Source: Mesorhizobium sp. CA14
Lineage (GTDB): Bacteria > Pseudomonadota > Alphaproteobacteria > Rhizobiales > Rhizobiaceae
Direction: 5' to 3'
Length of the DNA stretch: 64,000 bases
Assembly: GCF_020165195.1 (NCBI RefSeq)
Contig: NZ_JAIUHR010000010.1
Span: 62,001 to 126,000 of the forward strand
Of this stretch, positions 1 to 64,000 are shown one piece after another. Position 1 is the stretch's first letter, and each line of letters starts with the position of its first letter. A program made the translations under genes and the position numbers. The notes beneath the pieces are model-generated. The model made no database searches. It worked only from the letters and a program-made list of their open reading frames with translations, and was not told the DNA's origin.

Positions 1-972
1 TTCAGCGAAGGGCGCGTAATTGCTCACCGCAATCAACGTGGCGTCGAGCGGATTGTCGTCGAGCACCGCATCGATGAACGGCTTCTCGTCCATGGAAGAG
101 CCCTTGTCGAAGACCAGCGAGAAGGTCTTGAGTTTCGGGTTGCGTTTAGCCGCCGCGCGAAGACCGGCAACGCAAGCGATCGAGGAGGAATCGAGCCCGC
201 CGCTCAGCATGGCACCGACGGCCGGCGTGCCGCGCATGCGGTTCTCCACCGATTGCGCGAAGAGATGCCGGAATTCGTCGGCCGCGTCCGAGCGTCGCGG
301 CCGCTGCGACGGCTCGATCTGCCAGTAGCGCCGCAGCACCACCTGACGGTCCGACACCATCATGCTGTGCCGCGCCGGCAGGCGGAAGATCTCGGCATAG
401 GGCGTGGCCTGCGGATCGTCCGTCAAGCCGGCGAGGAAGCCGGAAATCTGGTGTTCGCTGAGCCGCCTGGCGACGCCGTCCAGCGCAAGGATCGGCCCGA
501 TCTCCGAGGCGAACGCGAAGCGCCTGCCGGTCGAATGATAGTAGAAAGGTTTGACGCCGAAATGATCGCGCGCGCAAAACAGCGTCTGGCGCTCGCCATC
601 CCATATGGCGAAGGCGAAATCGCCCTGCAGATAGGTCGGGCAGGCCTCGCCCCATTTGAGGTAGGCGCGCATGATGAGCACCGCGTCGGCCATCGACCGC
701 TCGCGAAGGCCGAGCCGCGCCAGAAGCTCGTCGCGATTGTCCAGCCGGCAATCGGCGGTGATGGCGAGCTTGCCGCCGGCCATCGTCAGCGGGCCTGGCC
801 TGTCCTCACCGGTCGTGTCGAGCCAGGCGTGGCCGAGCGCCACGCTGCCCTCGGTCCACCAGGAGCTGCCGTCGCGGGCGCGGTGGCGCATGCGCGAAAG
901 CATCTCTTGGATGTCGCCCGCCCCGGCCGGCCGGCCATTGTCGTCATACACGATTCCAGCGACGCCGCTCAT
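1..972 (-). CDS. Lasso peptide cyclase (asparagine synthase-like protein C), 3' end beyond window
   Basis: The first 324 codons of an asparagine-synthase-like protein are visible; the C-terminus lies left of base 1. The N-terminal glutaminase-like domain starts MSGVAGIV, so the catalytic Cys2 of true glutamine-dependent asparagine synthetases is Ser. A PP-loop AMLSGGLDSSS lies near residue 253 and would adenylate a carboxylate. In lasso pathways this protein activates the Asp/Glu side chain and closes the macrolactam on the new N-terminus. It starts 3 bases after the B2 stop and is last in the A-B1-B2-C order, so the family call rests on motif plus context. An exporter or isopeptidase gene, if present, would lie beyond the left edge. 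Confidence 0.88.
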   Translation of the reverse strand, partial: MSGVAGIVYDDNGRPAGAGDIQEMLSRMRHRARDGSSWWTEGSVALGHAWLDTTGEDRPGPLTMAGGKLAITADCRLDNRDELLARLGLRERSMADAVLIMRAYLKWGEACPTYLQGDFAFAIWDGERQTLFCARDHFGVKPFYYHSTGRRFAFASEIGPILALDGVARRLSEHQISGFLAGLTDDPQATPYAEIFRLPARHSMMVSDRQVVLRRYWQIEPSQRPRRSDAADEFRHLFAQSVENRMRGTPAVGAMLSGGLDSSSIACVAGLRAAAKRNPKLKTFSLVFDKGSSMDEKPFIDAVLDDNPLDATLIAVSNYAPFAE

Positions 973-975
973 CGC

Positions 976-1392
976 TCACGACTCGTGGTCGACCAGATGG
1001 GCAAATCCATTGATCGAGCCGCCAAGCACGATGTGTTTGCCGCTCATCAGCCAGGCATGCGCCTTGAGCTCGCTGCCGGTTCCTTTCTCGATGCCGATGC
1101 TGATCTTCGAGGCGTTGCCCTGACGGGCGAGCAGATATTGCCCGGCCAGCGCCTGGGCGAGGCAAGTGGCGCCCGGCACGAGCCGCGCCGCGGCTGCAAC
1201 GCCCCATGCGACACGCCGCAGGTCGGCGATGCCGGGGTCGCGCCTGGCGTCCAGCCGGGTCACCAGGCTGCGGACACGGTTGTAGGAGGACAGCGTCAGC
1301 GCCAGCCGCACCGCGCTCACCACCGTCAGGCAGTGCGCCAGAAACAGCATCTCCCGGCCGCTCAGCGAGCGGAGCCTAGACCAGTTCCTCAT
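976..1392 (-). CDS. Lasso peptide leader protease B2 (transglutaminase-like)
   Basis: About 138 residues matching the small B2 proteins that cut the leader from lasso precursors. The cysteine-protease core is visible: Cys near residue 77 in GATCLAQAL and His near residue 112 in KAHAWL. The usual third acidic residue is not obvious after the His (GKHIVLGG). ATG at 1392 is chosen as start; a TTG five codons upstream is possible. The gene overlaps the end of B1 by 17 bases and is followed 3 bases later by the cyclase, so the three are probably translationally coupled. Confidence 0.85.
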   Translation of the reverse strand: MRNWSRLRSLSGREMLFLAHCLTVVSAVRLALTLSSYNRVRSLVTRLDARRDPGIADLRRVAWGVAAAARLVPGATCLAQALAGQYLLARQGNASKISIGIEKGTGSELKAHAWLMSGKHIVLGGSINGFAHLVDHES

Positions 1393-1675
1393 GGTGGAGC
1401 CTCGCAAGTCCTGCTTCGGTCAGCCCCTTGAGCAAGCCCTCGACATCGGCCTTGCAGCGCTCGGCATCGACATTGTAGCGCGCAAGCACGGCGCTGCGGA
1501 TATCGAGGATCGATCGCGGCTCCTGGATCTGCTCCCAGATGAAGGCGCCGACGCTGTTCAGGCTGTAATAGACGTTGGATTTAAGGTGGAGCAGCGCCAG
1601 TCCTGCGCCGAATTCACATGCGACCGCCTCGCCGGTCGCGACCACGCGGTCATGGTCCGAGGGGTTCCAGTCCAT
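1376..1675 (-). CDS. PqqD-like RRE protein B1 of lasso cluster
   Basis: A 99-residue PqqD-family protein with the YYSLNSVGAFIWEQIQE segment typical of RiPP recognition elements. These small winged-helix proteins bind the precursor leader, classically its YxxP motif, and present it to the B2 protease. ATG at 1675 is preceded by a GAGG-rich stretch. It lies between the precursor and B2, the normal split-B arrangement of proteobacterial lasso clusters. No catalytic activity is expected. Confidence 0.85.
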   Translation of the reverse strand: MDWNPSDHDRVVATGEAVACEFGAGLALLHLKSNVYYSLNSVGAFIWEQIQEPRSILDIRSAVLARYNVDAERCKADVEGLLKGLTEAGLARLHHEELV

Positions 1676-1750
1676 CCTAAAACCTCGTTGCTGGCCACCG
1701 CGCCCTTGGGCCCTTCGCCGCGGATCGGTTGCCGGCGATCCTCGGCAGGA

Positions 1751-1776
1751 AGCCGGGGGACAAAAGCCCCCCGGCT
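1751..1776 (-). terminator. Stem-loop between lasso precursor and B1
   Basis: A perfect 9-bp GC-rich stem (arms 1751-1759 and 1768-1776, AGCCGGGGG against CCCCCGGCT) closes an 8-base loop. It lies 56 bases after the precursor stop and 75 bases before B1. There is no T-tract, so it may act as a partial terminator or mRNA stabiliser that keeps the precursor transcript above the enzyme transcript. A second inverted repeat, GCATCCGG/CCGGATGC at 1790-1822, lies just upstream in the transcript. Confidence 0.6.
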
Positions 1777-1831
1777 CACCTGTTGGAGAGCATCCGGAGC
1801 CCCAACTTAGACATCCGGATGCCTGTAAGCT

Positions 1832-1984
1832 TTAAGAGAAGGTCAGCTCGCCGACCGGCGTGTGCGCGGGAAAGCTCGCGTCAAGCGCCGTCGTGCCAGC
1901 ACCGCCCTGCGTGATCGTTTCAATCGAACCGTGAACCGTCAGGCTGGGGGTCTCGTACTCATGCTTTTCAACATTCTGTTCCAT
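1832..1984 (-). CDS. Lasso peptide precursor A (50 aa)
   Basis: Fifty codons starting at ATG 1984, with GGAGAG about six bases upstream. The leader has the lasso signature Tyr10-x-x-Pro13-x-Leu15-x-x-x-Gly19 and ends Thr-Gln, putting Thr at position -2 where B2 proteases need it. The core would be 24 residues: it starts Gly-Gly and has its first acidic residue, Asp, at core position 9 (GGAGTTALD), giving a nine-residue ring. The 15-residue tail runs from ASF to TFS and holds Phe, His and another Phe as possible plug residues. It heads the B1-B2-C operon. Cleavage site and ring size are inference from family rules. Confidence 0.85.
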   Translation of the reverse strand: MEQNVEKHEYETPSLTVHGSIETITQGGAGTTALDASFPAHTPVGELTFS

Positions 1985-2040
1985 TCTACTCTCCAACTAA
2001 GGACCTGGAAGCGGCTGCAGAATGCCGCCAGCATATGGCT

Positions 2041-2068
2041 ATGCTGCAATGCAATTGCTGCACGGCAA
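2041..2068. promoter_or_regulatory. Tandem PhaR-like palindromes over the lasso promoter
   Basis: Two abutting copies of an [A/T]TGC-N6-GCAA palindrome: 2041-2054 (ATGCTGCAATGCAA) and 2055-2068 (TTGCTGCACGGCAA). On the minus strand they follow a TTGACT -35-like hexamer (2082-2077) and cover the spacer and -10 position, about 60 bases upstream of the lasso precursor start. That is a typical repressor placement. Related boxes occur at 4875, 12818 and 16949. Assignment to PhaR/AniA rests on resemblance to the TGC-rich sites known for that family. Confidence 0.5.
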
Positions 2069-2082
2069 CATCTATGAGTCAA

Positions 2083-2487
2083 GCCTGATTTACCAGGCAT
2101 TAATCAATTCTTGGTTGCGCGCGCATCCGTTGGTAATCAAAGCGTAGGCACCGTCATCCTAAACCTCACCCATCCAGGAATTCAACCGTAGGTCCTTGCC
2201 GTTTAGATAAGCGTTTGATTTATCTGCGATAAATTTTTCGGGTGAAAAAGACATCTCGCAATTGCGAAGAAATTGCCGCAAAAAATCGTCATTTTTCGGC
2301 CTGCCGGAAACGTCCCCGGAGTTGTCTTCAAAAGTGATTGAGCGTGTAGCGATTTTAAACGCTGAGGTTGCGTTCAGGAGGCGACCTCAGCCGCTTTTGG
2401 CATGATCACGTCAATTTTTCCGATGCTTTTCTTCGCAGTTGCGGTATAAACCCCTCGGGCGGCATTTTGCGGAGAACGACATCGGGC
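2083..2487. other. AT-rich intergenic region between the divergent lasso and nucleotidyltransferase units
   Basis: About 400 bases, clearly more AT-rich than the flanks, with no convincing coding sequence. It should hold the promoter of the rightward nucleotidyltransferase gene. The rightward reading frame is open back to about 2368, so a longer N-terminus for that protein cannot be excluded. Confidence 0.4.
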
Positions 2488-3750
2488 ATGGCGGTGCAGG
2501 ATGGCTCCTATGAGAGGCTGCGCGCCGCCGGCTGCGCCGACGAAGTCGCCTATGTGCAGGCCTGCCTGAGGCTGTTTTTCGCGCCACGAGCCAACATCAC
2601 GGATGGCCGGGTCGATGTGCCCGCGCCGACGGTCTCGGCCGCCCCGATCGGGGCCGCCCCGATCACTGCGGCCTCAATCTCGGCGGCCCCAATCTCGGCG
2701 GCCAATATCGCCGACATTGCCAGGCTGAACAAAGTCGCCGTGTTCCTGCTCAAGGCGCTCAAGCGTGCGACCGCCGGCGCTGCGCCTGCGCAATTGTCTG
2801 AATGGCTCGATGGCTACCGTCGGCGCACGATGTCGATGAACGCCGCCTGCATCGGCGATTCGATGGCCATCGATCGCGCGCTGCGCGACAGGCAGGTCGA
2901 TTTCGTCTTTCTCAAGGGCCCGCTCCAGCAGCATCTGCTCTATGGCGACCATTTCATGAAGCCTTCCGGCGATGTCGATATACTGGTTTCGTCGGCGCGC
3001 TTTGGGCAAGCCCGCGAGGCGTTGCGGGCGATCGGCTACGAGGTTGCCGGCAAATCCCGTTCCGTCTGGTGGGTTCGGTTCCTCGGCGAGCAGCACATGG
3101 TTTGCGAAGATGGCGCGAGGGCCTCGACGGTCGACCTCCATCACCGGCTGCAGCAACCGGGCTCGCCGAGTCCGCGCGACATCGACGGCTTTCTGCGCCG
3201 CAAGCGCGAAGTCGAGGTGGCCGGAGCCGTCATGCCGGTGATCTCGGCGGCCGACACGCTGCTTTTGTCGTCGATCAGCGTCGCCAAGGCCTTTTTCAAC
3301 CGCGAGCCCTGCGCCGGCTATGTCTGCGACGTCAGGGCCAGCGCCACCCGCCTGAACGAAGCCGAGCAGCAGAGGGTGCTCGATCACGCCGCCGGACAGG
3401 GCCTGACGGACACGCTGCTCTTGGGGTTGCGCGCCGCCGACGTGCTGCTCGGCGGCGACGGCACGCTGCTTTCGGATCGCGCCACCCGCATTCTGGCCCG
3501 TATCGACAATGCCGACCTCTTCCACATGGTCATGGCGCCCTGGCTCGCGTCCCTGCGCTGGCCTCAGCGCCGCCATGTGCTGTGGGAACTCTGCGGCCGC
3601 GAGCCGGTCCGCTACCTGGCTGAAGCGGGCTGGGCGGCCTCCGCCGACCTCAGCCGGCGCATCTTCGAGCGCCCGGCCACGGTCGAGCCGGCGCGGAGCG
3701 AAATGATCAAAATCGTGGGCGGGGCGGCCAATCATGCGAGCGAAAGGTGA
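2488..3750 (+). CDS. Nucleotidyltransferase-family protein (NTP_transf_5-like)
   Basis: About 420 residues. The core FVFLKGPLQQHLL...GDVDILV, with a lysine-glycine motif and an acidic D-x-D pair, matches the uncharacterised nucleotidyltransferase family (PF14907-like) often found beside lasso and other RiPP genes. A degenerate pentapeptide repeat (residues 50-74) precedes the catalytic part. ATG 2488 is chosen because upstream sequence is AT-rich and unconserved in character; the frame is open to 2368. It is divergent from the lasso operon and four bases ahead of a GT2 gene. Role in lasso tailoring is unproved; a second family member sits at 31252-32277 in the other RiPP locus. Confidence 0.7.
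   Translation: MAVQDGSYERLRAAGCADEVAYVQACLRLFFAPRANITDGRVDVPAPTVSAAPIGAAPITAASISAAPISAANIADIARLNKVAVFLLKALKRATAGAAPAQLSEWLDGYRRRTMSMNAACIGDSMAIDRALRDRQVDFVFLKGPLQQHLLYGDHFMKPSGDVDILVSSARFGQAREALRAIGYEVAGKSRSVWWVRFLGEQHMVCEDGARASTVDLHHRLQQPGSPSPRDIDGFLRRKREVEVAGAVMPVISAADTLLLSSISVAKAFFNREPCAGYVCDVRASATRLNEAEQQRVLDHAAGQGLTDTLLLGLRAADVLLGGDGTLLSDRATRILARIDNADLFHMVMAPWLASLRWPQRRHVLWELCGREPVRYLAEAGWAASADLSRRIFERPATVEPARSEMIKIVGGAANHASER
2635..2709 (+). repeat. Five tandem 15-bp units encoding an Ala-rich pentapeptide
   Basis: In frame with the nucleotidyltransferase, five consecutive 15-base units read SAAPI, GAAPI, TAASI, SAAPI, SAANI. The units differ by few bases, mostly in the first and fourth codons. 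They probably form a flexible linker in front of the catalytic domain and may vary in copy number between strains through slippage. Confidence 0.8.
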
Positions 3751-3754
3751 GCCC

Positions 3755-4783
3755 ATGCCCGTGACGACGCCCATAACGACCTCCGGGGTCTGCGTCATCA
3801 TCGCCGCGCGCAATGCGGCGCGCACCATTCCCGGCGCCATCGCTTCGGCGCTGCGCGAGGCCGAAGTCGCCGAAGTCATAGTGGTCGACGACGCCTCAAC
3901 CGACGACACCAAGGACGTGGCTTTGGCCGCCGACGACGGCAGCGGCCGGCTTGCCGTTATCCGCTTCGACGTCAATCGCGGTCCTTCCGCCGCGCGCAAC
4001 GCCGCCATCCAGGCCTCCAAATCGCCCTTCATCAGCATTCTCGACGCTGACGATTTCTTCCTCGAAGGCCGTTTTCGCCGGCTTTTCGCCAGCGCCGACT
4101 GGGATTTCGCCGCAGACAACATCATGCTGATCCGCGACGACGCCGCGACCGACCTCGCCAAGGTCGCAGCGCCGCCTTTCGCGGCCGAGCCGGAATTTCT
4201 CGATTTCGAGCGCTTCATCGACGGCAACATCTCGCGCCGCCATGTGCGGCGCGGCGAGCTCGGTTTCCTCAAGCCGGTGATCAGCCGGGTTTTCCTCGAG
4301 CGGCATGGGTTGAGCTACGACGAGAACCTCAGGCTTGGCGAGGATTACGAGCTCTACGCGCGCGCTGTCGCTTACGGAGCCCGGTTCAAGATCATCAAGT
4401 CCTGCGGCTATGGCGCGATCGTGCGCGCCGATTCGCTGAGCGGCCGCCACAGGACGCAGGATTTGAAGCGTCTTGCCGATGCCGATCTGGCGCTGCTCCA
4501 GATCGACAGTCTTCCGGAGCGCTCGAAGGCCGCGTTGCGGCGCCATGAGCGCCATGTCCGCGACAAATACCGGCTGCGCAATTTTCTTGACGTGAAGGCC
4601 GAGCGTGGGCTGGCATCGGCCGCTGCCTACGCCTTCGCAAGCCAGTCGAATCTGATCCCGATCGTGCGCGGCGTCGCCACCGACAAGCTCGACGCGCTGT
4701 TCCGCCGCACCGGGATTGTTGCGCCGCAGCAAATGCCGCCGACGCGCTTCCTGATGGCGGCAACCAGCGCTGCAAGCGGGTGA
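3755..4783 (+). CDS. GT2 glycosyltransferase, ExoO/ExoU-like
   Basis: About 342 residues of a GT-A inverting glycosyltransferase: VCVIIAARNAA at the N-terminus, VIVVDDAST nucleotide-binding strand, and ILDADDFF as the D-x-D metal site near residue 95. The segment GELGFLKPVISRVFLERHG followed by LGEDYELYARA resembles succinoglycan transferases ExoO/ExoU and its paralogue here at 20124. Start 3755 follows AAGGTG at good spacing and lies four bases past the nucleotidyltransferase stop, so the two form one unit. The acceptor could be a lipid-linked exopolysaccharide repeat or, less likely, a product of the neighbouring lasso cluster. Confidence 0.75.
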   Translation: MPVTTPITTSGVCVIIAARNAARTIPGAIASALREAEVAEVIVVDDASTDDTKDVALAADDGSGRLAVIRFDVNRGPSAARNAAIQASKSPFISILDADDFFLEGRFRRLFASADWDFAADNIMLIRDDAATDLAKVAAPPFAAEPEFLDFERFIDGNISRRHVRRGELGFLKPVISRVFLERHGLSYDENLRLGEDYELYARAVAYGARFKIIKSCGYGAIVRADSLSGRHRTQDLKRLADADLALLQIDSLPERSKAALRRHERHVRDKYRLRNFLDVKAERGLASAAAYAFASQSNLIPIVRGVATDKLDALFRRTGIVAPQQMPPTRFLMAATSAASG

Positions 4784-4874
4784 TCCCGCGTTGTCTCGGA
4801 AGCTGCCGCCCCTCAAAAAATCCGCATTCCCAAAACTATGATGTTGCCTAGTGGCTGCTGGAATGGCAGTCTTG

Positions 4875-4888
4875 TTGCAATGCAGCAA
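4875..4888. promoter_or_regulatory. PhaR-like palindrome TTGCAATGCAGCAA
   Basis: A TTGC-N6-GCAA box ending 18 bases before the start of the hypothetical gene at 4907. The position fits repression at or just after the transcription start. It has the same core as the copies at 12818-12831 and, with one change, 16949-16962. Confidence 0.45.
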
Positions 4889-4906
4889 TTTCGAAAGGCC
4901 GATAGG

Positions 4907-5284
4907 ATGGCTTCGATTTTTGGCTTCAGATCCCGGGATCCGGCGCGCGACCGGCAGACCGATCTGCAGCGTTTCGACCGGCTGGCGAAGCTGTTCGACC
5001 AGATAGCGGCGGAGATCGAGGCGGAGAAAACCGGGCTGGAGAATCGTTACAAGTCGACGGCCGCCAATGCGGCCTTTCTGGTCGAGGCGATGGAGAACGG
5101 TTCGGCGTCGCCCAGCAAGGGATCGGACGTCAGCGCGATGACCACCTCGATCCTCAACTGCGAGCGGCGCATTGCGGAGCTCGCTCGCCAGAAAGGTTTG
5201 ATGAAGGAACTGCGTCATTCGCTCGACGCGATCGTCGAGGATGGTTCCGATCGGCCTGCTGCGCAGGCCACAGCGAGAGGATGA
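4907..5284 (+). CDS. Hypothetical coiled-coil-like protein
   Basis: A 125-residue protein with no recognised domain, signal peptide or membrane segment. Long charged helical stretches (around residues 20-45 and 80-110) suggest a coiled coil. ATG 4907 is chosen because upstream codons read through the regulatory palindrome at 4875. It stands alone between a GT2 gene and exoK, with a hairpin directly after its stop. A cytoplasmic accessory role in exopolysaccharide production is possible only from position. Confidence 0.6.
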   Translation: MASIFGFRSRDPARDRQTDLQRFDRLAKLFDQIAAEIEAEKTGLENRYKSTAANAAFLVEAMENGSASPSKGSDVSAMTTSILNCERRIAELARQKGLMKELRHSLDAIVEDGSDRPAAQATARG

Positions 5285-5307
5285 CGGCGCCTTCAGGCGT
5301 CGTCATC
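5280..5307 (+). terminator. Hairpin at the end of the hypothetical gene
   Basis: Twelve-base arms 5280-5291 and 5296-5307 (GATGACGGCGCC against GGCGTCGTCATC) pair with one mismatch around a TTCA loop. The left arm contains the stop codon. There is no T-run, so termination strength is uncertain. Confidence 0.5.
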
Positions 5308-5413
5308 GGTACAAGACGTTAGAGGAGTTCAAAGGGCGAAGGTAAAAAAGCGGCTCGCTCATGCGAACCGAGGATGACTTTGGGTTGGGCGGACAACACA
5401 AGGTGAGTTTGTT

Positions 5414-6298
5414 ATGAACGCAGATCCGGACAACACCTCCACCGAGGCGGCTTGCGCGATGGCGCATGCGCCAGGGAGCCGATTAACCAGCCCGCGGCTC
5501 GGCGTGGTCGGCGCCCTGTTTGCGGTCGTCGCAGCAACCCTTGCGAACCTGCATCCGGCGCACGCGCAAGAGGCGCAGCAAGATCTGCAAAGCGCGCCGT
5601 CCTTCGTCGACAATTTCTCGAATTTCAACCAGTCCCGCTGGTTCGTCTCGGACGGCTGGACCAATGGCGCCCATCAGAACTGCACCTGGTCGAAGGATCT
5701 TGTGCGGCTTTCCGACGGCGTGCTGTCGCTGGGTTTCGAAAAGCGCAAGCTGAAGGACCGCGAGTTCGCCTGCGCCGAAGTTCAGACCAAGCAGCGCTAC
5801 GGCTACGGCGTGTACGAGGCGCGCATGAAGACCGGCACCGGCTCCGGCCTCAACGCCGCCTTCTTCACCTATATCGGCCCGCAGGACAAACAGCCGTGGG
5901 ACGAGATCGACTTCGAGGTCCTCACCAAGGACCCCTCGAAAGTCCAGGTCAACAGCTACATCCAGGGCAAGCCGAAGAACGGCAAGCTGGTCGATGTCGA
6001 GGGCGGCGCCGACAAGGGCTTCAACGACTATGGCTTCGTCTGGGAGAAGGACCGGCTGCGCTGGTATGTCAACGGCAAGCTGGTCCATGAGGTGACCAAC
6101 CCGGACGAGCTGCCGAAGCATTCGCAGAAAATCTTCTTCAGCCTCTGGGGCAGCGACAAGCTGACCAACTGGATGGGTGCCTTCACCGATCCGGGCAGCA
6201 AGGTGACCATGCAGGTCAAGCGCGTCGCTTTCACCGCTCTGGGCCAGCCATGTCAGTTTCCGGAATCGCTGGCATGCAGCATAAGTAATTCCAACTAG
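5414..6298 (+). CDS. exoK: GH16 endo-glycanase, ExoK-type
   Basis: A 294-residue family 16 glycoside hydrolase. An N-terminal extension and hydrophobic segment (residues 30-50, ending HAQ) look like a signal sequence. The catalytic motif WDEIDFEV near residues 161-168 carries the nucleophile and acid/base glutamates of the ExDxxE signature. ExoK and its relatives cut nascent succinoglycan-like polymer to give low-molecular-weight product outside the cell. It stands alone on the plus strand, 74 bases before the UDP-glucose dehydrogenase gene. The substrate in this organism is inferred from the nearby exo genes. Confidence 0.85.
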   Translation: MNADPDNTSTEAACAMAHAPGSRLTSPRLGVVGALFAVVAATLANLHPAHAQEAQQDLQSAPSFVDNFSNFNQSRWFVSDGWTNGAHQNCTWSKDLVRLSDGVLSLGFEKRKLKDREFACAEVQTKQRYGYGVYEARMKTGTGSGLNAAFFTYIGPQDKQPWDEIDFEVLTKDPSKVQVNSYIQGKPKNGKLVDVEGGADKGFNDYGFVWEKDRLRWYVNGKLVHEVTNPDELPKHSQKIFFSLWGSDKLTNWMGAFTDPGSKVTMQVKRVAFTALGQPCQFPESLACSISNSN

Positions 6299-6326
6299 GC
6301 CGCTGGGCCTGGGGGACATCTGAACC

Positions 6327-6352
6327 GGCCGGACCGCTTTTGTGGCCCGGCC
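6327..6352 (+). terminator. Hairpin between exoK and ugd
   Basis: Arms GGCCGG (6327-6332) and CCGGCC (6347-6352) with further partial inner pairing are followed by TTTG. It may weakly attenuate read-through from exoK into ugd. The short T-run makes this tentative. Confidence 0.35.
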
Positions 6353-6372
6353 TTTGACAGGAATAGAACCAA

Positions 6373-7704
6373 ATGAATTTGACGGTGTTTGGGATTGGCT
6401 ATGTCGGTCTCGTCCAGGCCGCGGTGCTTGCCGAGGTCGGCCACGAGGTGGTGTGCGTCGATATCGACGAGAAGAAGGTGGAGCGGCTCAATCAGGGCCT
6501 GATCCCGATTTTCGAACCGGGCCTCGAGACCCTCGTCAAGGAAAATCACGCTGCCGGGCGCATCCGCTTCACCACGGACGCGGCCGCGGCGGTCAGGCAT
6601 GGCCAGATCCAGATGATCGCGGTCGGCACGCCGCCCGGCGAGGATGGCTCGGCCGATCTGAAATATGTGCTGGCCGTCGCCGAGACCATCGGTCGTGAGA
6701 TGGACAGCGCCAAGATCGTCGTCGGCAAGTCGACCGTGCCGGTCGGAACTTGCGAGAAGGTGAAGGCCAGAATCGCCGAAACGCTGAAGAAGCGCGGCCG
6801 CGAGGATCTCGCTTTCGACGTCGCCTCGAACCCCGAATTCCTCAAGGAGGGCTCGGCGGTCGCCGATTGCATGAAGCCGGACCGCATCATCGTCGGCACC
6901 TCCAGCGAGGACACCGAAATGGTGATGCGCGAGCTCTACGCGCCGTTCAACCGCAACCACGAGAAGATGATCGTGATGGATGTGCGCAGCGCCGAATTCA
7001 CCAAATACGCCGCCAATTGCATGCTGGCGACCAAGATCAGCTTCATGAACGAGATGGCCAATCTCGCCGAGCAGTTGGGCGCCGACATCGAGGAGGTGCG
7101 CAAGGGCATCGGCTCGGATCCGCGCATCGGCTACCACTTCATCTATCCCGGCCTCGGCTATGGCGGCTCCTGCTTCCCGAAGGATGTGCGCGCGCTGATC
7201 AAGACCGCCGAGGGCGTCAAGTTCGACGCCAAATTGCTGCGCGCCGTCGAGGAGCGCAACAATGCGCAGAAGTCGGTCCTGTTCGACAAGGTCAATCACT
7301 ATTTCAAGGGCGCGCTCAGGGGCAAGACCTTCGCCGTCTGGGGGCTGGCCTTCAAGCCCAACACCGACGACATGCGCGAGGCGCCGTCGCGCACGCTGAT
7401 GGAAGCGCTGTGGGCGGCCGGCGCCAAGGTGCAGGCCTACGATCCCGAGGCGATGCAGGAGTGTCAGGCGATCTACGGCCTGCGTGAGGATCTGCTTTTG
7501 TGCGGCACCAAGGAGGCGGCGCTGCGCGGCGCCGACGCGCTTTTGATCTGCACCGAATGGAAGAGCTTCCGCGCGCCGTCTTTCGACGCGCTCAAGGATG
7601 CGCTGACGACGCCGGTCATCTTCGACGGCCGCAATCTCTACGATCCCAAGGTGATCGCGCGCTACGGCATCGAATATTTCTCGATCGGCAGGATGGCGGC
7701 ATGA
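6373..7704 (+). CDS. ugd: UDP-glucose 6-dehydrogenase
   Basis: A 443-residue enzyme that oxidises UDP-glucose to UDP-glucuronate with two NAD+, supplying uronic acid for polysaccharide. The N-terminal Rossmann motif is GIGYVGL, the family signature KSTVPVGT follows, and the catalytic cysteine sits in [10 protein letters not shown] near residue 265. Length is normal for the family. It lies downstream of exoK and ahead of two glycosyltransferases, which suggests the polymer made here contains glucuronic (or derived) residues, unlike classical succinoglycan. Confidence 0.93.
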
Positions 7705-7792
7705 CTGCTGATTGCCTCAAGGACAATGGCCGTCGCCATGGCTGTGGACTCATCCCGGCGAACGGGGCATCGGCAACAGTATGAGGTCGCCA

Positions 7793-9013
7793 ATGGCTGC
7801 ACAGCGCAAACCGACGGTCACCGTCATCGTCCCTACCTTCAACCGCGAAAAATTCCTGCCCGAATCCATCGGCAGCCTGCTGCGGCAGACCGTGGCGCCG
7901 GATCAGATCCTGATCGTGGATGACGGCTCGACGGACAATACCGGCGCGGTGGCGGCCTCTTTCCCGGAGCCGGTCGAATATTACCGCAAGGAGAATGGCG
8001 GCAAGTCGACGGCGCTGAATTTCGCCCTGAAGCGCTGCACGGGGGATTTCGTCTGGATATTCGATGACGACGATGTCGCGCACCCGACGGCGCTGGAGCG
8101 GTTTCTCGCCGCTTTCGAGCGGGAGCCGGCCGCCGATTTCGCATTCGGCGAATATGCGCGTTTCCAGCGTTCGGCCCAGATCGAGGAGCAGGATTACGAG
8201 ATCGTCGCCTTCGGCCATGTCAGCCAGGACAATTTTTTCCCGTCGCATCTCGAATATTGCCACGTCCACCAGCCGGGTCTCCTGGTGCGCCGCAAATGCT
8301 ACGACGAGGTGGGTGGCTTCAACGAGACCCTGGTCCGGTCGCAGGACTACGAGATGATGCTGAGGCTTGCACGCCGGTTCAAGGGCGTCAGGGTTGATGG
8401 CTTGATGTTCTTCCAGCGCCAGCACGACATGGTCCGCGGCAGCACCAAGGTGGTCATTTCCTACACCGACCGGATCAAGGCCTGGGGCGCGTACGACCGG
8501 GCGATCATGGAAGAGGTCTACAAGTCGGTCGATCTGCATGAGTATCTGGATCGCTCGGAGCAGGCCCTGCCGAGGACGGCCGATCTCGAGATGCAGGCGC
8601 TGCTGCAGCGCTCGAGCATCATGGCCAGGAAGGGTTTGTGGCATCACGCGGCCGAGGACATCCGCCGCTACGCCCTGCTTGCCGAACGAGCCGGAAAGAC
8701 GTCGCTCAGCGACAAGGAACGCGCCATCGTGCGGCGCACGTTCGAAGCCTATGACACGGGCCTGGCATCCGCCCCCGCCGACGCATTCGTCTCGGCGGTG
8801 AAGGCATGGAAGTCGGGGCCTCTCAAGGCCGACATCGTCAGGGAATACATGCATTCCTTCCCGCATTATCTGGCGCGGGACCTGAAGGCGGGAAAGGTGA
8901 TCCCGGCTTCGAAATTGTTGCGGGAGTATTCGGCGCTGTCGCTTTCCGCTTCGCTCGGCCGGCTGTGCCGGGCGATGACGTCGAAGCTTCCCTTGGCGCG
9001 CGGCGCAAGCTGA
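7793..9013 (+). CDS. GT2 glycosyltransferase with long C-terminal extension
   Basis: About 406 residues. The first 220 form a GT-A domain: VTVIVPTFNRE, LIVDDGSTD, and WIFDDDDVA as metal-binding aspartates; SQDYEMMLRLA fits the catalytic ED/QD region. The remaining 180 residues are helical and not recognised. ATG 7793 has GAGG six bases upstream; ATG 7781 is the alternative. It follows ugd at 88 bases and precedes a GT4 gene, so it probably adds one sugar to the lipid-linked repeat unit on the cytoplasmic face. Confidence 0.8.
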   Translation: MAAQRKPTVTVIVPTFNREKFLPESIGSLLRQTVAPDQILIVDDGSTDNTGAVAASFPEPVEYYRKENGGKSTALNFALKRCTGDFVWIFDDDDVAHPTALERFLAAFEREPAADFAFGEYARFQRSAQIEEQDYEIVAFGHVSQDNFFPSHLEYCHVHQPGLLVRRKCYDEVGGFNETLVRSQDYEMMLRLARRFKGVRVDGLMFFQRQHDMVRGSTKVVISYTDRIKAWGAYDRAIMEEVYKSVDLHEYLDRSEQALPRTADLEMQALLQRSSIMARKGLWHHAAEDIRRYALLAERAGKTSLSDKERAIVRRTFEAYDTGLASAPADAFVSAVKAWKSGPLKADIVREYMHSFPHYLARDLKAGKVIPASKLLREYSALSLSASLGRLCRAMTSKLPLARGAS

Positions 9014-9059
9014 TGAGCCGTGGCTTACGGATACTCGCCCGAGCCGAATTAGGAGCAGA

Positions 9060-10142
9060 ATGATGAAAGTGCTTTTTGCAAGCGGCAACGGGTACATTCC
9101 CGAGTTCACCGGCGGCGTGCAATCCAACACCCACCACCTGGTCGAACAGCTGATCGAGCACGGCCATCAGGCGTCGGTCCTCGCCTCGCTGTTCGGCGAC
9201 GGCATGTTCGGCCTCAAGGCGCGCGCCAAGATGAAGCTGTTGCGGCAGCCCGCGGTTGTCGACAATTTCCCCGGCTACCCGGTGATGCGCGCCTGGTTCC
9301 CCTGGGAGGCGGCCGGCTTCGCCGTCGAGAAGACCACACCGGACGTCGCCGTCGTGCAGTGCCACAAATCGGTCCTGCTCGGAAAGGCGCTTCTGGCCGA
9401 AGGCGTGCCACTGGTCGTCTACCTCCACAATGTCGAATTCCACGAGCTCGCTGGCGATCCGCGCGAGCTCAATTCGGCTTTATACATCGCCAATTCGGAA
9501 TTCACCGCGCGCACCTACAAGGAAAAATTCGGCATCGAGTCCGTCGTTCTTCCGCCGACCATCAACGACGCTCTCTATTGCACGCATACGACCGGCGAAT
9601 TCGTCACCATGATCAATCCCTATGAGGAGAAGGGTTTCGATCTGGCGGTGAAGATTGCGGCCGCCTGCCCGGAGATTCCCTTCCTGTTCGTGGAGAGCTG
9701 GAAACTGGAGGACGAGCATCGTGCCCGCATCGAAAAGACCATCGCGCCGCTCTCGAATGTCACGCTGGAAAACCGCACCGACGATATGAAGACGGTCTAT
9801 GGCCGCACCAGGATCTTGCTTGCCCCGAGCAAATGGGAGGAAGCCTGGGGCCGCGTCGCGTCCGAGGCGCATTGCAGCGGCATCCCTGTCGTCGGATCGA
9901 GGCGCGGCGGCCTGCCCGAAGCCATCGGTCCCGGCGGCGTGGTGCTCGAGTACGACGCCCCGCTCGCCGACTGGGCCGCGGCGGTGAGGAGCCTGTGGAA
10001 CGATCGCCAGGAATACGAACGGCTTTCGGCCGCGGCTCTGGCCTTCTCCAAACGCCCGGAGCTCGATCCCGCGCGGCAGTTGGTGGTGTTTGTCGATCTG
10101 CTCGAAAGAGCGGCCCGGCAGGGCGTCCGCCGCGCGGCGTAG
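9060..10142 (+). CDS. GT4-family glycosyltransferase
   Basis: A 360-residue GT-B enzyme. The N-terminal half has a glycine-rich acceptor loop (EFTGGVQSNTHHL) and VYLHNVEFHEL; the C-terminal half carries LLAPSKWEEAWGRVASEAHCSGIPVVGSR in shortened consensus form, where E-x7-E binds the donor nucleotide-sugar. AGGAGC lies just before the start, and a second ATG follows immediately. It forms a unit with the preceding GT2 gene and ends in a convergent hairpin. The sugar added is unknown. Confidence 0.82.
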   Translation: MMKVLFASGNGYIPEFTGGVQSNTHHLVEQLIEHGHQASVLASLFGDGMFGLKARAKMKLLRQPAVVDNFPGYPVMRAWFPWEAAGFAVEKTTPDVAVVQCHKSVLLGKALLAEGVPLVVYLHNVEFHELAGDPRELNSALYIANSEFTARTYKEKFGIESVVLPPTINDALYCTHTTGEFVTMINPYEEKGFDLAVKIAAACPEIPFLFVESWKLEDEHRARIEKTIAPLSNVTLENRTDDMKTVYGRTRILLAPSKWEEAWGRVASEAHCSGIPVVGSRRGGLPEAIGPGGVVLEYDAPLADWAAAVRSLWNDRQEYERLSAAALAFSKRPELDPARQLVVFVDLLERAARQGVRRAA

Positions 10143-10152
10143 ACTGGTATCT

Positions 10153-10175
10153 GCCGGATGCAGAATGCGTCCGGC
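10153..10175. terminator. Convergent hairpin between GT4 and GH16 genes
   Basis: Nine-base arms GCCGGATGC (10153-10161) and GCGTCCGGC (10167-10175), paired with one G-T wobble, enclose a five-base loop. It fills the short gap between two genes transcribed towards each other and can serve both. Confidence 0.5.
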
Positions 10176-10187
10176 TTATGCCCTGCC

Positions 10188-10982
10188 TCACGAGTTAAGG
10201 TCGGTGCGCTTATAGCCGTGAATGGTCATGACCAGTTTGTCGTTGGGCGCCATCGGTTCCCATTGGCCAGCCCAGCGCGGGTCCATTACGGTTCCGGCTG
10301 CGACCCACAGGTCGAAATAGGGCTTCATCGGGTTGTTCGGAAAAGCCCCTCCGGCCGTATCGGCAGGCGTAACGACAGCGGCTTCTTCCCCGTTGATCAG
10401 GAAGCTGACACGCTTGCCCGCTTCGTATTCGATGCCGAGCCGATAGCGCTTGCCAGACAGATCCCCAAGTTCAATCCACTTCACCCAGACGCTTTTGTGC
10501 TGGTTGTTCACGCTTGCCCAAACGGTCAGCTGAAGCCCTTTCGTGCCGACGATTTCGAAGTCGATTTCCTCATGGGCCTTATCGTTGAACGTCCAGAGCG
10601 GGGCCGCGATAAGCCCCGGCCTCATCGTCGGCAAGGTGACATCCACTTCCCAGCGTGCCGATGAGGTGTCGGACTTGCCGCCGGCGATGACCTGCGCCGA
10701 GGCCTTCTCGCTGACAGTCAGCTGAAGTTCGCCATTGACGATTTTGACGTTGTCGCCCTTCCAGCCATAGCCGCCGAGCTTCGGTTCGTTCCATTGCGAG
10801 GGAACGAATGGATTCTCATACTTCCAGAGCTGAAGCTTGACCTTCGACCAGTCGGGAAGCGAGCCGAGTGCAGGCTTTGCCCCTTGCTCGCCGGCGATCT
10901 GCGCCAAGGTTCGTCCGGCGAGCAGCGGCATCGCCATTGAAACACCGAGCGACGCCAGGATTTCTCTGCGCGTGATGTCCAT
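10188..10982 (-). CDS. Tat-exported GH16 glycoside hydrolase
   Basis: A 264-residue family 16 hydrolase. The N-terminus has a twin-arginine signal (TRREILA, then a hydrophobic stretch ending near residue 28), unlike exoK. The catalytic motif HEEIDFEIVG lies near residue 137 and contains the two glutamates of the GH16 signature. Such enzymes cleave beta-1,3/1,4-glucans or succinoglycan-like polymers in the periplasm or outside the cell. It is convergent with the GT4 gene and 208 bases before the flippase end. Two GH16 enzymes in one exopolysaccharide locus suggest separate size-control and clean-up roles. Confidence 0.82.
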   Translation of the reverse strand: MDITRREILASLGVSMAMPLLAGRTLAQIAGEQGAKPALGSLPDWSKVKLQLWKYENPFVPSQWNEPKLGGYGWKGDNVKIVNGELQLTVSEKASAQVIAGGKSDTSSARWEVDVTLPTMRPGLIAAPLWTFNDKAHEEIDFEIVGTKGLQLTVWASVNNQHKSVWVKWIELGDLSGKRYRLGIEYEAGKRVSFLINGEEAAVVTPADTAGGAFPNNPMKPYFDLWVAAGTVMDPRWAGQWEPMAPNDKLVMTIHGYKRTDLNS

Positions 10983-11190
10983 AGCCGATCTCCGATTGCA
11001 CCGTTTCGCGATCCCCTACGTATAGATCCTGCCGGCGAGGATACAGCTCCTCGGTACGCCGACGACCAAGTCGATGTCGCCCGGCAACCGGTACAGCTTG
11101 CGCACGGTCGCGTCGTTCGTGGCTGAAATCGATCGGCAGTTCATGTGTCTATCCCTGTCCTGAGATCAGCGTGTCGGGAGCCGGGCGGGT

Positions 11191-12687
11191 TCATTTCGCC
11201 TCGCTTGGGGCCGCGACGAACCCCCGTGCCGGGATCAACTGCAATGCCTCGCGAAGTGTCTGGCGGCCGGCACGGAAGGCAAGCGCGACGACAACGGTGG
11301 CGACATAGGAGAGCGCCGCGCCGCCGGCGAGCGCGACGACGGGCGGCACCTGCAGCATCGGCTTGGCGAGCCAGACCAGGCCGAACGCCAGATGCGCGCC
11401 TAGCACGAAAGGCATTGCTGCGTGAAGCACATGGCTCGCCCTGAGCGGTCCGCTCTTGCCGACATAGAGCCACAGGAACGGCGTACGCAGATATTCGCTG
11501 ATCGCGTAGGCGACCGCGACGCCGAGCGCTCCGTAAGGAAGGCCTATTGCGAAGGCCAAGACCGAGGTCACGGCGGAGGTGATGCCCCAGCGCATGAAGT
11601 CGCCGGAACGGCCCTGGCTGACGAACAGCCATCCCGAAGGGTTGTTGAGCGGCTGCAGCAGTCCGGCAAAGCCCAGCGCCAGGAAGATCGGCGCGCTTCC
11701 CCTCCACTGCTCGCCGAGCACGAAGGGAATTAGCGTGTCCGACATGGCGGTGGCGAAGGCGACACCCGGAAGCGCCACCAGAAGGATCAGCGGCATGACC
11801 CGCAGATAGGCGCTGCGGTAGCGGTCCGGCTCGTCCTTCAGCCGCGACAGCGCTGGCACCATCACCTTCGCCAGCGGGTTGGTGATCTGGCTGAGCGGGA
11901 AAAGCAGAAGCTTGTAGGCGCGGTCATAGAGGCCGAGCTGCGCCTCGCCCCAGTATTTGCCGATCAGCACATTGTCGAGGTTGCGGGCAAAGAAATTGGC
12001 GAAATTGAAGCCGGTGATGCCGGCGCCGAAATTGATCAGCGCGCCGATGCCGTCGACCTTGCGCGGCAGGCCCGGGCGCCAGCGCGAGGAGTACCAGTAG
12101 CACAGCGTCGGCAGCACGGCGCTTGCCAGCGTGCCGGCGAAAAGCGCCCAATAGGAGCGATCGATGAAGGTCCAGAGGATCGAGACGGCAACGCCGAGGA
12201 CGGCGCTGGCGATGTCGATGATGGCCAGCCGCGTGAACTCCATGCGGCGCGTCAACAGCGCCACATGCTGCGCTCCCAGGCCATAGGCGATGATCTGCAG
12301 GCCGAAGGCGGCGACGAGGCCCGTCACGCGCGGCTCGCCATAGAAAGCGGCGACCAAGGGCGCCGAAGTCGCGAGCACGCAGGCGAGCAGGGTACTTACG
12401 GCCACATTGATCCAGAACAGGTAATTGACTTCTTCGTGGCGGATGCCGGTCTTCTGGATCGTCGCCTGGGTCAGGCCGAAATCCTGGAACAGTGCGATGA
12501 AGGCAAGCACCGGCGCGCACATGGCGACGACGCCGAAATCCTGCGGCGACAGGAGCCGCGACAGCACGATGACGGAGATGATCTGAGTCGCCACCCGTAC
12601 GCCTTGCGCCATCGCGGTGACGACCGCGCCGCGTCCGACCGATTTGCGCAGGGAGCCTTCTGGCGGATCGAATGCACTGGCTTGCAA
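11191..12687 (-). CDS. Polysaccharide flippase (Wzx/ExoT-like, MOP superfamily)
   Basis: About 498 residues with many hydrophobic helices from end to end and the typical opening of lipid-linked oligosaccharide flippases (SVGRGAVVTAMAQG, then ILSRLLSPQDFG-like). It would move undecaprenyl-linked repeat units to the periplasm for polymerisation. The frame is open to 12894, but those codons overlap the palindrome at 12818, so a later start is likelier; TTG 12687, with GGAATCC upstream, is a tentative choice. The family sense is strong, the exact start weak. Confidence 0.78.
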   Translation of the reverse strand: MQASAFDPPEGSLRKSVGRGAVVTAMAQGVRVATQIISVIVLSRLLSPQDFGVVAMCAPVLAFIALFQDFGLTQATIQKTGIRHEEVNYLFWINVAVSTLLACVLATSAPLVAAFYGEPRVTGLVAAFGLQIIAYGLGAQHVALLTRRMEFTRLAIIDIASAVLGVAVSILWTFIDRSYWALFAGTLASAVLPTLCYWYSSRWRPGLPRKVDGIGALINFGAGITGFNFANFFARNLDNVLIGKYWGEAQLGLYDRAYKLLLFPLSQITNPLAKVMVPALSRLKDEPDRYRSAYLRVMPLILLVALPGVAFATAMSDTLIPFVLGEQWRGSAPIFLALGFAGLLQPLNNPSGWLFVSQGRSGDFMRWGITSAVTSVLAFAIGLPYGALGVAVAYAISEYLRTPFLWLYVGKSGPLRASHVLHAAMPFVLGAHLAFGLVWLAKPMLQVPPVVALAGGAALSYVATVVVALAFRAGRQTLREALQLIPARGFVAAPSEAK

Positions 12688-12800
12688 ATTCAGGATTCCC
12701 GACTTTCGCCCGGCCTGGATCCATGACCCCGACCGTCCGTTGAGTACCGAAACGCCCCGTCCACCATCAAGCTTGCAGCAACGATATGGCAATTTTTGCG

Positions 12801-12833
12801 ACGCCGCATCAAAATTGTTGCAATGCAGCAAAA
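12801..12833. promoter_or_regulatory. 33-bp regulatory module with PhaR-like box upstream of flippase
   Basis: Contains TTGCAATGCAGCAA at 12818-12831. The whole 33-base stretch differs at only two positions from 16932-16964, upstream of exoL, though the two genes point in opposite directions. An AT-rich -10-like TAAAAT follows on the minus strand. The gap 12688-13159 holds this module and a tRNA-like relic; no coding sequence is seen. Confidence 0.5.
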
Positions 12834-12925
12834 TTTTACGACAGAAGGCCTGTGGGAGCCCCGTTCGAGTGTCTTGCGGCAAAGCAGAGGCCACTGCTCA
12901 AACCTGTTGATTTCGTTTGAAGAAA

Positions 12926-12996
12926 TGGCACCCGGAAGGATTGAACCCTCGATCTTCGGCTTACAAAACTGATGCTAGCGCGGTCGAGCCGGCGAC
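12926..12996 (-). pseudogene. tRNA-like relic (resembles tRNA-Thr)
   Basis: Read on the minus strand, this stretch has a D-arm-like GCTCGACCGCG, an anticodon-loop-like TTTTGTAA after GCATCAG, a T-loop TTCAATC and a 3' end TGCCA. The anticodon stem (TCAGT/GCCGA) and acceptor stem do not pair, so it cannot fold as a working tRNA. It may be the decayed remnant of a tRNA gene used as an integration site. It lies just beside the low-GC acyltransferase fusion gene. Confidence 0.4.
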
Positions 12997-13159
12997 GATT
13001 TATAATAGATTCAACGAACGACAATACGGTCAGCGCCACGGCGCGGGCAGGAGCAATCGCTGGGGCGGCTAGTGCGCCGTGAGCGAGCTAAGACCGTCGC
13101 GGGCCGGTTAGGCCGGAAATATACGGGCTGACAAGGAATTGAATGCACGGATCGGGCGG

Positions 13160-15178
13160 CTACCGACGCTCACCGTCTTGCGAGCTGCCCTGGGACAACA
13201 AAAGGCGGCTCTCACTGGGTGTGAGGATGCCTTTGGAAGCGATTTCCTTCGGAATGCTGACGATCATATCATCAGGGCTAAAGGTAACTGCTTCTTCTGG
13301 CGACAGCCCTTTTGATGTGGGCGCGCCAAAGTGGCTTATCATTTTCTTGATCTGAATGTCATTCCGGCCGGCCCCGACATTGGTTAAGTACAGCCCCGAC
13401 GCTTGTGACCCTTTCCACGGAAGCTCCGTCCACCTGGTTGATGTTTTCACGTACTTGCTCCCGGCTCGTCGTCCCATCCAGAACAGCCAGATATCGTCGC
13501 CTTGGGGACTGAGCTTAATGAACAGTTCCTCATCTACGGTTTCTGCCGACAACGATTTAGGGCCGTACAGCACTCCACCGACACCCGTTGGGAAAAGCAT
13601 TCCCGTCGTTTCCGAAACGTCAAATAACCATTGGTCGTAAGGCTGCATTCGCCCCGCATCATCGAATGTGACCTGGTGAGCCCGATGGAAAACGACGGTT
13701 TTTTCACCCGCCAGTTGAACAAGTTGCTCCAGCCAACGCGACGAATAATAAACATCGTCATCCGCCGTAACGATGTAGGCCTTTGGAAACGCTAGGAGGG
13801 CCGGCACGATCTTTTTGTACGAACGAATGTCTGTACAAAAGCGGATTTCAAGACCTTGGGCGTTGAGGTTTGTGACCGAGGCAGGCAGTTGCGTCGCATC
13901 CTCAGCCGTGACCCAAAGGATAACCCGGTCGGGCACAACCGTCTGCGACAGGAGACAGCGCAGCGTCAAATGCAGGGTGGCGAACCGTTTCGGATAGGAA
14001 GTCAAGGATACGATCAAGTCATCAGGCAAACCATGCGGCCTTCCCTGGCCTCTAAGCGGCCATCGAAGAGCGATCATGAGTTGCGCAATGTATGGCTTAG
14101 CAAAATGAAGGATCGTTGCTCGATACTTCGCGACCCGCCAACCAATACCGTGGCTCAGCCAAAAAATTCCGCGACTTGGCGCGCCAACACCTGTCCCCAG
14201 GAACCACGGGGAGAGCGAATCCGATCGCTTCAGCCAAAGATAGATCGCAAAAGGCCCCAAAACTGCGACCACCAAGATGACCGCCTCATTGTCGACCCCG
14301 AAATCCCGGAGGGAAAAATGGAAGAATTGGTGCAGGAACATAATGACCAACGACGCTTCACCTACCTTCGCTAAGGGCAACCCTATTCCCGCAACTGTCG
14401 CTGCTCGTCGTATCATGATGAGAAGCGTCAGGGACAAGGCCAGCGCAATGAGAAGCCCGAGGATGGGAGGTCCGAAAATGGAATATTTCATATTGAACTG
14501 AATGTCAGCGCCGCTAGCTGCTCCGGCCGAAGCAAGGGCACCCACGGTCAAAATGAAAATCCAAAGGGTCCTCGAACGAAATTGAATGGTCCGAATCAAA
14601 TGCCCAAACCAATAACAGCACAATGCAATTGGCACTGCGGCGACCGCCCACGGCGAACGGTTCATTGGCCACTGGAATTGAATAGCATAGCCTAAGACCA
14701 CACATAGAGCGATAAAGCCCAGCATGCGAGGGTTGCTAGGGCTTTTCGTCCAATTCGCAATTTCGTTATAGATGATTTGGGTGAAGAAAAGGCAGGTTAT
14801 AAACCAGAAGACGCCAAAATCACGCGAGAGGCGCATCCCACCCAGCATATCGTTAACGGCCATCTCGCGTATCTGCCAACGGGCTGGAAAATCGCCGAGC
14901 AGAACTCTCCTGGATATGACTGCCAGTGTCAAAACCAACAAAAAAGCTACATATGGCACCGCTAGGCCAGCCACCTTCTTCCAGAACAGTCGGTTGCGTT
15001 CCGTGGGCTTGTAAAGGTAGCCAGACATCACAAAGAAAAGCGGCATATGAAACAGCAATACCGCGTTAGCGAAAACCGAGTCCCAGGGTTGAGTCCCAGC
15101 GCCGGCAATATGGGCCGCCACAACAAGTAGAATGCCAACGCCTTTGGCGGCATCAAGCCAAATCTCGCGATTCGTCAT
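13160..15178 (-). CDS. Acyltransferase 3 - glycosyltransferase fusion
   Basis: A 672-residue protein in two parts. Residues 1-345 are a multi-spanning acyltransferase (start WLDAAKGVGILLVVAAHI with the conserved His, then about ten hydrophobic helices), which usually O-acetylates extracytoplasmic glycans. Residues about 390-640 look like a cytoplasmic GT-A-type transferase: LIVSLTSYPKRF, a VTADDDVYY metal motif and a Trp/Gly-rich end. The combination is unusual. Base composition is visibly lower in GC than the neighbouring exo genes, suggesting transfer. It may attach and then modify a side-chain sugar. Domain boundaries are by eye. Confidence 0.72.
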   Translation of the reverse strand: MTNREIWLDAAKGVGILLVVAAHIAGAGTQPWDSVFANAVLLFHMPLFFVMSGYLYKPTERNRLFWKKVAGLAVPYVAFLLVLTLAVISRRVLLGDFPARWQIREMAVNDMLGGMRLSRDFGVFWFITCLFFTQIIYNEIANWTKSPSNPRMLGFIALCVVLGYAIQFQWPMNRSPWAVAAVPIALCCYWFGHLIRTIQFRSRTLWIFILTVGALASAGAASGADIQFNMKYSIFGPPILGLLIALALSLTLLIMIRRAATVAGIGLPLAKVGEASLVIMFLHQFFHFSLRDFGVDNEAVILVVAVLGPFAIYLWLKRSDSLSPWFLGTGVGAPSRGIFWLSHGIGWRVAKYRATILHFAKPYIAQLMIALRWPLRGQGRPHGLPDDLIVSLTSYPKRFATLHLTLRCLLSQTVVPDRVILWVTAEDATQLPASVTNLNAQGLEIRFCTDIRSYKKIVPALLAFPKAYIVTADDDVYYSSRWLEQLVQLAGEKTVVFHRAHQVTFDDAGRMQPYDQWLFDVSETTGMLFPTGVGGVLYGPKSLSAETVDEELFIKLSPQGDDIWLFWMGRRAGSKYVKTSTRWTELPWKGSQASGLYLTNVGAGRNDIQIKKMISHFGAPTSKGLSPEEAVTFSPDDMIVSIPKEIASKGILTPSESRLLLSQGSSQDGERR

Positions 15179-15361
15179 CGATCGCTCCAGCCGCCCCCGC
15201 AGAAGAAAATTAGATTAGTCGCTTCGCGAGCGCAACACGAAATTGTGCATCGCACAATCAATCTCCATTAAGGAGGCAGGGGTGCAAGGGTCCTAGCGGT
15301 CAGCAAACTGCGTCCCGCCTCGCTGGTGTCATAGAATGTTAACCTTTGCGGTTGCCGGCTC

Positions 15362-16612
15362 TCAAGCGGCCGAAGCGACTGGCCCGTGGGAGGGCTGCGT
15401 CGCGGCGCCGAGCGAGCCGGAGAAGGCCGGCGGGGAGGATGTGTCGAGCGCCGGATCGAGGCACGCGGGATCCTTGGCGCGTTCCGTTGCCACACGCTCG
15501 TAAAGCGAATCGAGAAATTCACCCGCCGGCCCCGATCCGAACATGACTTCTGCGGTCCGGCGGGCCTCGCGCCGGAGTGGCGCCATCAGTTCCGGCCGCC
15601 CTATATAGGCAGTCAGCCGCTCGATCGCCTCGGTGGCGAGGCGCTCGACCTCATCGCGGAAATACTGGGCATAGTCCCTATCGCCACGGAGGTCGTATCC
15701 CGGACTCCACCAGTCGCCGACTTCATTCAGCCTCACCGGCAGTGAAATGCCGTTGACGCCGTCCTCCAGGAATTCCGGCAAGGCGCAGACCCTCGTTCCA
15801 AGGACCGGAGTGTGCTCGGACATCGATTCCAGCGCCGAGTAGCCGAAAGTATCGCCGAACGTGGCAAGAACGCCGAAATGCGAGTTGCGCAGCAGTCGCC
15901 GCACTGCGTGATTGGCCAGCACGCCATGATATTGGACGTTCTTCAGGTCGAGCAGCTTGAAATAGGGATCGAAGAATCCCGGACTTGTCGGGTCGGTCCA
16001 TACGGGACCGCCGACCTGCAGGCTCGAAACGATATTCACTCTGATGGGAAGGTTCCGTTCGATCGCCTTTTCAGCGATCTTGACCGCCACGCAACCGCCC
16101 TTGCGCCCGAAATGGGCGCCGACGAACGTCAGGACGAGCTCTTCTGCGTTATTGTCCGCCATCGCGTCCTCGACGGCGGGAACGATGATGTTGGGATGAC
16201 GCACGATAAGCTTGTCGGTCAGCGCGCCGATGTCCGGATTGTCGGCGTGCTGGTCCAGGAAACATCTGCGGGCAAAATGCGATAGGGCAATGATCCGGCG
16301 ACAGCCGGGGCGGATGATCCGCGACCTCATATATCTCGCTATCCCCCCATTTTTGCGCAGGGCGAACTGACGCGGCAGGTGGGATTCGAAGGAGATGACA
16401 AATCGCGACGAGTTGAGCGGTATCCGATTGAACGCATGTACGAGATCGACGGAACGGTCGGGCTCGATCAGCGTGACGCCTTCTAGCTTTGATGAGATGA
16501 AGTTCAGCGGCAGGAACCGCTTGCGCAAAATCGTATGTCTTGAAGAACGCGGCGTAACGAAACTTGTCGGATATTTGTCGTCGTAGACGGCAATACGAAG
16601 AGACTCAGCCAT
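15362..16612 (-). CDS. GT4-like glycosyltransferase
   Basis: A 416-residue GT-B-type protein. The C-terminal nucleotide-sugar site reads GVLATFGDTFGYSALESMSE followed by TPVLGTRVCALPEFL, the usual GT4 arrangement with E-x7-E-like spacing. A disordered Pro/Ser/Ala-rich tail covers the last 35 residues. ATG 16612 has GGGGTGAAG upstream. It faces away from exoL across a 398-base regulatory gap and, like the fusion gene beyond it, probably adds a sugar to the exopolysaccharide repeat. Acceptor and donor are unknown. Confidence 0.72.
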   Translation of the reverse strand: MAESLRIAVYDDKYPTSFVTPRSSRHTILRKRFLPLNFISSKLEGVTLIEPDRSVDLVHAFNRIPLNSSRFVISFESHLPRQFALRKNGGIARYMRSRIIRPGCRRIIALSHFARRCFLDQHADNPDIGALTDKLIVRHPNIIVPAVEDAMADNNAEELVLTFVGAHFGRKGGCVAVKIAEKAIERNLPIRVNIVSSLQVGGPVWTDPTSPGFFDPYFKLLDLKNVQYHGVLANHAVRRLLRNSHFGVLATFGDTFGYSALESMSEHTPVLGTRVCALPEFLEDGVNGISLPVRLNEVGDWWSPGYDLRGDRDYAQYFRDEVERLATEAIERLTAYIGRPELMAPLRREARRTAEVMFGSGPAGEFLDSLYERVATERAKDPACLDPALDTSSPPAFSGSLGAATQPSHGPVASAA

Positions 16613-16782
16613 GCTTCACCCCACCCGGGCAAACCAGCGGCATGGGGAGTCGTCGTATATTGCACCAGTAGTGCCGAGCCATGCAAACTCAACACTCCCG
16701 CACCGCAACCAAATGCACGCGGCGATCCCCAGACCCAGTTCTGAAGGCCTACTTTAGGTTTCGATTTTAAAACCATTTTTTA

Positions 16783-16793
16783 TTGCGGTGCAA
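16783..16793. promoter_or_regulatory. Short palindrome TTGCGGTGCAA in divergent promoter region
   Basis: A perfect TTGC-N3-GCAA palindrome in an AT-rich stretch 170 bases upstream of the leftward GT4 gene. Its half-sites match those of the N6 boxes but with shorter spacing, as also described for PhaR-type sites. The rest of 16613-17010 has no coding sequence. Confidence 0.35.
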
Positions 16794-16931
16794 CATAATA
16801 ATTTTAGTGGGACCGCCGGACTCCGCTCGACCGGGCGGCCCCGTGCAGGGCTCGGTCGCGCGTGTTGTGGCGGTCCAATTGTGAGCCTGCCGGAAATTTG
16901 TGCAGTGCGGTAAGGATGGCCGCTCTTTGCT

Positions 16932-16964
16932 ACGCCGCACCAAAATTGTTGCGATGCAGCAAAA
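16932..16964. promoter_or_regulatory. 33-bp regulatory module with PhaR-like box upstream of exoL
   Basis: Contains TTGCGATGCAGCAA at 16949-16962, ending 48 bases before the exoL start, followed by a -10-like TACTAG. Two differences in 33 bases from 12801-12833. The shared flank beyond the palindrome suggests either a conserved composite operator or recent duplication of the promoter region. Confidence 0.5.
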
Positions 16965-17010
16965 GCTGTACTAGCATCCCCGATGGGTGGGCCAACAGCG
17001 GTCGAGTTAC

Positions 17011-18183
17011 ATGCTGCATGTCTTGTACCTTGTGCATGACGTATCCGACCCGGCGGTGCGCCGGAGGGTACAGATGCTCAAGGCAGGCGGCGCCAGGGTC
17101 ACCTTGGCGGGCTTCCGCCGCACCACCAGCCCGGTCGCCGAGATCGAAGGAATCGAGCCTGTCGACCTCGGCGCGACTCGCGACGGCCGATTCGCGCAGC
17201 GTCTCAGTGCTGTCGCCAAGGCAGCCATGTCGATCGGCGCGAAACTTGGCGCCATGGCAAGGCCCGATCTGATCATAGCGCGCAACCTCGAAATGCTGGC
17301 GCTGGCCCGCCGCGCCAACGCCGCCCTCGGGGCAAACGTGCCGATCGTCTATGAATGCCTGGACATCCATCGCCTGGTGTTGCGCGACGATTTTGTCGGC
17401 AGGACGCTGCGCGGCGCCGAACGCCATCTCGCCCGCGACGTGAAGCTTCTGGTGACGAGCTCGCCGGCCTTCGTCGCGAACTATTTCGAGCCTTTCGGGC
17501 AGATCGTCGCACCCGTCGAGCTGATCGAGAACAAATATTTCGAGATGGCATCCGTCGTCGCGGCGCATTCTTCCGAGGACGATGGTCCGACGACGCCGCC
17601 CTGGCGCATTGGCTGGTTCGGCGCGCTGCGCTGCCGCCGCTCGCTGGAGCTGCTCGCCGATTTCACCCGCCGGCAGGCGGGACGTTTCGAGGTCGTGCTC
17701 AGGGGACGTCCGGCGCTGTCCGAATTTCCGGACTTTCATGGCTTCGTCGAGGCCGAGCCGTGGCTTTCGTTCGGCGGCCCTTACCGCAATCCGGAAGATA
17801 TGGCGGTAATCTACGGGCAGGTGCATTTCTCCTGGGCGATCGATTTCTTCGAAGCTGGCCAGAATTCCGAGTGGCTGCTTCCCAACCGCCTTTATGAAGG
17901 CTGCCGCTTCGGTGCCGTGCCGGTCTCGATGGCAGGCACCGAAACCGGCCGGTTCCTGAAGCAGCAGGATATTGGCGTGCTTCTGTCCGAAGCCACGCCC
18001 GAGGGCATCGAAGCGATGCTCGGCCGGATGGATCAGGATCGATATCGCGGCCTGAAGTCGCGGGTGCTGGCGCGCAATCCGCGGACCTGGAGCTACGACC
18101 GCAGCGACTGCGCGGCTTTCGTCGAAAAGCTGCGCGGCCTCGCCGCCATGCCTTCAACCTTTGTGACGGAGGCGGCGGCGTGA
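17011..18183 (+). CDS. exoL: Succinoglycan-type glycosyltransferase ExoL
   Basis: A 390-residue protein starting MLHVLYLVHDVSDPAVRRRV, matching the ExoL family of GT-B-like transferases. In Sinorhizobium ExoL adds an early glucose to the lipid-linked repeat. ATG 17011 is chosen over an upstream GTG (16987) since it opens the conserved strand. It begins a five-gene run exoL-exoA-exoM-exoO-exoN, with stop/start overlaps at the first junctions, and exoP follows at 167 bases. The symbol rests on order plus sequence character. Confidence 0.78.
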   Translation: MLHVLYLVHDVSDPAVRRRVQMLKAGGARVTLAGFRRTTSPVAEIEGIEPVDLGATRDGRFAQRLSAVAKAAMSIGAKLGAMARPDLIIARNLEMLALARRANAALGANVPIVYECLDIHRLVLRDDFVGRTLRGAERHLARDVKLLVTSSPAFVANYFEPFGQIVAPVELIENKYFEMASVVAAHSSEDDGPTTPPWRIGWFGALRCRRSLELLADFTRRQAGRFEVVLRGRPALSEFPDFHGFVEAEPWLSFGGPYRNPEDMAVIYGQVHFSWAIDFFEAGQNSEWLLPNRLYEGCRFGAVPVSMAGTETGRFLKQQDIGVLLSEATPEGIEAMLGRMDQDRYRGLKSRVLARNPRTWSYDRSDCAAFVEKLRGLAAMPSTFVTEAAA

Positions 18184-19196
18184 TGGCAGAGGGCGCGCAA
18201 GAACCGATGGCGCAGGCGACCCCATCGATCCTGATCGTCATTCCCTGCCTCAACGAGGCCGCCCATATCGGCGGCCTGCTCGACCAATTGCGGCCCGCGG
18301 CGGCACGGCTGGGCGGCCGCATCGTCGTCGCCGACGGCGGCAGCACGGACGGCACGCAGGCCATCGTCGAAAACATCGTGGCGAAGGATCCCCGGGTCAT
18401 CCTGCTCGCCAATCCGAAGCGCCTCCAGAGCGCCGGCATCAATCTCGCGGTGGCGAGTCTCGGCGAAGGCGTCGACTACCTCATCCGCATCGATGCGCAT
18501 GGCGGCTATCCGGACGACTACTGCGACCGGCTGGTCGGGGAAGCCCTTGCCACCGGCGCCGATTCGGTCGTCGTTTCGATGCTGACCGCCGGCGCCGGCG
18601 CCGTGCAGAAGGCTGTGGCGGCGGCGCAGAATTCCAAGCTCGGCACCGGCGGCTCGAAGCACCGGCACATGTCCGAGGGCGAATGGGTCGATCACGGCCA
18701 CCACGCGCTGATGCGCATCGCCGCCTTCAGGCATGTCGGCGGCTATGACGAGAGCTTCAGCCACAATGAGGACGCCGAACTCGACTACCGCCTGCGCCAG
18801 GCCGGCTACCGCATCTGGATGAGCGGCAGGACGCAGATGGTCTATTATCCGCGCTCGACGCTGAAGAGCCTCTATTTCCAGTATCTCGGCTATGGCCGCG
18901 GTCGCGCCAGGAACGTGCTGAAGCACCGCATGGTGCCGAAGGTCCGGCAGATGATCCCGCTGCTGGTTGCGCCCGTGGTGCTGCTCGCCCTGTTTTCCTT
19001 CGTCCATTGGCTGGCGGCGGTGCCGTTCCTTTTATGGGCGGCGGTGTGCCTCGGTTACGGCCTGGTGACGGCGATACGCCAGCGCAACGCCGGCATAGCG
19101 CTCGCCGGCGTCTCGGCGATGGTCATGCATTTCGGCTGGTCCGTCGGGTTCTGGCAGCAACTTTTGACGTCCCGCTCGCAGCGCAAGGTGGCGTGA
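18183..19196 (+). CDS. exoA: Succinoglycan-type glycosyltransferase ExoA
   Basis: A 337-residue membrane-anchored GT2. SILIVIPCLNEAAHIGGL opens the domain, VVADGGSTDGT and IDAHGGYP form the nucleotide and metal sites, and FSHNEDAELDYRLRQAG contains the catalytic ED. Two or three hydrophobic helices lie at residues 255-330. ExoA adds the third sugar in the Sinorhizobium pathway. ATG 18183 overlaps the exoL stop (TGATG). A GTG one codon upstream is possible. Confidence 0.85.
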   Translation: MAEGAQEPMAQATPSILIVIPCLNEAAHIGGLLDQLRPAAARLGGRIVVADGGSTDGTQAIVENIVAKDPRVILLANPKRLQSAGINLAVASLGEGVDYLIRIDAHGGYPDDYCDRLVGEALATGADSVVVSMLTAGAGAVQKAVAAAQNSKLGTGGSKHRHMSEGEWVDHGHHALMRIAAFRHVGGYDESFSHNEDAELDYRLRQAGYRIWMSGRTQMVYYPRSTLKSLYFQYLGYGRGRARNVLKHRMVPKVRQMIPLLVAPVVLLALFSFVHWLAAVPFLLWAAVCLGYGLVTAIRQRNAGIALAGVSAMVMHFGWSVGFWQQLLTSRSQRKVA

Positions 19197-20134
19197 TGGC
19201 CGGGCGCTCGATCGACATCTGCATCTGCACTTTCTGTCGGCCGGAGCTAGCCGACACGTTGCGCTCCGTCGCCGCGCTGGAGAAGCCTGCGGGTTTGGAG
19301 ATCGGAATCGTCATTGCAGACAATGACGACGAGCCCAGCGCGCAGAAACTGGTGAAAGCTGTGGCCGAAGAGCTGAAGCTGCCGATCCGCTATCGCCACG
19401 CGCCGGCGCGCAACATCTCGATCGCCCGCAACGCCTGCCTCGACGCCAGCGTTTCGGACTTTGTCGCCTTCATCGACGACGACGAGACGGCGTCGCCCTC
19501 CTGGCTGGTCGAACTGATAGCGGCCGCCGACACCACGGGCGCCGCGGCTGTGCTCGGTCCGGTGCGGGCGCATTACCGCCCCGACGCGCCGGACTGGATG
19601 CAAAAGGGCGACTTCCATTCCACCTTGCCGGTCTGGGTGCGCGGCGAGATTCGCACCGGCTACACCTGCAACGTCCTGCTCAGAATGACCGATGCGAGCC
19701 TGCGCGGCCGGCGCTTCAGCCTGGCGCGCGGCCAGACCGGCGGCGAGGATACCGAGTTCTTCGACGCCATGGTCAAGGCCGGCGGCCGCATCGCCTTCGC
19801 GCCGCAAGCCTTCGTCGACGAGGTCGTGCCGCGCGCCAGGGCCGCGTTCGACTGGCTGCGCCGCCGCCGCTTCCGTTTTGGGCAGACGCATGGCCATCTG
19901 ATCGGGCGCGGCGCCGGCGGGTTGCGCCGCGCCGGCCAGGTCGGGCTGGCTTCAGCCAAGGCCGCTTACTGCTTCGGCATGGCGATTTTGACCGCGATCA
20001 GCCCGGTGCGGCGGAACCGCAGCGTGCTGCGCGGCATTATGCACGTTGGTGTCGTCAGCGGTTTGGTTGGCGTCCGTGAAATCCGCCAATACGGCCTCAC
20101 GTCGCCAGAACAAGGGAACAAGCGTGCAGCCTGA
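19196..20134 (+). CDS. exoM: Succinoglycan-type glycosyltransferase ExoM
   Basis: A 312-residue GT2: IDICICTFCRPEL at the N-terminus, FIDDDETAS as the metal site, TGYTCNVLLR and the GGEDTEFFDAMV catalytic segment. ExoM adds a glucose to the growing lipid-linked oligosaccharide. The start ATG 19196 overlaps the exoA stop by one base (TGATG) and fits the family N-terminus; the frame is open further upstream inside exoA but that is not credible. Its end overlaps exoO by 11 bases. Confidence 0.87.
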   Translation: MAGRSIDICICTFCRPELADTLRSVAALEKPAGLEIGIVIADNDDEPSAQKLVKAVAEELKLPIRYRHAPARNISIARNACLDASVSDFVAFIDDDETASPSWLVELIAAADTTGAAAVLGPVRAHYRPDAPDWMQKGDFHSTLPVWVRGEIRTGYTCNVLLRMTDASLRGRRFSLARGQTGGEDTEFFDAMVKAGGRIAFAPQAFVDEVVPRARAAFDWLRRRRFRFGQTHGHLIGRGAGGLRRAGQVGLASAKAAYCFGMAILTAISPVRRNRSVLRGIMHVGVVSGLVGVREIRQYGLTSPEQGNKRAA

Positions 20135-21110
20135 CGTCAGCTTCGTCATCGCCGCCTATAACGCGGAAGCGACACTCGACCGCGCCATCGCCGGCGCGAT
20201 CGCGCAACTCGGCGTGACCGTCGAGATCATCGTCGTCGACGACCAGTCATGCGACGGCACGCTGGATACGGCGCGCGCCTATCCGCAAGATATCGTCAAG
20301 GTGGTGGCGCTGCCCGCCAATCGTGGTCCGGGCGGCGCCCGCAATGCCGGCCTCGACCTGGCGCGCGGCCGCTGGGTTGCGGTGCTCGATTCTGACGATG
20401 CGGTGCTTCCCGACCGGCTGGCCATGATGATCTCCCGCGCCGAAGCGGCAGGCGCTGAAATTGCGGTCGACAACGTGCAGGTCGTGCGCGAGGACGGTAC
20501 GCCCGACGACGTCATGTTCCCAACCAGCTATCTCGAAGGCCTGCGCGAAATCTCGCTGGCCGACTACATCGCCGGCAATCTGGTCTTCGAATCGCGCTTC
20601 AATTTCGGCTATCTCAAGCCGATCTTCCAGCGCCGCTTCCTCGACGATAACAGGCTGCGCTACGACGAGAAGCTGCGCATCGGCGAGGACTACATTCTTC
20701 TGGCGAGCGCGCTTGCCAGCGGCGGCCGCTGCGTGGTCGAGCCGACCGTCGGCTATGTCTATCATATCCGCACCGGCTCGATCTCACGGGTGCTCGAATT
20801 GCACCACGTCGAGGCGATGACGAGCGCCGACGCTGCCTTTGCGGCGGTATTTCCCATGGACGGCAGCGCAAAGGCGGCCTTCGCCAGGCGTGGCCGCAGC
20901 CTGCGCAAGGCGGCGTCGTTCCTGTCCCTGGTTCAACACATCAAGGCGCGTGCGCCGCTCAAGGCGATCGGCGCGGCGCTCAGGGATCCGGCCGCGATCA
21001 GGCATATGAGCATGCCTATCGCGGTCCGGCTCAGAAGGGTTGCGGCACAGCTTTGCCGTCGGGGCGGGGAGACGAAGCATGCGGGCGTTTTTATAGCCAG
21101 CGATAGGTAG
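20124..21110 (+). CDS. exoO: Succinoglycan-type glycosyltransferase ExoO
   Basis: About 328 residues, start GTG 20124 with AAGGGAAC upstream, opening [28 protein letters not shown] is the metal site; [15 protein letters not shown] and [12 protein letters not shown] are characteristic of ExoO. It adds a side-chain glucose in Sinorhizobium. Overlap with exoM and 28 bases to exoN place it in the same operon. The protein at 3755-4783 is a clear paralogue. Confidence 0.85.
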
Positions 21111-21138
21111 AAATCTTTTCTGTAAGAAGGAATATCAG

Positions 21139-22035
21139 ATGCAGAAAGTCAGGAAGGCAGTCATTCCGGTGGCGGGGCTCGGAACGCGGTTCCTGCCGGC
21201 GACCAAGTCGATGCCGAAGGAAATGCTGCCCGTCGTCGATAAGCCTGTTGTGCAATATGCCGTCGACGAGGCGTTCGAGGCCGGCATCGAGCACATTGTC
21301 TTCGTCACCGGCCGCAACAAGGCGGTCATCGAGGATTATTTTGACCTGCATCCTGAACTGATCGGCACGCTGGAGCAGACCGGCAAGAAGGCGCAGCTCG
21401 AATCGCTGGAAAGCCTGCTGCCGGAGGCCGGCGCCACGTCCTTCATCCGCCAGCAGTCGCCACAAGGACTCGGCCACGCCGTATGGTGCGCGCGCGAGGT
21501 GATCGGCAACGAGCCTTTCGCGCTGCTGCTTCCCGACATGGTGTCCTTCGGCGTGCGCGGCTGCCTTGCCGAGACGGTCGACCTTTACCAGCGCACCGGC
21601 GGCAATGTGATCGCCGTCGAGCGCTGCGACCCGGCCGAAACCGGCAAATACGGCATTGTCGGCCGCGGCGACGAGGTCGGCTCCGGCTTCGAGATCACGG
21701 CGATGGTTGAAAAGCCGGCGCCCGCCAAGGCGCCGTCGAATTTCTACATCAACGGCCGCTACGTGCTGCAGCCGGAGATCTTCGCCCTGCTTGGCAACCA
21801 GCAGCGCGGCGCCGGTAACGAAATCCAGCTCACCGACGCCATGGTGCGCCTGGCTCAGAGCCAGCCTTTCTACGCCCAGCCTTTCGATGGCCGCATGTTC
21901 GACTGCGGCTCCAAGGAGGGCTTCATCGAGGCCACCATCGCCTTCGCCCTGGCGCGCGACGACATGAAGGGCCCTGTCTTCGAGATGCTGCAGCAATTTG
22001 TCCGGTCGCATGAGCGCCGGGAAGTAGCCGCATAA
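21139..22035 (+). CDS. exoN: UTP-glucose-1-phosphate uridylyltransferase ExoN
   Basis: A 298-residue GalU-family enzyme making UDP-glucose from UTP and glucose-1-phosphate. The nucleotide-binding signature [17 protein letters not shown] and the Lys in MPKEMLP near residue 30 are present; VEKPAP and ELQLTDA-like (EIQLTDAM) segments follow. It supplies donor both for the ExoL/M/O transferases and for the ugd product. Placement between exoO and exoP matches the Sinorhizobium order and supports the symbol; galU-type housekeeping use is also likely. Confidence 0.9.
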
Positions 22036-22202
22036 TGCCCATCTTTCGGGTGCATATGCGGTTTCGCGATGGCGCGACAGCCACACCAGCGCCCGGGCCT
22101 TCCGGCCCGGCGCATCCTGGCAACAACGTTGCGCGGTCTTTTCTGGTCACGACGCCGATCTACCAAGGCCGATAGCGCCTGCAACCTGGAATTGGACCGA
22201 CT

Positions 22203-24584
22203 ATGAACTATGCCAACTTCCCTCTCGACAAGAGAACGCCGTTGCCCAGCACCGATTCGGAAAAGGGTGAAGACTTCATCGATGTCGAGCGTCTGCTTGG
22301 CATGGCCGCCCGGCAGGCCAAGGTCGTGGCGGTCTGCGCCGCCATCGGCCTGTTTCTGGGCGTGATCTATCTGCAGACGACGCCGAAGCAATACATGTCC
22401 GTGGCGAGCGTCCTGATCGACGAGGGCCTGAACAAGGTCGTCGACGACATTTCGGCGGCGTCGCAAACCATGCAGACCGACGCTTCGCTGCTGAGCCAGA
22501 TCGAAATCCTGACCTCCGCGCGCCTGGCGTCGGCGGTGGTCGACAAGCTGAAGCTCGACCAGAACGACGCGTTCATGAACCCGCCTCAGTCGGCTCTGGC
22601 CAAGGGCGTCGGCTTCCTGCGCGGCGTGGTCGGATATTTCCGCAGCAGCTCGGCGAACGACATTCCCGGCATTGAGAATGTCGACGAGGCGACGCGCCAG
22701 GCCATGATCAAGACGGCGACTCATGACTACGCCGTGCTGAAGCTGCAGAGCGAGGTGCTGGCGCAGCGCAACGGCCGCAGCTACGTGATTTCGATCGGCT
22801 ACCAGGCGCCGGATCCAGCTCTGGCCACGGCCATCACCAAGGCCTATGCCGATGCCTATCTGGCGGACCAGCTCAACGCCAGCTTCGACGCCACCGAGCG
22901 CGCGGCCTTGTGGCTGCAGGGCCGGCTCACAGAGTTGCGCGAAAGTTCCCAGCGAGCTGCGATGGCAGTCGAGAAGTTCAGGGCCGAACATGGGCTCTCC
23001 GCCAACAGTGACGGCCAGTTGCTGAGCGATAAGCAGCTCGCCGACCTCAACGCGCAGCTCATCGTCGCCCAGGCCGATACCGCCAGAGCCAGCGCCCGCT
23101 ACCAGCAATACAAGGCGATCGTCGACAGCGGCTCCGAAAGCGCCTTCAACGATTCGGCCATCGGTTCGGATCAGCCGAGCAGCTCGGTCATCATCGCGCT
23201 TAAGACCCGCTACCTGGCCATCGCCAAGCGCCTGCAGGACGTCGAGACGAATTTCGGCAAGGATCACCCGCAGGCGGTCGCGCTGGCCAAGGAAAAGGCC
23301 GACGTCGCGGCGCAGATCTTCGGCCAGCTGAAGCAGCTCACCGAAAGCTACCGCAACGATTTCGAGGTGGCGCAGGCGCGCGAAACGGCTTTGCGCGACA
23401 AGATTTCCACCGCCGCCGGCAAGAGCTCGATCGACAACCAGTCGCAGGTGAAGCTGAAGGAGCTCGACCAGCAGGCGCAGGCGCTGACCACGCTCTACCA
23501 GACCTTCCTCAGCCGCTATGAGGAGGCCTCGCAGCAGCAGTCCTTCCCGGTCGGCAAGGTCCGCATCATTTCCGACGCGACGATGCCGCTCGCGGCTTCC
23601 AGCCCCCGCACCTTGCGCGTGCTGGCGCTGTCGCTGGTGCTCGGCCTGATGCTTGGCGCCGGCTTCGGCGGCCTCAACGAGTTCAACGAGCGTTTCTTCA
23701 GGACGGGCGAGGACATTCGCGACCGCGTCCGCCTGAAATTCCTCGGCTATCTGCCGACGATCGGCGGCGGCAAGGCTAAGGATACCAAAGCCGACGACCT
23801 GCCGGCCGACGGCAAGGTGGCCAGTCTCTCCGCGGCTGAGAGGCGGGCGCGCATGCGTGTCAGCATCGACGCCCCGGCCTCGATGTTCGCCGAGACGCTG
23901 CGCAACGCCAAGATCGCGTTCGACGTGGTGATGGAAGACCGCGGCAGCCGGGTGATAGGCGTCATTTCGGTGCTGCCCGGGGAGGGCAAGTCGACGGTGG
24001 CCGCGAATCTCGCCGGCCTGCTCGCCGCGAACGGCGCCAAGACCTTGCTCATCGACGGCGACCTGCGCAACCCGGGCTTGAGCCGCAGCCTCGGCATGGA
24101 GGCCGAGCAGGGCCTGATGGAAGCGGTGGTCAACGGCCAGACCTGGCAGTCGGTCGGCAAGGTCGACCGCCAGACCAAGCTGGCGATCATTCCCGCCGTG
24201 CTGCGCGGCCAGTTCTCGCATACCAGCGAGCTTCTGGGCTCGGCCGGCATGCGGCGTTTCATCGAGAACGCCAAGGAGACGTTCGAATACATCATCGTCG
24301 ACCTGCCGCCGCTTGGCCCCGTCGTCGATGCCAAGGCCTTCGCGCCTCTGGTCGACGGCTTCGTGCTGGTCACCGAATGGGGCCGCACGCCCCGCAACAT
24401 GGTGCGCTCGATGCTGGAATCCGAGCCCTATATCGCCAACAAGGTGATCGGCGCGGTGCTCAACAAGGTCGATCTGAAGAAGCTGGCCAAATACGGCTCG
24501 CTCGGCGGTTCGGAAAGGTTCTTCGACCGCTACTCGAGCTACTATCTGGAGAAGTCGGAGACGCGCGCGAAGCAAGCTGCCTGA
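22203..24584 (+). CDS. exoP: Polysaccharide co-polymerase / BY-kinase ExoP
   Basis: A 793-residue Wzc-type protein. A first membrane helix (about 40-58) and a second (about 471-490, preceded by the Pro-rich PLAASSPRT) bracket a periplasmic Wzz domain with coiled coil. The cytoplasmic BY-kinase has Walker A LPGEGKST near residue 592, Walker A' LLIDGDLRNPG and Walker B IIVDLPPLG. The tail holds a small Tyr cluster (RYSSYYLEK) for autophosphorylation. ExoP controls chain length and export with the polymerase. No ExoF/Wza or ExoQ/Wzy partner lies in this window. Confidence 0.92.
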   Translation: MNYANFPLDKRTPLPSTDSEKGEDFIDVERLLGMAARQAKVVAVCAAIGLFLGVIYLQTTPKQYMSVASVLIDEGLNKVVDDISAASQTMQTDASLLSQIEILTSARLASAVVDKLKLDQNDAFMNPPQSALAKGVGFLRGVVGYFRSSSANDIPGIENVDEATRQAMIKTATHDYAVLKLQSEVLAQRNGRSYVISIGYQAPDPALATAITKAYADAYLADQLNASFDATERAALWLQGRLTELRESSQRAAMAVEKFRAEHGLSANSDGQLLSDKQLADLNAQLIVAQADTARASARYQQYKAIVDSGSESAFNDSAIGSDQPSSSVIIALKTRYLAIAKRLQDVETNFGKDHPQAVALAKEKADVAAQIFGQLKQLTESYRNDFEVAQARETALRDKISTAAGKSSIDNQSQVKLKELDQQAQALTTLYQTFLSRYEEASQQQSFPVGKVRIISDATMPLAASSPRTLRVLALSLVLGLMLGAGFGGLNEFNERFFRTGEDIRDRVRLKFLGYLPTIGGGKAKDTKADDLPADGKVASLSAAERRARMRVSIDAPASMFAETLRNAKIAFDVVMEDRGSRVIGVISVLPGEGKSTVAANLAGLLAANGAKTLLIDGDLRNPGLSRSLGMEAEQGLMEAVVNGQTWQSVGKVDRQTKLAIIPAVLRGQFSHTSELLGSAGMRRFIENAKETFEYIIVDLPPLGPVVDAKAFAPLVDGFVLVTEWGRTPRNMVRSMLESEPYIANKVIGAVLNKVDLKKLAKYGSLGGSERFFDRYSSYYLEKSETRAKQAA

Positions 24585-24609
24585 GACGGATTTTCCGTTC
24601 GGAAAGGCA

Positions 24610-24654
24610 AAGATTAGGGCGGTTCACCCTCATAGGCTGAACCGCCCTAATCTT
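24610..24654. terminator. Strong bidirectional hairpin after exoP
   Basis: A perfect 17-bp stem (24610-24626 against 24638-24654) with an 11-base loop sits between convergent exoP and phosphatase genes. The right arm contains the phosphatase stop codon TAG and the last codons. It lacks long T-runs but its length suggests firm termination or mRNA protection in both directions. Confidence 0.8.
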
Positions 24655-25360
24655 GTGAAGACAGCAGCCGTCCGTACTTGCCGACGATCCTGAGCGCGGT
24701 CAGCCGTCCCGTTTGAAAGGCGCCGGTGTCGATGTCGAGCCGGCGTCCGTCGAGCGTCGGAGCGTCGACGATCGTGTGCCCGTGCACCACCCAGCGGTCG
24801 AGGCGATGCGCCGCCTGGAAGAACTCCTCGCGGATGTTGAGCAAGTCGCCCTCGTCCTGCGCCTCGAGCGCGATGCCGGGCCGGATGCCGGCATGGACGA
24901 AGACGAATTGGTCGGAGCAGACCATCGCCGGCAGCGTGCGCAGGAAATCGACATGGCTGGCTGGAATGGCCTCGCGTATGCGCGCATCCGCCTGCTCGCT
25001 CGAACCGTAGAGGCTTATCAGCCGGTCAGGATCAACGCCGTAGGAGAACAGGGTTTCGCGGCCGCCATAGCCGAGCCAGGTTTCACGCGAGAGATGACCG
25101 TCCAGATAAAGGAGCAGTGCGACTTCATGGTTTCCCACGAGGCAGATGCGCTGAAGGCCCTTCGGCGGCGGCGCCATCAGATGGTCGATCACGCGCCGCG
25201 AATGCGGCCCGCGGTCGATATAGTCGCCTAGCATGATGATGATCTTGCGACCGCGGAAGCGCTGCGCATCGATCTGGATCTTTTGCTCCAGCGCGCGCAG
25301 CTCGTCATGGCAGCCATGCACGTCGCCGATCGCGTAGACGACCATGTCGCGCATGTCCAT
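24647..25360 (-). CDS. Serine/threonine-type metallophosphatase
   Basis: About 237 residues of a calcineurin-like phosphoesterase. The metal motifs appear in order: GDVHGCHDEL, GDYIDRGPHSRRV, LVGNHEVALL, then VFVHAGIRPG and VHGHTIVDAP. This matches bacterial PPP-type protein phosphatases. ATG 25360 gives a protein opening directly with VVYAIGDVHG; the frame is open upstream. It ends inside the terminator stem shared with exoP. A role in reversing Ser/Thr (or ExoP tyrosine) phosphorylation is a guess from position. Confidence 0.85.
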   Translation of the reverse strand: MDMRDMVVYAIGDVHGCHDELRALEQKIQIDAQRFRGRKIIIMLGDYIDRGPHSRRVIDHLMAPPPKGLQRICLVGNHEVALLLYLDGHLSRETWLGYGGRETLFSYGVDPDRLISLYGSSEQADARIREAIPASHVDFLRTLPAMVCSDQFVFVHAGIRPGIALEAQDEGDLLNIREEFFQAAHRLDRWVVHGHTIVDAPTLDGRRLDIDTGAFQTGRLTALRIVGKYGRLLSSQD

Positions 25361-25458
25361 GACGAGGCGCTCGCGTGGCGCGGGTCGAGGGCGTCTCGAT
25401 CGTTGGAAAAGATTCACGGATTGAGGCTCGGCTACTTGCACTGATCTGCGCCTCGATA

Positions 25459-25823
25459 TCATGCCGAATGCAAACAATTCCACACCTGCGCGCGATCGGC
25501 AGTCGCGTCGATGCGCGGCTCGGCCTCCGCCGCGATCAGCCAGCTCACCGCGATCATGGCGGCGCCGACAATGGGAATGGCGGCCAGACAGGGCACGCCT
25601 GCGCGCGTCAGGCCGCCGAGCATCGCCGCGCCGACGACGTCGTGGATCAGATAGAACGGATAGGTCATCATCCCGATCCGCCGCCAGCCCGCCACGACAG
25701 GTCGAGGCGCACCGACCACGCCATCAGCGCGACAGCCGTCAGATGGTGATAGAATATCGTAATGTCGGCAGCGAGGACGCGGAGTATGTCGACGCCGCCC
25801 AATGTCCTCTTGTGCTGAGCCAT
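25459..25823 (-). pseudogene. Deletion remnant of an acyltransferase 3 gene
   Basis: From ATG 25823 the minus strand reads LGGVDILRVLAADITIFYHH, the N-terminal helix and His of acyltransferase-3 proteins (family of ExoZ). That frame stops after about 49 codons. The adjacent frame then gives MMTYPFYLIHDVVG and two hydrophobic helices ending at 25459, the usual C-terminus. About 250 residues of the middle are missing and the frames do not match, so the gene is broken. It may once have acetylated the exopolysaccharide. Confidence 0.65.
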
Positions 25824-25944
25824 GCCGTGCCTTCGGTATGGCCCCCCACGCGAACTTTAAAGTCTGCTGCTGCGCCGCACAACAAGCGATTGCAGTGCGG
25901 GATAGATTGGTAAATTGATCCTTAACGCGGCCGCCGCCGGGCGG

Positions 25945-27852
25945 CTAAACGCCGATGCCGCGTCCCTTCAGCGCCGCCGTGATCTCGTCGAGGATCGCCG
26001 GATCGTCGATGGTCGCCGGCATCGTCCATTCCTCCTTGTCGGCGATCTTCTGCATCGTGCCGCGCAGGATCTTGCCGGAGCGGGTCTTGGGCAGCCGCTT
26101 GATCGTCACCACGGTCTTGAAGGCGGCAACCGGGCCGATCCGCTCACGCACCAGCCCCACCACCTCGCTTTCGATCGCTGCGGTATCGCGCGACACGCCG
26201 GCATTGAGCACGACGAAGCCGAGAGGCACCTGGCCCTTCATGGCATCGGCAATGCCGATGACCGCGCATTCGGCGACATCGGGGTGGGCCGCCAGCACCT
26301 CTTCCATGGCGCCGGTCGACAGACGGTGGCCGGCGACGTTGATGATGTCGTCGGTGCGGGCCATCACGTAGAGATAGCCGTCCTCGTCCATCATGCCGGC
26401 ATCGGCCGTCTTGTAGTAGCCGGGGAACTCCTCGAGGTAAGCTTGGCGGAAGCGGGCGTCGGCGTTCCACAGCGTCGGCAGGCAGCCGGCGGGCAGCGGC
26501 AGCTTGACCACGACATTGCCGAGCGTGCCGCGCGCTACCTCATGGCCGGCATCGTCGAGGATGCGAATGTCGTAGCCCGGCATCGGCACGCCGGGCGAGC
26601 CGTATTTCACGGGCAGAAGCCCGAGGCCCGCCGGGTTAATCGTCATCGGCGAGCCGGTCTCGGTCTGCCACCAATGGTCGATCACCGGACGGTCGAGCTT
26701 CTGCTCCGCCCATTTGATGGTTTCGGGGTCGGCGCGCTCGCCGGCAAGGAACAGCGTGCGGAACTTCGACAGATCGTATTTCGGCACGAACTCGCCCTTG
26801 GGATCCTGCCCCTTGATGGCGCGGAACGCGGTCGGCGCGGTGAACAGCGCCACCACGCCATGCTGCGAGATCACCCGCCAATAGGTGCCGGCATCCGGCG
26901 TGCCGATCGGCTTGCCTTCGAACAGCACGCTTGTGCAGCCATGCAGAAGCGGCCCGTAGACGATGTAGGAATGGCCGACCACCCAGCCGACGTCGGAGGC
27001 CGCCCAGAACACTTCGCCCGGCTTGACGCCGAACTCATTGTCCATGGTCCATTTCAGCGCGACCATGTGGCCGCCATTGTCGCGCACGATGCCCTTCGGC
27101 TGGCCGGTCGTGCCAGAGGTGTATATGATGTAGAGCGGGTCGGTGGCTAAAACCGGCACGCAATCGACATTGGCGCCGGCCGCACGTTCACGCGCCACCG
27201 CGTCCGCATAGTCGAAGTCGTAATTGTCCTTCATCTCGCAGCGCAGCTGCTCGCGCTGCAGGATCAGGCACGCGTCGGGCTTGTGCTTCGACATCTCGAT
27301 CGCCTTGTCGAGCAGCGGCTTGTAGGCGACGACGCGGCCTGGCTCCAGGCCGCAGGAGGCGGTGATGATCAGCTTCGGCTTGGCGTCGTCGATGCGGGTG
27401 GCGAGCTCATGCGAGGCGAAGCCGCCGAATACCACGGAATGCACGGCGCCCAGCCTCGCTGAGGCAAGCATGGCGATGGCAGCTTCCGCCACCATCGGCA
27501 TGTAGATGATGACGCGGTCGCCCTTGCCGATGCCGCGATGCCTCAGCACCGAGGCGAGGGCGAGGACCTCGCGCTTCAATTCGGCATAGGTGAATTTTCG
27601 GATCGCGCCGGTGATCGCGCTGTCGTGGATCAGCGCCAGCTGGTCGGCGCGGCCGCCCGCGACATGGCGGTCGATTGCGTTGTAGCAGGTGTTGCAGGTT
27701 GCACCGGTGAACCAGCGGCCATAGACGCCTTCTGCAGGATCGAAGACCTTGTCGGCCGGCCTATACCAGTCGATCGCCTTGGCCGCCTCGGCCCAGAACC
27801 CTATGGGGTCGCGTTTCCAGCCCTCATAGACTTCATGGTAACGTGAGGCCAT
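25945..27852 (-). CDS. prpE: Propionyl-CoA synthetase / acyl-CoA ligase
   Basis: A 635-residue ANL-family enzyme. The P-loop IYTSGTTGQPKG lies near residue 240, WWQTETGSPM near 400, and the acyl-adenylate motif YKTADAGMMDEDGYLYVMARTDD in pieces near 480; the acetylated Lys region is KTRSGKILR close to the C-terminus. It converts propionate (or acetate) with ATP and CoA to the acyl-CoA. Propionyl- rather than acetyl-CoA specificity follows from the opening YHEVYEGWKRDPIGFWAEAA and overall length; moderate certainty. Confidence 0.88.
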   Translation of the reverse strand: MASRYHEVYEGWKRDPIGFWAEAAKAIDWYRPADKVFDPAEGVYGRWFTGATCNTCYNAIDRHVAGGRADQLALIHDSAITGAIRKFTYAELKREVLALASVLRHRGIGKGDRVIIYMPMVAEAAIAMLASARLGAVHSVVFGGFASHELATRIDDAKPKLIITASCGLEPGRVVAYKPLLDKAIEMSKHKPDACLILQREQLRCEMKDNYDFDYADAVARERAAGANVDCVPVLATDPLYIIYTSGTTGQPKGIVRDNGGHMVALKWTMDNEFGVKPGEVFWAASDVGWVVGHSYIVYGPLLHGCTSVLFEGKPIGTPDAGTYWRVISQHGVVALFTAPTAFRAIKGQDPKGEFVPKYDLSKFRTLFLAGERADPETIKWAEQKLDRPVIDHWWQTETGSPMTINPAGLGLLPVKYGSPGVPMPGYDIRILDDAGHEVARGTLGNVVVKLPLPAGCLPTLWNADARFRQAYLEEFPGYYKTADAGMMDEDGYLYVMARTDDIINVAGHRLSTGAMEEVLAAHPDVAECAVIGIADAMKGQVPLGFVVLNAGVSRDTAAIESEVVGLVRERIGPVAAFKTVVTIKRLPKTRSGKILRGTMQKIADKEEWTMPATIDDPAILDEITAALKGRGIGV

Positions 27853-27896
27853 CCGCCTTCCTCCCAGGACATTCTGCCGTCTGGGGTTAGCTTAGA

Positions 27897-27941
27897 GCAA
27901 TTCCAGGAAAAAGTGTGAAACGGTTTTCCGTCCGGAATTGC
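27897..27941. repeat. Imperfect palindromic intergenic repeat
   Basis: Begins GCAATTCC and ends GGAATTGC, with GTGTGAAACGGTTTTCCG inside. A near copy in opposite orientation lies at 33568-33610, and a degraded one at 51083. It follows the prpE start region and has no coding content. The type is common in Mesorhizobium-like genomes. Confidence 0.7.
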
Positions 27942-28108
27942 GTAAAAACAAGGAGATGGAGCGGTTCGCCGTTCTGTGAAGCGCAAAACGCTTCAAGTCG
28001 TTTTTCGCCGGCCATGTCTTCCTGCATTTTGGTCGACATCGCCGGTAAACGGCTCCGTTCGGCGCCTATCTGGAGGCGTCGCCGTCACGGTCCGCGACAT
28101 CAGCCGAC

Positions 28109-28225
28109 TTAAAGCGGCAGCGCCGCCAGCATCAGCCCGACGCCGCCCGCGATCAGGATGGCCGCCGCAAGCGCCTTCCGATGGCGCTCGAACGCCGTCG
28201 GAGCCCGTTCCCAATTGTAACGCAT
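28109..28225 (-). CDS. Small membrane protein (38 aa)
   Basis: ATG 28225 with GGGGAG about 11 bases upstream opens a 38-codon frame: a charged N-terminus (about 17 residues) then one hydrophobic helix rich in Ala, Ile, Gly and Leu to the end. No family recognised. It faces away from the RiPP precursor at 28362, with a 136-base shared promoter gap, so it might be an accessory of that locus or unrelated. Confidence 0.45.
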   Translation of the reverse strand: MRYNWERAPTAFERHRKALAAAILIAGGVGLMLAALPL

Positions 28226-28300
28226 ACAGTTCACTCCCCAAAGCCCGGCGGACTCATAGCTTACCCAGGGGCAGGAAGGCAACCCTGGCGGCCTGGCCGG

Positions 28301-28330
28301 CTTGACAGTGGGCGCGACTACCCATCATGC
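28301..28330 (+). promoter_or_regulatory. Putative promoter of first RiPP precursor
   Basis: CTTGACAG at 28301-28308 is a good alphaproteobacterial -35, followed after 17 bases by a weak -10 (TCATGC). The precursor ATG is 32 bases beyond. The second precursor has an equally placed TTGACAGTG at 32379. Confidence 0.4.
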
Positions 28331-28361
28331 TCATGCCGTGGTTTGTTCCTTGGGGGGTCTC

Positions 28362-28448
28362 ATGAAGAAAACTTACGAAAAACCGGTGCTGGTCAAGCGC
28401 GAGAAGCTGTCGCATGTCGTGGCGGTCGCAAGCGGTCCGATCGGCTGA
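28362..28448 (+). CDS. RiPP precursor-like peptide 1 (28 aa)
   Basis: A 28-codon ORF with a GGGGGG Shine-Dalgarno five bases before ATG. It reads MKKTYEKPVLVK at the start and AVASGPIG at the end. The Tyr-x-x-Pro-x-Leu element is the RRE-binding motif of lasso leaders, and the sequence K-K-x-Y-x-x-P-V-L-x-K-x-x-K-L-S-x-V-V-A-V-A-S is shared with the peptide at 32429. The part after the leader is at most about 8 residues and has no Asp or Glu, so an ordinary lasso ring cannot form. It precedes PqqD-like, B2-like and HPr-kinase-like genes. Confidence 0.7.
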   Translation: MKKTYEKPVLVKREKLSHVVAVASGPIG

Positions 28449-28561
28449 CGCTTCGGCCATTCGCCGCAAGACGGCCGACGCAACTGCGCAACTTCGGCGC
28501 GAGATGATGGACAGCGCAAAGTTGGCGCGCTACTTGCTCCCGGGCGAAGGGAAGCGGGCGC

Positions 28562-28849
28562 ATGGCTGAGATTGGTTCTGAAACGGTGCTGCGGATGGCG
28601 GACGACGCCTCCGTGCAGCATGTCGGCGATGGCGCCGTCGTGCTTTTGGCGCGCAGCGGCCAGCTTTACACCTGCAACGACACGACCGAGGCTTTTCTCG
28701 ACAAGGTGAACGGCGCGCGCAACCTCAACCAGATCGTCGACCTGCTGTCGGACGAATTCGAGGTCGACAAGGCGACGCTCGACCAGGACATGACCGAATT
28801 GGCCGCCGAGCTGGTGGCCGAAGGCATCCTCGCCGACCCGGGCGCGTGA
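28562..28849 (+). CDS. PqqD-like RRE protein of second RiPP locus
   Basis: A 95-residue PqqD-family protein; the central ARSGQLYTCNDTTEAFLDKV and ILSDEFEVDKATLDQDM-like (LLSDEFEVD) helices are typical. It should bind the Tyr-x-x-Pro leader motif of the two precursor-like peptides. GAAGGGAAGC lies upstream. Its stop overlaps the next start (TGATG), tying it to the B2-like protein. Compared with B1 at 1376 it is clearly related but not a copy. Confidence 0.82.
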   Translation: MAEIGSETVLRMADDASVQHVGDGAVVLLARSGQLYTCNDTTEAFLDKVNGARNLNQIVDLLSDEFEVDKATLDQDMTELAAELVAEGILADPGA

Positions 28850-29280
28850 TGGCCGACGGGCTGGTCCTGCGCGTCCTGTTTCGCGCCCATTTGTGGCTCA
28901 GCGCCCGGCTGATGCCGGTGCTGGTGGGCCGGCGCGATTTTGAAAGCGTGTTGAAACTGGCGCCGCTGCAGTCGCCTGCGCCCTATCGCGACTTGCCCTG
29001 GGCCTACATCGTCCATCGCGTCAAACGAACGGTACGGCGCCCCTGGCTGATGCGCGACCGCAGATGCCTTCGCGAAGGTCTGCTCGGGTTTCGTTTTCTG
29101 CGGATGGCCGGCCTCGACCCGGAGCTGCGTTTCGGCGTCGATGCCAAGTCGATGCACGAGCCTCGCCTGTCGGCGCATTGCTGGGTCTGCCTCGATGGCA
29201 AGCCGGTGGTCAGCGACAGCCAGCCCGGCATGGTGGAGATCTACCGCCACCCGGCCAGGATGAAGGCGCCAGCCGCTTGA
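28849..29280 (+). CDS. Lasso B2-like (transglutaminase-fold) protease
   Basis: A 143-residue member of the lasso leader-peptidase family. Cys73 in RRCLREGLL, His110 in SAHCWVCL and Asp near 123 in VVSD make a full Cys-His-Asp set, better preserved than in the first cluster. It would cut the precursor leader in complex with the PqqD-like protein. ATG 28849 overlaps the previous stop; a GTG one codon earlier is possible. Its last codons overlap the TTG start of the kinase-like gene. Confidence 0.82.
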   Translation: MADGLVLRVLFRAHLWLSARLMPVLVGRRDFESVLKLAPLQSPAPYRDLPWAYIVHRVKRTVRRPWLMRDRRCLREGLLGFRFLRMAGLDPELRFGVDAKSMHEPRLSAHCWVCLDGKPVVSDSQPGMVEIYRHPARMKAPAA

Positions 29281-30257
29281 GCGACCAGACTTTCCGCTAC
29301 GACCTCAACGGCCAGGTCATAGGCATCACCGCCGCGCGTGCCGATCTGTGGCCGAGCCTTGACCTGATGCTCGGCACCCTGCGCATGAACGAGCCTGTCC
29401 CGGCCGGTTTTCGCGTCGACATTGTCGAAACGCTCGAGTTGCCGGAGAATCCCGAAGGAAAGCTGGCTTTCGACGGCGACGTCCCGCCGGACGGCCATTG
29501 CCGCATGATCGACGCCGGAAGCGTTTTCCATCTCGTCTTTCCGGGCCAGCAGACGCTGTCGATCCACGACGGCGAGGGCCGGGCCGAAATCCGTCTTCGT
29601 CCGGACAGCAAGATCAAGTGGACGCTGCTGATGATGGTGCTGGACGCGGCGCTCGACGCGGACGGCCAGCATATGCTGCACACCGCTGGTCTCACCTTGC
29701 CGGGAAAGGACGGCCTGGTTCTCATTCATGCGCCAAGCGGCACGGGCAAGTCGACGACGTCGCTCGCGCTTGCGTCACGGGGCTTCGGCCTCTGCTCGGA
29801 TGACGTGATGATCCTCAATGCAAAGGCGCAGGGCATTTCGGCTTGGGGCATGCCGCGCAAGGTGAAGATCCACCGCAACACCGCCGCAATGTTGCCCTTC
29901 GTCACGCCTTGCCTGGGCGAAAACTGGGATGCCGAGGGCGAGCAATCCGTTTCGCTGGACCGCCTCGGCGAAATCATTCGTGTCGAGGATGTGCGCGCCA
30001 GGCCCGTCGCCGCGCTCCTGCACCTTGCACGCTCGGCAGACGCCGAGACCCGGCTGCTGCCGATGGCCAGGACCGACGCTATGGTGGCTTTGGCCACCGA
30101 CAATGTGCGGACCGGCATGACCGGCCTGCTGTCGCTGCAGAAAAGGCGCATGGCGACGATCGCGGCCCTGGTGAAGGCAGTGCCGACCTTCACGCTGGAA
30201 GTCGGGGCAAGGCCGGTCGAGGCGGCGGCGCTGATCCGCGCCGCGGTGCCGAGTTGA
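29277..30257 (+). CDS. HPr kinase-like ATP-binding protein
   Basis: About 326 residues. A P-loop HAPSGTGKSTTSLAL near residue 150 and LCSDDVMIL after it match the C-terminal catalytic domain of HPr kinase/phosphorylase. Relatives occur in RiPP clusters; in the paeninodin pathway one phosphorylates the precursor C-terminal Ser. Here the peptides have Ser near the end of the conserved part (AVAS), so phosphorylation is possible but unshown. TTG 29277 is chosen as start since it overlaps the B2 stop (TTGA) and the upstream frame runs through B2. Confidence 0.75.
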   Translation: MSDQTFRYDLNGQVIGITAARADLWPSLDLMLGTLRMNEPVPAGFRVDIVETLELPENPEGKLAFDGDVPPDGHCRMIDAGSVFHLVFPGQQTLSIHDGEGRAEIRLRPDSKIKWTLLMMVLDAALDADGQHMLHTAGLTLPGKDGLVLIHAPSGTGKSTTSLALASRGFGLCSDDVMILNAKAQGISAWGMPRKVKIHRNTAAMLPFVTPCLGENWDAEGEQSVSLDRLGEIIRVEDVRARPVAALLHLARSADAETRLLPMARTDAMVALATDNVRTGMTGLLSLQKRRMATIAALVKAVPTFTLEVGARPVEAAALIRAAVPS

Positions 30258-30264
30258 CGCGCGC

Positions 30265-31244
30265 TCAGTCCTTCGCGCCGAAACGCCGGATGTCGAAGGA
30301 TCGCTGGTTCCACCGGCCATGGCGGGGTTTCGACTGCCATCGCAACAACAGCCGGGACAGTTTGTTATAGGCCAGATGGACGACGCGCGCGTCGGCGCAG
30401 TCGAACTCCACCAGTCCCCATCGGGATTTCGCCGCTTCGCCGCTGGGTGGTCCCAGGCGGCGGATCGGCTGGGCCAGACGGGCCGGCGTTCCATTGATCA
30501 GCACACTGACCGAAACACTCGACCCGACGATCGGCACAGCCGCGCGACATGGTCGCTTGACGATTGCATGCCGACGATCAACGGACCCGGCTCGACGCGC
30601 GCCCAGACGTAAGCCCCATCCGGCTGGGGCATTCCGGCAAGCCTGCCCCGGCAAAACTCGGGCGCAATATCCGTCGCAAGCGCAGCCATCGCGTCGGCCA
30701 GGGCCTTGTTCACCGTTGCGGCCGAACGCCAATCCCCTGCTGCAAAGCCAACCTGCGCCAGGATGTCGCCCGCATCGAAGCCGGACGTCATCTTGTGCAA
30801 TGTCACGCCGCCATGCGCTTCATGCATCCGGTCGATAACTAGTCGGTGAATCGGATGCGGGCCGCGATAGTGCGGCAGAAGCGCGGGATGCAGGTTGAGG
30901 CCGCCCTTCGGAAACAGCTCAAGTACAGTTTGCGGGATCAGCCTACCGTATCCGAAACAGATCAAAAGATCGGCGCCGATGCTGAGCTCCCGCCCGAGCG
31001 CATCCCAATCATGGGGCGGGCTGAATTCGATTAGCGGGGGCATGGCGTGTCTGGGATGAGATATCAACGCAAACCGTCGCCGCAGGCGGCGGCGCAGGGT
31101 ACTGAAGCTGAAGCGCTTGCCGGCACGTGGGCCTGGCACGACCACGGCAGCGATGCGGTGGCCGTCATTTGCCCAGCGTGCAAGCATGGGCGCGGTGACG
31201 GACGAAACCTCGGTGATGAATACGGCCGAGAGCGGTTTCTCCAT
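30265..31244 (-). pseudogene. Formyltransferase-like protein with C-terminal frameshift
   Basis: From ATG 31244 the frame encodes a methionyl-tRNA-formyltransferase-like N-terminal domain: LLICFGYGRLIP, then GLNLHPALLPHYRGPHPIHR with the catalytic Asn-x-His region, and HKMTSGFDAGDIL. That frame stops at 30498. The next frame continues a sensible C-terminus (VSVSVLINGTPARL ... WNQRSFDIRRFG) to 30265, seven bases from the convergent kinase-like gene. An indel lies between about 30515 and 30560. It may be real decay, a sequencing error, or a working truncated enzyme. Substrate could be an amino sugar or the RiPP; unknown. Confidence 0.65.
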
Positions 31245-31251
31245 GCCGAGC

Positions 31252-32277
31252 TCAGGCTGGATATGGTCGCGACCGTGCCAGCCTCTGGACCCAGCGGAAG
31301 GCATCGCGGCTGAGGCGCGAGCGCAGCTTCTCGCGAGAATTGACCCGAAGCAGCATGTTGCCGGTGATCAACCATTTGGCCAGTCGGATCGAGAGGTCCG
31401 GCTTGATGCGGTCGGCGAGCTCGATCGCGCGCGGCGCGCCGAACAGGCGTCCGGTGACGTTGAGGACCGTGGCCAGCTCGAGCTCGATGCCGGTCATGCG
31501 GGCGGCATCGAGCAGCCGCGCTTCCGCTTGAGGCGATTTCAGCGCCCGCACGCCTTGCAGCACGTCGACGCACAGCTGCAGGCGGTGGAACTTGTGGCCG
31601 CCGGCGGCATGAACGATGGCGATGGTGAGCAGCGCGGCCGGCGTGTCGGTTTCGCTGCCGTCGATTGCCTGCAACTCGCGGAAGCCAAGCGACAGGCGTC
31701 TGCGCATGCCGGTGTCGTGCACCAGATTGCCATGCAATTCGACCAGCAGGCTGGAGTTCTCTTTCTCCAGCCATTTGAATTCCAGCAGTTCATGCGACTC
31801 GGCCTCATCGCTGCCGAGCTCGAAGCCGCATTCGCCGATGGTCCTGTTGGCCGCCTCGATGCTGGCGGGGTCGACGAGGATGTCGATGTCGGTGAAGGGA
31901 CGGTCCGCAACCTGGCTATAGAGCTTGCGCGCGAACACCGGCCCCTTGACGATCCGGGCCGGCACGCCCTTTGCCGCCAGCGCTTTCATGATGCGGTCGC
32001 CGTGATATTGCAGCAGCATCGATTGGCCGGTCGCCATCGTCGCCTCGTCGCGCAACTCCGATAGCCTCCGCTGCAGGGCTGCGTCCTGCGGCAGTCGAGC
32101 GTCACCGATCTCCCGGAGTTTGCGCAGCATGATCGGCAGCACGCCGTGAAACTCCGCATTGGCGAGCAGCGCCAGCAGGGTTGCGGCCACAACATCCCTG
32201 CTAACAGCCGCCGGTGCATCGGGGTCGGCGAAGGTCAGCAGCAGTTTTTCATCGGCGGGGGCAAGAGATGGCAGCAT
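31252..32277 (-). CDS. Nucleotidyltransferase-family protein (NTP_transf_5-like)
   Basis: A 341-residue relative of the protein at 2488. ARIVKGPVFARKLYSQ and FTDIDILVDP hold the Lys-Gly and D-x-D elements of the fold. Such proteins are frequent in lasso and related RiPP loci, including those with HPr-kinase-like partners, but their reaction is not established. It lies 7 bases ahead of the formyltransferase gene in one unit and is divergent from the second precursor. A TTG one codon upstream of ATG 32277 is an alternative start. Confidence 0.75.
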   Translation of the reverse strand: MLPSLAPADEKLLLTFADPDAPAAVSRDVVAATLLALLANAEFHGVLPIMLRKLREIGDARLPQDAALQRRLSELRDEATMATGQSMLLQYHGDRIMKALAAKGVPARIVKGPVFARKLYSQVADRPFTDIDILVDPASIEAANRTIGECGFELGSDEAESHELLEFKWLEKENSSLLVELHGNLVHDTGMRRRLSLGFRELQAIDGSETDTPAALLTIAIVHAAGGHKFHRLQLCVDVLQGVRALKSPQAEARLLDAARMTGIELELATVLNVTGRLFGAPRAIELADRIKPDLSIRLAKWLITGNMLLRVNSREKLRSRLSRDAFRWVQRLARSRPYPA

Positions 32278-32378
32278 CAAATCTGGTCGGGATTGGTTAT
32301 GGAAGGCAGATATGGCGGATATGGTTGCAGAAAAGCATCAGGGACGCCAGCAACGAGAGGGCGAAGCTCCCGCATGAA

Positions 32379-32408
32379 TTGACAGTGTGAATAGCTTTGC
32401 CGCATTCT
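32379..32408 (+). promoter_or_regulatory. Putative promoter of second RiPP precursor
   Basis: TTGACA at 32379-32384, 17-base spacer, weak -10 (GCATTC), 21 bases before the ATG. It shares TTGACAGTG with the promoter-like sequence at 28301, consistent with joint control. Confidence 0.38.
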
Positions 32409-32428
32409 TACAACCTGGAGTCGGAGGC

Positions 32429-32524
32429 ATGAAAATGACCAAGAAGCAATATCAAGCGCCAGTTCTGCGCAAGGCAGGTAAGCTGTCCACTGTAGTAGCC
32501 GTTGCCTCGAAAACACCGGCCTAA
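32429..32524 (+). CDS. RiPP precursor-like peptide 2 (31 aa)
   Basis: A 31-codon ORF with GGAGTCGGAGG just upstream of ATG. After MKMT it follows the same pattern as the peptide at 28362: K-K-x-Y-x-x-P-V-L-x-K-x-x-K-L-S-x-V-V-A-V-A-S, then ends KTPA. Again no acidic residue follows the leader. It is divergent from the nucleotidyltransferase and 28 bases from the convergent dhaK end. Conservation of leader pattern at both ends of the locus is the main evidence that these are real genes. Confidence 0.68.
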   Translation: MKMTKKQYQAPVLRKAGKLSTVVAVASKTPA

Positions 32525-32552
32525 GCCAGGTTCGCAGCCTTCGCTTGCACCT

Positions 32553-33539
32553 CTAAATGCCCCATCGCAACGCCGCCGTGTGTACCGGCGCGTCCCAAAG
32601 TGCCGACGTTTCGTCGTCCAGCGTGGTCAGCGTGATCGAGCATCCCGCCATGTCGAGCGAGGTCACATAGGACCCGACCAGCGAGCGGACCACCGTCACG
32701 CCCTGCCTCTCGAACATTCTGCGGGCGCTGTTGTACATCAGATAGAGCTCCATCGACGGTGTGCCACCGAAGCCGTTGACGAACAGCAGCGCCGGCCCTT
32801 TGACCCGGTCGCCGAGGTCGCCGGCAATCGTCGCGCAGACCTCCCCGGCGATGGCGTCGGCGCTCTTCAGCGCATCGCGCCGCCGGCCGGGCTCGCCATG
32901 GATGCCGACGCCGAATTCCATCTCGCCATCGCCGATCTCGAAGGTCGGCTTGCCGGCGGCGGGGACCGTGCCGCTGGTCAGCGCCACGCCCATGGAGCGC
33001 GTCGCGGCATTGATGCGGTCGCCCAGCGCCTTGAGCGCGGGCAGGGCCATGCCTTGCTCCGCCGCCGCGCCGACGATCTTTTCAACCACCAGCGTGCCGG
33101 CCACCCCGCGCCGTCCGGTCGTGTAGGACGAGTTCTCGACCGCGACGTCGTCATTGGTCACCACCTGCAGCACGCCGTCCGCCATCTCGGCCGCCATGTC
33201 GAAATTCATCACATCGCCTTCATAGTTCTTGACAATGAACAGGCAGCCGGCGCCGGTGTCGACAGCCTGGACGGCCGCCAGCATCTGGTCGGGCGTCGGC
33301 GAGGTGAAGACCTGGCCGGGGCAGGCGGCGTCCAGCATGCCGTGGCCGACAAAGCCGCCATGCAGCGGCTCGTGGCCGGAGCCGCCGCCCGAGATCAGCG
33401 CCACCTTGCCGGGTTTCAACGCCCTGCGGCGGATGAATTTGCGGTCGTCGCCAAGCACGAGGATGTCGGCGTGAGCCGCCGCAAAGCCATCGAGGCTTTC
33501 GGCCAGCACCGTGTCCACTGAATTGATGAATTTCTTCAT
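32553..33539 (-). CDS. dhaK: Dihydroxyacetone kinase subunit DhaK (PTS type)
   Basis: A 328-residue DhaK. ISGGGSGHEPLHGGFVG forms the substrate site and GVGIHGEPG carries the His that holds dihydroxyacetone covalently. Together with DhaL-ADP, rephosphorylated by DhaM, it makes dihydroxyacetone phosphate. It is the last gene of a long leftward series from the glycerol transporter. A palindromic repeat separates it from the HTH-like gene upstream. Confidence 0.93.
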   Translation of the reverse strand: MKKFINSVDTVLAESLDGFAAAHADILVLGDDRKFIRRRALKPGKVALISGGGSGHEPLHGGFVGHGMLDAACPGQVFTSPTPDQMLAAVQAVDTGAGCLFIVKNYEGDVMNFDMAAEMADGVLQVVTNDDVAVENSSYTTGRRGVAGTLVVEKIVGAAAEQGMALPALKALGDRINAATRSMGVALTSGTVPAAGKPTFEIGDGEMEFGVGIHGEPGRRRDALKSADAIAGEVCATIAGDLGDRVKGPALLFVNGFGGTPSMELYLMYNSARRMFERQGVTVVRSLVGSYVTSLDMAGCSITLTTLDDETSALWDAPVHTAALRWGI

Positions 33540-33567
33540 GACGGTCCTCCCGACGGTCTTAGTTTAC

Positions 33568-33610
33568 GCAATTCCGAACGGAAAACCGCTACACACTTTT
33601 CCTGGAATTG
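33568..33610. repeat. Imperfect palindromic intergenic repeat (inverse copy)
   Basis: Starts GCAATTCC and ends GGAATTG, the reverse orientation of 27897-27941. It lies inside the dha operon immediately upstream of dhaK and could form an mRNA stem. Confidence 0.65.
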
Positions 33611-33618
33611 TTCCTGCT

Positions 33619-34050
33619 TTAGCCGCTACCCTTGCCGGCGATGCTGGTTATTTTCTGGATGAATTCGTTGATCGCCCGGTCGAGCGCGGCGTTCTGCCTG
33701 TCGTCGCCGAAATCCGGCACGATGAGCGAGACATGACGCGTCTTGCGCGGCCCTGAGGCCGCGGGCGCTTTGCCGGGATGCGCCTGGTGATAGGCGGCCA
33801 TGAACTGGTCGCGCTCGGCCTGGCTGAAGTGGCAGACGGAAAAGATGGAAGGCAGATGCTTTGATGGGATCGGGATCGAATAGGCCGGGCTGGAGATCTG
33901 CGTGACGAAGCTGCGGTGCTTGCCGAGCGCATCGGCAAGGCGCTGGCGCATGCCCGACGGGCGCTGGTCGATGACCTGCGACAGGATCGTCTTATAGGCG
34001 CGGATCGCCTCTTCCGAGCCTGTTTCCGATATCTTCTCGGTCCTGGCCAT
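33619..34050 (-). CDS. Putative HTH-containing protein in dha operon
   Basis: A 143-residue protein. Residues 30-60 (RQRLADALGKHRSFVTQIS) look like a Cro/C1-type helix-turn-helix, followed by a segment with SQAERDQFMAAYHQAHPG and a Lys/Arg-rich patch. No certain family. ATG 34050 is chosen as it lies 7 bases after the enzyme I stop. Position between enzyme I and DhaK suggests a regulator or adaptor of dihydroxyacetone phosphorylation. A non-DNA-binding role is possible. Confidence 0.6.
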   Translation of the reverse strand: MARTEKISETGSEEAIRAYKTILSQVIDQRPSGMRQRLADALGKHRSFVTQISSPAYSIPIPSKHLPSIFSVCHFSQAERDQFMAAYHQAHPGKAPAASGPRKTRHVSLIVPDFGDDRQNAALDRAINEFIQKITSIAGKGSG

Positions 34051-34057
34051 GCCGCGT

Positions 34058-35632
34058 CTACACCGCAACGTCCGCGATGGCCGCCTTGGCCGTGGCGAGT
34101 TGCGCAGGAGCGACCGATAGGTCGCGCAAGCCCGCCTCGAGCAGCGCCGGGATGGCTGCCGGATCGCCGCCCGCGTCGCCGCATAGGCTGACCGGAATAC
34201 CTCTCTCCCGCCCGAAGGCCGTGATCGTAGCAATCAGCCGCAGCACCGACGGGTGGCGCACGGTGTTGAGATGCGCCACGGCTGCGTTGTCCCGCGCGGC
34301 CGCCATCACATATTGCGTCAAGTCGTTGGAGCCGATCGAGAAGAATGCGACACCGGCGAAGGCTTCGGGCGCCAGCGCGACGGAAGGCACCTCCACCATG
34401 ATGCCGAGCGGCGGAAGCTGGTGTGCCACGCCCCGCGCGGCAAGCGCGGCTTCTTCTTCGGCGAACAGCGCGGTGGCTTGGCTGTACTCCTCGGGCGTGG
34501 CGATCATCGGGAACATCACCTTCAGATTGCCGTGGATGGCGGCGCGCAGCAATGCCCGGATCTGCACGCGGAAGACATCGCGCCGCGCCAGCGAAAGCCT
34601 TATGCCGCGCAGACCGAGAAACGGGTTGGTTTCCTCGACGGTGAAACCCGGCACCGGCTTGTCGCCGCCGGCATCGACGGTGCGGATGGTCACCGGCTTG
34701 TCGCCGGCCCATTCCAGTACCTTGCGATAGGCACGGTATTGCGTCTCCTCGTCCGGCAGCGCCTTGCCGAACAGGAATTCGGTCCGCATCAGGCCGATGC
34801 CGTCGCAGCTTTCGATTTCGATTCCATCGACGTCGGAGGGGTAGGCGATGTTGACCTGGACGCGCACGGCGGTGCCGACCTTGGTCACCGCCGGCTCCGT
34901 CAGGAATGTCTTCGCCGCGCCGAGCCGGTCGGCGAAAGAGGAGGCGGATTGCCGGAAGGCTTCGATCTCGGCCGGCGACGGCGAGAAAACGATCGCGCCG
35001 CGTTCGGCGTCGAGCAGCGCGACACCGGTGAGCGTTTCAGCCTCGTCGCCGAGACCGACGACCATCGGCACGCCGCGCGAGCGCGCCAGCATAGCGACAT
35101 GGCTGGCGGTGCTGCCGCGCTTGAGCGCGATGCCGCCGCCCTCGCTCCAATCGGTTTCGAGGAAGCGCGTCGGCGCGATGTCCTCGCCGTAGAGGATCGC
35201 CCCCGGGGGTGCCGCGGCCTCGCTGTCCTCACTCAGCGCGCGCAGCACCTGGTCGCGGATGTCACGCAAATCCGCGGCACGGGCGCGGAAATAGTCCTGG
35301 TCCGACGCTTCATAGCCGGCGATCTCGCTGTCCAGCGCGGTCCGCCAGGCGACATCCGCCGGCTGCCCGGAGCCGATCGCCGCCAAGGCCGGACCGCTCA
35401 ACGCGTCGTCCTCCAGCACGGCGATGTGGAATTCGAGGATGCCGGCGGCGTCGCCATCGGCGGTTTCGATCAGCGCGGCCAGCCGGCCGACGGCCTTGCC
35501 GATTGCCTTTACCAGTGCGACCTGTTCTTCCTCGGCGCTCGCCTTGGCCTTGTAGTTGGCCGGAGGCTGGTCGAGGTCGAACAGCGGGCCTTCGGCGTAA
35601 CCGGGAGAGGCGGGGATACCCTCAACCCGCAT
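34058..35632 (-). CDS. PTS enzyme I (phosphoenolpyruvate-protein phosphotransferase)
   Basis: A 524-residue enzyme I. The phospho-His lies in LKRGSTASHVAMLARSRG near residue 190; the C-terminal PEP domain has GIGLMRTEFLF, NPFLGLRGIRLS, SIGSNDLTQY and the catalytic Cys in VSLCGDAGGDP. It passes phosphate from PEP to the adjacent HPr. The start MRVEGIPASPG matches the family. Its dedication to DhaM rather than sugar transport is inferred from the operon. Confidence 0.9.
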   Translation of the reverse strand: MRVEGIPASPGYAEGPLFDLDQPPANYKAKASAEEEQVALVKAIGKAVGRLAALIETADGDAAGILEFHIAVLEDDALSGPALAAIGSGQPADVAWRTALDSEIAGYEASDQDYFRARAADLRDIRDQVLRALSEDSEAAAPPGAILYGEDIAPTRFLETDWSEGGGIALKRGSTASHVAMLARSRGVPMVVGLGDEAETLTGVALLDAERGAIVFSPSPAEIEAFRQSASSFADRLGAAKTFLTEPAVTKVGTAVRVQVNIAYPSDVDGIEIESCDGIGLMRTEFLFGKALPDEETQYRAYRKVLEWAGDKPVTIRTVDAGGDKPVPGFTVEETNPFLGLRGIRLSLARRDVFRVQIRALLRAAIHGNLKVMFPMIATPEEYSQATALFAEEEAALAARGVAHQLPPLGIMVEVPSVALAPEAFAGVAFFSIGSNDLTQYVMAAARDNAAVAHLNTVRHPSVLRLIATITAFGRERGIPVSLCGDAGGDPAAIPALLEAGLRDLSVAPAQLATAKAAIADVAV

Positions 35633-35673
35633 GGCTCGCCTTCCTTGCGGGCCTGCCGTCATGCAGATCGGTC

Positions 35674-35976
35674 TCAAGCGGACCGGGCATGATCCACGCC
35701 CTCGTCGAAGTCGCGCTGTACCAGATCGACCAGCGCTTTCACCGCCTGGACCGCGCCCTCGCCCTTGGCGCGGATATGCAGCATGGTGCCCTTCGGCGCC
35801 TTGGCCGCCATCACCTTGACGATGCTCTTGGCGTCGAACCAGGGGCCGTTGGCAGCCACCGCCACCTCCACCTCGGCAGCGAACGACTTGGCGAGCTTGG
35901 TGAACTTCACCGAAGGGCGTGCGTGCAATCCCACCGCGTGGGTGATCAGGACCGTTGCTTCGGCGGATGCGGACAT
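35674..35976 (-). CDS. HPr-family phosphocarrier
   Basis: A 100-residue HPr with the active His in AVGLHARPSVKFTKLA near residue 18 and the Ser region KSIVKVMAAKAPKGT. In E. coli DhaM the HPr and part of enzyme I are fused to the EIIA domain; here they are three separate genes in order. It lies 19 bases after dhaM and 41 bases before enzyme I. Confidence 0.9.
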   Translation of the reverse strand: MSASAEATVLITHAVGLHARPSVKFTKLAKSFAAEVEVAVAANGPWFDAKSIVKVMAAKAPKGTMLHIRAKGEGAVQAVKALVDLVQRDFDEGVDHARSA

Positions 35977-35995
35977 TCAGTCGGTTCCCGTTCGT

Positions 35996-36385
35996 TCACG
36001 ACGGCGACAATTCATGCGCCGTCGCCACCACTTCCTTGAGCGAGGCGCCGCCGGAGGATTCGGTTGCCGCCATCACCGCGCCCTCGACGATCGGCGCGTT
36101 GCAGACGACTATTCTGTGGGAGCGCGGCTCGCCGATCATCTCGACCGCCATCTCCGAGTTGGTCTCGGCGCCGCCGAGATCGACCAGTATAGCGACACCG
36201 GCTTCCGACCAGGCCTTGTCGATCGCGTCCATGATCGCCTCGACGCTGGTGCCGAGGCCGCCATGGCCGTTTCCGCCGCACCATGCAAGCGGCACTTCGT
36301 CGCCCACCATCTGGCGCACCATGTCGGCCGTGCCCTCGGCGACCAGGGGCGAATGCGACACGATGACGATCCCGACATTGCTCAT
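35996..36385 (-). CDS. dhaM: Dihydroxyacetone kinase phosphotransfer subunit DhaM
   Basis: A 129-residue EIIA-Man-like domain; the phospho-His is in GIVIVSHSPLVAEGTADM near residue 11. It rephosphorylates the ADP bound to DhaL. The protein is only the first domain of the longer E. coli DhaM. Its ATG shares a base with the dhaL stop. A TTG one codon earlier is less likely. Confidence 0.9.
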   Translation of the reverse strand: MSNVGIVIVSHSPLVAEGTADMVRQMVGDEVPLAWCGGNGHGGLGTSVEAIMDAIDKAWSEAGVAILVDLGGAETNSEMAVEMIGEPRSHRIVVCNAPIVEGAVMAATESSGGASLKEVVATAHELSPS

Positions 36386-36984
36386 CAATTGCCCTCTATG
36401 GCTTCCGCGACTGCGCGCACCAGCAGCGCGGTCGAGCGCGCCCCGGCGTCCATATGCCCGATCGAGCGCTCTCCCAGGAAGGAAGCGCGCCCGCGCAGAG
36501 CCTTCATCGGCACCGTGGCCTCCGCAGCCTTGTCGGCTGCATCGGCGATCTCGCCAGCCGTCTGACCTTGCGCCAATGCCTCATACACCGGCTGCAGCAC
36601 GTCGAGCATGGTTTTTTGTCCCGGCTGCGATTTGCCGCGCGCCGCGACCGCCTCGATCGCCTTGCCCAGCGCCGCCGTCAGTCCGTTTCGATCGGGTACT
36701 GCCGACAGGTCCTTGCCGAGCGCCATGAACAATGTGCCGAACAAGGGGCCGGACGCGCCGCCCACGGTCATCACCAGCTTGGTGCCGACCGCCTTCAGCG
36801 CCTCGGGCAGCGGTTTCGTCGCGAAGGCGTCGGCCTCGGCACGCACGGCCTCGAAGCCGCGCTTCATGTTCAGCCCGTGGTCGCCGTCGCCGATGGCCTG
36901 GTCGAGCGCGGTCAATTCCTCGGCATGTGCCGCGATCGTATCGGCCGCCGCCGCGATCAATCGGGAGAAATCGGCTGCGGCCAT
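36385..36984 (-). CDS. dhaL: Dihydroxyacetone kinase subunit DhaL
   Basis: A 199-residue DhaL with the ADP/Mg site IGDGDHGLNMKRGFE near residue 30 and GGASGPLFGTLFMALG and GQKTMLDVLQP following. It carries the phosphate from DhaM to dihydroxyacetone on DhaK. ATG 36984 lies 10 bases after the fused kinase stop. The frame upstream runs into that gene and is rejected. Confidence 0.92.
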   Translation of the reverse strand: MAAADFSRLIAAAADTIAAHAEELTALDQAIGDGDHGLNMKRGFEAVRAEADAFATKPLPEALKAVGTKLVMTVGGASGPLFGTLFMALGKDLSAVPDRNGLTAALGKAIEAVAARGKSQPGQKTMLDVLQPVYEALAQGQTAGEIADAADKAAEATVPMKALRGRASFLGERSIGHMDAGARSTALLVRAVAEAIEGN

Positions 36985-36994
36985 TGTCTGTCCT

Positions 36995-38635
36995 TCATGC
37001 CGGGGCGAACAGCGCCGCCACGGCAGCGAAAACTTTGGCGACCGCGAAGGCGCCTGGATCCGCTGTGTCAAGCTGCCTGCCGATATAGGCGGAGCGGCCG
37101 GCCTTCGCCTTCTGCATCGCCTCGGTTGCCTCGGCGCCTTGCCGCGCCGCTTCTGCCGCCGCTTCCAGCCCGCTTGCATCAAGCGCCCGCAGTGCCGGCT
37201 CCAGCGCATCAACCATGGTGCGGTCGCCGGCCTTGGCGCCGCCGTAGAAAGTCATGCGGTCTAGCCCGGCGAGCAGCGCCTTGGGTGAAGTTGCGCCGAA
37301 ACGCAAAGTCTGTGCGGCGGCCGTGAAGAAGATCGACAACAGTACGCCGCTGGAGCCGCCCATCGAGGTGCCCAACGTATCGCCGATTGCGGCAAATGTC
37401 GCGGCCTTGTCGGCGAGCGGCAGCGTGTCGATGCGCTCGAGAATGCTGCGCGCGCCCATCGCCACGGTCGAGCCGGTGTCGCCGTCGCCCGCCTTGGCGT
37501 CGAGCGCGTTGAGCGGCTCTTCGAGCGCGATCAGCTTCTGGCAGACGGCCCTGATCAGCCGCTCCGCGGCCGCATCGCGGCTGGCGGGCTTTATGGCTGT
37601 GCCTATGCCAGGTTTGGCCATTGCGATAGTGGCCGGCTGACGAACCGGCTTCGCCGGCAGCCAGGCATGCGGGCCGACAGGCGCCAGCAGCGCCGCCTCG
37701 CGTTCCGCGTCGAGCTTGAGCAGCGACAGCGAGAATCCGTTCATGTTGAGCGCCGTCATCAGATGACCGGGGCCGATCGTCAGCGCCACGGCCTTCGCCA
37801 GCGGCGAGGACAAGACGGCGTTGGCGATCAAAGACATTTCGAGCGGCGGCACCGAGCCGAGATTGTTGATCAGCAAGGCATAATGGCTGCCGGGATCGAG
37901 CTGCGCGGCGAGGCGCTCGGCCATGACAGCGACGAACGCGCTGGCGCTCTGCAGCGCGATGCGCTCGACGCCCGGCTCGCCATGAATGCCCAGGCCGAGC
38001 TCGCCATCATTCGCGCCGAAGCGCTCCTCATGCGCCTGTCCGGGGATCGAGCAGGAGGAAAGCGAGATGCCGAGCGAAAAGATGTCCTTGGCCGCCGCCC
38101 GCGCCGCCGCGGCAACCGACGCCAGGTCGTGACCGGCTTCGGACAGATGACCGGCGATCTTGTGCACGAACAACGTGCCGGCGACGCCGCGCGGCTGGGC
38201 GATGTCGGGTAACGCGATGTCGTCGCCTACGATCACCATCTCGACCGCAAGGCCCTCGGCGCGCGCCTTTTCCGCGGCCAGTCCGAAATTGAGCCGGTCG
38301 CCGGTGTAGTTCTTGACGACCAGCAGGCAGCCGGCCGACCCCGTCGTGGCGCGGATCGCCGCCAGCACCGCCTCGACGCTCGGCGAAGCGAAGATCTCGC
38401 CGGAGACGGCCGCCGTCAGCATCCCGGCGCCGACGAAGCCGGCATGCGAGGGTTCATGCCCGGCACCGCCGCCCGAAACCACGGCCACCTTCGTCTTGTC
38501 CCACTCGGCGCGCAGCACGACCTTGATCTCGGGATAACCGTCGAGGCGGGCGAGCGCACCCGATCCCGTCGTGGCGAGGAAGCCGTCCAGCGCCTCGGTG
38601 ACGATCGTGTCCTTGCGGTTGAAAAAGTGCTTCAT
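36995..38635 (-). CDS. ATP-dependent dihydroxyacetone kinase (fused K and L domains)
   Basis: A 546-residue Dak-type enzyme. Residues 1-330 are the K domain (VSGGGAGHEPSHAGFVGAG; covalent His in GLGIHGEPG), residues about 355-546 the L domain (AKAGDGDTGSTVAMG; MGGSSGVLLSIFF). Such fused proteins use ATP directly. It shares an operon with a full PTS-type system, so two phosphorylation routes coexist. ATG 38635 precedes the conserved KHFFNRKDTIV. It might act on another triose or tetrulose. Confidence 0.9.
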   Translation of the reverse strand: MKHFFNRKDTIVTEALDGFLATTGSGALARLDGYPEIKVVLRAEWDKTKVAVVSGGGAGHEPSHAGFVGAGMLTAAVSGEIFASPSVEAVLAAIRATTGSAGCLLVVKNYTGDRLNFGLAAEKARAEGLAVEMVIVGDDIALPDIAQPRGVAGTLFVHKIAGHLSEAGHDLASVAAAARAAAKDIFSLGISLSSCSIPGQAHEERFGANDGELGLGIHGEPGVERIALQSASAFVAVMAERLAAQLDPGSHYALLINNLGSVPPLEMSLIANAVLSSPLAKAVALTIGPGHLMTALNMNGFSLSLLKLDAEREAALLAPVGPHAWLPAKPVRQPATIAMAKPGIGTAIKPASRDAAAERLIRAVCQKLIALEEPLNALDAKAGDGDTGSTVAMGARSILERIDTLPLADKAATFAAIGDTLGTSMGGSSGVLLSIFFTAAAQTLRFGATSPKALLAGLDRMTFYGGAKAGDRTMVDALEPALRALDASGLEAAAEAARQGAEATEAMQKAKAGRSAYIGRQLDTADPGAFAVAKVFAAVAALFAPA

Positions 38636-38694
38636 GAATTTCGTCCAGTCCGTATCTGCGGTCGTCAATCGGTGTGCGATAAGCGCGTGGCCGG

Positions 38695-39708
38695 CTACAT
38701 CAATCTCTGCCCATCCGAGCCGAAATAAAGCGGCGCTATGTAGCGGATCGTCACTCTGTCCCCCTTTGCGAGCGGCGTGTCGGGACCGGTCAGCGTCACC
38801 AGCTTCTTCGGCCCCACCGTCACATGCAGATGGTTCTGGTCGCCGAGATGCTCGACCCAGTCGACGACGCCGTCGGCATGACCGTTCAGCGCCTTCTCGA
38901 TCGCGAGATGCTCGGTGCGGGCGCCGATCGTCATTGTTCCGGTCGGCACGCCGCCGTCGGGCAAAAGCCCTGCCGGCAAGAGGTTGATCGCCGGCTGGCC
39001 GAGACGGGCCGCGACATGCAGGTTCGCCGGCTCCGAATAGATCGCACGCGGCGTGCCGATCTGCACCAGCACGCCGTCGGCGAGGATGCCGATGCGGTCG
39101 GCCATGGTCATCGCCTCGATCTGGTCATGCGTGACATAGAGCATGGTGGCGCCGAGCTCGGACTGGATGCGTTTGAGCTCGAGCCGAAGATCGGCGCGCA
39201 GCTTGGCGTCAAGCGAGGACAGCGGCTCGTCCATCAGGTAGATCGCGGGCTTCCTCACCAGGGCGCGGCCGATGGCGACGCGCTGCATCTCGCCGCCCGA
39301 CAGTTTTGTCGAGCGGTTGTCGAGCTTGTGGTCGATGCGCACCATGCGCGCCACGTCCTCGACGCGCCGCCGCACGGCCTCTTCCGGAAACCGCCGCGCC
39401 GGCGAGCGCAGCGGGAAGGCGAGATTGTCGAACACCGAAAGATGCGGGTAAAGCGAATATTGCTGGAAGACGAAGGCGGTGTCGCGTTCTGCCGGCGACA
39501 GCGCCGTCGCGTCATGGCCGCCGATGTGGATCGTGCCGCTGTCCGGCCGTTCCAGCCCGGCGATCAGCCTCAGCGTCGTCGTCTTGCCGGCGCCGGTCGG
39601 CCCGAGCAGCACGACGAATTCGCCGTCCTTTATAACGAGGTCGAGATCGTTGATCGCGACGGTGTCGCCAAAACTCTTGGTCACGCCCTGGATGTGAACG
39701 TCAGCCAT
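38695..39708 (-). CDS. ABC transporter ATPase, GlpT/GlpS-like
   Basis: A 337-residue MalK/UgpC-type ATPase: Walker A GPTGAGKTTTLR, Q-loop FQQYSLYPH, signature LSGGEMQRV, Walker B YLMDEPLSSLD, then a C-terminal OB-type regulatory domain. It pairs with the ATPase upstream; the arrangement of two different ATPases, two permeases, a small protein and a binding protein matches the rhizobial GlpSTPQ glycerol transporter. ATG 39708 overlaps the preceding stop by 8 bases. Confidence 0.88.
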   Translation of the reverse strand: MADVHIQGVTKSFGDTVAINDLDLVIKDGEFVVLLGPTGAGKTTTLRLIAGLERPDSGTIHIGGHDATALSPAERDTAFVFQQYSLYPHLSVFDNLAFPLRSPARRFPEEAVRRRVEDVARMVRIDHKLDNRSTKLSGGEMQRVAIGRALVRKPAIYLMDEPLSSLDAKLRADLRLELKRIQSELGATMLYVTHDQIEAMTMADRIGILADGVLVQIGTPRAIYSEPANLHVAARLGQPAINLLPAGLLPDGGVPTGTMTIGARTEHLAIEKALNGHADGVVDWVEHLGDQNHLHVTVGPKKLVTLTGPDTPLAKGDRVTIRYIAPLYFGSDGQRLM

Positions 39709-40807
39709 GGCGCGCCTCCGCTGCCTGATCATGCATGGCGGTCCGGACCGCTCGTCCGGAGCCCTTCTCGAACAGCGACAGCCGCGCGCCGTTCAGCGCC
39801 AGCCCGACCTGTTCGCCGGGGCTGAGATGGATGCCCGCCGGCACCCGGGCCTTGATGATGCCGTCTGCCGTCTCGACGGCGACGATCTGCGTGGTGCCTA
39901 GATATTCGGTGCCGTAGATCGCGCCGCGCAGCTTCGAGCCATCGTCGAAGCGGATGTGCTCAGGCCGGATACCCAGCGCCATGTCGGCCGGAGCGATATC
40001 CTCGCGCACTTCCGGTACCGCCACCTTGGCGCCCTGCACGACGATCTCCTTCGCGCCCTTGGCGAGGCCGCCGCCGAACTTCAGGAAATTCATCGGCGGC
40101 GAGCCGATGAAATCGGCGACGAACATGGTTGCTGGCCGGTCGTAGATTTCCCGCGGCGTGCCGAACTGCTCGATGACGCCGTGATTCATCACCGCAATCT
40201 TGTCGGCCATCGACATCGCTTCCATCTGGTCGTGCGTGACATAGACGGTCGTGGCGTGGATGCGATTGTGCAGCTCGCGCAGCTCGTGCACCATCAGATC
40301 GCGGAACTCGGTATCGAGGGTGCCGAGCGGCTCGTCCATGAGAAAGCATTTCGGCCGCCGCACGATGGCGCGGCCGAGCGCGACGCGCTGGCGGTCGCCG
40401 CCGGCAAGGCCGGAGACGGACTTGTCGAGAAGATGGTCGATGCGCAACAGCTTCGCCGTCTCCTCGACGCGGCTGCGGATTTCGGCCGGCGGCATGCCCT
40501 GCGCAAGCAGCGGAAAGCCGATGTTCCGGCGCACATTCATATGCGGGTAGAGCGCGAAGAGCTGGAAGACGAAGGCGATGTCGCGCTCGCGCGCCCGTCG
40601 CATGGTGACGTCCTCGCCGCCGAGCAGGATCTTGCCGCCGGTCGGCAATTCGAGGCCGGCGATCATGCGCAGCGTCGTCGTCTTGCCGCAGCCGGACGGC
40701 CCGAGCATGACGAAGAACTCGCCGTCCTCGACGACGAAGTTGGAATCCTGCACGGCGACGAATGCGCCGAAGGCCTTCCTCAGGTTCTGAACACGGATCT
40801 CGGCCAT
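39701..40807 (-). CDS. ABC transporter ATPase, GlpS/GlpT-like
   Basis: A 368-residue paralogue of the next gene: Walker A GPSGCGKTTTLR, FQLFALYPH, signature segment LAGGDRQRV (Ala for the usual Ser), Walker B FLMDEPLGTLD, and an OB-type C-terminus. The heterodimer powers uptake of glycerol or a related polyol. ATG 40807 lies three bases after the small membrane-protein stop. Upstream in-frame codons run through that gene and are rejected. Confidence 0.88.
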   Translation of the reverse strand: MAEIRVQNLRKAFGAFVAVQDSNFVVEDGEFFVMLGPSGCGKTTTLRMIAGLELPTGGKILLGGEDVTMRRARERDIAFVFQLFALYPHMNVRRNIGFPLLAQGMPPAEIRSRVEETAKLLRIDHLLDKSVSGLAGGDRQRVALGRAIVRRPKCFLMDEPLGTLDTEFRDLMVHELRELHNRIHATTVYVTHDQMEAMSMADKIAVMNHGVIEQFGTPREIYDRPATMFVADFIGSPPMNFLKFGGGLAKGAKEIVVQGAKVAVPEVREDIAPADMALGIRPEHIRFDDGSKLRGAIYGTEYLGTTQIVAVETADGIIKARVPAGIHLSPGEQVGLALNGARLSLFEKGSGRAVRTAMHDQAAEARHG

Positions 40808-40809
40808 AT

Positions 40810-41013
40810 CTATTCCGGGAATTTCGAGACGATGATGAACATCACCGTGCCGGTGAGCATGGTGATGAAGGAATAGGTGTAGAGCGACAGCGCGAAAGGC
40901 TGGAACAGCATCAGGAAGCCGATCGCGATGATCGCGGTCGCGATGTTTTCCATCAGGCCACGCCTTGCCCAGCGCGGCCAAGAGGAGCGCTTGGAGGCAA
41001 TAGAGCGGTTCAT
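40810..41013 (-). CDS. Small membrane protein of glycerol transporter (DUF2160-like)
   Basis: A 67-residue protein: a basic N-terminus (20 residues) then two hydrophobic helices around IIAIGFLMLFQPFALSL and FITMLTGTVMFIIV. It corresponds to the small membrane component found in Glp-type ABC operons. A strong GGAGG lies before ATG 41013. An inverted repeat element of about 150 bases separates it from the permease upstream. Confidence 0.78.
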   Translation of the reverse strand: MNRSIASKRSSWPRWARRGLMENIATAIIAIGFLMLFQPFALSLYTYSFITMLTGTVMFIIVSKFPE

Positions 41014-41065
41014 GCGTTCCTCCCTTCCTTCTCGTTCAAGGGGAGAGATGGTTGCCAAGTGGTTC

Positions 41066-41215
41066 CCACACTCCGTCGCTGCTTCGCAGCGCCACCTCTC
41101 CCCCCTCCGGAGGGAGAGGAAGGGAGCCTGGCTGAATGAAGTTCGCGCCCTTCCTCTACCCCGTCGATCGGGGGGGAGGTGTCGAGCGAAGCTCGACGGA
41201 GTGGGGGTCGACTTA
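41066..41215. repeat. Pair of inverted intergenic repeats inside the glycerol operon
   Basis: Two facing copies of one module: CTCCGTCG plus hairpin CGCTGC-TTC-GCAGCG (41077-41091) plus CACCTCTCCC (to about 41120), and its reverse with hairpin GTCGAGC-GAA-GCTCGAC (41181-41197). The first copy also has a CCTCCGGAGG palindrome. Similar modules are scattered in many Rhizobiales genomes. In the transcript they would fold strongly and could shift expression between upstream and downstream genes. Confidence 0.6.
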
Positions 41216-41227
41216 TTCCCACACTAA

Positions 41228-42178
41228 TCATTTGCGCACCGCGCCGAAGGTGATGCCGCGCAAGAGCTGCTTGCGGAGCAGGATGGTGAAGACGAGGATC
41301 GGCACCAGAAAGATGGTCGTGCCGGCTGCCACCGCCGGCCAGTCCTGGCCGCCCTCGCCGATGATGGTCGGGATGAAGGGCGGCGCGGTCTGCGCGCTGC
41401 CGGAAGTGAGCAGCGCCGCGAACGCATATTCGTTCCAGGCAAAGATCAGGCAGAAGATGGCGGTCGCGGCGATGCCGGTCGTGGCCTGCGGCAGCACGGT
41501 GCGCCAGAAGGCCTGCAGCCGCGTGTAGCCGTCGATCATCGCGGCCTCTTCATACTCGCGTGGGATCTCGTCGATGAAGCCTTTCAAGAGCCACACAGCC
41601 AGCGAAACGTTGACCGCGGTGTAGAGCAGGATCATGCCGAGCGCGGTGTCGGACAGGCCGAGCTCGCGATACATCAGGTAGATCGGGATCGCCACCGCGA
41701 TCGGCGGCATGAAGCGCGTCGACAGGATGAAGAACAGAAGGTCGTCGGCCAAAGGCACCTGGAAGCGCGAGAAGCCATAGGCCGAGAGCGTGCCGAGGAA
41801 CACCGCGCAGAAGGTCGAGCCGAAGGCGATGATCAGCGAGTTGACGAAACGCGGCAGGAAATTCGACGGCCCGGCGATCACCATGTTGCGCTTGCGCACG
41901 GTCTCGTCGCAGAAGCCCGTCGCCGGTCCGAGCGAGTTGATGTATTCCGGCGTCTGCCTTGTGCGTGTCGTGAACAGGTTGCAATAGCCCTCGATGCTCG
42001 GCTGGAAGACGATCTTGGGCGGATAGGCGATCGAATCCGGCGGCGTCTTGAAGCTGGTGGCGAAGATCCAGAGCAGCGGCACGATCGAGATCAGCGCATA
42101 GGCTATGATGATCGTGCCGGCGATCAGCTTCGCGTTCGACGAGGGCGCGACGACGGAATGGGCGGTGGTCAGGCTCAT
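41228..42178 (-). CDS. ABC transporter permease, GlpQ-like
   Basis: A 316-residue MalG-type permease with six hydrophobic helices and the EAA loop EYEEAAMIDGYTRLQAF near residue 215. An unusual extracytoplasmic insertion after helix 1 (residues 55-100, including two Cys-containing stretches) distinguishes it from maltose permeases and fits the glycerol type. Its ATG overlaps the preceding stop by four bases. Confidence 0.87.
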   Translation of the reverse strand: MSLTTAHSVVAPSSNAKLIAGTIIIAYALISIVPLLWIFATSFKTPPDSIAYPPKIVFQPSIEGYCNLFTTRTRQTPEYINSLGPATGFCDETVRKRNMVIAGPSNFLPRFVNSLIIAFGSTFCAVFLGTLSAYGFSRFQVPLADDLLFFILSTRFMPPIAVAIPIYLMYRELGLSDTALGMILLYTAVNVSLAVWLLKGFIDEIPREYEEAAMIDGYTRLQAFWRTVLPQATTGIAATAIFCLIFAWNEYAFAALLTSGSAQTAPPFIPTIIGEGGQDWPAVAAGTTIFLVPILVFTILLRKQLLRGITFGAVRK

Positions 42179-43122
42179 CTCTGCTTCACCTTGTTGAGCG
42201 CCTTGACGTAGATGTTGGCCAGCCCGAACACCGCGACGAACAGGATGATGGCGAAGGCCGACGAATAGCCGGTGCGCCAGCTCTCGAAAGCCTGCCGCTT
42301 CAGCGTGATCGAGGCGACCTCCGTGGTCGAGCCGGGTCCGCCGCCGGTGAGCAGGTTGACCATGTCGAACATCTTGAAGTTCTCGATGCCGCGAAACAGC
42401 ACCGCCAGCATGATGAAGGGCAGCGCCATCGGCAGCGTGATCGACCAGAACTGCCGCCAGTTGGAGGCGCGGTCGACCTCGGCCGCTTCATAGATGTATT
42501 CGGGGATCGAGCGCAGCCCGGCGAGGCAGATCAGCATCACGTAAGGCGTCCACATCCAGGTGTCGACGATGATGATCGCCCATGGCGCCAGCTCGACATT
42601 GGACAGCATCTGCACATTCGTCGGCGGAATGCCGGTGACGAAGGAAACGACGTAGGAGAACAGGCCGATCTGCGGCTCGTAGAGGAAGCGCCAGAAATTG
42701 CCGACCACCGCCGGCGACAGCATCATCGGCACCAGGATGATGGTGGTCCAGAAGGCGTGGCCGCGGAATTTTCGGTCGATCAGCCAGGCTAGCGTGAAGC
42801 CGATCACCGTCTGCAGAAGGATCGTCCAGAACACGAAATGCGCCGTCGTCTGCATGGCGATCCAGATGTCCTGGTCGCCGAGAATGCGCTGGTAATTCGC
42901 GAGCCCCAGATTCTTCACCACCTCGTTGGGACGGTTGGCGCGGTAATTGGTGAAGGAGAGATAGATCGCCCAGAACAGCGGGAAGATGTTGACGGCCAAC
43001 AGCAAAAGGATCGTCGGCGAGATGAACAGCCAGGCGAGGCCCTTGTCGCTGATGCCCCGGATCTTCCTGGCCAACGGCTCCGGTGTGGCCCGGGCAACGT
43101 TGTCCGCAGTCCGATCGAGCAT
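42175..43122 (-). CDS. ABC transporter permease, GlpP-like
   Basis: A 315-residue MalF/UgpA-type permease: FISPTILLLLAVNIFPLFW as the first helix and an EAA-type loop YEAAEVDRASNWRQFWSITL near residue 215. ATG 43122, with AGGACT upstream, opens MLDRTADN; the frame runs further but without typical features. It forms the channel with the GlpQ-like permease. Confidence 0.87.
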   Translation of the reverse strand: MLDRTADNVARATPEPLARKIRGISDKGLAWLFISPTILLLLAVNIFPLFWAIYLSFTNYRANRPNEVVKNLGLANYQRILGDQDIWIAMQTTAHFVFWTILLQTVIGFTLAWLIDRKFRGHAFWTTIILVPMMLSPAVVGNFWRFLYEPQIGLFSYVVSFVTGIPPTNVQMLSNVELAPWAIIIVDTWMWTPYVMLICLAGLRSIPEYIYEAAEVDRASNWRQFWSITLPMALPFIMLAVLFRGIENFKMFDMVNLLTGGGPGSTTEVASITLKRQAFESWRTGYSSAFAIILFVAVFGLANIYVKALNKVKQR

Positions 43123-43228
43123 GGTAAGTCCTGCTTCGGTCACGGGTAAGTCTCGACGATGGAATTTATCTGAACTGCGTCCCGTGCCAAGGGTGGCACG
43201 GGACGCTGCGGTCCGGCTCGGGAGGAGC

Positions 43229-44557
43229 CTACATCTTGCCGTCGTCCTGGAAGGTCTGCGTCCAGTCCTTGACCAGACTATCGAGCGCTTCCTGCGCGGT
43301 ACCCTTATCGGCCACCACGTAGTCATGAACGCGCTTCTGCATCGCCTGCAAAAGCGTGGCGTAGCTCGGCTCGGCCCAGAAATCCTTCACGATCGCCATA
43401 GATTCAAGGAAGGTCGACGCGTAGGGTTGGCTGGCCGGGAACTTGGGGTCGTTGACCACCGCATTGAGACAGGAGTAGCCGCCCAGCGCCCACCATTTGG
43501 CCTGCACGTCCTTGTTGGCGAACCACTTGATGTATTTCAGCGCCGATTCCTGCTTGTCGGAATAGGAGACCACGGAAATGCCCTGGCCGCCGAGCTGGGC
43601 GAAATGCCCCTTCGGGCCGGCGGGGTTGGCGAAGAAGCCGATCTTGTCGCCGCCTACTTTCTCGTCCTTGTAGAGACCGGGCCAAGTGAAGGCGAAGTTC
43701 ATATGCAGGGCAACCTGGCCCGATTTGAAGGCGTCGGCCGATTCGCCCATGTAGACGTTCGACGACCCGGGAGGTGTGCAGCAATCATACAGCTTCTTGT
43801 AGAATTCGAGGCCCTTGGCCGCGTCCGCAGAGTTGACGAAGCCCTGCATTTCGTAGGCCTTCTTTGGATTCTGATAGTCGAAGCCATAGTCGTAAACGAC
43901 GTTGGTGACGCCCATGGTGATGCCTTCCGAGCCGCGCTCGGTATAGATCGAGGCGCCGTAGACCGTCTTGCCGTCGATCTGCCGCTTTTGGAAGAATTCG
44001 GCAATCTGCATCAACTGGTCATAGGTCTTGGGCGGGGCGAGGTCCCAGCCGTACTTCTCCTTGAATTCCTTCTGCAGCTCAGGCCGCGAGAACCAGTCCT
44101 TGCGATAGGTCCAGCCGACGACGTCGCCCATGGCCGGCAGCGCCCAGTAGTTCGGCGTGTTCTTCGGCCATTCGGAATAGCCGACCACGGTCGCCGGCAC
44201 GAAGTCGTCCATGCTGATCTTCTCCTTGTCGAAGAAGTCGTTCAGCTTGACGTAATGGCCGTTCTCGGCGGCGCCGCCGATCCACTGGCTGTCGCCGATG
44301 ATCAGGTCGCAGAGCTTGCCGTGCGAGTTGAGCTCGTTGAGGAAGCGATCGGCATAATTGGTCCACGGCACGAACTCGAATTTCATGCCGATGCCGGTTT
44401 GCTTGGTGAAGTCCTTGGACAGTTCCACGAGCGCGTTGGCCGGATCCCAAGCCGCCCAGCACAGCGTCAGGTCTTCCGCATGCGCGACGTTCGAGACGGC
44501 TGTCGACGCAAAGATCGCCGAAGCCAGTCCCAACGCCAGTTTCAAGATCGATTTCAT
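43229..44557 (-). CDS. ABC transporter substrate-binding protein, GlpV-like
   Basis: A 442-residue periplasmic binding protein with a signal peptide cut after AHA near residue 27. The family-1-type fold is shown by TLCWAAWDPANALVELS and WKGTE-like central segments; length and the Trp-rich pocket fit the rhizobial glycerol binder. It is the first gene of the leftward operon and is preceded by three GTTTAGT boxes. Glycerol as ligand is inferred from the operon; dihydroxyacetone or another small polyol is possible. Confidence 0.82.
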   Translation of the reverse strand: MKSILKLALGLASAIFASTAVSNVAHAEDLTLCWAAWDPANALVELSKDFTKQTGIGMKFEFVPWTNYADRFLNELNSHGKLCDLIIGDSQWIGGAAENGHYVKLNDFFDKEKISMDDFVPATVVGYSEWPKNTPNYWALPAMGDVVGWTYRKDWFSRPELQKEFKEKYGWDLAPPKTYDQLMQIAEFFQKRQIDGKTVYGASIYTERGSEGITMGVTNVVYDYGFDYQNPKKAYEMQGFVNSADAAKGLEFYKKLYDCCTPPGSSNVYMGESADAFKSGQVALHMNFAFTWPGLYKDEKVGGDKIGFFANPAGPKGHFAQLGGQGISVVSYSDKQESALKYIKWFANKDVQAKWWALGGYSCLNAVVNDPKFPASQPYASTFLESMAIVKDFWAEPSYATLLQAMQKRVHDYVVADKGTAQEALDSLVKDWTQTFQDDGKM

Positions 44558-44659
44558 GCCTACCTCCCATTTGCGAAACGCGTCCGGATGACGGTTTCAA
44601 GAGCCCTCAACCCTCGCTCCTCCGAGGGCCCAAACATGGCGGGCGATGCGCGCCGCGAT

Positions 44660-44697
44660 GTTTAGTAATTTGTTTAGTGATGCTCTTTTTACTAAAC
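44660..44697 (-). promoter_or_regulatory. Triple GTTTAGT operator upstream of glycerol operon
   Basis: GTTTAGT at 44660-44666 and 44672-44678 (12 bases apart) and the inverse ACTAAAC at 44691-44697, in an AT-rich patch about 100 bases before the binding-protein start. The arrangement suits a DeoR-type (GlpR-like) or similar repressor; the regulator gene is not in this window. The rest of 44558-44789 has no gene. Confidence 0.5.
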
Positions 44698-44789
44698 AAC
44701 GCAAGCGAATTCGTTGCTGCGTCGCAGCATGGCGAAGCGCGTCATTGAAATCGTTGGGAAATGATCCCCGAACCTGGGTCCTGCTGACG

Positions 44790-45488
44790 TTAGCTGGCCG
44801 CGTTGGCGGGGCCCGGAGTTGTCGTCAGCGGCCGGATCGGCGGCGCCGGCGGCAGGAGCGCTCGTATGTCGGCGAAGGGGAAGGTCGGCTCGAAGCGGAA
44901 GGCCTCGGCTAGTGCGCCGGAGGCGCCGTTGCACTGTCCGGCGCGAAACTCGTTCTGGAGGCGCGCCCTGTGCACATAGTGCTCCGGACCTTGCGACCGG
45001 TGCGCGAGGATCGCTTTCGCCTTGATGTCCCAATGATGCGAGATCTCGACATAATGGGTCGGCGAAAAACCGGTGCCGCCGAGCGTGTCGGCATGCAGCA
45101 CCGGCACCGCGAAGGATGCGGCGAGCCGCACGCCGTCGGACAGGGCGCGGTGGTCGCCATGATAATCGGAGGGCGCATGGGTGATGGCGAGGTCGGGCTT
45201 CACCTCGCCGATCAGCGCCTTCAGCGCCGCAATGAACGCGGCATCGGCGATGAGCTCCCCGTCGGGAAAGTCGAGGAAGCGCGGCTCGACGCCGAGCAGG
45301 CCCGCCGCCGTGGTCGCTTCCTTGCGCCGCAAGCGGGCAAGCGCTGCCGGGTCGCCTGTGCCGCCCCTGGCGCCGTCCGTGGCTATGGCGAAAGTCAGTT
45401 CTGCGCCTTGCGCGGCATAGGCGGCCAGCGTACCGAACATGAATATCTCGATATCGTCGGGATGTGCCCCCAGCGCCAGTATCTTCAC
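44790..45488 (-). CDS. PIG-L family deacetylase
   Basis: A 232-residue LmbE/PIG-L enzyme. The zinc motif AHPDDIE lies near residue 8 and THAPSDYHGDHRALSDG near 110 adds the distal His. These hydrolases remove acetyl groups from GlcNAc-type substrates. The start is GTG 45488 with GGGAGAAA upstream. It is divergent from the EamA transporter with only 23 bases between starts. Substrate unknown. Confidence 0.85.
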   Translation of the reverse strand: MKILALGAHPDDIEIFMFGTLAAYAAQGAELTFAIATDGARGGTGDPAALARLRRKEATTAAGLLGVEPRFLDFPDGELIADAAFIAALKALIGEVKPDLAITHAPSDYHGDHRALSDGVRLAASFAVPVLHADTLGGTGFSPTHYVEISHHWDIKAKAILAHRSQGPEHYVHRARLQNEFRAGQCNGASGALAEAFRFEPTFPFADIRALLPPAPPIRPLTTTPGPANAAS

Positions 45489-45511
45489 GTCTTTCTCCCG
45501 GAAATGGAATC

Positions 45512-46402
45512 GTGCCGAACGGAATCCTGCTCGCCCTTCTCGCTTACGCAAACTATTCGTTCAGCGACGCCGTCATCAAGGGGCTGGGCGGGCAGTTCAC
45601 CGTCTTCGAGATCGGCTTTTTCATGACATTGTTTGCCGGCTGTTTCCTCTTCTTCACCCGGCCGAAGGAGGAGCGCTGGCGCGATTTCTGGCGCACCAAG
45701 CGACCCTGGGCCGTACAGGCACGCGCCTGGGCCGGCATCGCCTCGGGCGTGCTCAGCGTCTATGCCTTCACCACCATTCCGCTGGCGGAGGTTTACGCGC
45801 TGCTCTTCCTCGCCCCGTTGCTCGTCACCGTGCTTTCGACCGTCATCCTGAAGGAGGAGGTCGGTCCTTGGCGATGGCTTGCCGTGATCGCGGGCTTCGC
45901 CGGTGTCATGCTGGTGGTGCGGCCGGGCTTCCGCGAATTGCATCTTGGCCATCTCGCCGCCTTCGCCAACGCCTTCGTCGCGGCAACCATCGTCATCCTG
46001 ATGCGCTCGCTTGCCCAGCAGGAAAAGCGCACGACCATGTTGGGCTCGCTGATCGGCTATGGCCTGCTCTTCAACGGGGCCGGCGCGGTCGCGACGTCAT
46101 TTACGCTTCCCAATCTGTGGCAACTGGGCTGGCTGGTCCTGGGCGGCCTGTTCACCGCCGGCGGCCAATTGCTGCATCTCCTGGCGGCCAAATACGCGCC
46201 GGCCAATCGCATCGCCCCGACGCATTATTCGCAGATCGTCTGGGCGGTCATCCTCGGCGCGATGTTCTTCAGGGAATATCCCGACGCCATGACGCTGGTC
46301 GGCCTTGCAGTCGTCGGCGCCTCAGGCCTCCTCACCATGGTGCGCGAGGAAGTGCGGCTTGGCACCGTGCGCTGGAACCCGTTCACGCGTGCCCGGCTTT
46401 GA
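45512..46402 (+). CDS. EamA/DMT-family transporter
   Basis: A 296-residue ten-helix drug/metabolite transporter with two EamA repeats; VYAFTTIPLAEVYALLFLAPL is shown in part as the typical helix 3-4 region. GTG 45512 is chosen because it opens PNGILLALLAYANYSFSD, the family start. It shares a very short divergent gap with the PIG-L gene. Substrate cannot be read from sequence. Confidence 0.82.
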   Translation: MPNGILLALLAYANYSFSDAVIKGLGGQFTVFEIGFFMTLFAGCFLFFTRPKEERWRDFWRTKRPWAVQARAWAGIASGVLSVYAFTTIPLAEVYALLFLAPLLVTVLSTVILKEEVGPWRWLAVIAGFAGVMLVVRPGFRELHLGHLAAFANAFVAATIVILMRSLAQQEKRTTMLGSLIGYGLLFNGAGAVATSFTLPNLWQLGWLVLGGLFTAGGQLLHLLAAKYAPANRIAPTHYSQIVWAVILGAMFFREYPDAMTLVGLAVVGASGLLTMVREEVRLGTVRWNPFTRARL

Positions 46403-46457
46403 CCGGCATGGGCCCGACACGTTGCACGGCGACCGCGACCGCTGATATGCGGGCAAA

Positions 46458-48917
46458 ATGACGACGAGACCCTTGCCGGAGCTTCCGGTCACAGCCGTGC
46501 TGCCGGCACTCGGCGAAGCGCTCTCGCGGCGCAACAGCGTCGTGCTGGTGGCGCCACCCGGCGCCGGCAAGACGACGCTAGTGCCGCTGGCGCTGCTCGA
46601 CGCGCCTTGGCTCGGCGAGGGCCGGATCGTGCTGCTCGAGCCCCGGCGGCTCGCCGCCCGCGCCGCCGCACGCCGCATGGCCGAACTGCTGGGTGAGGAG
46701 CCCGGCGGCACGGTGGGCCACGCCATGCGCATGGAGAACCGCACCTCGGCGCGAACAAGGATCCTGGTCGTCACCGAAGGCGTGCTCTCGCGCATGATCC
46801 TCGACGATCCGGAGCTGCCCGGCGTCTCGGCGATGATCTTCGACGAATTCCACGAGCGTTCGCTCGACGGCGATTTCGGCCTGGCGCTGGCGCTCGATGT
46901 GCAGGGCGCGTTGCGGCCGGACCTGCGTCTGCTGGTCATGTCGGCGACGCTCGACGGCGCGCGCGTGGCGAAGCTTTTGTCGGAGGCGCCGGTGATCGAA
47001 AGCGAAGGCCGCGCCTATCCGGTCGAGATCCGCTACGACGAGCGGCCGCCCGGCACGGCGATCGAGGACGGCATGGCCAAGGCCGTGCGCGCGGCCTTGG
47101 CCGGCGAGCAGGGCAGCGTGCTCGCCTTCCTGCCCGGACAGCGCGAGATCGAGCGCACCGCCGAGCGGCTGCAGGGCAATGTCGCCGCCGACACCGACAT
47201 CGTTCCGCTCTACGGCCAGCTCGACAACCGGATGCAGGATCAGGCGATCAGGCCGGCGCCGGCCGGCCGCCGCAAGGTGGTGCTGGCGACCTCGATCGCC
47301 GAGACCTCGATCACCATCGACGGCGTGCGTGTCGTCATCGATTCCGGCCTGTCGCGGCTGCCGCGCTATGAGCCGGCGAGCGGCCTGACCAGGCTTGAGA
47401 CGGTGCGTGTCAGCAAGGCTTCGGCCGACCAGCGCGCCGGCCGCGCCGGCCGCACTCAAGCCGGCGTGGCGGTGCGTCTGTGGCGAGCCGAGCAGACCGC
47501 GTCGCTTCCCGCCTTCACGCCGCCCGAAATCCTCGAGGCCGATCTGTCCGGCCTGCTGCTCGACTGTGCCGCCTTCGGCGTCGCCGATCCGTCGAGCCTT
47601 TCGTTCCTCGATCCGCCGCCGGCGCCCGCTCTCAACGAGGCGAGGGTGCTGCTCAAGGCGCTGCATGCCGTCGACGATGCCGGCAGGTTGACCGAGGCGG
47701 GCGCCGCCATGCGCAAGCTGGCGCTGCCGGTGCGGCTGGCGCATATGGTGGCCGAAGCGGCGAAGACGGGCCATGCACGGGAAGCGGCTACGCTTGCCGT
47801 GCTCTTGACCGAGCGTGGGCTGGGCGGCGACAGCGCCGATCTGGAGCGGCGTCTGATCCGGTTTCGCGGCGAGAAATCCCCCCGCGCCAACGCCGCCAGG
47901 CAACTCGCCGAGCGTTTCGCCAGACAGGCCGGCGGCCAGAGCGGCGAGGCAGCCTCTGCAGGCGCCCTCCTGATCCATGCCTGGCCGGATCGCGTGGCAA
48001 GGGCGCGCGGCGAGCGCGGCCGCTTCGTGCTCGCCAATGGTTCGGGCGCCATGGTCGATGCCGCTGATCCGCTCGCCAATGAAACCTGGCTGGTGGTCGC
48101 CGACCTGCAGGGCAAGGCGCAGAACGCCCGCATCACCGCCGCCGCGCCGGTCGGCGAAGCCGATATCCGCGCCGCCCTTGCCGATCGCATCGAGACGAAG
48201 CGCGAGGCCACCTTCGACCGTGAGCGCCGCGCCTTGCGCATGCGCGAGACCGCCAGGCTCGGCGCCATCACGCTGTCCGAGCGCATGTTGCCGGCGCCGT
48301 CAGGCGCCGATGCAGAGCGCGCCATTCTCGACGCTCTGAAAGAGCACGGCCTGTCTCTGCTCGACTGGGGCAAGGAAGCGGAGGCGCTGCGCCAGCGGCT
48401 CGGCTGGCTGCGTCGCGGCCTCGGAGCACCTTGGCCCGACGTTTCGGACGAAGCGCTTATCGAGGGCCTCGATGATTGGCTCCTGCCGTTTCTCTCCGGC
48501 GATGCCTCCTTCGCCGCCATCAAGCCGGCGACGCTGTCGTCGGCGCTGATGGCGCTCGTCCCGCACGACCTGCAGCGCAAGATCGACGTGCTGGCGCCGA
48601 CCCATTTCGACGCGCCGTCCGGCAGCCACGTGCCGATCCGCTATGATGGCGAGTGGCCGGTGCTTTCGATCCGCGTGCAGGAACTGTTCGGCCTCGACCG
48701 TCATCCGGCGATCGCAAACGGAACCGTTCCGCTGACTCTCGAATTGCTGTCGCCGGCGCACCGGCCGATCCAGACGACGCGCGATCTCCCCGGCTTCTGG
48801 CGAGGCTCCTGGGCGGACGTGCGCGCCGACATGCGGGGCCGCTATCCAAAACATGTCTGGCCGGAAAACCCGCTGCTGGCCGCCGCCACCAGCCGGGCCA
48901 AACCGCGCGGAACCTGA
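46458..48917 (+). CDS. hrpB: ATP-dependent helicase HrpB
   Basis: An 819-residue DEAH-type helicase. Walker A APPGAGKTT lies near residue 32, motif II reads DEFHERSLDGD near 128, SAT in VMSATLDG, and motif VI DQRAGRAGRT near 325; the HrpB-specific C-terminal domain fills the second half. Probable RNA helicase. It stands alone on the plus strand between a transporter and RegB. Confidence 0.93.
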   Translation: MTTRPLPELPVTAVLPALGEALSRRNSVVLVAPPGAGKTTLVPLALLDAPWLGEGRIVLLEPRRLAARAAARRMAELLGEEPGGTVGHAMRMENRTSARTRILVVTEGVLSRMILDDPELPGVSAMIFDEFHERSLDGDFGLALALDVQGALRPDLRLLVMSATLDGARVAKLLSEAPVIESEGRAYPVEIRYDERPPGTAIEDGMAKAVRAALAGEQGSVLAFLPGQREIERTAERLQGNVAADTDIVPLYGQLDNRMQDQAIRPAPAGRRKVVLATSIAETSITIDGVRVVIDSGLSRLPRYEPASGLTRLETVRVSKASADQRAGRAGRTQAGVAVRLWRAEQTASLPAFTPPEILEADLSGLLLDCAAFGVADPSSLSFLDPPPAPALNEARVLLKALHAVDDAGRLTEAGAAMRKLALPVRLAHMVAEAAKTGHAREAATLAVLLTERGLGGDSADLERRLIRFRGEKSPRANAARQLAERFARQAGGQSGEAASAGALLIHAWPDRVARARGERGRFVLANGSGAMVDAADPLANETWLVVADLQGKAQNARITAAAPVGEADIRAALADRIETKREATFDRERRALRMRETARLGAITLSERMLPAPSGADAERAILDALKEHGLSLLDWGKEAEALRQRLGWLRRGLGAPWPDVSDEALIEGLDDWLLPFLSGDASFAAIKPATLSSALMALVPHDLQRKIDVLAPTHFDAPSGSHVPIRYDGEWPVLSIRVQELFGLDRHPAIANGTVPLTLELLSPAHRPIQTTRDLPGFWRGSWADVRADMRGRYPKHVWPENPLLAAATSRAKPRGT

Positions 48918-48960
48918 CGATGCTCTATCGTTTCCGCTCCTGCGGCTGTAATCCTTGGCA

Positions 48961-50286
48961 ATGACCAACATCCTGCGCGCGCCCGATTCCCAGCAAAGCC
49001 AGCGGCTGCGGCTCAACACGCTGATCCGTTTGCGCTGGCTGGCTATCGTCGGGCAGAGCCTGACTGTGCTGGTCGTCGCCTATGGCCTGAAATTCCCGCT
49101 TCCGGTGTCGATGTGCTTCGCGCTGATCGCCTGCTCGGCCTGGATGAATCTGTGGCTCACCTTCCGCTATCCGGCGGCGCATCGGCTCACCCCGCTTTCG
49201 GCCTTCGTGATCCTCACCTTCGACGGCGTCCAGCTCACCGGCCTGCTCTACATGACGGGCGGCCTGACCAATCCGTTTTGCGTGCTGCTGTCGGTGCCGG
49301 TCGTCATCTCCGCCGCTTCGCTGCCGCTGCGGTTCACGGCCATCCTTGGCGCGTTGGTCATATTGGCGGCCACGCTTCTGGTGTTCTTCCATTTGCCGCT
49401 GCCCTGGTATGAGGGCTCGCCGCTGCCGATGCCCTTCATCTATGTCGCCGGCATGTGGATGGCTGTGTTTGCCTCGATCGCTTTCACCGCCATCTATGCC
49501 TTCCGCGTCGCCGCGGAAGCGCGCCTGCTCGCCAATGCGCTGGCCGCCACCGAACTGGTGCTGCAGCGCGAGCAACATCTTTCGGCGCTGGACGGGCTGG
49601 CGGCGGCGGCCGCGCACGAGCTGGGCACGCCTTTGGCCACCATCACCGTGGTTGCCAAGGAGATGGAAAAGGCGCTCGGCAAGGATCCGAAATATGGCGA
49701 GGACGTGAAGCTCTTGCGCTCGCAAAGCGAGCGTTGCCGCGAGATCCTGAAGCGGCTGACCAGCCTTTCCTCGGAAGGCGAAGCGCATCTGTCGCGCATG
49801 CCGCTCACCTCGCTGGTCGAGGAGGTGACTGCGCCGCATCGCGATTTCGGCATCTCGATCCGGCTGCGGCCCGGCGAGCGCATCGGTCCCGAGCCGGTTG
49901 GCCAGCGCAGCCCCGGCGTCATTTACGGGCTCGGCAATCTGGTCGAGAATGCCGTCGATTTCGCCCGCGACGCCGTCACCGTCAGCTGGAGCTGGGACAA
50001 TGAGAAGGTCATCTTCTCAATCACCGACGACGGGCCGGGATTCCCCGCCGAGATCATCGACCGCATCGGCGAGCCCTATATGTCGACGCGCCAGGGCACG
50101 GAAGCCGGCGGCGGCCTGGGGCTCGGGCTGTTCATCGCCAAGACCTTGCTGGAGCGTTCCGGCGCCACCATCGATTTCCGCAATTCGAGCGGGCTCGGCG
50201 AAGGCGCGGTGGTGCAGATCTCCTGGCCGCGCAACCTCTTCCTCAACCAAGAACAGGCCTCGGCCACCATGTTCGACAATGCGTAA
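48961..50286 (+). CDS. regB: Redox sensor histidine kinase RegB/ActS
   Basis: About 441 residues. Six hydrophobic helices fill residues 25-185; the quinone-sensing loop GGLTNPF is intact near residue 97. The H-box AAAHELGTPLATI has the phospho-His near 219 and the redox-active Cys occurs in SERCREILK near 258. The ATPase domain has NLVENAVDFA and GGGLGLGLFIAKTL. With RegA it controls photosynthesis, nitrogen or carbon metabolism in alphaproteobacteria. ATG 48961 is chosen over a TTG two codons upstream. Confidence 0.92.
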   Translation: MTNILRAPDSQQSQRLRLNTLIRLRWLAIVGQSLTVLVVAYGLKFPLPVSMCFALIACSAWMNLWLTFRYPAAHRLTPLSAFVILTFDGVQLTGLLYMTGGLTNPFCVLLSVPVVISAASLPLRFTAILGALVILAATLLVFFHLPLPWYEGSPLPMPFIYVAGMWMAVFASIAFTAIYAFRVAAEARLLANALAATELVLQREQHLSALDGLAAAAAHELGTPLATITVVAKEMEKALGKDPKYGEDVKLLRSQSERCREILKRLTSLSSEGEAHLSRMPLTSLVEEVTAPHRDFGISIRLRPGERIGPEPVGQRSPGVIYGLGNLVENAVDFARDAVTVSWSWDNEKVIFSITDDGPGFPAEIIDRIGEPYMSTRQGTEAGGGLGLGLFIAKTLLERSGATIDFRNSSGLGEGAVVQISWPRNLFLNQEQASATMFDNA

Positions 50287-50392
50287 ACCTGGTTGGACAG
50301 CGCGTAAGCCCTGCACCAACTGCATGGCAGCTCTGTTGCCGGCTCTAAAAATTGGACATTGCCCTTGCAGGACTGTATCTGCGTAAAAGTGA

Positions 50393-50439
50393 GGCATGTC
50401 GCCCAAAACTGTGCAGCGATTTCAGGAAGTCGACATGCC
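50393..50439. repeat. Palindromic intergenic repeat between regB and regA
   Basis: Nine-base arms GGCATGTCG (50393-50401) and CGACATGCC (50431-50439) enclose CCCAAAACTGTGCAGCGATT. This kind of element is common between Mesorhizobium genes. It could attenuate read-through or stabilise regB mRNA. Confidence 0.6.
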
Positions 50440-50517
50440 CGGAAACAAGGATTTGAAGGGCCTTCGCCAGAATGGGTCTCGGCGCGGCGCGCTTTGGATC
50501 GGTAGGATGCCGATAAG

Positions 50518-51081
50518 ATGAACGGTGACGAAACGACGGGCGCAATGGTCGAGGGCGAGGACACCTCTTTGCTCATCGTCGAGGACGACAAGCCGTTCCT
50601 CACCCGGCTTGCCCGGGCCATGGAGACCCGGGGTTTTGTGGTTGAGACGGCGGAGAGCGTGGAAGAGGCGGTCGCAAAGGCGCGCGCCCATCCGCCGGCC
50701 TATGCGGTTGTCGACATGCGACTCGGCGACGGCAACGGCCTCGATGTCGTGGCAGTCATCCGCGAGAAGCGCGACGACGCCCGCGCCATCATCCTGACCG
50801 GCTACGGCAACATCGCCACCGCGGTGACGGCGGTTAAGCTCGGCGCTGTCGATTACCTGTCGAAGCCCGCCGATGCCGACGACGTCTTCGCCGCGCTCAC
50901 CCGCACCTCAGGCGAACGCGCGGCGCCCCCGGAGAACCCGATGTCGGCCGACCGCGTCCGCTGGGAGCACATCCAGCGCGTCTACGAAATGTGCGACCGC
51001 AACGTCTCCGAGACGGCGCGCCGCCTCAATATGCACCGCCGGACCCTGCAGCGCATACTGGCAAAGCGCGCGCCGCGCTGA
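50518..51081 (+). CDS. regA: Response regulator RegA/ActR
   Basis: A 187-residue two-domain regulator. The receiver has LLIVEDDKPF, the phospho-Asp in VVDMRLGDGNG near residue 67, and Thr/Lys at ILTGYG and LSKPAD. The C-terminal Fis-type HTH (NVSETARRLNMHRRTLQRIL) is the near-invariant RegA DNA-binding helix. It lies 231 bases after regB in the same direction and is its partner. Confidence 0.94.
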   Translation: MNGDETTGAMVEGEDTSLLIVEDDKPFLTRLARAMETRGFVVETAESVEEAVAKARAHPPAYAVVDMRLGDGNGLDVVAVIREKRDDARAIILTGYGNIATAVTAVKLGAVDYLSKPADADDVFAALTRTSGERAAPPENPMSADRVRWEHIQRVYEMCDRNVSETARRLNMHRRTLQRILAKRAPR

Positions 51082-51082
51082 C

Positions 51083-51120
51083 GCAATCCCAGGAAAAGCG
51101 CGAAACGGTTTTCCGTTTCC
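51083..51120. repeat. Degraded palindromic repeat after regA
   Basis: GCAATCCCAGGAAAAGCG and then GAAACGGTTTTCCG match the left two thirds of the repeat at 27897; the right arm is missing. It starts two bases after the regA stop and may end the transcript. Confidence 0.5.
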
Positions 51121-51209
51121 GTGAAACGATGAACCGGTCTGCCATTGTCTCAATTTTGAATTTCGGCTCGCAAGGCTGGCGCAAACGCGTCGACCCTTAC
51201 AAACCGCGT

Positions 51210-51647
51210 CTATCGGCGGAGTACCGAATCGGCCAGCTGAGCCGTCGTTATCGGATCGGCATGACGGTGCACAATCTTCCAAAGACCATCTTCTGGGCGA
51301 AAGACGCTCGTCACGCGTAACGCCAAAGGCGCGACGTCGCTCCGACCGCCAACCTTGGACCTGAGCCGTTCTACTTCGACCAGGTATGCCAGCTCAGACG
51401 TCACACACTTCGCTATGTTCTCGAAGGCCGTAGCGTCACCGTCCCTGTAATTCGACGCGGCTCGCTCCATCGTCTCAGCGACCTGCTTCCACCCATGCGC
51501 GAAAGGGCCAAAGGGATTTCCCAGCGTTACATCCTCTCGTTGGGAGTAGAGCTCCTTTGCAGGCGCGGAGTTTCCTTTCATGAACTCATCCAGAGCCTGG
51601 TGGTATTTTTCAACTGTTTGATCGAAGTCATTGGCGTCGAGGGACAC
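51210..51647 (-). CDS. SnoaL/NTF2-like protein (DUF4440-type)
   Basis: A 145-residue single-domain NTF2-like protein: helix EKYHQALDEFMKGN, DVTLGNPFGPFAHGW and the strand VTSVFRPEDGLWKIVHRHAD typical of the fold. No catalytic residues can be assigned. ATG 51647 opens MSLDANDF. Convergent with regA. Function unknown. Confidence 0.75.
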   Translation of the reverse strand: MSLDANDFDQTVEKYHQALDEFMKGNSAPAKELYSQREDVTLGNPFGPFAHGWKQVAETMERAASNYRDGDATAFENIAKCVTSELAYLVEVERLRSKVGGRSDVAPLALRVTSVFRPEDGLWKIVHRHADPITTAQLADSVLRR

Positions 51648-51954
51648 GTCATCCTCCCTGTCGTTCTATTCTGATGCGGGCTGGCGACTCCCATAGGTCA
51701 GCATTTTGTTTGTCTGCAGCGGCGAGGCATTTCCCCTAATGGGGGCGCAGTCCAGGTTGGCTTGCTGAGTATACCATGGCGTGAGACAAGTTTCGCGATG
51801 GCGTTTGAGACGGTCGGCAAATGGCCGTTCTCTACCCACAGCCGAAATTCAAACTGAGACGCTACCACCGGTCTAGTTGGCTTGCCTCGCCAGCGACGCT
51901 TGCGCATCATCCGGTAACAGGACACCGTCGGGCGGACCAAACAACGGAGGAAAC
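51648..51954. other. Intergenic region before nhaA
   Basis: About 307 bases between divergent NTF2-like and nhaA genes. Frames through it have no recognisable motifs. It should hold the nhaA promoter. GGAGG near 51945 is the nhaA ribosome binding site. Nothing else is seen. Confidence 0.4.
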
Positions 51955-53145
51955 ATGCGCGACGAGCGGCCAAAATCGATTCTTCGTGAATTCCTCGACG
52001 GCGAGGCGGCCGGCGGCGTCATCCTGATGGTGGCCGCAGCCCTTGCGCTGATCGTCGCCAACTCGCCGCTCGCCGGCATCTATTTCGCGGCGCTTCACGC
52101 CTATCTCGGCCCGCTCAGCGTCTCGCATTGGATCAATGACGGGCTGATGGCGGTGTTCTTCCTGCTGGTTGGGCTCGAGATCAAGCGCGAGATGCTGGAC
52201 GGACAGCTCTCGACCTGGCCGCGCCGCGTGCTGCCCGGCATCGCCGCCGCCGGCGGCATGGTGGTGCCGGCGCTGGTCTATGTCCTGATCAACCGCGACA
52301 ATGCGGCGGCGCTCTCCGGCTGGGCGATCCCCACCGCCACCGACATCGCCTTCGCGCTCGGCGTGCTCTCGCTGCTCGGCAGCCGCGTGCCGGCCTCGCT
52401 GAAGGTCTTCCTCACCGCTTTGGCCATCATCGACGATCTCGGCGCCGTCATCATCATCGCGCTGTTCTACACCAGCGGCTTGTCGCTCACCTACCTCGCG
52501 GCTGGCTTCGTCGTCATCGCGCTGCTCGTCGTGCTCAACCGCATGCGAGCGATGAAGCTCTGGCCCTATCTCTTGCTTGGCGCATTGCTGTGGGTGCTGG
52601 TGCTCAAGTCAGGCGTGCATGCGACGCTCGCCGGCGTGGCGCTGGCGCTCACCATCCCGCTGGAGCGTTCGCCCGGCATCAGCCACGAAACAGAACATTC
52701 GCCGCTGCACCGGCTGGAGCGCGGCCTGCACAAGCTTGTGCCGTTTCTTGTCATCCCGATCTTCGGCTTCGCCAATGCCGGCGTCTCGCTCGGCGGCCTG
52801 AGCCTTGCTGCACTGGTCGAGCCGCTGACGCTTGGCGTCGCCGCCGGCCTGGTTCTCGGCAAGCTGGTCGGCGTCTTCGGCTCCTCGGCGCTGGCGATCC
52901 GCTTCGGCCTCGCCGACCTGCCGGCCAATGCCGGCTGGCTGCATATGCTGGGCATTTCGCTGCTTTGCGGCATCGGCTTCACCATGAGCCTGTTCATCGG
53001 CCTGCTCGCCTTCGCCGGCGACCCGGCGCTGCAGGACGCGGTGAAGGTCGGCATCCTCGCCGGCTCGCTGATCGCGGCGCTGGTCGGCGCGGCAGTGCTG
53101 CTGACGGCGCCGGCGGGCGGCGGAGTGGGCGAGGAAATGGAATAG
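51955..53145 (+). CDS. nhaA: Na+/H+ antiporter NhaA
   Basis: A 396-residue NhaA with twelve hydrophobic helices. The transport motif [18 protein letters not shown] near residue 160 carries the two adjacent aspartates, and [17 protein letters not shown] the earlier Asp. It exchanges Na+ or Li+ for H+ at the inner membrane. ATG 51955 follows GGAGG; upstream codons lack features. Monocistronic. Confidence 0.95.
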
Positions 53146-53197
53146 GTCAGCTGCAACGCCTATTTCCTCTTCCACCTTGTGCGACGAGGAACAGACG

Positions 53198-53710
53198 CTA
53201 CTCGCTCTCGCCATCCAGCGCCGGCACGGCGACGCCGGCAAGCTCGGCGGCCAGCAGCCGCGCGGCGCCCGCGCGGGCAATTCGCAGCATCAGCGCCTTG
53301 CGCGTCGCAGCCGCCATTCGGTGCTCGGGCGCGTCGCGCAGGATCTCCGCGCCATAGCCGTCGGAAAGGATGAAGCCGCATTCCTCGGGGAAGATGTCCT
53401 GGGGAACGCCGGGATGGGTGGCGAAGAAGAAGCGGTCGGAATGCAGCCGGTAGTCCGGCCACTTGCGGTCGACCCTGAAATCCTCGATCGAGGATTTGAT
53501 CTCGATGATCCAGATATCGCCCTGCCTGGTCAGCGCCACGAGATCGGCGCGCCGCCCTGTGGCCAAAGACAGCTCCGGCAGCACATGCGCGCCCATTTCG
53601 GTGAGCAGCCGCTGCACGCCGCGCCGCACCAGCATGGCGCGCTCGGACTGGCGGCCGTCGATCAACGGGTTGAGGGGAATCGGGGAAACGAGTGGCATGG
53701 GAGGCACCAT
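53198..53710 (-). CDS. mmcB: MmcB-family DNA repair protein
   Basis: A 170-residue protein with the PD-(D/E)xK nuclease-like pattern ADLVALTRQGDIWIIEIKSS near residues 55-74. MmcB is a small alphaproteobacterial protein linked to mitomycin-C tolerance. ATG 53710 or the in-frame ATG 53698 can serve as start. It stands convergent to nhaA. Confidence 0.85.
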   Translation of the reverse strand: MVPPMPLVSPIPLNPLIDGRQSERAMLVRRGVQRLLTEMGAHVLPELSLATGRRADLVALTRQGDIWIIEIKSSIEDFRVDRKWPDYRLHSDRFFFATHPGVPQDIFPEECGFILSDGYGAEILRDAPEHRMAAATRKALMLRIARAGAARLLAAELAGVAVPALDGESE

Positions 53711-53799
53711 GCCAGATTTTGTTCACGGTTTGAACCCCTGTAGGCCGGGCGATTGTATACTTGACAGACCCGTTGGCGAATCCGTGATGCGGCAATATT

Positions 53800-53997
53800 T
53801 CAAGAAGAACGCTTGCGTATCAGGGTTCTAATAGCGGGATAGACCACGCTCATAACGATGGTGAGCACTACGAGAATTGCGATCTGCCAGTACCAGACAT
53901 AATGGACACGGACCGCCGCAAAGACTGCTACGGCAACCATAGCCGCCCGGATGATCTGATCCCCAACGCCGCCATTCGAATAAGGGCTTTTATCCAT
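53800..53997 (-). CDS. Small membrane protein (65 aa)
   Basis: A 65-residue frame with two hydrophobic helices (about 17-32 and 36-56) and basic ends. GAAGGAT lies upstream of ATG 53997. Not recognised. It lies in a lower-GC accessory patch with another short ORF just upstream, and may be part of it. Confidence 0.5.
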   Translation of the reverse strand: MDKSPYSNGGVGDQIIRAAMVAVAVFAAVRVHYVWYWQIAILVVLTIVMSVVYPAIRTLIRKRSS

Positions 53998-54041
53998 CTT
54001 TGGTATCCTTCTTCGGCTTATCGCCCTTTAGCGGTGGCGAT

Positions 54042-54155
54042 TCACCACCTTTTCAACATGCGGTCGAAGTTCTCTTCGGAGTCGTCCGTTTCGAGTTCGC
54101 GGGCGGCCTCTTTGAACTTTTCCAGTTGCTTGTTAGGTTGATCGGGCATTTCCAT
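54042..54155 (-). CDS. Small acidic/charged protein (37 aa)
   Basis: A 37-codon frame from ATG 54155 (or 54149): NKQLEKFKEAARELETDDSE then a short end with RMLKRW. The amphipathic, strongly charged pattern recalls small conserved rhizobial proteins of unknown function. It lies 45 bases before the small membrane protein in the same direction. Too short for domain assignment. Confidence 0.5.
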   Translation of the reverse strand: MEMPDQPNKQLEKFKEAARELETDDSEENFDRMLKRW

Positions 54156-54172
54156 CACCTAGGCTCAAATCC

Positions 54173-54660
54173 ATGCCGAAGCGGCACTATACAATCTATT
54201 GCGATGAATCCTCAAAAAAAGGCCGGTACTTCTCCAATTTTTACGGAAGCGCGTCGATCCAGTCTGCGGAGAGGCAGGCTATCGAAAAGGTGCTTCGCGA
54301 GAAAAAGAAGAACTGAATATCTTCGGAGAAATGAAGTGGACAAAAGTTACCAAGGAATATCAGGAGAAGTACATTGAATTCATCCGGTTGTTTTTCGATT
54401 TCGTGGCGAGAGGTCGCATCAAAATTCGAACTATGTTCACCCAGAATTACCACCGACCAAATAACCTGACCGACGAGCACCGGGATAAAGAGTACTATCT
54501 TCTACTACCAGATGCTCAAGCACGCGTTCGGGTTACGGCACTGCAATCCTAACGGTATCGACCGGGTTTCATCACCACGCTCTTGGATGACATGCCGGAC
54601 AACAAGGAGAAGATTGAGCGCTTCCGCAACTACATATCCACATATCACAGACTAGCCGCG
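54173..54660 (+). pseudogene. DUF3800-like gene broken by frameshifts
   Basis: ATG 54173 starts YTIYCDESSKKGRYFSNFYG, the opening of DUF3800 proteins (RNase-H-like fold). That frame stops at 54316. The story continues in other frames: ELNIFGEMKWTKVTKEYQEK from 54310, YQMLKHAFGLRHCNPNG from about 54500, and LDDMPDNKEKIERFRNYIST from about 54580. At least three shifts and a lost C-terminus mean it is dead. Its end abuts the transposase relic. Confidence 0.72.
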
Positions 54661-54870
54661 AACGTATTCGTCCTTGGAATGCGTGACGAACTCATGCGAG
54701 GCGAAATCCTGGCCGGCGCGCCGGTAGATACCACTCTCGTCGGTCATGAGCGCGCTTTCCGTGGCGATGTCGGTCCGGACGACAGGCGTGACATTGCCCA
54801 TGCGCGCGGGGTCGACATGGAAGGAACGGGCTTTGCCGCCGGCGATTATCGGTTCCTTCGATGGTCGGCG
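54655..54870 (-). mobile_element. IS1595-family transposase relic
   Basis: Minus-strand frame reads GGKARSFHVDPARMGNVTP, then ALMTDESGIYRR and FASHEFVTHSKDEYVRG, the conserved inner part of ISXO2/IS1595 transposases. Only about 70 residues remain, and the N- and C-terminal parts and inverted repeats are not seen. Insertion here probably truncated the DUF3800 gene. Confidence 0.65.
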
Positions 54871-54920
54871 GCGCAAAAGGCAGCGGTTAAGGCAGATGTC
54901 TACGGCGAGACCCGCTACTG

Positions 54921-55151
54921 CTAATCCCCCGCTCGAAATTCGTCCGCCAGAAGCCTGGCCAGGTGGTCGCGGCTCAGGCTCAATGCCTCTTTCAGGAACC
55001 ACAGGAAGTTGCTCGGACCGTCTGTCGGCAGGCCGTTCTCTTCCGCCTGGGTGATGACCGCGCGCTGGCGCTCGATCCGCTCTTCGATCTCGCGGATGTG
55101 CTGCTCGACACGTTCGATGTCGTCCTGGAAACCCATGGCCGGCAATCTCAT
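54921..55151 (-). CDS. Hypothetical coiled-coil protein (76 aa)
   Basis: Residues 8-40 form a heptad-like, strongly charged helix (DDIERVEQHIREIEERIERQ) and the rest a short Leu-rich segment. ATG 55136 (five codons later) is an alternative start. No family recognised. Divergent from the deaminase gene. Confidence 0.55.
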   Translation of the reverse strand: MRLPAMGFQDDIERVEQHIREIEERIERQRAVITQAEENGLPTDGPSNFLWFLKEALSLSRDHLARLLADEFRAGD

Positions 55152-55294
55152 TGTGCGCGATCGTCAGAATAGCACAAAAAACGGAAATGCGTGGAGCGCA
55201 AAGCCAAGTGGGATGCTTGAGCCTTGGTTCAGATAGAATTAGCCCTTGCTAATTATATGCCCGGCAGCAATCTCGCCGTGAGAGGATTTCCGCC

Positions 55295-55765
55295 ATGACC
55301 CGCGACCAGATGCTCGCCCACCTTAGGTCCGCCGATGCCGTCGCGCGCGAGGCGGCGGCGCATGGGCATCATCCGTTCGGCTGCGTGCTGGTCGGGCCGG
55401 ACGACCGCGTTTTGATGCGGCAGGGCAATCTCGACACGGTGCGCCACGCCGAGACCGAGTTGGCCCGTCGCGCCGCGGCGGCCTATGAGCCGGAGTTCCT
55501 GTGGCAATGCACGCTGGTCTCGACTTTCGAGCCGTGCGCGATGTGCGCCGGCACGATGTACTGGGCGAATATCGGGCGCCTGGTCTATGGGGTCGAGGAA
55601 ACCAGCCTTCTGGCGCTCACCGGGGATCACGCGGAGAATCCGACGATGAACCTCGCCTCGCGCACGGTCTTCGCCTCCGGCCAGAAGAAGATCGAGGTGT
55701 TCGGCCCCTTTCCCGAAATCGCGGACGAGATGCTCGCCCCGCACCGCGATTTCTGGAAGCGCTGA
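55295..55765 (+). CDS. Nucleoside deaminase (CMP/dCMP-type zinc site)
   Basis: A 156-residue deaminase: HAETELARRAA gives the zinc His and catalytic Glu near residue 52, and STFEPCAMCAGTMYW the two zinc Cys near 88-91. It could deaminate guanine, cytosine or tRNA adenosine; the absence of the TadA-specific sequence around the wobble site makes a free base or nucleoside more likely. Convergent with the outer-membrane protein gene. Confidence 0.82.
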   Translation: MTRDQMLAHLRSADAVAREAAAHGHHPFGCVLVGPDDRVLMRQGNLDTVRHAETELARRAAAAYEPEFLWQCTLVSTFEPCAMCAGTMYWANIGRLVYGVEETSLLALTGDHAENPTMNLASRTVFASGQKKIEVFGPFPEIADEMLAPHRDFWKR

Positions 55766-55773
55766 GCGGTTTC

Positions 55774-56508
55774 TCAGAAGTGGTTTCCCGCCTCGTTGAA
55801 CCGGTAGACGAGCGAGAACGAAAGCGTCTGCACCGTCGGCTTGAACGCGATCGCGCCGTCCGGGGCACCGGTGGCGTCGACATACATGCCGGCGCTTCTG
55901 CGGCCATAGTCGGCGAAGCGGTATTCGGTTTTCATGAACCAGCCCGGTGAAGAGATGCCGGTGAAGTCGAGCGTATTCTCGACGCCGCCGCCCACGAACC
56001 AGCCATCATAGTGTTGTTTGGCAACGCTCAAGGGGACGAGTGGGGTCGGGTCCAGACCGGACCCTGTGAACTCGGCGTGACTGCAGCCGCCATTAGCATA
56101 GATCAGCACGTCCGGCGTTGCGAGCGCGCCCACCCGAAGGCCGGCGGCATAGTTCAGCCTGTTGTTCGTGGTGCCGGAATATCCCTCGAAGGGTGCCTTG
56201 ATCCTGCCCTTGACGTCGCCGAACTGAACGTCGGCAAATGCGCCGGCCACCCAAGAGGGTGCGAACTGCCAGTCGAAGCCGCCGCCCACCGTGCCGAATC
56301 CGCCGCTGCCGTCCGTTTGCGCGGACGGAGGCGCTTCGAAATCCGTATGCTGGTCAGCGCTCCACCATCCGAACCCGCCGCCTGCCGAAAGATAGAACCC
56401 GCTCCAGTCCCTGGCCGGTGCTTGCGCCGCGGCGTCCATGTCGGCTGCCGACGCCGCCCGCGGCAATATGCTTGCGATCACGATACCGGCCGCGCACAAA
56501 AGTCTCAT
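55774..56508 (-). CDS. Outer-membrane beta-barrel protein (Omp25/RopB-like)
   Basis: A 244-residue porin-like protein. A signal peptide (ending AASAAD near residue 23) is followed by WSGFYLSAGGGFGWW, a run of alternating strands rich in Gly and Tyr, and a terminal LSFSLVYRFN closing strand ending in Phe. ATG 56508 has GAGGAC at good spacing; ATG 56529 is possible. Eight strands are expected. Confidence 0.8.
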   Translation of the reverse strand: MRLLCAAGIVIASILPRAASAADMDAAAQAPARDWSGFYLSAGGGFGWWSADQHTDFEAPPSAQTDGSGGFGTVGGGFDWQFAPSWVAGAFADVQFGDVKGRIKAPFEGYSGTTNNRLNYAAGLRVGALATPDVLIYANGGCSHAEFTGSGLDPTPLVPLSVAKQHYDGWFVGGGVENTLDFTGISSPGWFMKTEYRFADYGRRSAGMYVDATGAPDGAIAFKPTVQTLSFSLVYRFNEAGNHF

Positions 56509-56778
56509 GCAAAAGTCCTCGATGTTCATCTTGTCCCTGCAAGCCATCGCCGATTTCGCGGCCATCGTCTTGGACGCACGGGCTCCGGCGTTGGACAGGC
56601 AGGCCCGCCGCAGGATCGGCCGGAAATGTTGCGCCGGCGCAACGACAGGAGGCTCAAATGATCGTCGATTGGACTGGCGGGCCCTGAAATTGGACGGCAG
56701 GGATTCCGCCGCTTCTTTGGCCGCTCCCGAAATGCGAAGGTCGTGATAGGTTGCGGCCAATCAAACAGATTTCCGTCA

Positions 56779-57744
56779 ATGCAGAAGATCGATTTTTCGT
56801 CGGACAGCCTGCCAGCGTATCTGAGCGACAAGGATCGCTTTCGCCTCTGGCGCGACATGTGGATGGAGCAGCTTGGCGACGCCGAGATCAGGCATGCCGA
56901 GGACAAGCGTTTCGCGACGGCGACGAAGATGCGCTTCCTCGGCGAGCTTCGCGTCGGCCTGTTCGAGACCACGACCGAGTACTATGTGCGCACGCGCCGG
57001 CATGTCGCCAACGACCGCGACGATATCTTCGTGGGATTCTACCGCAGCCCCAAGCCGCAGATATGGTCGGTCGCCGATTGCGATCTGTCGCTGCAGCGCG
57101 GCAACGGCATCGCCTACAACGTCGCTCAGCCCTGTCAAAGTTTCACCGACGGCGTGACCGCCTGGGTGTTGGCCTCCATCCCTCGCGCCGCGTTGCTCAG
57201 GATGGTGCCGCATGCCGACGACCGCCCGGTGACGCGGCTCGATCCGGCAAACCCCGCCGTGCGCCATCTCGAGCGTACCATCGACTTCCTGCTTCAATCC
57301 GAGGAGCTGGATGCGGAGCCGGCGCTCTCGCGGCGGGCCGGGGCCGCACTGGCCGATCTGATCGTGCTGGCGCTGGGGGCCAAGGGCGATGCCGCGGAAA
57401 TCGCGACCGGCCGCGGGCTCCGCGCGGCACGGCTGCGCGAAGCCGTGGCGGTGATCGAGGCACGCTTCGCCGACCCGGCGCTGTCGACCGAAATGGTCGC
57501 TCGCGCGGTGGGGCTTTCGCGTCGATATCTCAACACGCTTCTGCTCGAAAGCGGCAGCACCTTTGCCGAGCGTGTGCTGGAGCTTCGGCTGCAGAAGGCA
57601 TGCGCCATGCTGTCGGACATCCGCAACGACGCCACGAAGGTGAGCGACATCGCGCTCGCCGCGGGATTCAACGACGTGTCCTATTTCAACCGGCGGTTCC
57701 GGATCCGGTTCGGTGCTTCGCCCACGCAATATCGCGGCGGGTAA
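56779..57744 (+). CDS. AraC-family transcriptional regulator
   Basis: A 321-residue regulator with an N-terminal AraC-binding-type (cupin-like) domain and a C-terminal double HTH: MVARAVGLSRRYLNTLLLE and VSDIALAAGFNDVSYFNRRFRIRFG. ATG 56779 is the first Met after the promoter. It is divergent from the barrel gene and might control it. Effector unknown. Confidence 0.85.
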   Translation: MQKIDFSSDSLPAYLSDKDRFRLWRDMWMEQLGDAEIRHAEDKRFATATKMRFLGELRVGLFETTTEYYVRTRRHVANDRDDIFVGFYRSPKPQIWSVADCDLSLQRGNGIAYNVAQPCQSFTDGVTAWVLASIPRAALLRMVPHADDRPVTRLDPANPAVRHLERTIDFLLQSEELDAEPALSRRAGAALADLIVLALGAKGDAAEIATGRGLRAARLREAVAVIEARFADPALSTEMVARAVGLSRRYLNTLLLESGSTFAERVLELRLQKACAMLSDIRNDATKVSDIALAAGFNDVSYFNRRFRIRFGASPTQYRGG

Positions 57745-57768
57745 CCTGCCGGGGGCACCCCGGTCCTA

Positions 57769-58173
57769 TCAGGCGGACACCTGGTCCGCCGCTCCCGCCA
57801 TGTCGTCCAGGATCGGGCAGTCCGGCCGGTTATCGCCGTGGCAGGCATGGATCAGCTTCTGCAGCGTCGAGCGCATCGACTGCAATTCGCGCACCTTCTC
57901 CTCGATTGCCCTGACATGGGCGGCGGCGATCTCGCGCACATCGTGGCTGGCGCGGTCGCGATCCTGATAGAGCGCCATAAGCTGCCTGCAATCGTCGATT
58001 GAGAAGCCGAGATTGCGCGCGCGGCGCAGGAAGGCCAGCCGGTGGATATCCTCGCCGGAGTAATCGCGATAGCCGTTCTCAGCCCGTGCCGGGCGGATCA
58101 GCCCGATCTCCTCATAGTAGCGGATGGTCTTGGCCGGCAGGCCGGAACGCTCGGCGGCATCACCGACATTCAT
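57769..58173 (-). CDS. MerR-family copper-type regulator (CueR/HmrR)
   Basis: A 134-residue MerR protein: winged HTH GDAAERSGLPAKTIRYYEEIG, long dimer helix, and the metal loop ACHGDNRPDCPILD with two Cys in the C-x7-C spacing of Cu(I)/Ag(I) sensors. ATG 58173. The copper efflux gene it would control is not nearby. It is convergent with the AraC gene and divergent from the transpeptidase. Confidence 0.85.
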   Translation of the reverse strand: MNVGDAAERSGLPAKTIRYYEEIGLIRPARAENGYRDYSGEDIHRLAFLRRARNLGFSIDDCRQLMALYQDRDRASHDVREIAAAHVRAIEEKVRELQSMRSTLQKLIHACHGDNRPDCPILDDMAGAADQVSA

Positions 58174-58399
58174 GGCGCTCTCCTCGAACCCAAGCGGCTC
58201 CATGAGCCGCCTCATTGATTTTGTTTCACAATCCGGTGAGGCCTGTTGCGGAAATGCCGCAGTTCGGCACTTACCGGCGCGTAAGGTCTTGCATATAGGC
58301 AGTGCGCGCTTGGCAAGCAAAAGAAATGCCAGCATGAATGATGACAACAAAGCGGCCGACTCGTGCCGCTGGCATCCAGGCGGGGCATCGGACCAATTT

Positions 58400-59017
58400 A
58401 TGCGCTTGAAGTCATTTGCAATCCTCGCCGCTCTTGCGCTGTCGACCGCGATCAGCGGGTGCAGCACCATCGGCGGGCAAATCTTCACCAACAACTATGG
58501 CGCGATGACCGATGCCGGCTATCAGCTGCCGCGCATCCCGATCGAGAAGGTGCCCGCCAAATACCATCGGCAGGAAGTGCGCTATGACACTTCGGAGAAG
58601 CCGGGCACTATCATCGTCGATACCCAGAACAAGTTCCTCTATTTCATCGAGGACGACGGCATGGCGATGCGTTACGGCATCGGCGTCGGCCGCGAAGGTT
58701 TTGAATGGCACGGCACCGCCCATATCGCGCTGAAGCGCGAATGGCCGACCTGGACGCCGCCGGCGCCGATGATCAAGCGCCAGCCCGAGCTCGCCAAGTT
58801 CGCCAGCGGCATGGAGCCGGGCCTGAAGAACCCGCTCGGCGCGCGCGCCATGTATCTGTTCAACAAGGGCGGCGACATGGGCTATCGCCTGCACGGCAGC
58901 CCGGAATGGTTCTCGATCGGCAAGGCGATGTCGTCGGGCTGCATTCGGCTGATGAACCAGGATATTATCGACCTCTATGACCGCACGTCGGTCGGCGCCA
59001 AAGTCATCGTGATGTAA
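58400..59017 (+). CDS. L,D-transpeptidase lipoprotein
   Basis: A 205-residue YkuD-fold enzyme. A lipobox LSTAISGC at residues 14-21 suggests a lipid-anchored periplasmic protein. The catalytic signature HGSPEWFSIGKAMSSGCIRLMN, given in pieces HGSPEW and SSGCIRL, holds the His and Cys near residues 165 and 180. It makes 3-3 peptidoglycan cross-links or attaches outer-membrane proteins. The frame is open upstream through MerR's promoter, which is not used. Confidence 0.88.
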   Translation: MRLKSFAILAALALSTAISGCSTIGGQIFTNNYGAMTDAGYQLPRIPIEKVPAKYHRQEVRYDTSEKPGTIIVDTQNKFLYFIEDDGMAMRYGIGVGREGFEWHGTAHIALKREWPTWTPPAPMIKRQPELAKFASGMEPGLKNPLGARAMYLFNKGGDMGYRLHGSPEWFSIGKAMSSGCIRLMNQDIIDLYDRTSVGAKVIVM

Positions 59018-59018
59018 G

Positions 59019-59067
59019 GACCATGATCCCAAAAAGTGGCAGCCGGTTTTCGGAAAAGATCATGGTC
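59019..59067. repeat. Palindromic repeat after L,D-transpeptidase gene
   Basis: Nine-base arms GACCATGAT (59019-59027) and ATCATGGTC (59059-59067) enclose CCCAAAAAGTGGCAGCCGG and flanking bases. It belongs to the same broad class as 50393 and 27897. It starts two bases after the stop codon and can work as a terminator. Confidence 0.6.
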
Positions 59068-59125
59068 AACTAAAGAGTTTCGCAGGCGGACCGTCTAGGC
59101 AACAACAAGACGTCCTGAAAACAGA

Positions 59126-59160
59126 AAACCGGGCTGTTGGGGCCCGGTTTTTTGTTTTTT
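59126..59160 (+). terminator. Rho-independent terminator
   Basis: Perfect nine-base arms AAACCGGGC (59126-59134) and GCCCGGTTT (59142-59150) with a seven-base loop, then TTTGTTTTTT. The best intrinsic terminator in the window, ending the transpeptidase transcript before the convergent nfu gene. Confidence 0.88.
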
Positions 59161-59199
59161 GTGATAAGGCTGGTCGCGCAGCAACCGGCCGGGAATGCG

Positions 59200-59769
59200 T
59201 CAGGCGACTTGCTCGACCTGCTGCACCTCGGGAACAAAGTGGCGAAGCAGATTCTGGATGCCGTGCTTCAGCGTCGCCGTCGACGACGGGCAGCCGGCGC
59301 AGGCGCCCTTCATATGCAGGAACACCGTGCCGTTCTCGAAACCGCGGAAGGTGATGTCGCCGCCGTCCTGGGCAACGGCCGGGCGCACGCGCGTGTCGAG
59401 CAGTTCCTTGATGGTCAGCACCAGCTCTTCGTCTGCCTTGTCGTAGAACTCAGCGGTGCCGCCGGCGTCGCTCGCCGGAGCGGCCGAGGCCATGACCGGC
59501 GCGCCGGACATGAAATGCTCCATGATGGCGCCGAGGATCGCCGGCTTCAGATGCTGCCAGTCCGGGCCGTCCTTGGTCACGGTGATGAAGTCATAGCCGA
59601 AGAAAACGCCTGTGACGCCGGGGATCTCGAACAGCCGGCCGGCCAGCGGCGAGGCCTCCGCCGCGGCTTCGGCGTTGCGGAAATCGGCGGTGCCTTCGCG
59701 CAGCACTTCCTTGCCCGGCAGGAATTTCAGCGTCGCCGGGTTCGGCGTCGATTCGGTCTGGATGAACAT
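59200..59769 (-). CDS. nfuA: Nfu-type Fe-S scaffold/carrier
   Basis: A 189-residue protein: an N-terminal Nfu-N domain (MFIQTESTPNPATLKFLPG) and a C-terminal NifU-like domain with the cluster-binding KGACAGCPSSTATLK near residue 155. It binds and delivers 4Fe-4S clusters. Standard alphaproteobacterial length. Monocistronic. Confidence 0.93.
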   Translation of the reverse strand: MFIQTESTPNPATLKFLPGKEVLREGTADFRNAEAAAEASPLAGRLFEIPGVTGVFFGYDFITVTKDGPDWQHLKPAILGAIMEHFMSGAPVMASAAPASDAGGTAEFYDKADEELVLTIKELLDTRVRPAVAQDGGDITFRGFENGTVFLHMKGACAGCPSSTATLKHGIQNLLRHFVPEVQQVEQVA

Positions 59770-59916
59770 GGGTATCTCCAGGCCCTTCGTGGGCCGATAG
59801 TTTGGAATAATTCTAAATAGGCTCTATCGGCTGGACATTCAAGCGAAACGCGTCGCTAGGAACGGCTGGCTGGCGGAATGTTTTTGCCATGCTGGAGGTC
59901 CGAACCATGGCAGCCC

Positions 59917-62238
59917 TCATCCGCCGACTTCGACGGTCAATTGTCCACTCGTCTGCAGGACATCGACCTCGGCGCCGTCATCCGTTCGCCTGAATTCGAG
60001 ATCGGCGCTGCCCTTGCCGACACGCAACCCGCGAAGCGCGATACGGTTCACGAAACCGGGCATCCGCGGCCGCACGATCCGCAGCTTGTTCGCGAAGCCG
60101 TCGGGTTCCAGGCCAAGGCACACGGTCAGCAGGAAGGGCGCTGTTCCGGCCGCCCAGGCCTGCGGGTGGCAAGCCACCGGATAGTGCACCGGCACCTGGA
60201 AATCCGCGCGCGGAAAGCCCGCCATCGCTTCAGGTAGCCTGTGATGGCGAAAGTGCATCGCAGCCTCGGCGATGCCCGTGAAGATCCGCAGCGCCGCGTC
60301 GTCCTCGCCATATTGCCGGCAGCCGGCCGCCACCAGCGCATTGTCGTGCGGCCAGACGGTTCCGAGGTGGTAGCCGACGGGATTGTAGCGCCTTTCCGAG
60401 GTGGCAAGCGTACGCACGCCCCAGCCGTTGAACATGTCGTCCCGCATCAGCCGCGCCACGGAACGGCGGCCCTTGTCGCGGTCCGCGATACCGCACCACA
60501 GCGCATGTCCGGGGTTCGAGGAAACGACCGTGACCGGGCGGCTTCTTGCTTCCAGCGCGAGGGCGAAGATCCCTTGGTCCTCGCACCAGAAGTCGCGGTT
60601 GAAGCGTATTCGAAGCCTGTCGGCCTCTTGGCGAAGCTGTCTTGCGCGGTCAGCTTCGCCGCTGCGCTCATAAAGGTCGGCGATGGCATGTTTGGCGGCA
60701 AAGACATAGCCCTGCACCTCGACCAGGGCGATCGGCGGCTTGGCGAGGCCGCCATCGGCTCTCACGATCGCGTCGCCCGAGTCCTTCCATCCCTGGTTGA
60801 CGAGACCCTCGGTGGAGCTGCTCCGGTATTTAAGGTAGCCCTCGCCATGGTCGTCTCCAGCCTTGGCGATCCAACCCAACGCCTTTTCCACCGGCGCCTG
60901 CAATTCGCGAAACAGGTCGAGATCGCCGGTCCAGGCGGCATGACGGCCGAGAAGCAACAGGAAGAGCGGGGTAGCGTCCACCGTGCCGTAGAACCTGGCA
61001 TGAGGAACATCGCCGGCGCGCGCGAGCTCGCCGACGCGCAGTTCGTGCAGGATCTTGCCGGCCTGCTCCTCCCGCCATCGATCCGTCCGGCTTCCCTGAT
61101 AGCTGGCCAGGAGGCGCAGCGTCTGGGCGGCGATCTCCGGCTGGAAGGCCAGCATTTCCAGCGCGACGATCAGGCTGTCTCGCCCGAACAGGGCAACGAA
61201 CCAGGGCACGCCGGCGGCAAAGTATTCACGGCTCCCCAATTCCGAGCGCAGCATCACGACGTCGCGCAGGGATCTCTCCATGATGCTGTTGAGCAGAAGG
61301 CTGTCGCTGTCGAGCTTCGTATGCTGCTCCAGCCATTCTTCGGAGTTCGTCCGGAGGTTGCCGGCAACACCGTCGAACGTGGCTGTTGGGCGCTGAGTCA
61401 GTTGCCCGGCCCCGGCGTCTTCCGGCTGTTCCTCCAAGGCGATGGTCACCGCGATGGTTCGCGTGGCTCCGGGCGGCACGTCGATCTGGAATTCGGCCGC
61501 CGTCTTGTGCGTGGCATCAGGCCGGGGCGAGAATGCGACCGTCGCCATCCTGCGGAGCCGGTCGGCGCCGTGATAGGCGAAATGCAGCCTGCCGCCCCGC
61601 CAGGCGGGCCGTTCGGCCCTGCCGAGATTTTGCCTCACCAGCCCGCGGACGTTGAAGATGTCCTCGAAGCCGGCGCCGAACTGCAAGGTCAGCGGAAACT
61701 CGTGCGCCTCGTGTCCCAGATTCTGGATGGTCAAGACTTCCCTGACGCATGTCTGTTCGGCGTCCAGAATACGCTCCCAGCGAATGCCGAGTTGGTCCTT
61801 GGGGATCAATCGATCCTTGCTGGAGTGCAGGTCGGGGTTGGTCAGCTCGAAGAGCGCCGCGTACCCTTTCTGGGCGGTCGAGGCCAGGACGACCGGCGTC
61901 AGGCCGGCCAAGGTCATCTGATAGCCGCCGATGAAGCGGCAGTCATGAAAGTAGAGCCCGAAGCCGTGCCCGTCGCTTATAGGTATCTGCGCATCGGCGG
62001 CGATGACGTAATACAGATCGAGGCTCTTGACGGTGATCGCTCCGGCGATGCTGTCGACCATGGCCGGATGGCCCTTGGTAAGCACCCGATGCTTGCGCTC
62101 TTGCTGCGCATGAGGTGTCTGCCGGGCTTTTTCCTGGGTCCGTGCCGACTGCGGGCGCGGCCGCGCCGGTGGTTCGGCGCCCATGGCTTTCGCCCTCGAT
62201 TGTTCGCGTCGGCCTGCCTCTTGCTCTGCTTCGGTCAT
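59917..62238 (-). CDS. Amylo-alpha-1,6-glucosidase / glycogen debranching-like enzyme
   Basis: About 773 residues. A disordered, Arg/Ala/Gln-rich N-terminus (1-60) precedes the N-terminal GDE domain (VKSLDLYYVIAADAQIPISD; YFHDCRFIGGYQM) and an (alpha/alpha)6 C-terminal domain (AAGVPWFVALFGRDSLIVA; GTVWPHDNALVAAG) with acidic catalytic residues. Relatives occur in rhizobia, with uncertain substrate. ATG 62238 has GGAGAG upstream. It lies apart from classical glg genes. Confidence 0.85.
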   Translation of the reverse strand: MTEAEQEAGRREQSRAKAMGAEPPARPRPQSARTQEKARQTPHAQQERKHRVLTKGHPAMVDSIAGAITVKSLDLYYVIAADAQIPISDGHGFGLYFHDCRFIGGYQMTLAGLTPVVLASTAQKGYAALFELTNPDLHSSKDRLIPKDQLGIRWERILDAEQTCVREVLTIQNLGHEAHEFPLTLQFGAGFEDIFNVRGLVRQNLGRAERPAWRGGRLHFAYHGADRLRRMATVAFSPRPDATHKTAAEFQIDVPPGATRTIAVTIALEEQPEDAGAGQLTQRPTATFDGVAGNLRTNSEEWLEQHTKLDSDSLLLNSIMERSLRDVVMLRSELGSREYFAAGVPWFVALFGRDSLIVALEMLAFQPEIAAQTLRLLASYQGSRTDRWREEQAGKILHELRVGELARAGDVPHARFYGTVDATPLFLLLLGRHAAWTGDLDLFRELQAPVEKALGWIAKAGDDHGEGYLKYRSSSTEGLVNQGWKDSGDAIVRADGGLAKPPIALVEVQGYVFAAKHAIADLYERSGEADRARQLRQEADRLRIRFNRDFWCEDQGIFALALEARSRPVTVVSSNPGHALWCGIADRDKGRRSVARLMRDDMFNGWGVRTLATSERRYNPVGYHLGTVWPHDNALVAAGCRQYGEDDAALRIFTGIAEAAMHFRHHRLPEAMAGFPRADFQVPVHYPVACHPQAWAAGTAPFLLTVCLGLEPDGFANKLRIVRPRMPGFVNRIALRGLRVGKGSADLEFRRTDDGAEVDVLQTSGQLTVEVGG

Positions 62239-62375
62239 CGGCTCTCCATTGGAATGCGCACATGATTCCAAATGGCGCGCCGCAAAAGCCGGCCAAGGGT
62301 GGCGTTGTTCTTGTACCAGCTTGGACATGTGCGCCGCGGGTGAGAAACCCGGCGCCGCCGGAAGGCCTTCGCAAA

Positions 62376-62867
62376 TCAGGCCAGGCTGTCGATCTCTTCG
62401 TCGGACAGGTTCTGCGGCACGACCGTCACCGGAATCGGAAAGGCCGCGCCGCGGCCGGCAACCGCGCTGACCAGCGGTCCGGGACCTTCCTTGCCGGCGC
62501 CGGCCGCCAGTACCAGGATGGCGATGTCCTGGTCTTCCTCGATCAGCTTGTGGATCTCTTCGGTCGGCTTGCCTTCGCGCACCACCAGCTCCGGCTCGAT
62601 GCCGACGCTCTGACGCACTTTGGTGGCGTAGCCGTCGAGTGCTCCGCGCGCCGTCGCGTTTGCTTCCTCGCGCATGATCTTTTCCACGCCCAGCCAGTGC
62701 TGGAAATCATCCGGCTCGATGACATAGAGCAGCACCAGCACGCCGCTGGTGTGCTGCGCCCGCTTCGAGGCGTAGGCGACGGCGCGCTCGCATTCCGGCG
62801 TGTCGTCGATGATCGCCAGGAACTTGCGGCGATGGCCGGCTTCGCGGCTGAGGCGTTTGGAGACCAT
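62376..62867 (-). CDS. Universal stress protein (UspA family)
   Basis: A 163-residue single-domain Usp: FLAIIDDTPECERAVAYAS at the N-terminus and LVLAAGAGKEGPGPLVSAVAG as the nucleotide-binding loop (G-x2-G-x9-G-like). ATG 62867. It is followed leftwards at 137 bases by the debranching enzyme. Function in stress is presumed. Confidence 0.85.
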   Translation of the reverse strand: MVSKRLSREAGHRRKFLAIIDDTPECERAVAYASKRAQHTSGVLVLLYVIEPDDFQHWLGVEKIMREEANATARGALDGYATKVRQSVGIEPELVVREGKPTEEIHKLIEEDQDIAILVLAAGAGKEGPGPLVSAVAGRGAAFPIPVTVVPQNLSDEEIDSLA

Positions 62868-62965
62868 GTCTATCTGCTCGGTATGGTTCGGCCGCAATCT
62901 GCCACCGCCAGCGGCCGGCGGCAAGCGGCCGGCCAGCATGGCGATGGTTCAGCAAGACCGCTCGA

Positions 62966-64000
62966 TCAGTCCTGCAGCAGGCCGATGATGTCGCGAACCG
63001 TCTTCATCGTGCCCTCGGCGATTGCGCGGGCCCGGTTGCCGCCATCCTTGAGCACGGCGTCGACATAGGCGCGGTCGCCCTCGATCCGGCGCATCTCGGA
63101 AGCGATCGGCGCCAGCTTCTCGACGGCGAGATCGGCAAGCGCCGGCTTGAACACGGAAAACTGCTGGCCGCCATATTCCTTCAGCACGTCTTCTTTGGAG
63201 ATCTCGGCGAGGCCGGCATAGATGCCGACGAGGTTTTCCGCCTCGGGCCGGCTTTCCAGTCCGTCGATCTCGCTCGGCAAGGCCTCCGGATCGGTCTTGG
63301 CCTTCCGGATCTTCTTCGAGATGGTGTCGGCGTCATCGGTCAGGTTGATGCGCGACAGGTCCGACGGATCCGATTTCGACATCTTCTTCGAGCCGTCGCG
63401 CAGGCTCATGATGCGCGCCGCAGGACCGCCGATCACCGGTTCGGTGATCGGGAAATAGCCGTTCACCGTCTCTTCGCCGACCTGCATTTCGACGCCGACG
63501 CCGAGTGCCGCGATCTTCTCGGAGAAGTCGTTGTTGAATTTCTGCGCGATGTCGCGGGTGAGCTCCAGATGCTGCTTCTGGTCCTCGCCCACCGGCACAT
63601 GGGTGGCGCGGTAGAGCAGGATGTCGGCGGCCATCAGGCTCGGATAGGCGAGCAGGCCGAGCGAGGCGTTCTCGCGGTCCTTGCCGGCCTTGTCCTTGAA
63701 CTGCGTCATGCGGTACATCCAGCCGATGCGCGCCACGCAGTTGAAGATCCAGGCTAGTTCGGCGTGCTGGATGACCCGCGACTGGTTGAAGACGATGTGC
63801 TTCTTCGGGTCGATGCCGGAGGCGAGGAACGCCGCAGTGATCGAGCGGGTCTGGTCGCCCAGGTCCTGGTGGACGAGCTGCGCCGTGAGCGAATGCAGGT
63901 CGACGACACAATAAATGCAGTCGGACTGTTCCTGGAGGGCGACGAATTTCTTGATGGCGCCGAGATAGTTGCCGAGGTGCAGATTGCCGGTCGGCTGGAC
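62966..64000 (-). CDS. trpS: Tryptophanyl-tRNA synthetase, 5' end beyond window
   Basis: The last 344 codons of a class I synthetase; only the first few codons are missing right of base 64000. The HIGH-like motif is [12 protein letters not shown] and the second motif GSKKMSKSD near the middle. It joins tryptophan to tRNA-Trp. The next gene leftwards is the Usp gene in the same direction. Confidence 0.93.

Follow-up and report, generated by a model that had tools for sequence, protein, structure and literature searches.

The locus considered here raises the question of what a set of lasso-type leader-processing enzymes makes when no cyclase accompanies it. It lies in a window of 64,000 nucleotides, the whole stretch of DNA analysed, from a Mesorhizobium genome. 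The first-pass annotation had described a cyclase-free RiPP locus whose enzymes process the leader in the lasso manner, framed by two tiny ORFs, and this layout was borne out for both terminal ORFs and, by family matches, for the RRE, B2, HPrK-like, formyltransferase and nucleotidyltransferase (NT) genes between them (Table 1). We conclude that the cyclase-free enzyme set and about nine scattered precursor genes probably produce short linear peptides that belong to one family and carry a mark on a conserved Ser.

The enzyme locus and its adjoining precursors

Table 1. Features of the Mesorhizobium locus, in window coordinates
Feature	Position	Strand	Evidence or remark
Left flank gene	25945..27852	-	Constant boundary of the site, 60/60 loci
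TTGACA, likely -35 element of A1	28302..28307	+	60 nt before ATG
Precursor A1, 28 aa	28362..28448	+	MKKTYEKPVLVKREKLSHVVAVASGPIG
RRE (PqqD-like, discrete B1)	28562..28849	+	PF05402 42.2 bits, cut-off 23.4
B2 leader peptidase (transglutaminase fold)	28846..29280	+	NF033537 67.9 bits, cut-off 33
HPrK-like Ser kinase	29277..30257	+	PF07475 21.9 bits, E 1.4e-4, below cut-off 33.3
Formyltransferase (Fmt/ArnA-like), accessory	30498..31244	-	PF00551 75.5 bits
NTP_transf_5 nucleotidyltransferase (NT)	31252..32280	-	PF14907 94.7 bits
TTGACA, likely -35 element of A2	32379..32384	+	Motif read in sequence
Precursor A2, 29 aa	32435..32524	+	From ATG 32435: MTKKQYQAPVLRKAGKLSTVVAVASKTPA
Right flank gene	32553..33539	-	Boundary in most loci; match in 59/60, one weak

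The flanking genes, which we take to be acyl/propionyl-CoA synthetase-like on the left and DhaK-like on the right, delimit the site; the left one is also present without the enzyme set in all ten kinase-negative genomes inspected. Besides its Pfam match, the RRE matches TfuB1 (6jx3, E 3e-5). The B2 gene starts at GTG 28846 or, alternatively, at ATG 28849; numbered from the GTG, Cys74 and His111 are nearly invariant across 68 loci. The kinase gene begins with a TTG that overlaps the B2 stop, and its product matches TIGR04352 at E 1e-7, again below the cut-off. His135, Lys158 (in the P-loop), Asp175 and Asp176 of the kinase are conserved and can be paired, by type and order rather than by structural alignment, with the His-Lys-Asp-Asp motif reported for lasso-precursor Ser kinases in the part of PMC9266682 consulted. 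The formyltransferase scores 84 bits against TIGR00460, below the cut-off. The modelled NT has the traits of a pol-beta-type nucleotidyltransferase, namely the fold and a DxD metal pair, with Asp131-x-Asp133 conserved. No asparagine-synthase gene was found among the locus genes of the window, and a family scan of its seven genes revealed no exporter.

The two adjoining precursors have cores of seven residues each, in keeping with the short cores anticipated by the first-pass annotation. A1 consists of the leader MKKTYEKPVLVKREKLSHVVA and the core VASGPIG (28425-28445), and A2 of the leader MTKKQYQAPVLRKAGKLSTVVA and the core VASKTPA (32501-32521). The predicted leader/core cut site follows an invariant Ala, and was placed in A1 from this residue and the lasso leader rule. 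For A2, we prefer ATG 32435 over the alternative ATG 32429 because it is better spaced from a GGAGG ribosome site and because relatives begin with MTKK. Both precursors score below the curated cut-offs of the NCBIfam models.

A precursor family scattered across the genus

A1 and A2 are not the system's pair, as had been supposed: they are two of eight precursors in the window genome, one of which begins with CTG, and up to 29 occur, scattered, elsewhere. The kinase was found in 97 of 146 Mesorhizobium genomes. All 60 loci that were read carry RRE, B2, kinase and NT at the same chromosomal site, and among 79 named loci RRE and B2 are each present in 79 and NT in 78, whereas the formyltransferase occurs in only 10 of the 60. 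The precursor profile, to which 25 of the 95 kinase-positive genomes had contributed sequences and 70 had not, matches 95/95 of these genomes as against 4/49 kinase-negative ones (Fisher 4e-33, uncorrected for relatedness between genomes). Each kinase-positive genome holds 3-29 precursors (median 9, profile search), scattered over the chromosome, and the four kinase-negative genomes retain one or two. The pairing of precursors with enzymes rests largely on this co-occurrence, because the motif scan places precursors next to the enzymes at just 25 of the 60 loci, a figure that is an undercount, the profile recovering one precursor missed by the motif scan in locus L041. Among the 35 motif-negative loci, 25 were searched upstream of the RRE for a degenerate A1, with only doubtful remnants, in L067 and L068.

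The genus precursors are 26-40 aa long (96 sequences) and share the leader consensus MKKxYxKPxLxKRxxLSxVTA. Ser occupies core position 2-6 in 96/96 (shuffles: mean 53, maximum 67), in sets drawn from motif and profile searches that require the leader, the A1 profile including Ser-rich core columns. Cores differ in sequence, one scattered precursor carrying QIVASGVVLGE. In other genera, Ser lies at +2 to +6 in 26 of 37 cores and Ser or Thr in 35. TTGAC precedes 73 of the 96 precursor genes at -90 to -25 (200 shuffles: mean 6.8, maximum 14). Among 30 orthologues of one precursor, synonymous codon differences outnumber nonsynonymous ones both in the leader (176 versus 47) and in the core (111 versus 24), a pattern that indicates purifying selection. 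The frame-preserving conservation of the tiny ORFs, named in the first-pass annotation as a point on which its proposal could fail, is thus observed.

The A4 set (37 members) gave only weak NCBIfam matches, the best to lasso_cyano (E 1e-4) and lasso_leader_L3 (E 0.007). No common gene neighbourhood emerged from 20 scanned neighbours of scattered precursors, four of them without a Pfam match; SdrD_B appeared twice among these neighbours, once below the cut-off. A class-level search of 385 genomes for precursors returned only the window genome and two marginal matches. Since relatives exist in Devosia and Ancylobacter, this sample or the profile misses some. B2 had no match in a plasmid collection at E 1e-20.

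Proposed pathway and alternative readings

We propose a RiPP pathway derived from lasso peptide biosynthesis but without ring closure, in which one enzyme set serves many precursors and yields linear phospho-Ser peptides; we put the probability of this reading at roughly 0.7. The tiny genes, most with their own promoter-like element, would encode 26-40 aa precursors, whose K-K-x-Y-x-x-P-x-L leader would be bound by the RRE and presented to the enzymes. The HPrK-like kinase would phosphorylate the conserved Ser (in other genera, sometimes Thr) at core position 2-6, and the NTP_transf_5 enzyme may then attach a nucleotide or nucleotide-derived group to the Ser phosphate. Cleavage by B2 after the invariant Ala would release a linear peptide, mostly of 5-12 residues. 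An accessory acyl group might be added in some species, by the formyltransferase here and by an AMP-ligase/GNAT/carrier-protein cassette found in other genera. Of the transfers foreseen in the first-pass annotation, the phosphoryl and nucleotidyl steps thus stand as the best guess, whereas formyl transfer does not, being accessory at most. Several points count against the proposed pathway, among them a kinase score below both the Pfam and the NCBIfam cut-offs, the lack of an exporter in the locus, the precursors kept in four kinase-negative genomes, and the replacement of Ser by Thr in some cores of other genera, whereas an S3T substitution was not accepted by the Bacillota kinase described in the sections of PMC13381572 consulted. 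A more specific version is tentative: a distributed RiPP library, in which one cyclase-free kinase/NT set would act on some ten scattered micro-genes per genome to give short, linear phospho-Ser peptides capped with a nucleotide or an NTP-derived group, some cores staying constant between species as possible dedicated signals and others diversifying.

The first-pass annotation had doubted a lasso knot, and had raised the possibility that the cyclase of a neighbouring lasso cluster acts in trans. If so, the precursors would be true lasso precursors, which we consider highly improbable. That cluster lies about 26 kb away, its cyclase scores 782 bits (cut-off 525), and a near full-length orthologue (E = 0) is present in 88 of the 95 kinase-positive genomes searched. 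However, the genus cores seem unsuited to a lasso: a crude test that asks for Gly1, Asp/Glu at 7-9 and a length of 13 residues or more is passed by none of the 96, and Asp/Glu occurs at 7-9 in just ten; in the outgroup, 2/37 pass. Four genomes of 99-100% completeness (G016, G033, G050 and G127) carry the system and 6-16 precursors without the cyclase orthologue. Together they encode 14 large Asn-synthase-type proteins, and each of the 11 that were classified scores above the cut-off for asparagine synthase and below that for lasso cyclase. The cyclase is, moreover, retained in 11/49 kinase-negative genomes. An in-trans requirement for it is rejected on the strength of these four genomes, in which precursors occur although no lasso cyclase was recognised among the classified proteins; the neighbouring cyclase thus seems unnecessary in trans. 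Nor did any of the 60 loci contain a neighbouring-cyclase match, and the single cyclase-like match among the 79 named loci classifies as an asparagine synthase, not a lasso cyclase. A cyclase and acidic cores in all homologous loci had been the other point on which, by the first-pass annotation, its proposal could fail; the homologous loci read lack a lasso cyclase. One could instead regard the enzymes as what remains of a lasso cluster after the loss of its cyclase, and the precursors as decaying copies, given that the motif scan finds no precursor beside the enzymes in 35 of 60 loci and in view of the doubtful remnants and the CTG-initiated copy noted above. Such decay is hardly credible: across 68 loci the catalytic residues are kept, with one exception at the most, leader and core both show synonymous bias, each of the 95 kinase-positive genomes holds 3-29 copies, and promoter-like elements precede most precursors examined.

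Another reading concerns the nature of the second modification. The kinase and NT might make a glycosyl-phospho-peptide, with hexose-phosphate on Ser, and the peptides might decorate or regulate surface polysaccharide. PsmK phosphorylates its substrate and the homologue PsmN is reported to add one or two hexoses, not a nucleotide, to phospho-Ser (PMC9266682, in the part consulted). Glycosyltransferases, a UDP-sugar dehydrogenase and polysaccharide-synthesis (flippase-type) and Wzz-type proteins are encoded among ten ORFs that separate the two peptide loci of the window, and capsule loci also house Bacillota LPP and paeninodin loci (PMC13381572, same sections). We nevertheless judge this reading unlikely: the modelled NT folds like a pol-beta nucleotidyltransferase and carries a DxD pair, even if fold alone does not settle the reaction, the genes adjoining scattered precursors are unrelated, and no product was visible with the NTP transferase from Bacillota according to the same sections of PMC13381572.

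Relation to known systems

As far as the consulted sections of the paper describe it, the closest published kind of system is that of the Bacillota linear polyphosphorylated peptides, LPP (Popov et al. 2026, PMC13381572). Both systems combine an RRE, an HprK-like kinase and an uncharacterised NTP transferase without a cyclase, have a YxxP leader and a Ser near the core start (the phosphorylated Ser3 in LPP, positions 2-6 in Mesorhizobium), and are often accompanied, within one genome, by polysaccharide genes and a lasso cluster of the phosphorylated type. In contrast, the LPP peptidase is an SpI-type signal peptidase, whereas the Mesorhizobium locus has B2 and no SpI-type enzyme among the seven genes scanned; the LPP cluster has an MsbA-type exporter, absent from the window locus; LPP precursors are 35-200 aa long, with one to three per cluster, as against 26-40 aa and scattered; and of the LPP leader YxxPxVLxHQxIxFETxxS only YxxP is common to Mesorhizobium leaders. 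LPP is described in those sections as restricted to Bacillota, whereas the present system is alphaproteobacterial. The proposed pathway would carry the known range of RiPPs that need a kinase but no cyclase beyond Bacillota into Alphaproteobacteria, where a different leader peptidase is used, and suggests that the knot was lost from lasso machinery more than once. We found no published account of the system in one literature collection, searched by titles and abstract openings.

The lasso peptide traits present are the discrete RRE (B1), the YxxPxL leader and the B2 peptidase; those absent are a macrolactam cyclase at the locus and a ring-capable core (residue 1 joined to Asp/Glu 7-9, with a tail). 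Paeninodin and pseudomycoidin, as presented in the consulted part of PMC9266682, share the HPrK-like Ser kinase with His-Lys-Asp-Asp and B1/B2 leader handling, and pseudomycoidin also a nucleotidyltransferase, but they have a cyclase and are phosphorylated on a C-terminal Ser, whereas Mesorhizobium has neither cyclase nor ring acceptor and its Ser lies at +2 to +6. The prochlorosins of picocyanobacteria resemble the Mesorhizobium peptides in having one modifying system for many precursors, isolated or in tandem genome-wide, with conserved leaders and variable cores; they differ in lanthionine chemistry by ProcM, Nif11 leaders and unrelated enzymes (PMC10783134, in the portion consulted). The Mesorhizobium system would thus give the design of one enzyme set and many scattered precursors a second chemistry, and hundreds of micro-genes in a nitrogen-fixing genus a testable biochemical role. 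The paired lasso cluster makes this genome a natural setting in which to test how two pathways with YxxP leaders keep their substrates apart. An ABC exporter sits in that separate cluster.

Enzyme locus and its distribution in Mesorhizobium

The window spans positions 62001-126000 of contig C2 in a 6.07-Mb genome, and the locus is bounded by two genes that we take to be acyl-CoA synthetase-like (left) and DhaK-like (right). Between them, precursor A1, a PqqD-like recognition protein (RRE), the B2 peptidase and an HPrK-like kinase are encoded on the forward strand, as is precursor A2, and a formyltransferase and an NTP_transf_5 nucleotidyltransferase (NT) on the reverse strand. RRE, B2 and the kinase probably form a single operon because their reading frames overlap by a few bases; a TTGACA element lies upstream of both precursors.

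Coordinates of features in the window and in other stretches read
Feature	Stretch	Position	Strand
Canonical lasso cluster	window	1-1984	-
Lasso cluster, continued	L007	10190-15985	-
Polysaccharide genes	window	3734-24584
Left flank, presumably acyl-CoA synthetase-like	window	25945-27852	-
Precursor A1	window	28362-28448	+
Precursor A2	window	32435-32524	+
Right flank, presumably DhaK-like	window	32553-33539	-
CTG-start precursor (C67)	L135	about 1501-1584
SdrD_B-domain neighbour	L183	7060-8313
SdrD_B-domain neighbour	L187	9295-10530
AMP-ligase/GNAT/carrier cassette	L248	10758-12980
Cassette, layout as in L248	L252	12859-15090
Cassette, layout as in L248	L256	4811-7072
Precursors and patatin-like gene	L255	8162-10333
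Enzyme genes, Hyphomicrobiales MAG	L332	4358-6969

The kinase is present in 97 of 146 genus genomes (own genome counted), with every match above 430 bits, and the source records of the closest kinase genes are nearly all named Mesorhizobium. In 60 kinase-positive loci picked across the identity range and read with 6 kb on either side, RRE, B2, kinase, NT and the left flank gene were always present; DhaK was matched in 59, one weakly (38%), and the formyltransferase in 10. Ten kinase-negative genomes have the left flank gene with no system gene within 1.5 kb of it, which marks the locus as a presence/absence site; DhaK adjoins the left flank gene in five of the ten. Across 68 loci, His135, Lys158, Asp175 and Asp176 of the kinase, Cys74 and His111 of B2, and Asp131 and Asp133 of NT are kept with at most one exception each. 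A His-Lys-Asp-Asp catalytic set is reported for lasso-precursor kinases (PMC9266682).

Precursor genes and their scatter

A profile built from 34 precursors (profile A1) matched 99 of the 144 genus genomes searched. All 95 kinase-positive genomes in this search (two of the 97 lie outside it) carry precursors, 3–29 each (median 9), the matches at E <= 0.1 totalling 873; 25 of the 95 had supplied profile sequences and 70 had not. One or two precursors each were found in 4 of 49 kinase-negative genomes, and co-occurrence with the kinase gives a Fisher value of 4e-33, computed as if genomes were unrelated. The genes retained by these four (G019, G020, G119 and G134), which in G019 and G119 include a relative of the precursor with the core QIVASGVVLGE, may be either remnants or in another use.

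The window's genome has eight precursors, two in the window (contig C2), four on C67 and one each on C34 and C13. Profile A1 matches seven of them at E <= 6e-5 and the eighth at 0.023; a broader profile, of which seven are members, recovers all eight at E <= 5e-8. One of those on C67 starts with CTG, and its relative in stretch L118, from another genome, has ATG. On a one-contig chromosome, precursors lie megabases apart, as in G105 (0.23, 3.90, 4.96 and 5.02 Mb), a scattered design resembling that of prochlorosins (PMC10783134). Among 20 neighbouring genes scanned, no common family was found except SdrD_B twice, in different genomes and once below the family cut-off.

Several patterns in the nucleotide sequence argue that the tiny ORFs are genes. 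The genus set comprised 96 unique precursors (99 matches, 3 dropped). Of the 96 leaders, none is interrupted by stops in the right frame, against 46 and 44 in the other frames; mean pairwise leader identity is 0.595 versus 0.31 and 0.34, although the motif filter accounts for part of the in-frame value. In the Ala codon before the core, pairs of sequences differ at position 1 in 2%, at position 2 in 2% and at position 3 in 65% of cases. TTGAC occurs at -90..-25 of 73/96 precursors, against a mean of 6.8 and a maximum of 14 in 200 shuffles, and its median distance upstream of the start is 57.5 nt; a ribosome-site-like string precedes 91/96 (100 shuffles: mean 37, maximum 47). At E <= 1e-6, 70 of the 144 genomes contain a match to the scattered QIVASGVVLGE precursor; among the 30 orthologues read, synonymous codon differences outnumber nonsynonymous ones by 176 to 47 in the leader and by 111 to 24 in the core, and Ser5 is invariant. 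In L143, L144 and L147, nearly identical upstream DNA precedes diverging cores (QVVPSQESKAE, QEIPSEPLPG and QLAPSQESKAE, respectively).

Core peptides and the question of a lasso cyclase

The residue before the core is Ala in all 96 genus precursors (the filter accepted Ala or Gly), mostly preceded by Thr (43) or Val (42). Cores span 5–19 residues, 12 or fewer in 91. Every core has Ser at +2..+6, compared with a mean of 52.8 and a maximum of 67 when residues are shuffled among cores (2000 trials). Given this near-fixed spacing from the leader and the leader-linked Ser-kinase gene in the genome, the core Ser would be the obvious kinase substrate. No genus core passed a crude lasso test; among 37 precursors from other genera, 2 passed, 26 have Ser at +2..+6 and 35 Ser or Thr.

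The first-pass annotation had raised the possibility that the cyclase of the neighbouring lasso cluster acts in trans. That cluster encodes the precursor MEQNVEKHEYETPSLTVHGSIETITQGGAGTTALDASFPAHTPVGELTFS (Gly1-Asp9, C-terminal Ser), B1, B2, a cyclase (NF033535, 782 bits), an HPrK-like kinase and an ABC exporter. The genome carries this lasso, likely phosphorylated, alongside the linear system, a pairing also found in some Bacillota. Between the two peptide loci lie polysaccharide genes (glycosyltransferases, UDP-sugar dehydrogenase, GH16, flippase-type and Wzz/tyrosine-kinase-type proteins). A near full-length cyclase orthologue (E = 0) occurs in 88 of the 95 kinase-positive genomes and an orthologue in 11 of 49 kinase-negative ones. 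None of the 60 enzyme loci (±6 kb) contains a match to this cyclase. Among the 95, the orthologue is fragmented in G051 and G078 and was not found in G016, G033, G050, G127 or the 79%-complete G123. The first four of these encode 14 large Asn-synthase-type proteins; all 11 scanned score above the asparagine-synthase cut-off (267 bits) and below that for lasso cyclase (525 bits), with L233, L234 and L240, close to them in length, left out. Because these four genomes hold 6–16 precursors each, both the system and its precursors are retained in the absence of any recognised lasso cyclase.

Lacking both a cyclase and ring-competent cores, the system is judged not to be a lasso pathway. The nearest published kind is the linear polyphosphorylated peptides (LPP), stated in PMC13381572 to be Bacillota-restricted, and the system would work like an LPP pathway. 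Unlike in LPP, the locus encodes no SpI peptidase or exporter, and the precursors lack the LPP leader motif. No published account of it was found in one open-access literature collection.

Relatives outside the genus

At the family level, precursors were matched in 18 of 394 genomes, of which 12 belong to 8 genera other than Mesorhizobium. Twelve stretches from 11 of these 12 genomes were read. In seven, the genes for RRE, B2, kinase and NT adjoin precursors that are either single or in tandem, with as many as 10 within 2 kb; the enzymes are absent within the other five, of which L257 and L258 also lack a convincing precursor by motif. Named relatives include Ancylobacter, Chelativorans, Oricola, Devosia and uncultured Roseovarius. 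In 79 named loci, RRE (79), B2 (79) and NT (78) were found and no lasso cyclase, the sole cyclase-like match being asparagine synthase-like.

Adjoining NT in L248 are an AMP-ligase, a GNAT acyltransferase and a small carrier protein, all by Pfam, which suggests an extra acylation step. L252 and L256 share this layout, with GNAT confirmed in both, the carrier in L252, and the AMP-ligase by weak tblastn matches only; L253 has an AMP-ligase. Together with the window's formyltransferase, these cassettes hint at variable acyl tailoring.

L332 has RRE, B2, kinase and formyltransferase matches, but neither NT nor, by motif, a precursor was matched within it. L255, a 19.5-kb stretch without the enzyme set, contains four precursors with longer acidic cores (SGVKVPDIFDEEP type) beside a patatin-like gene that resembles CBASS phospholipases, below that family's cut-off.
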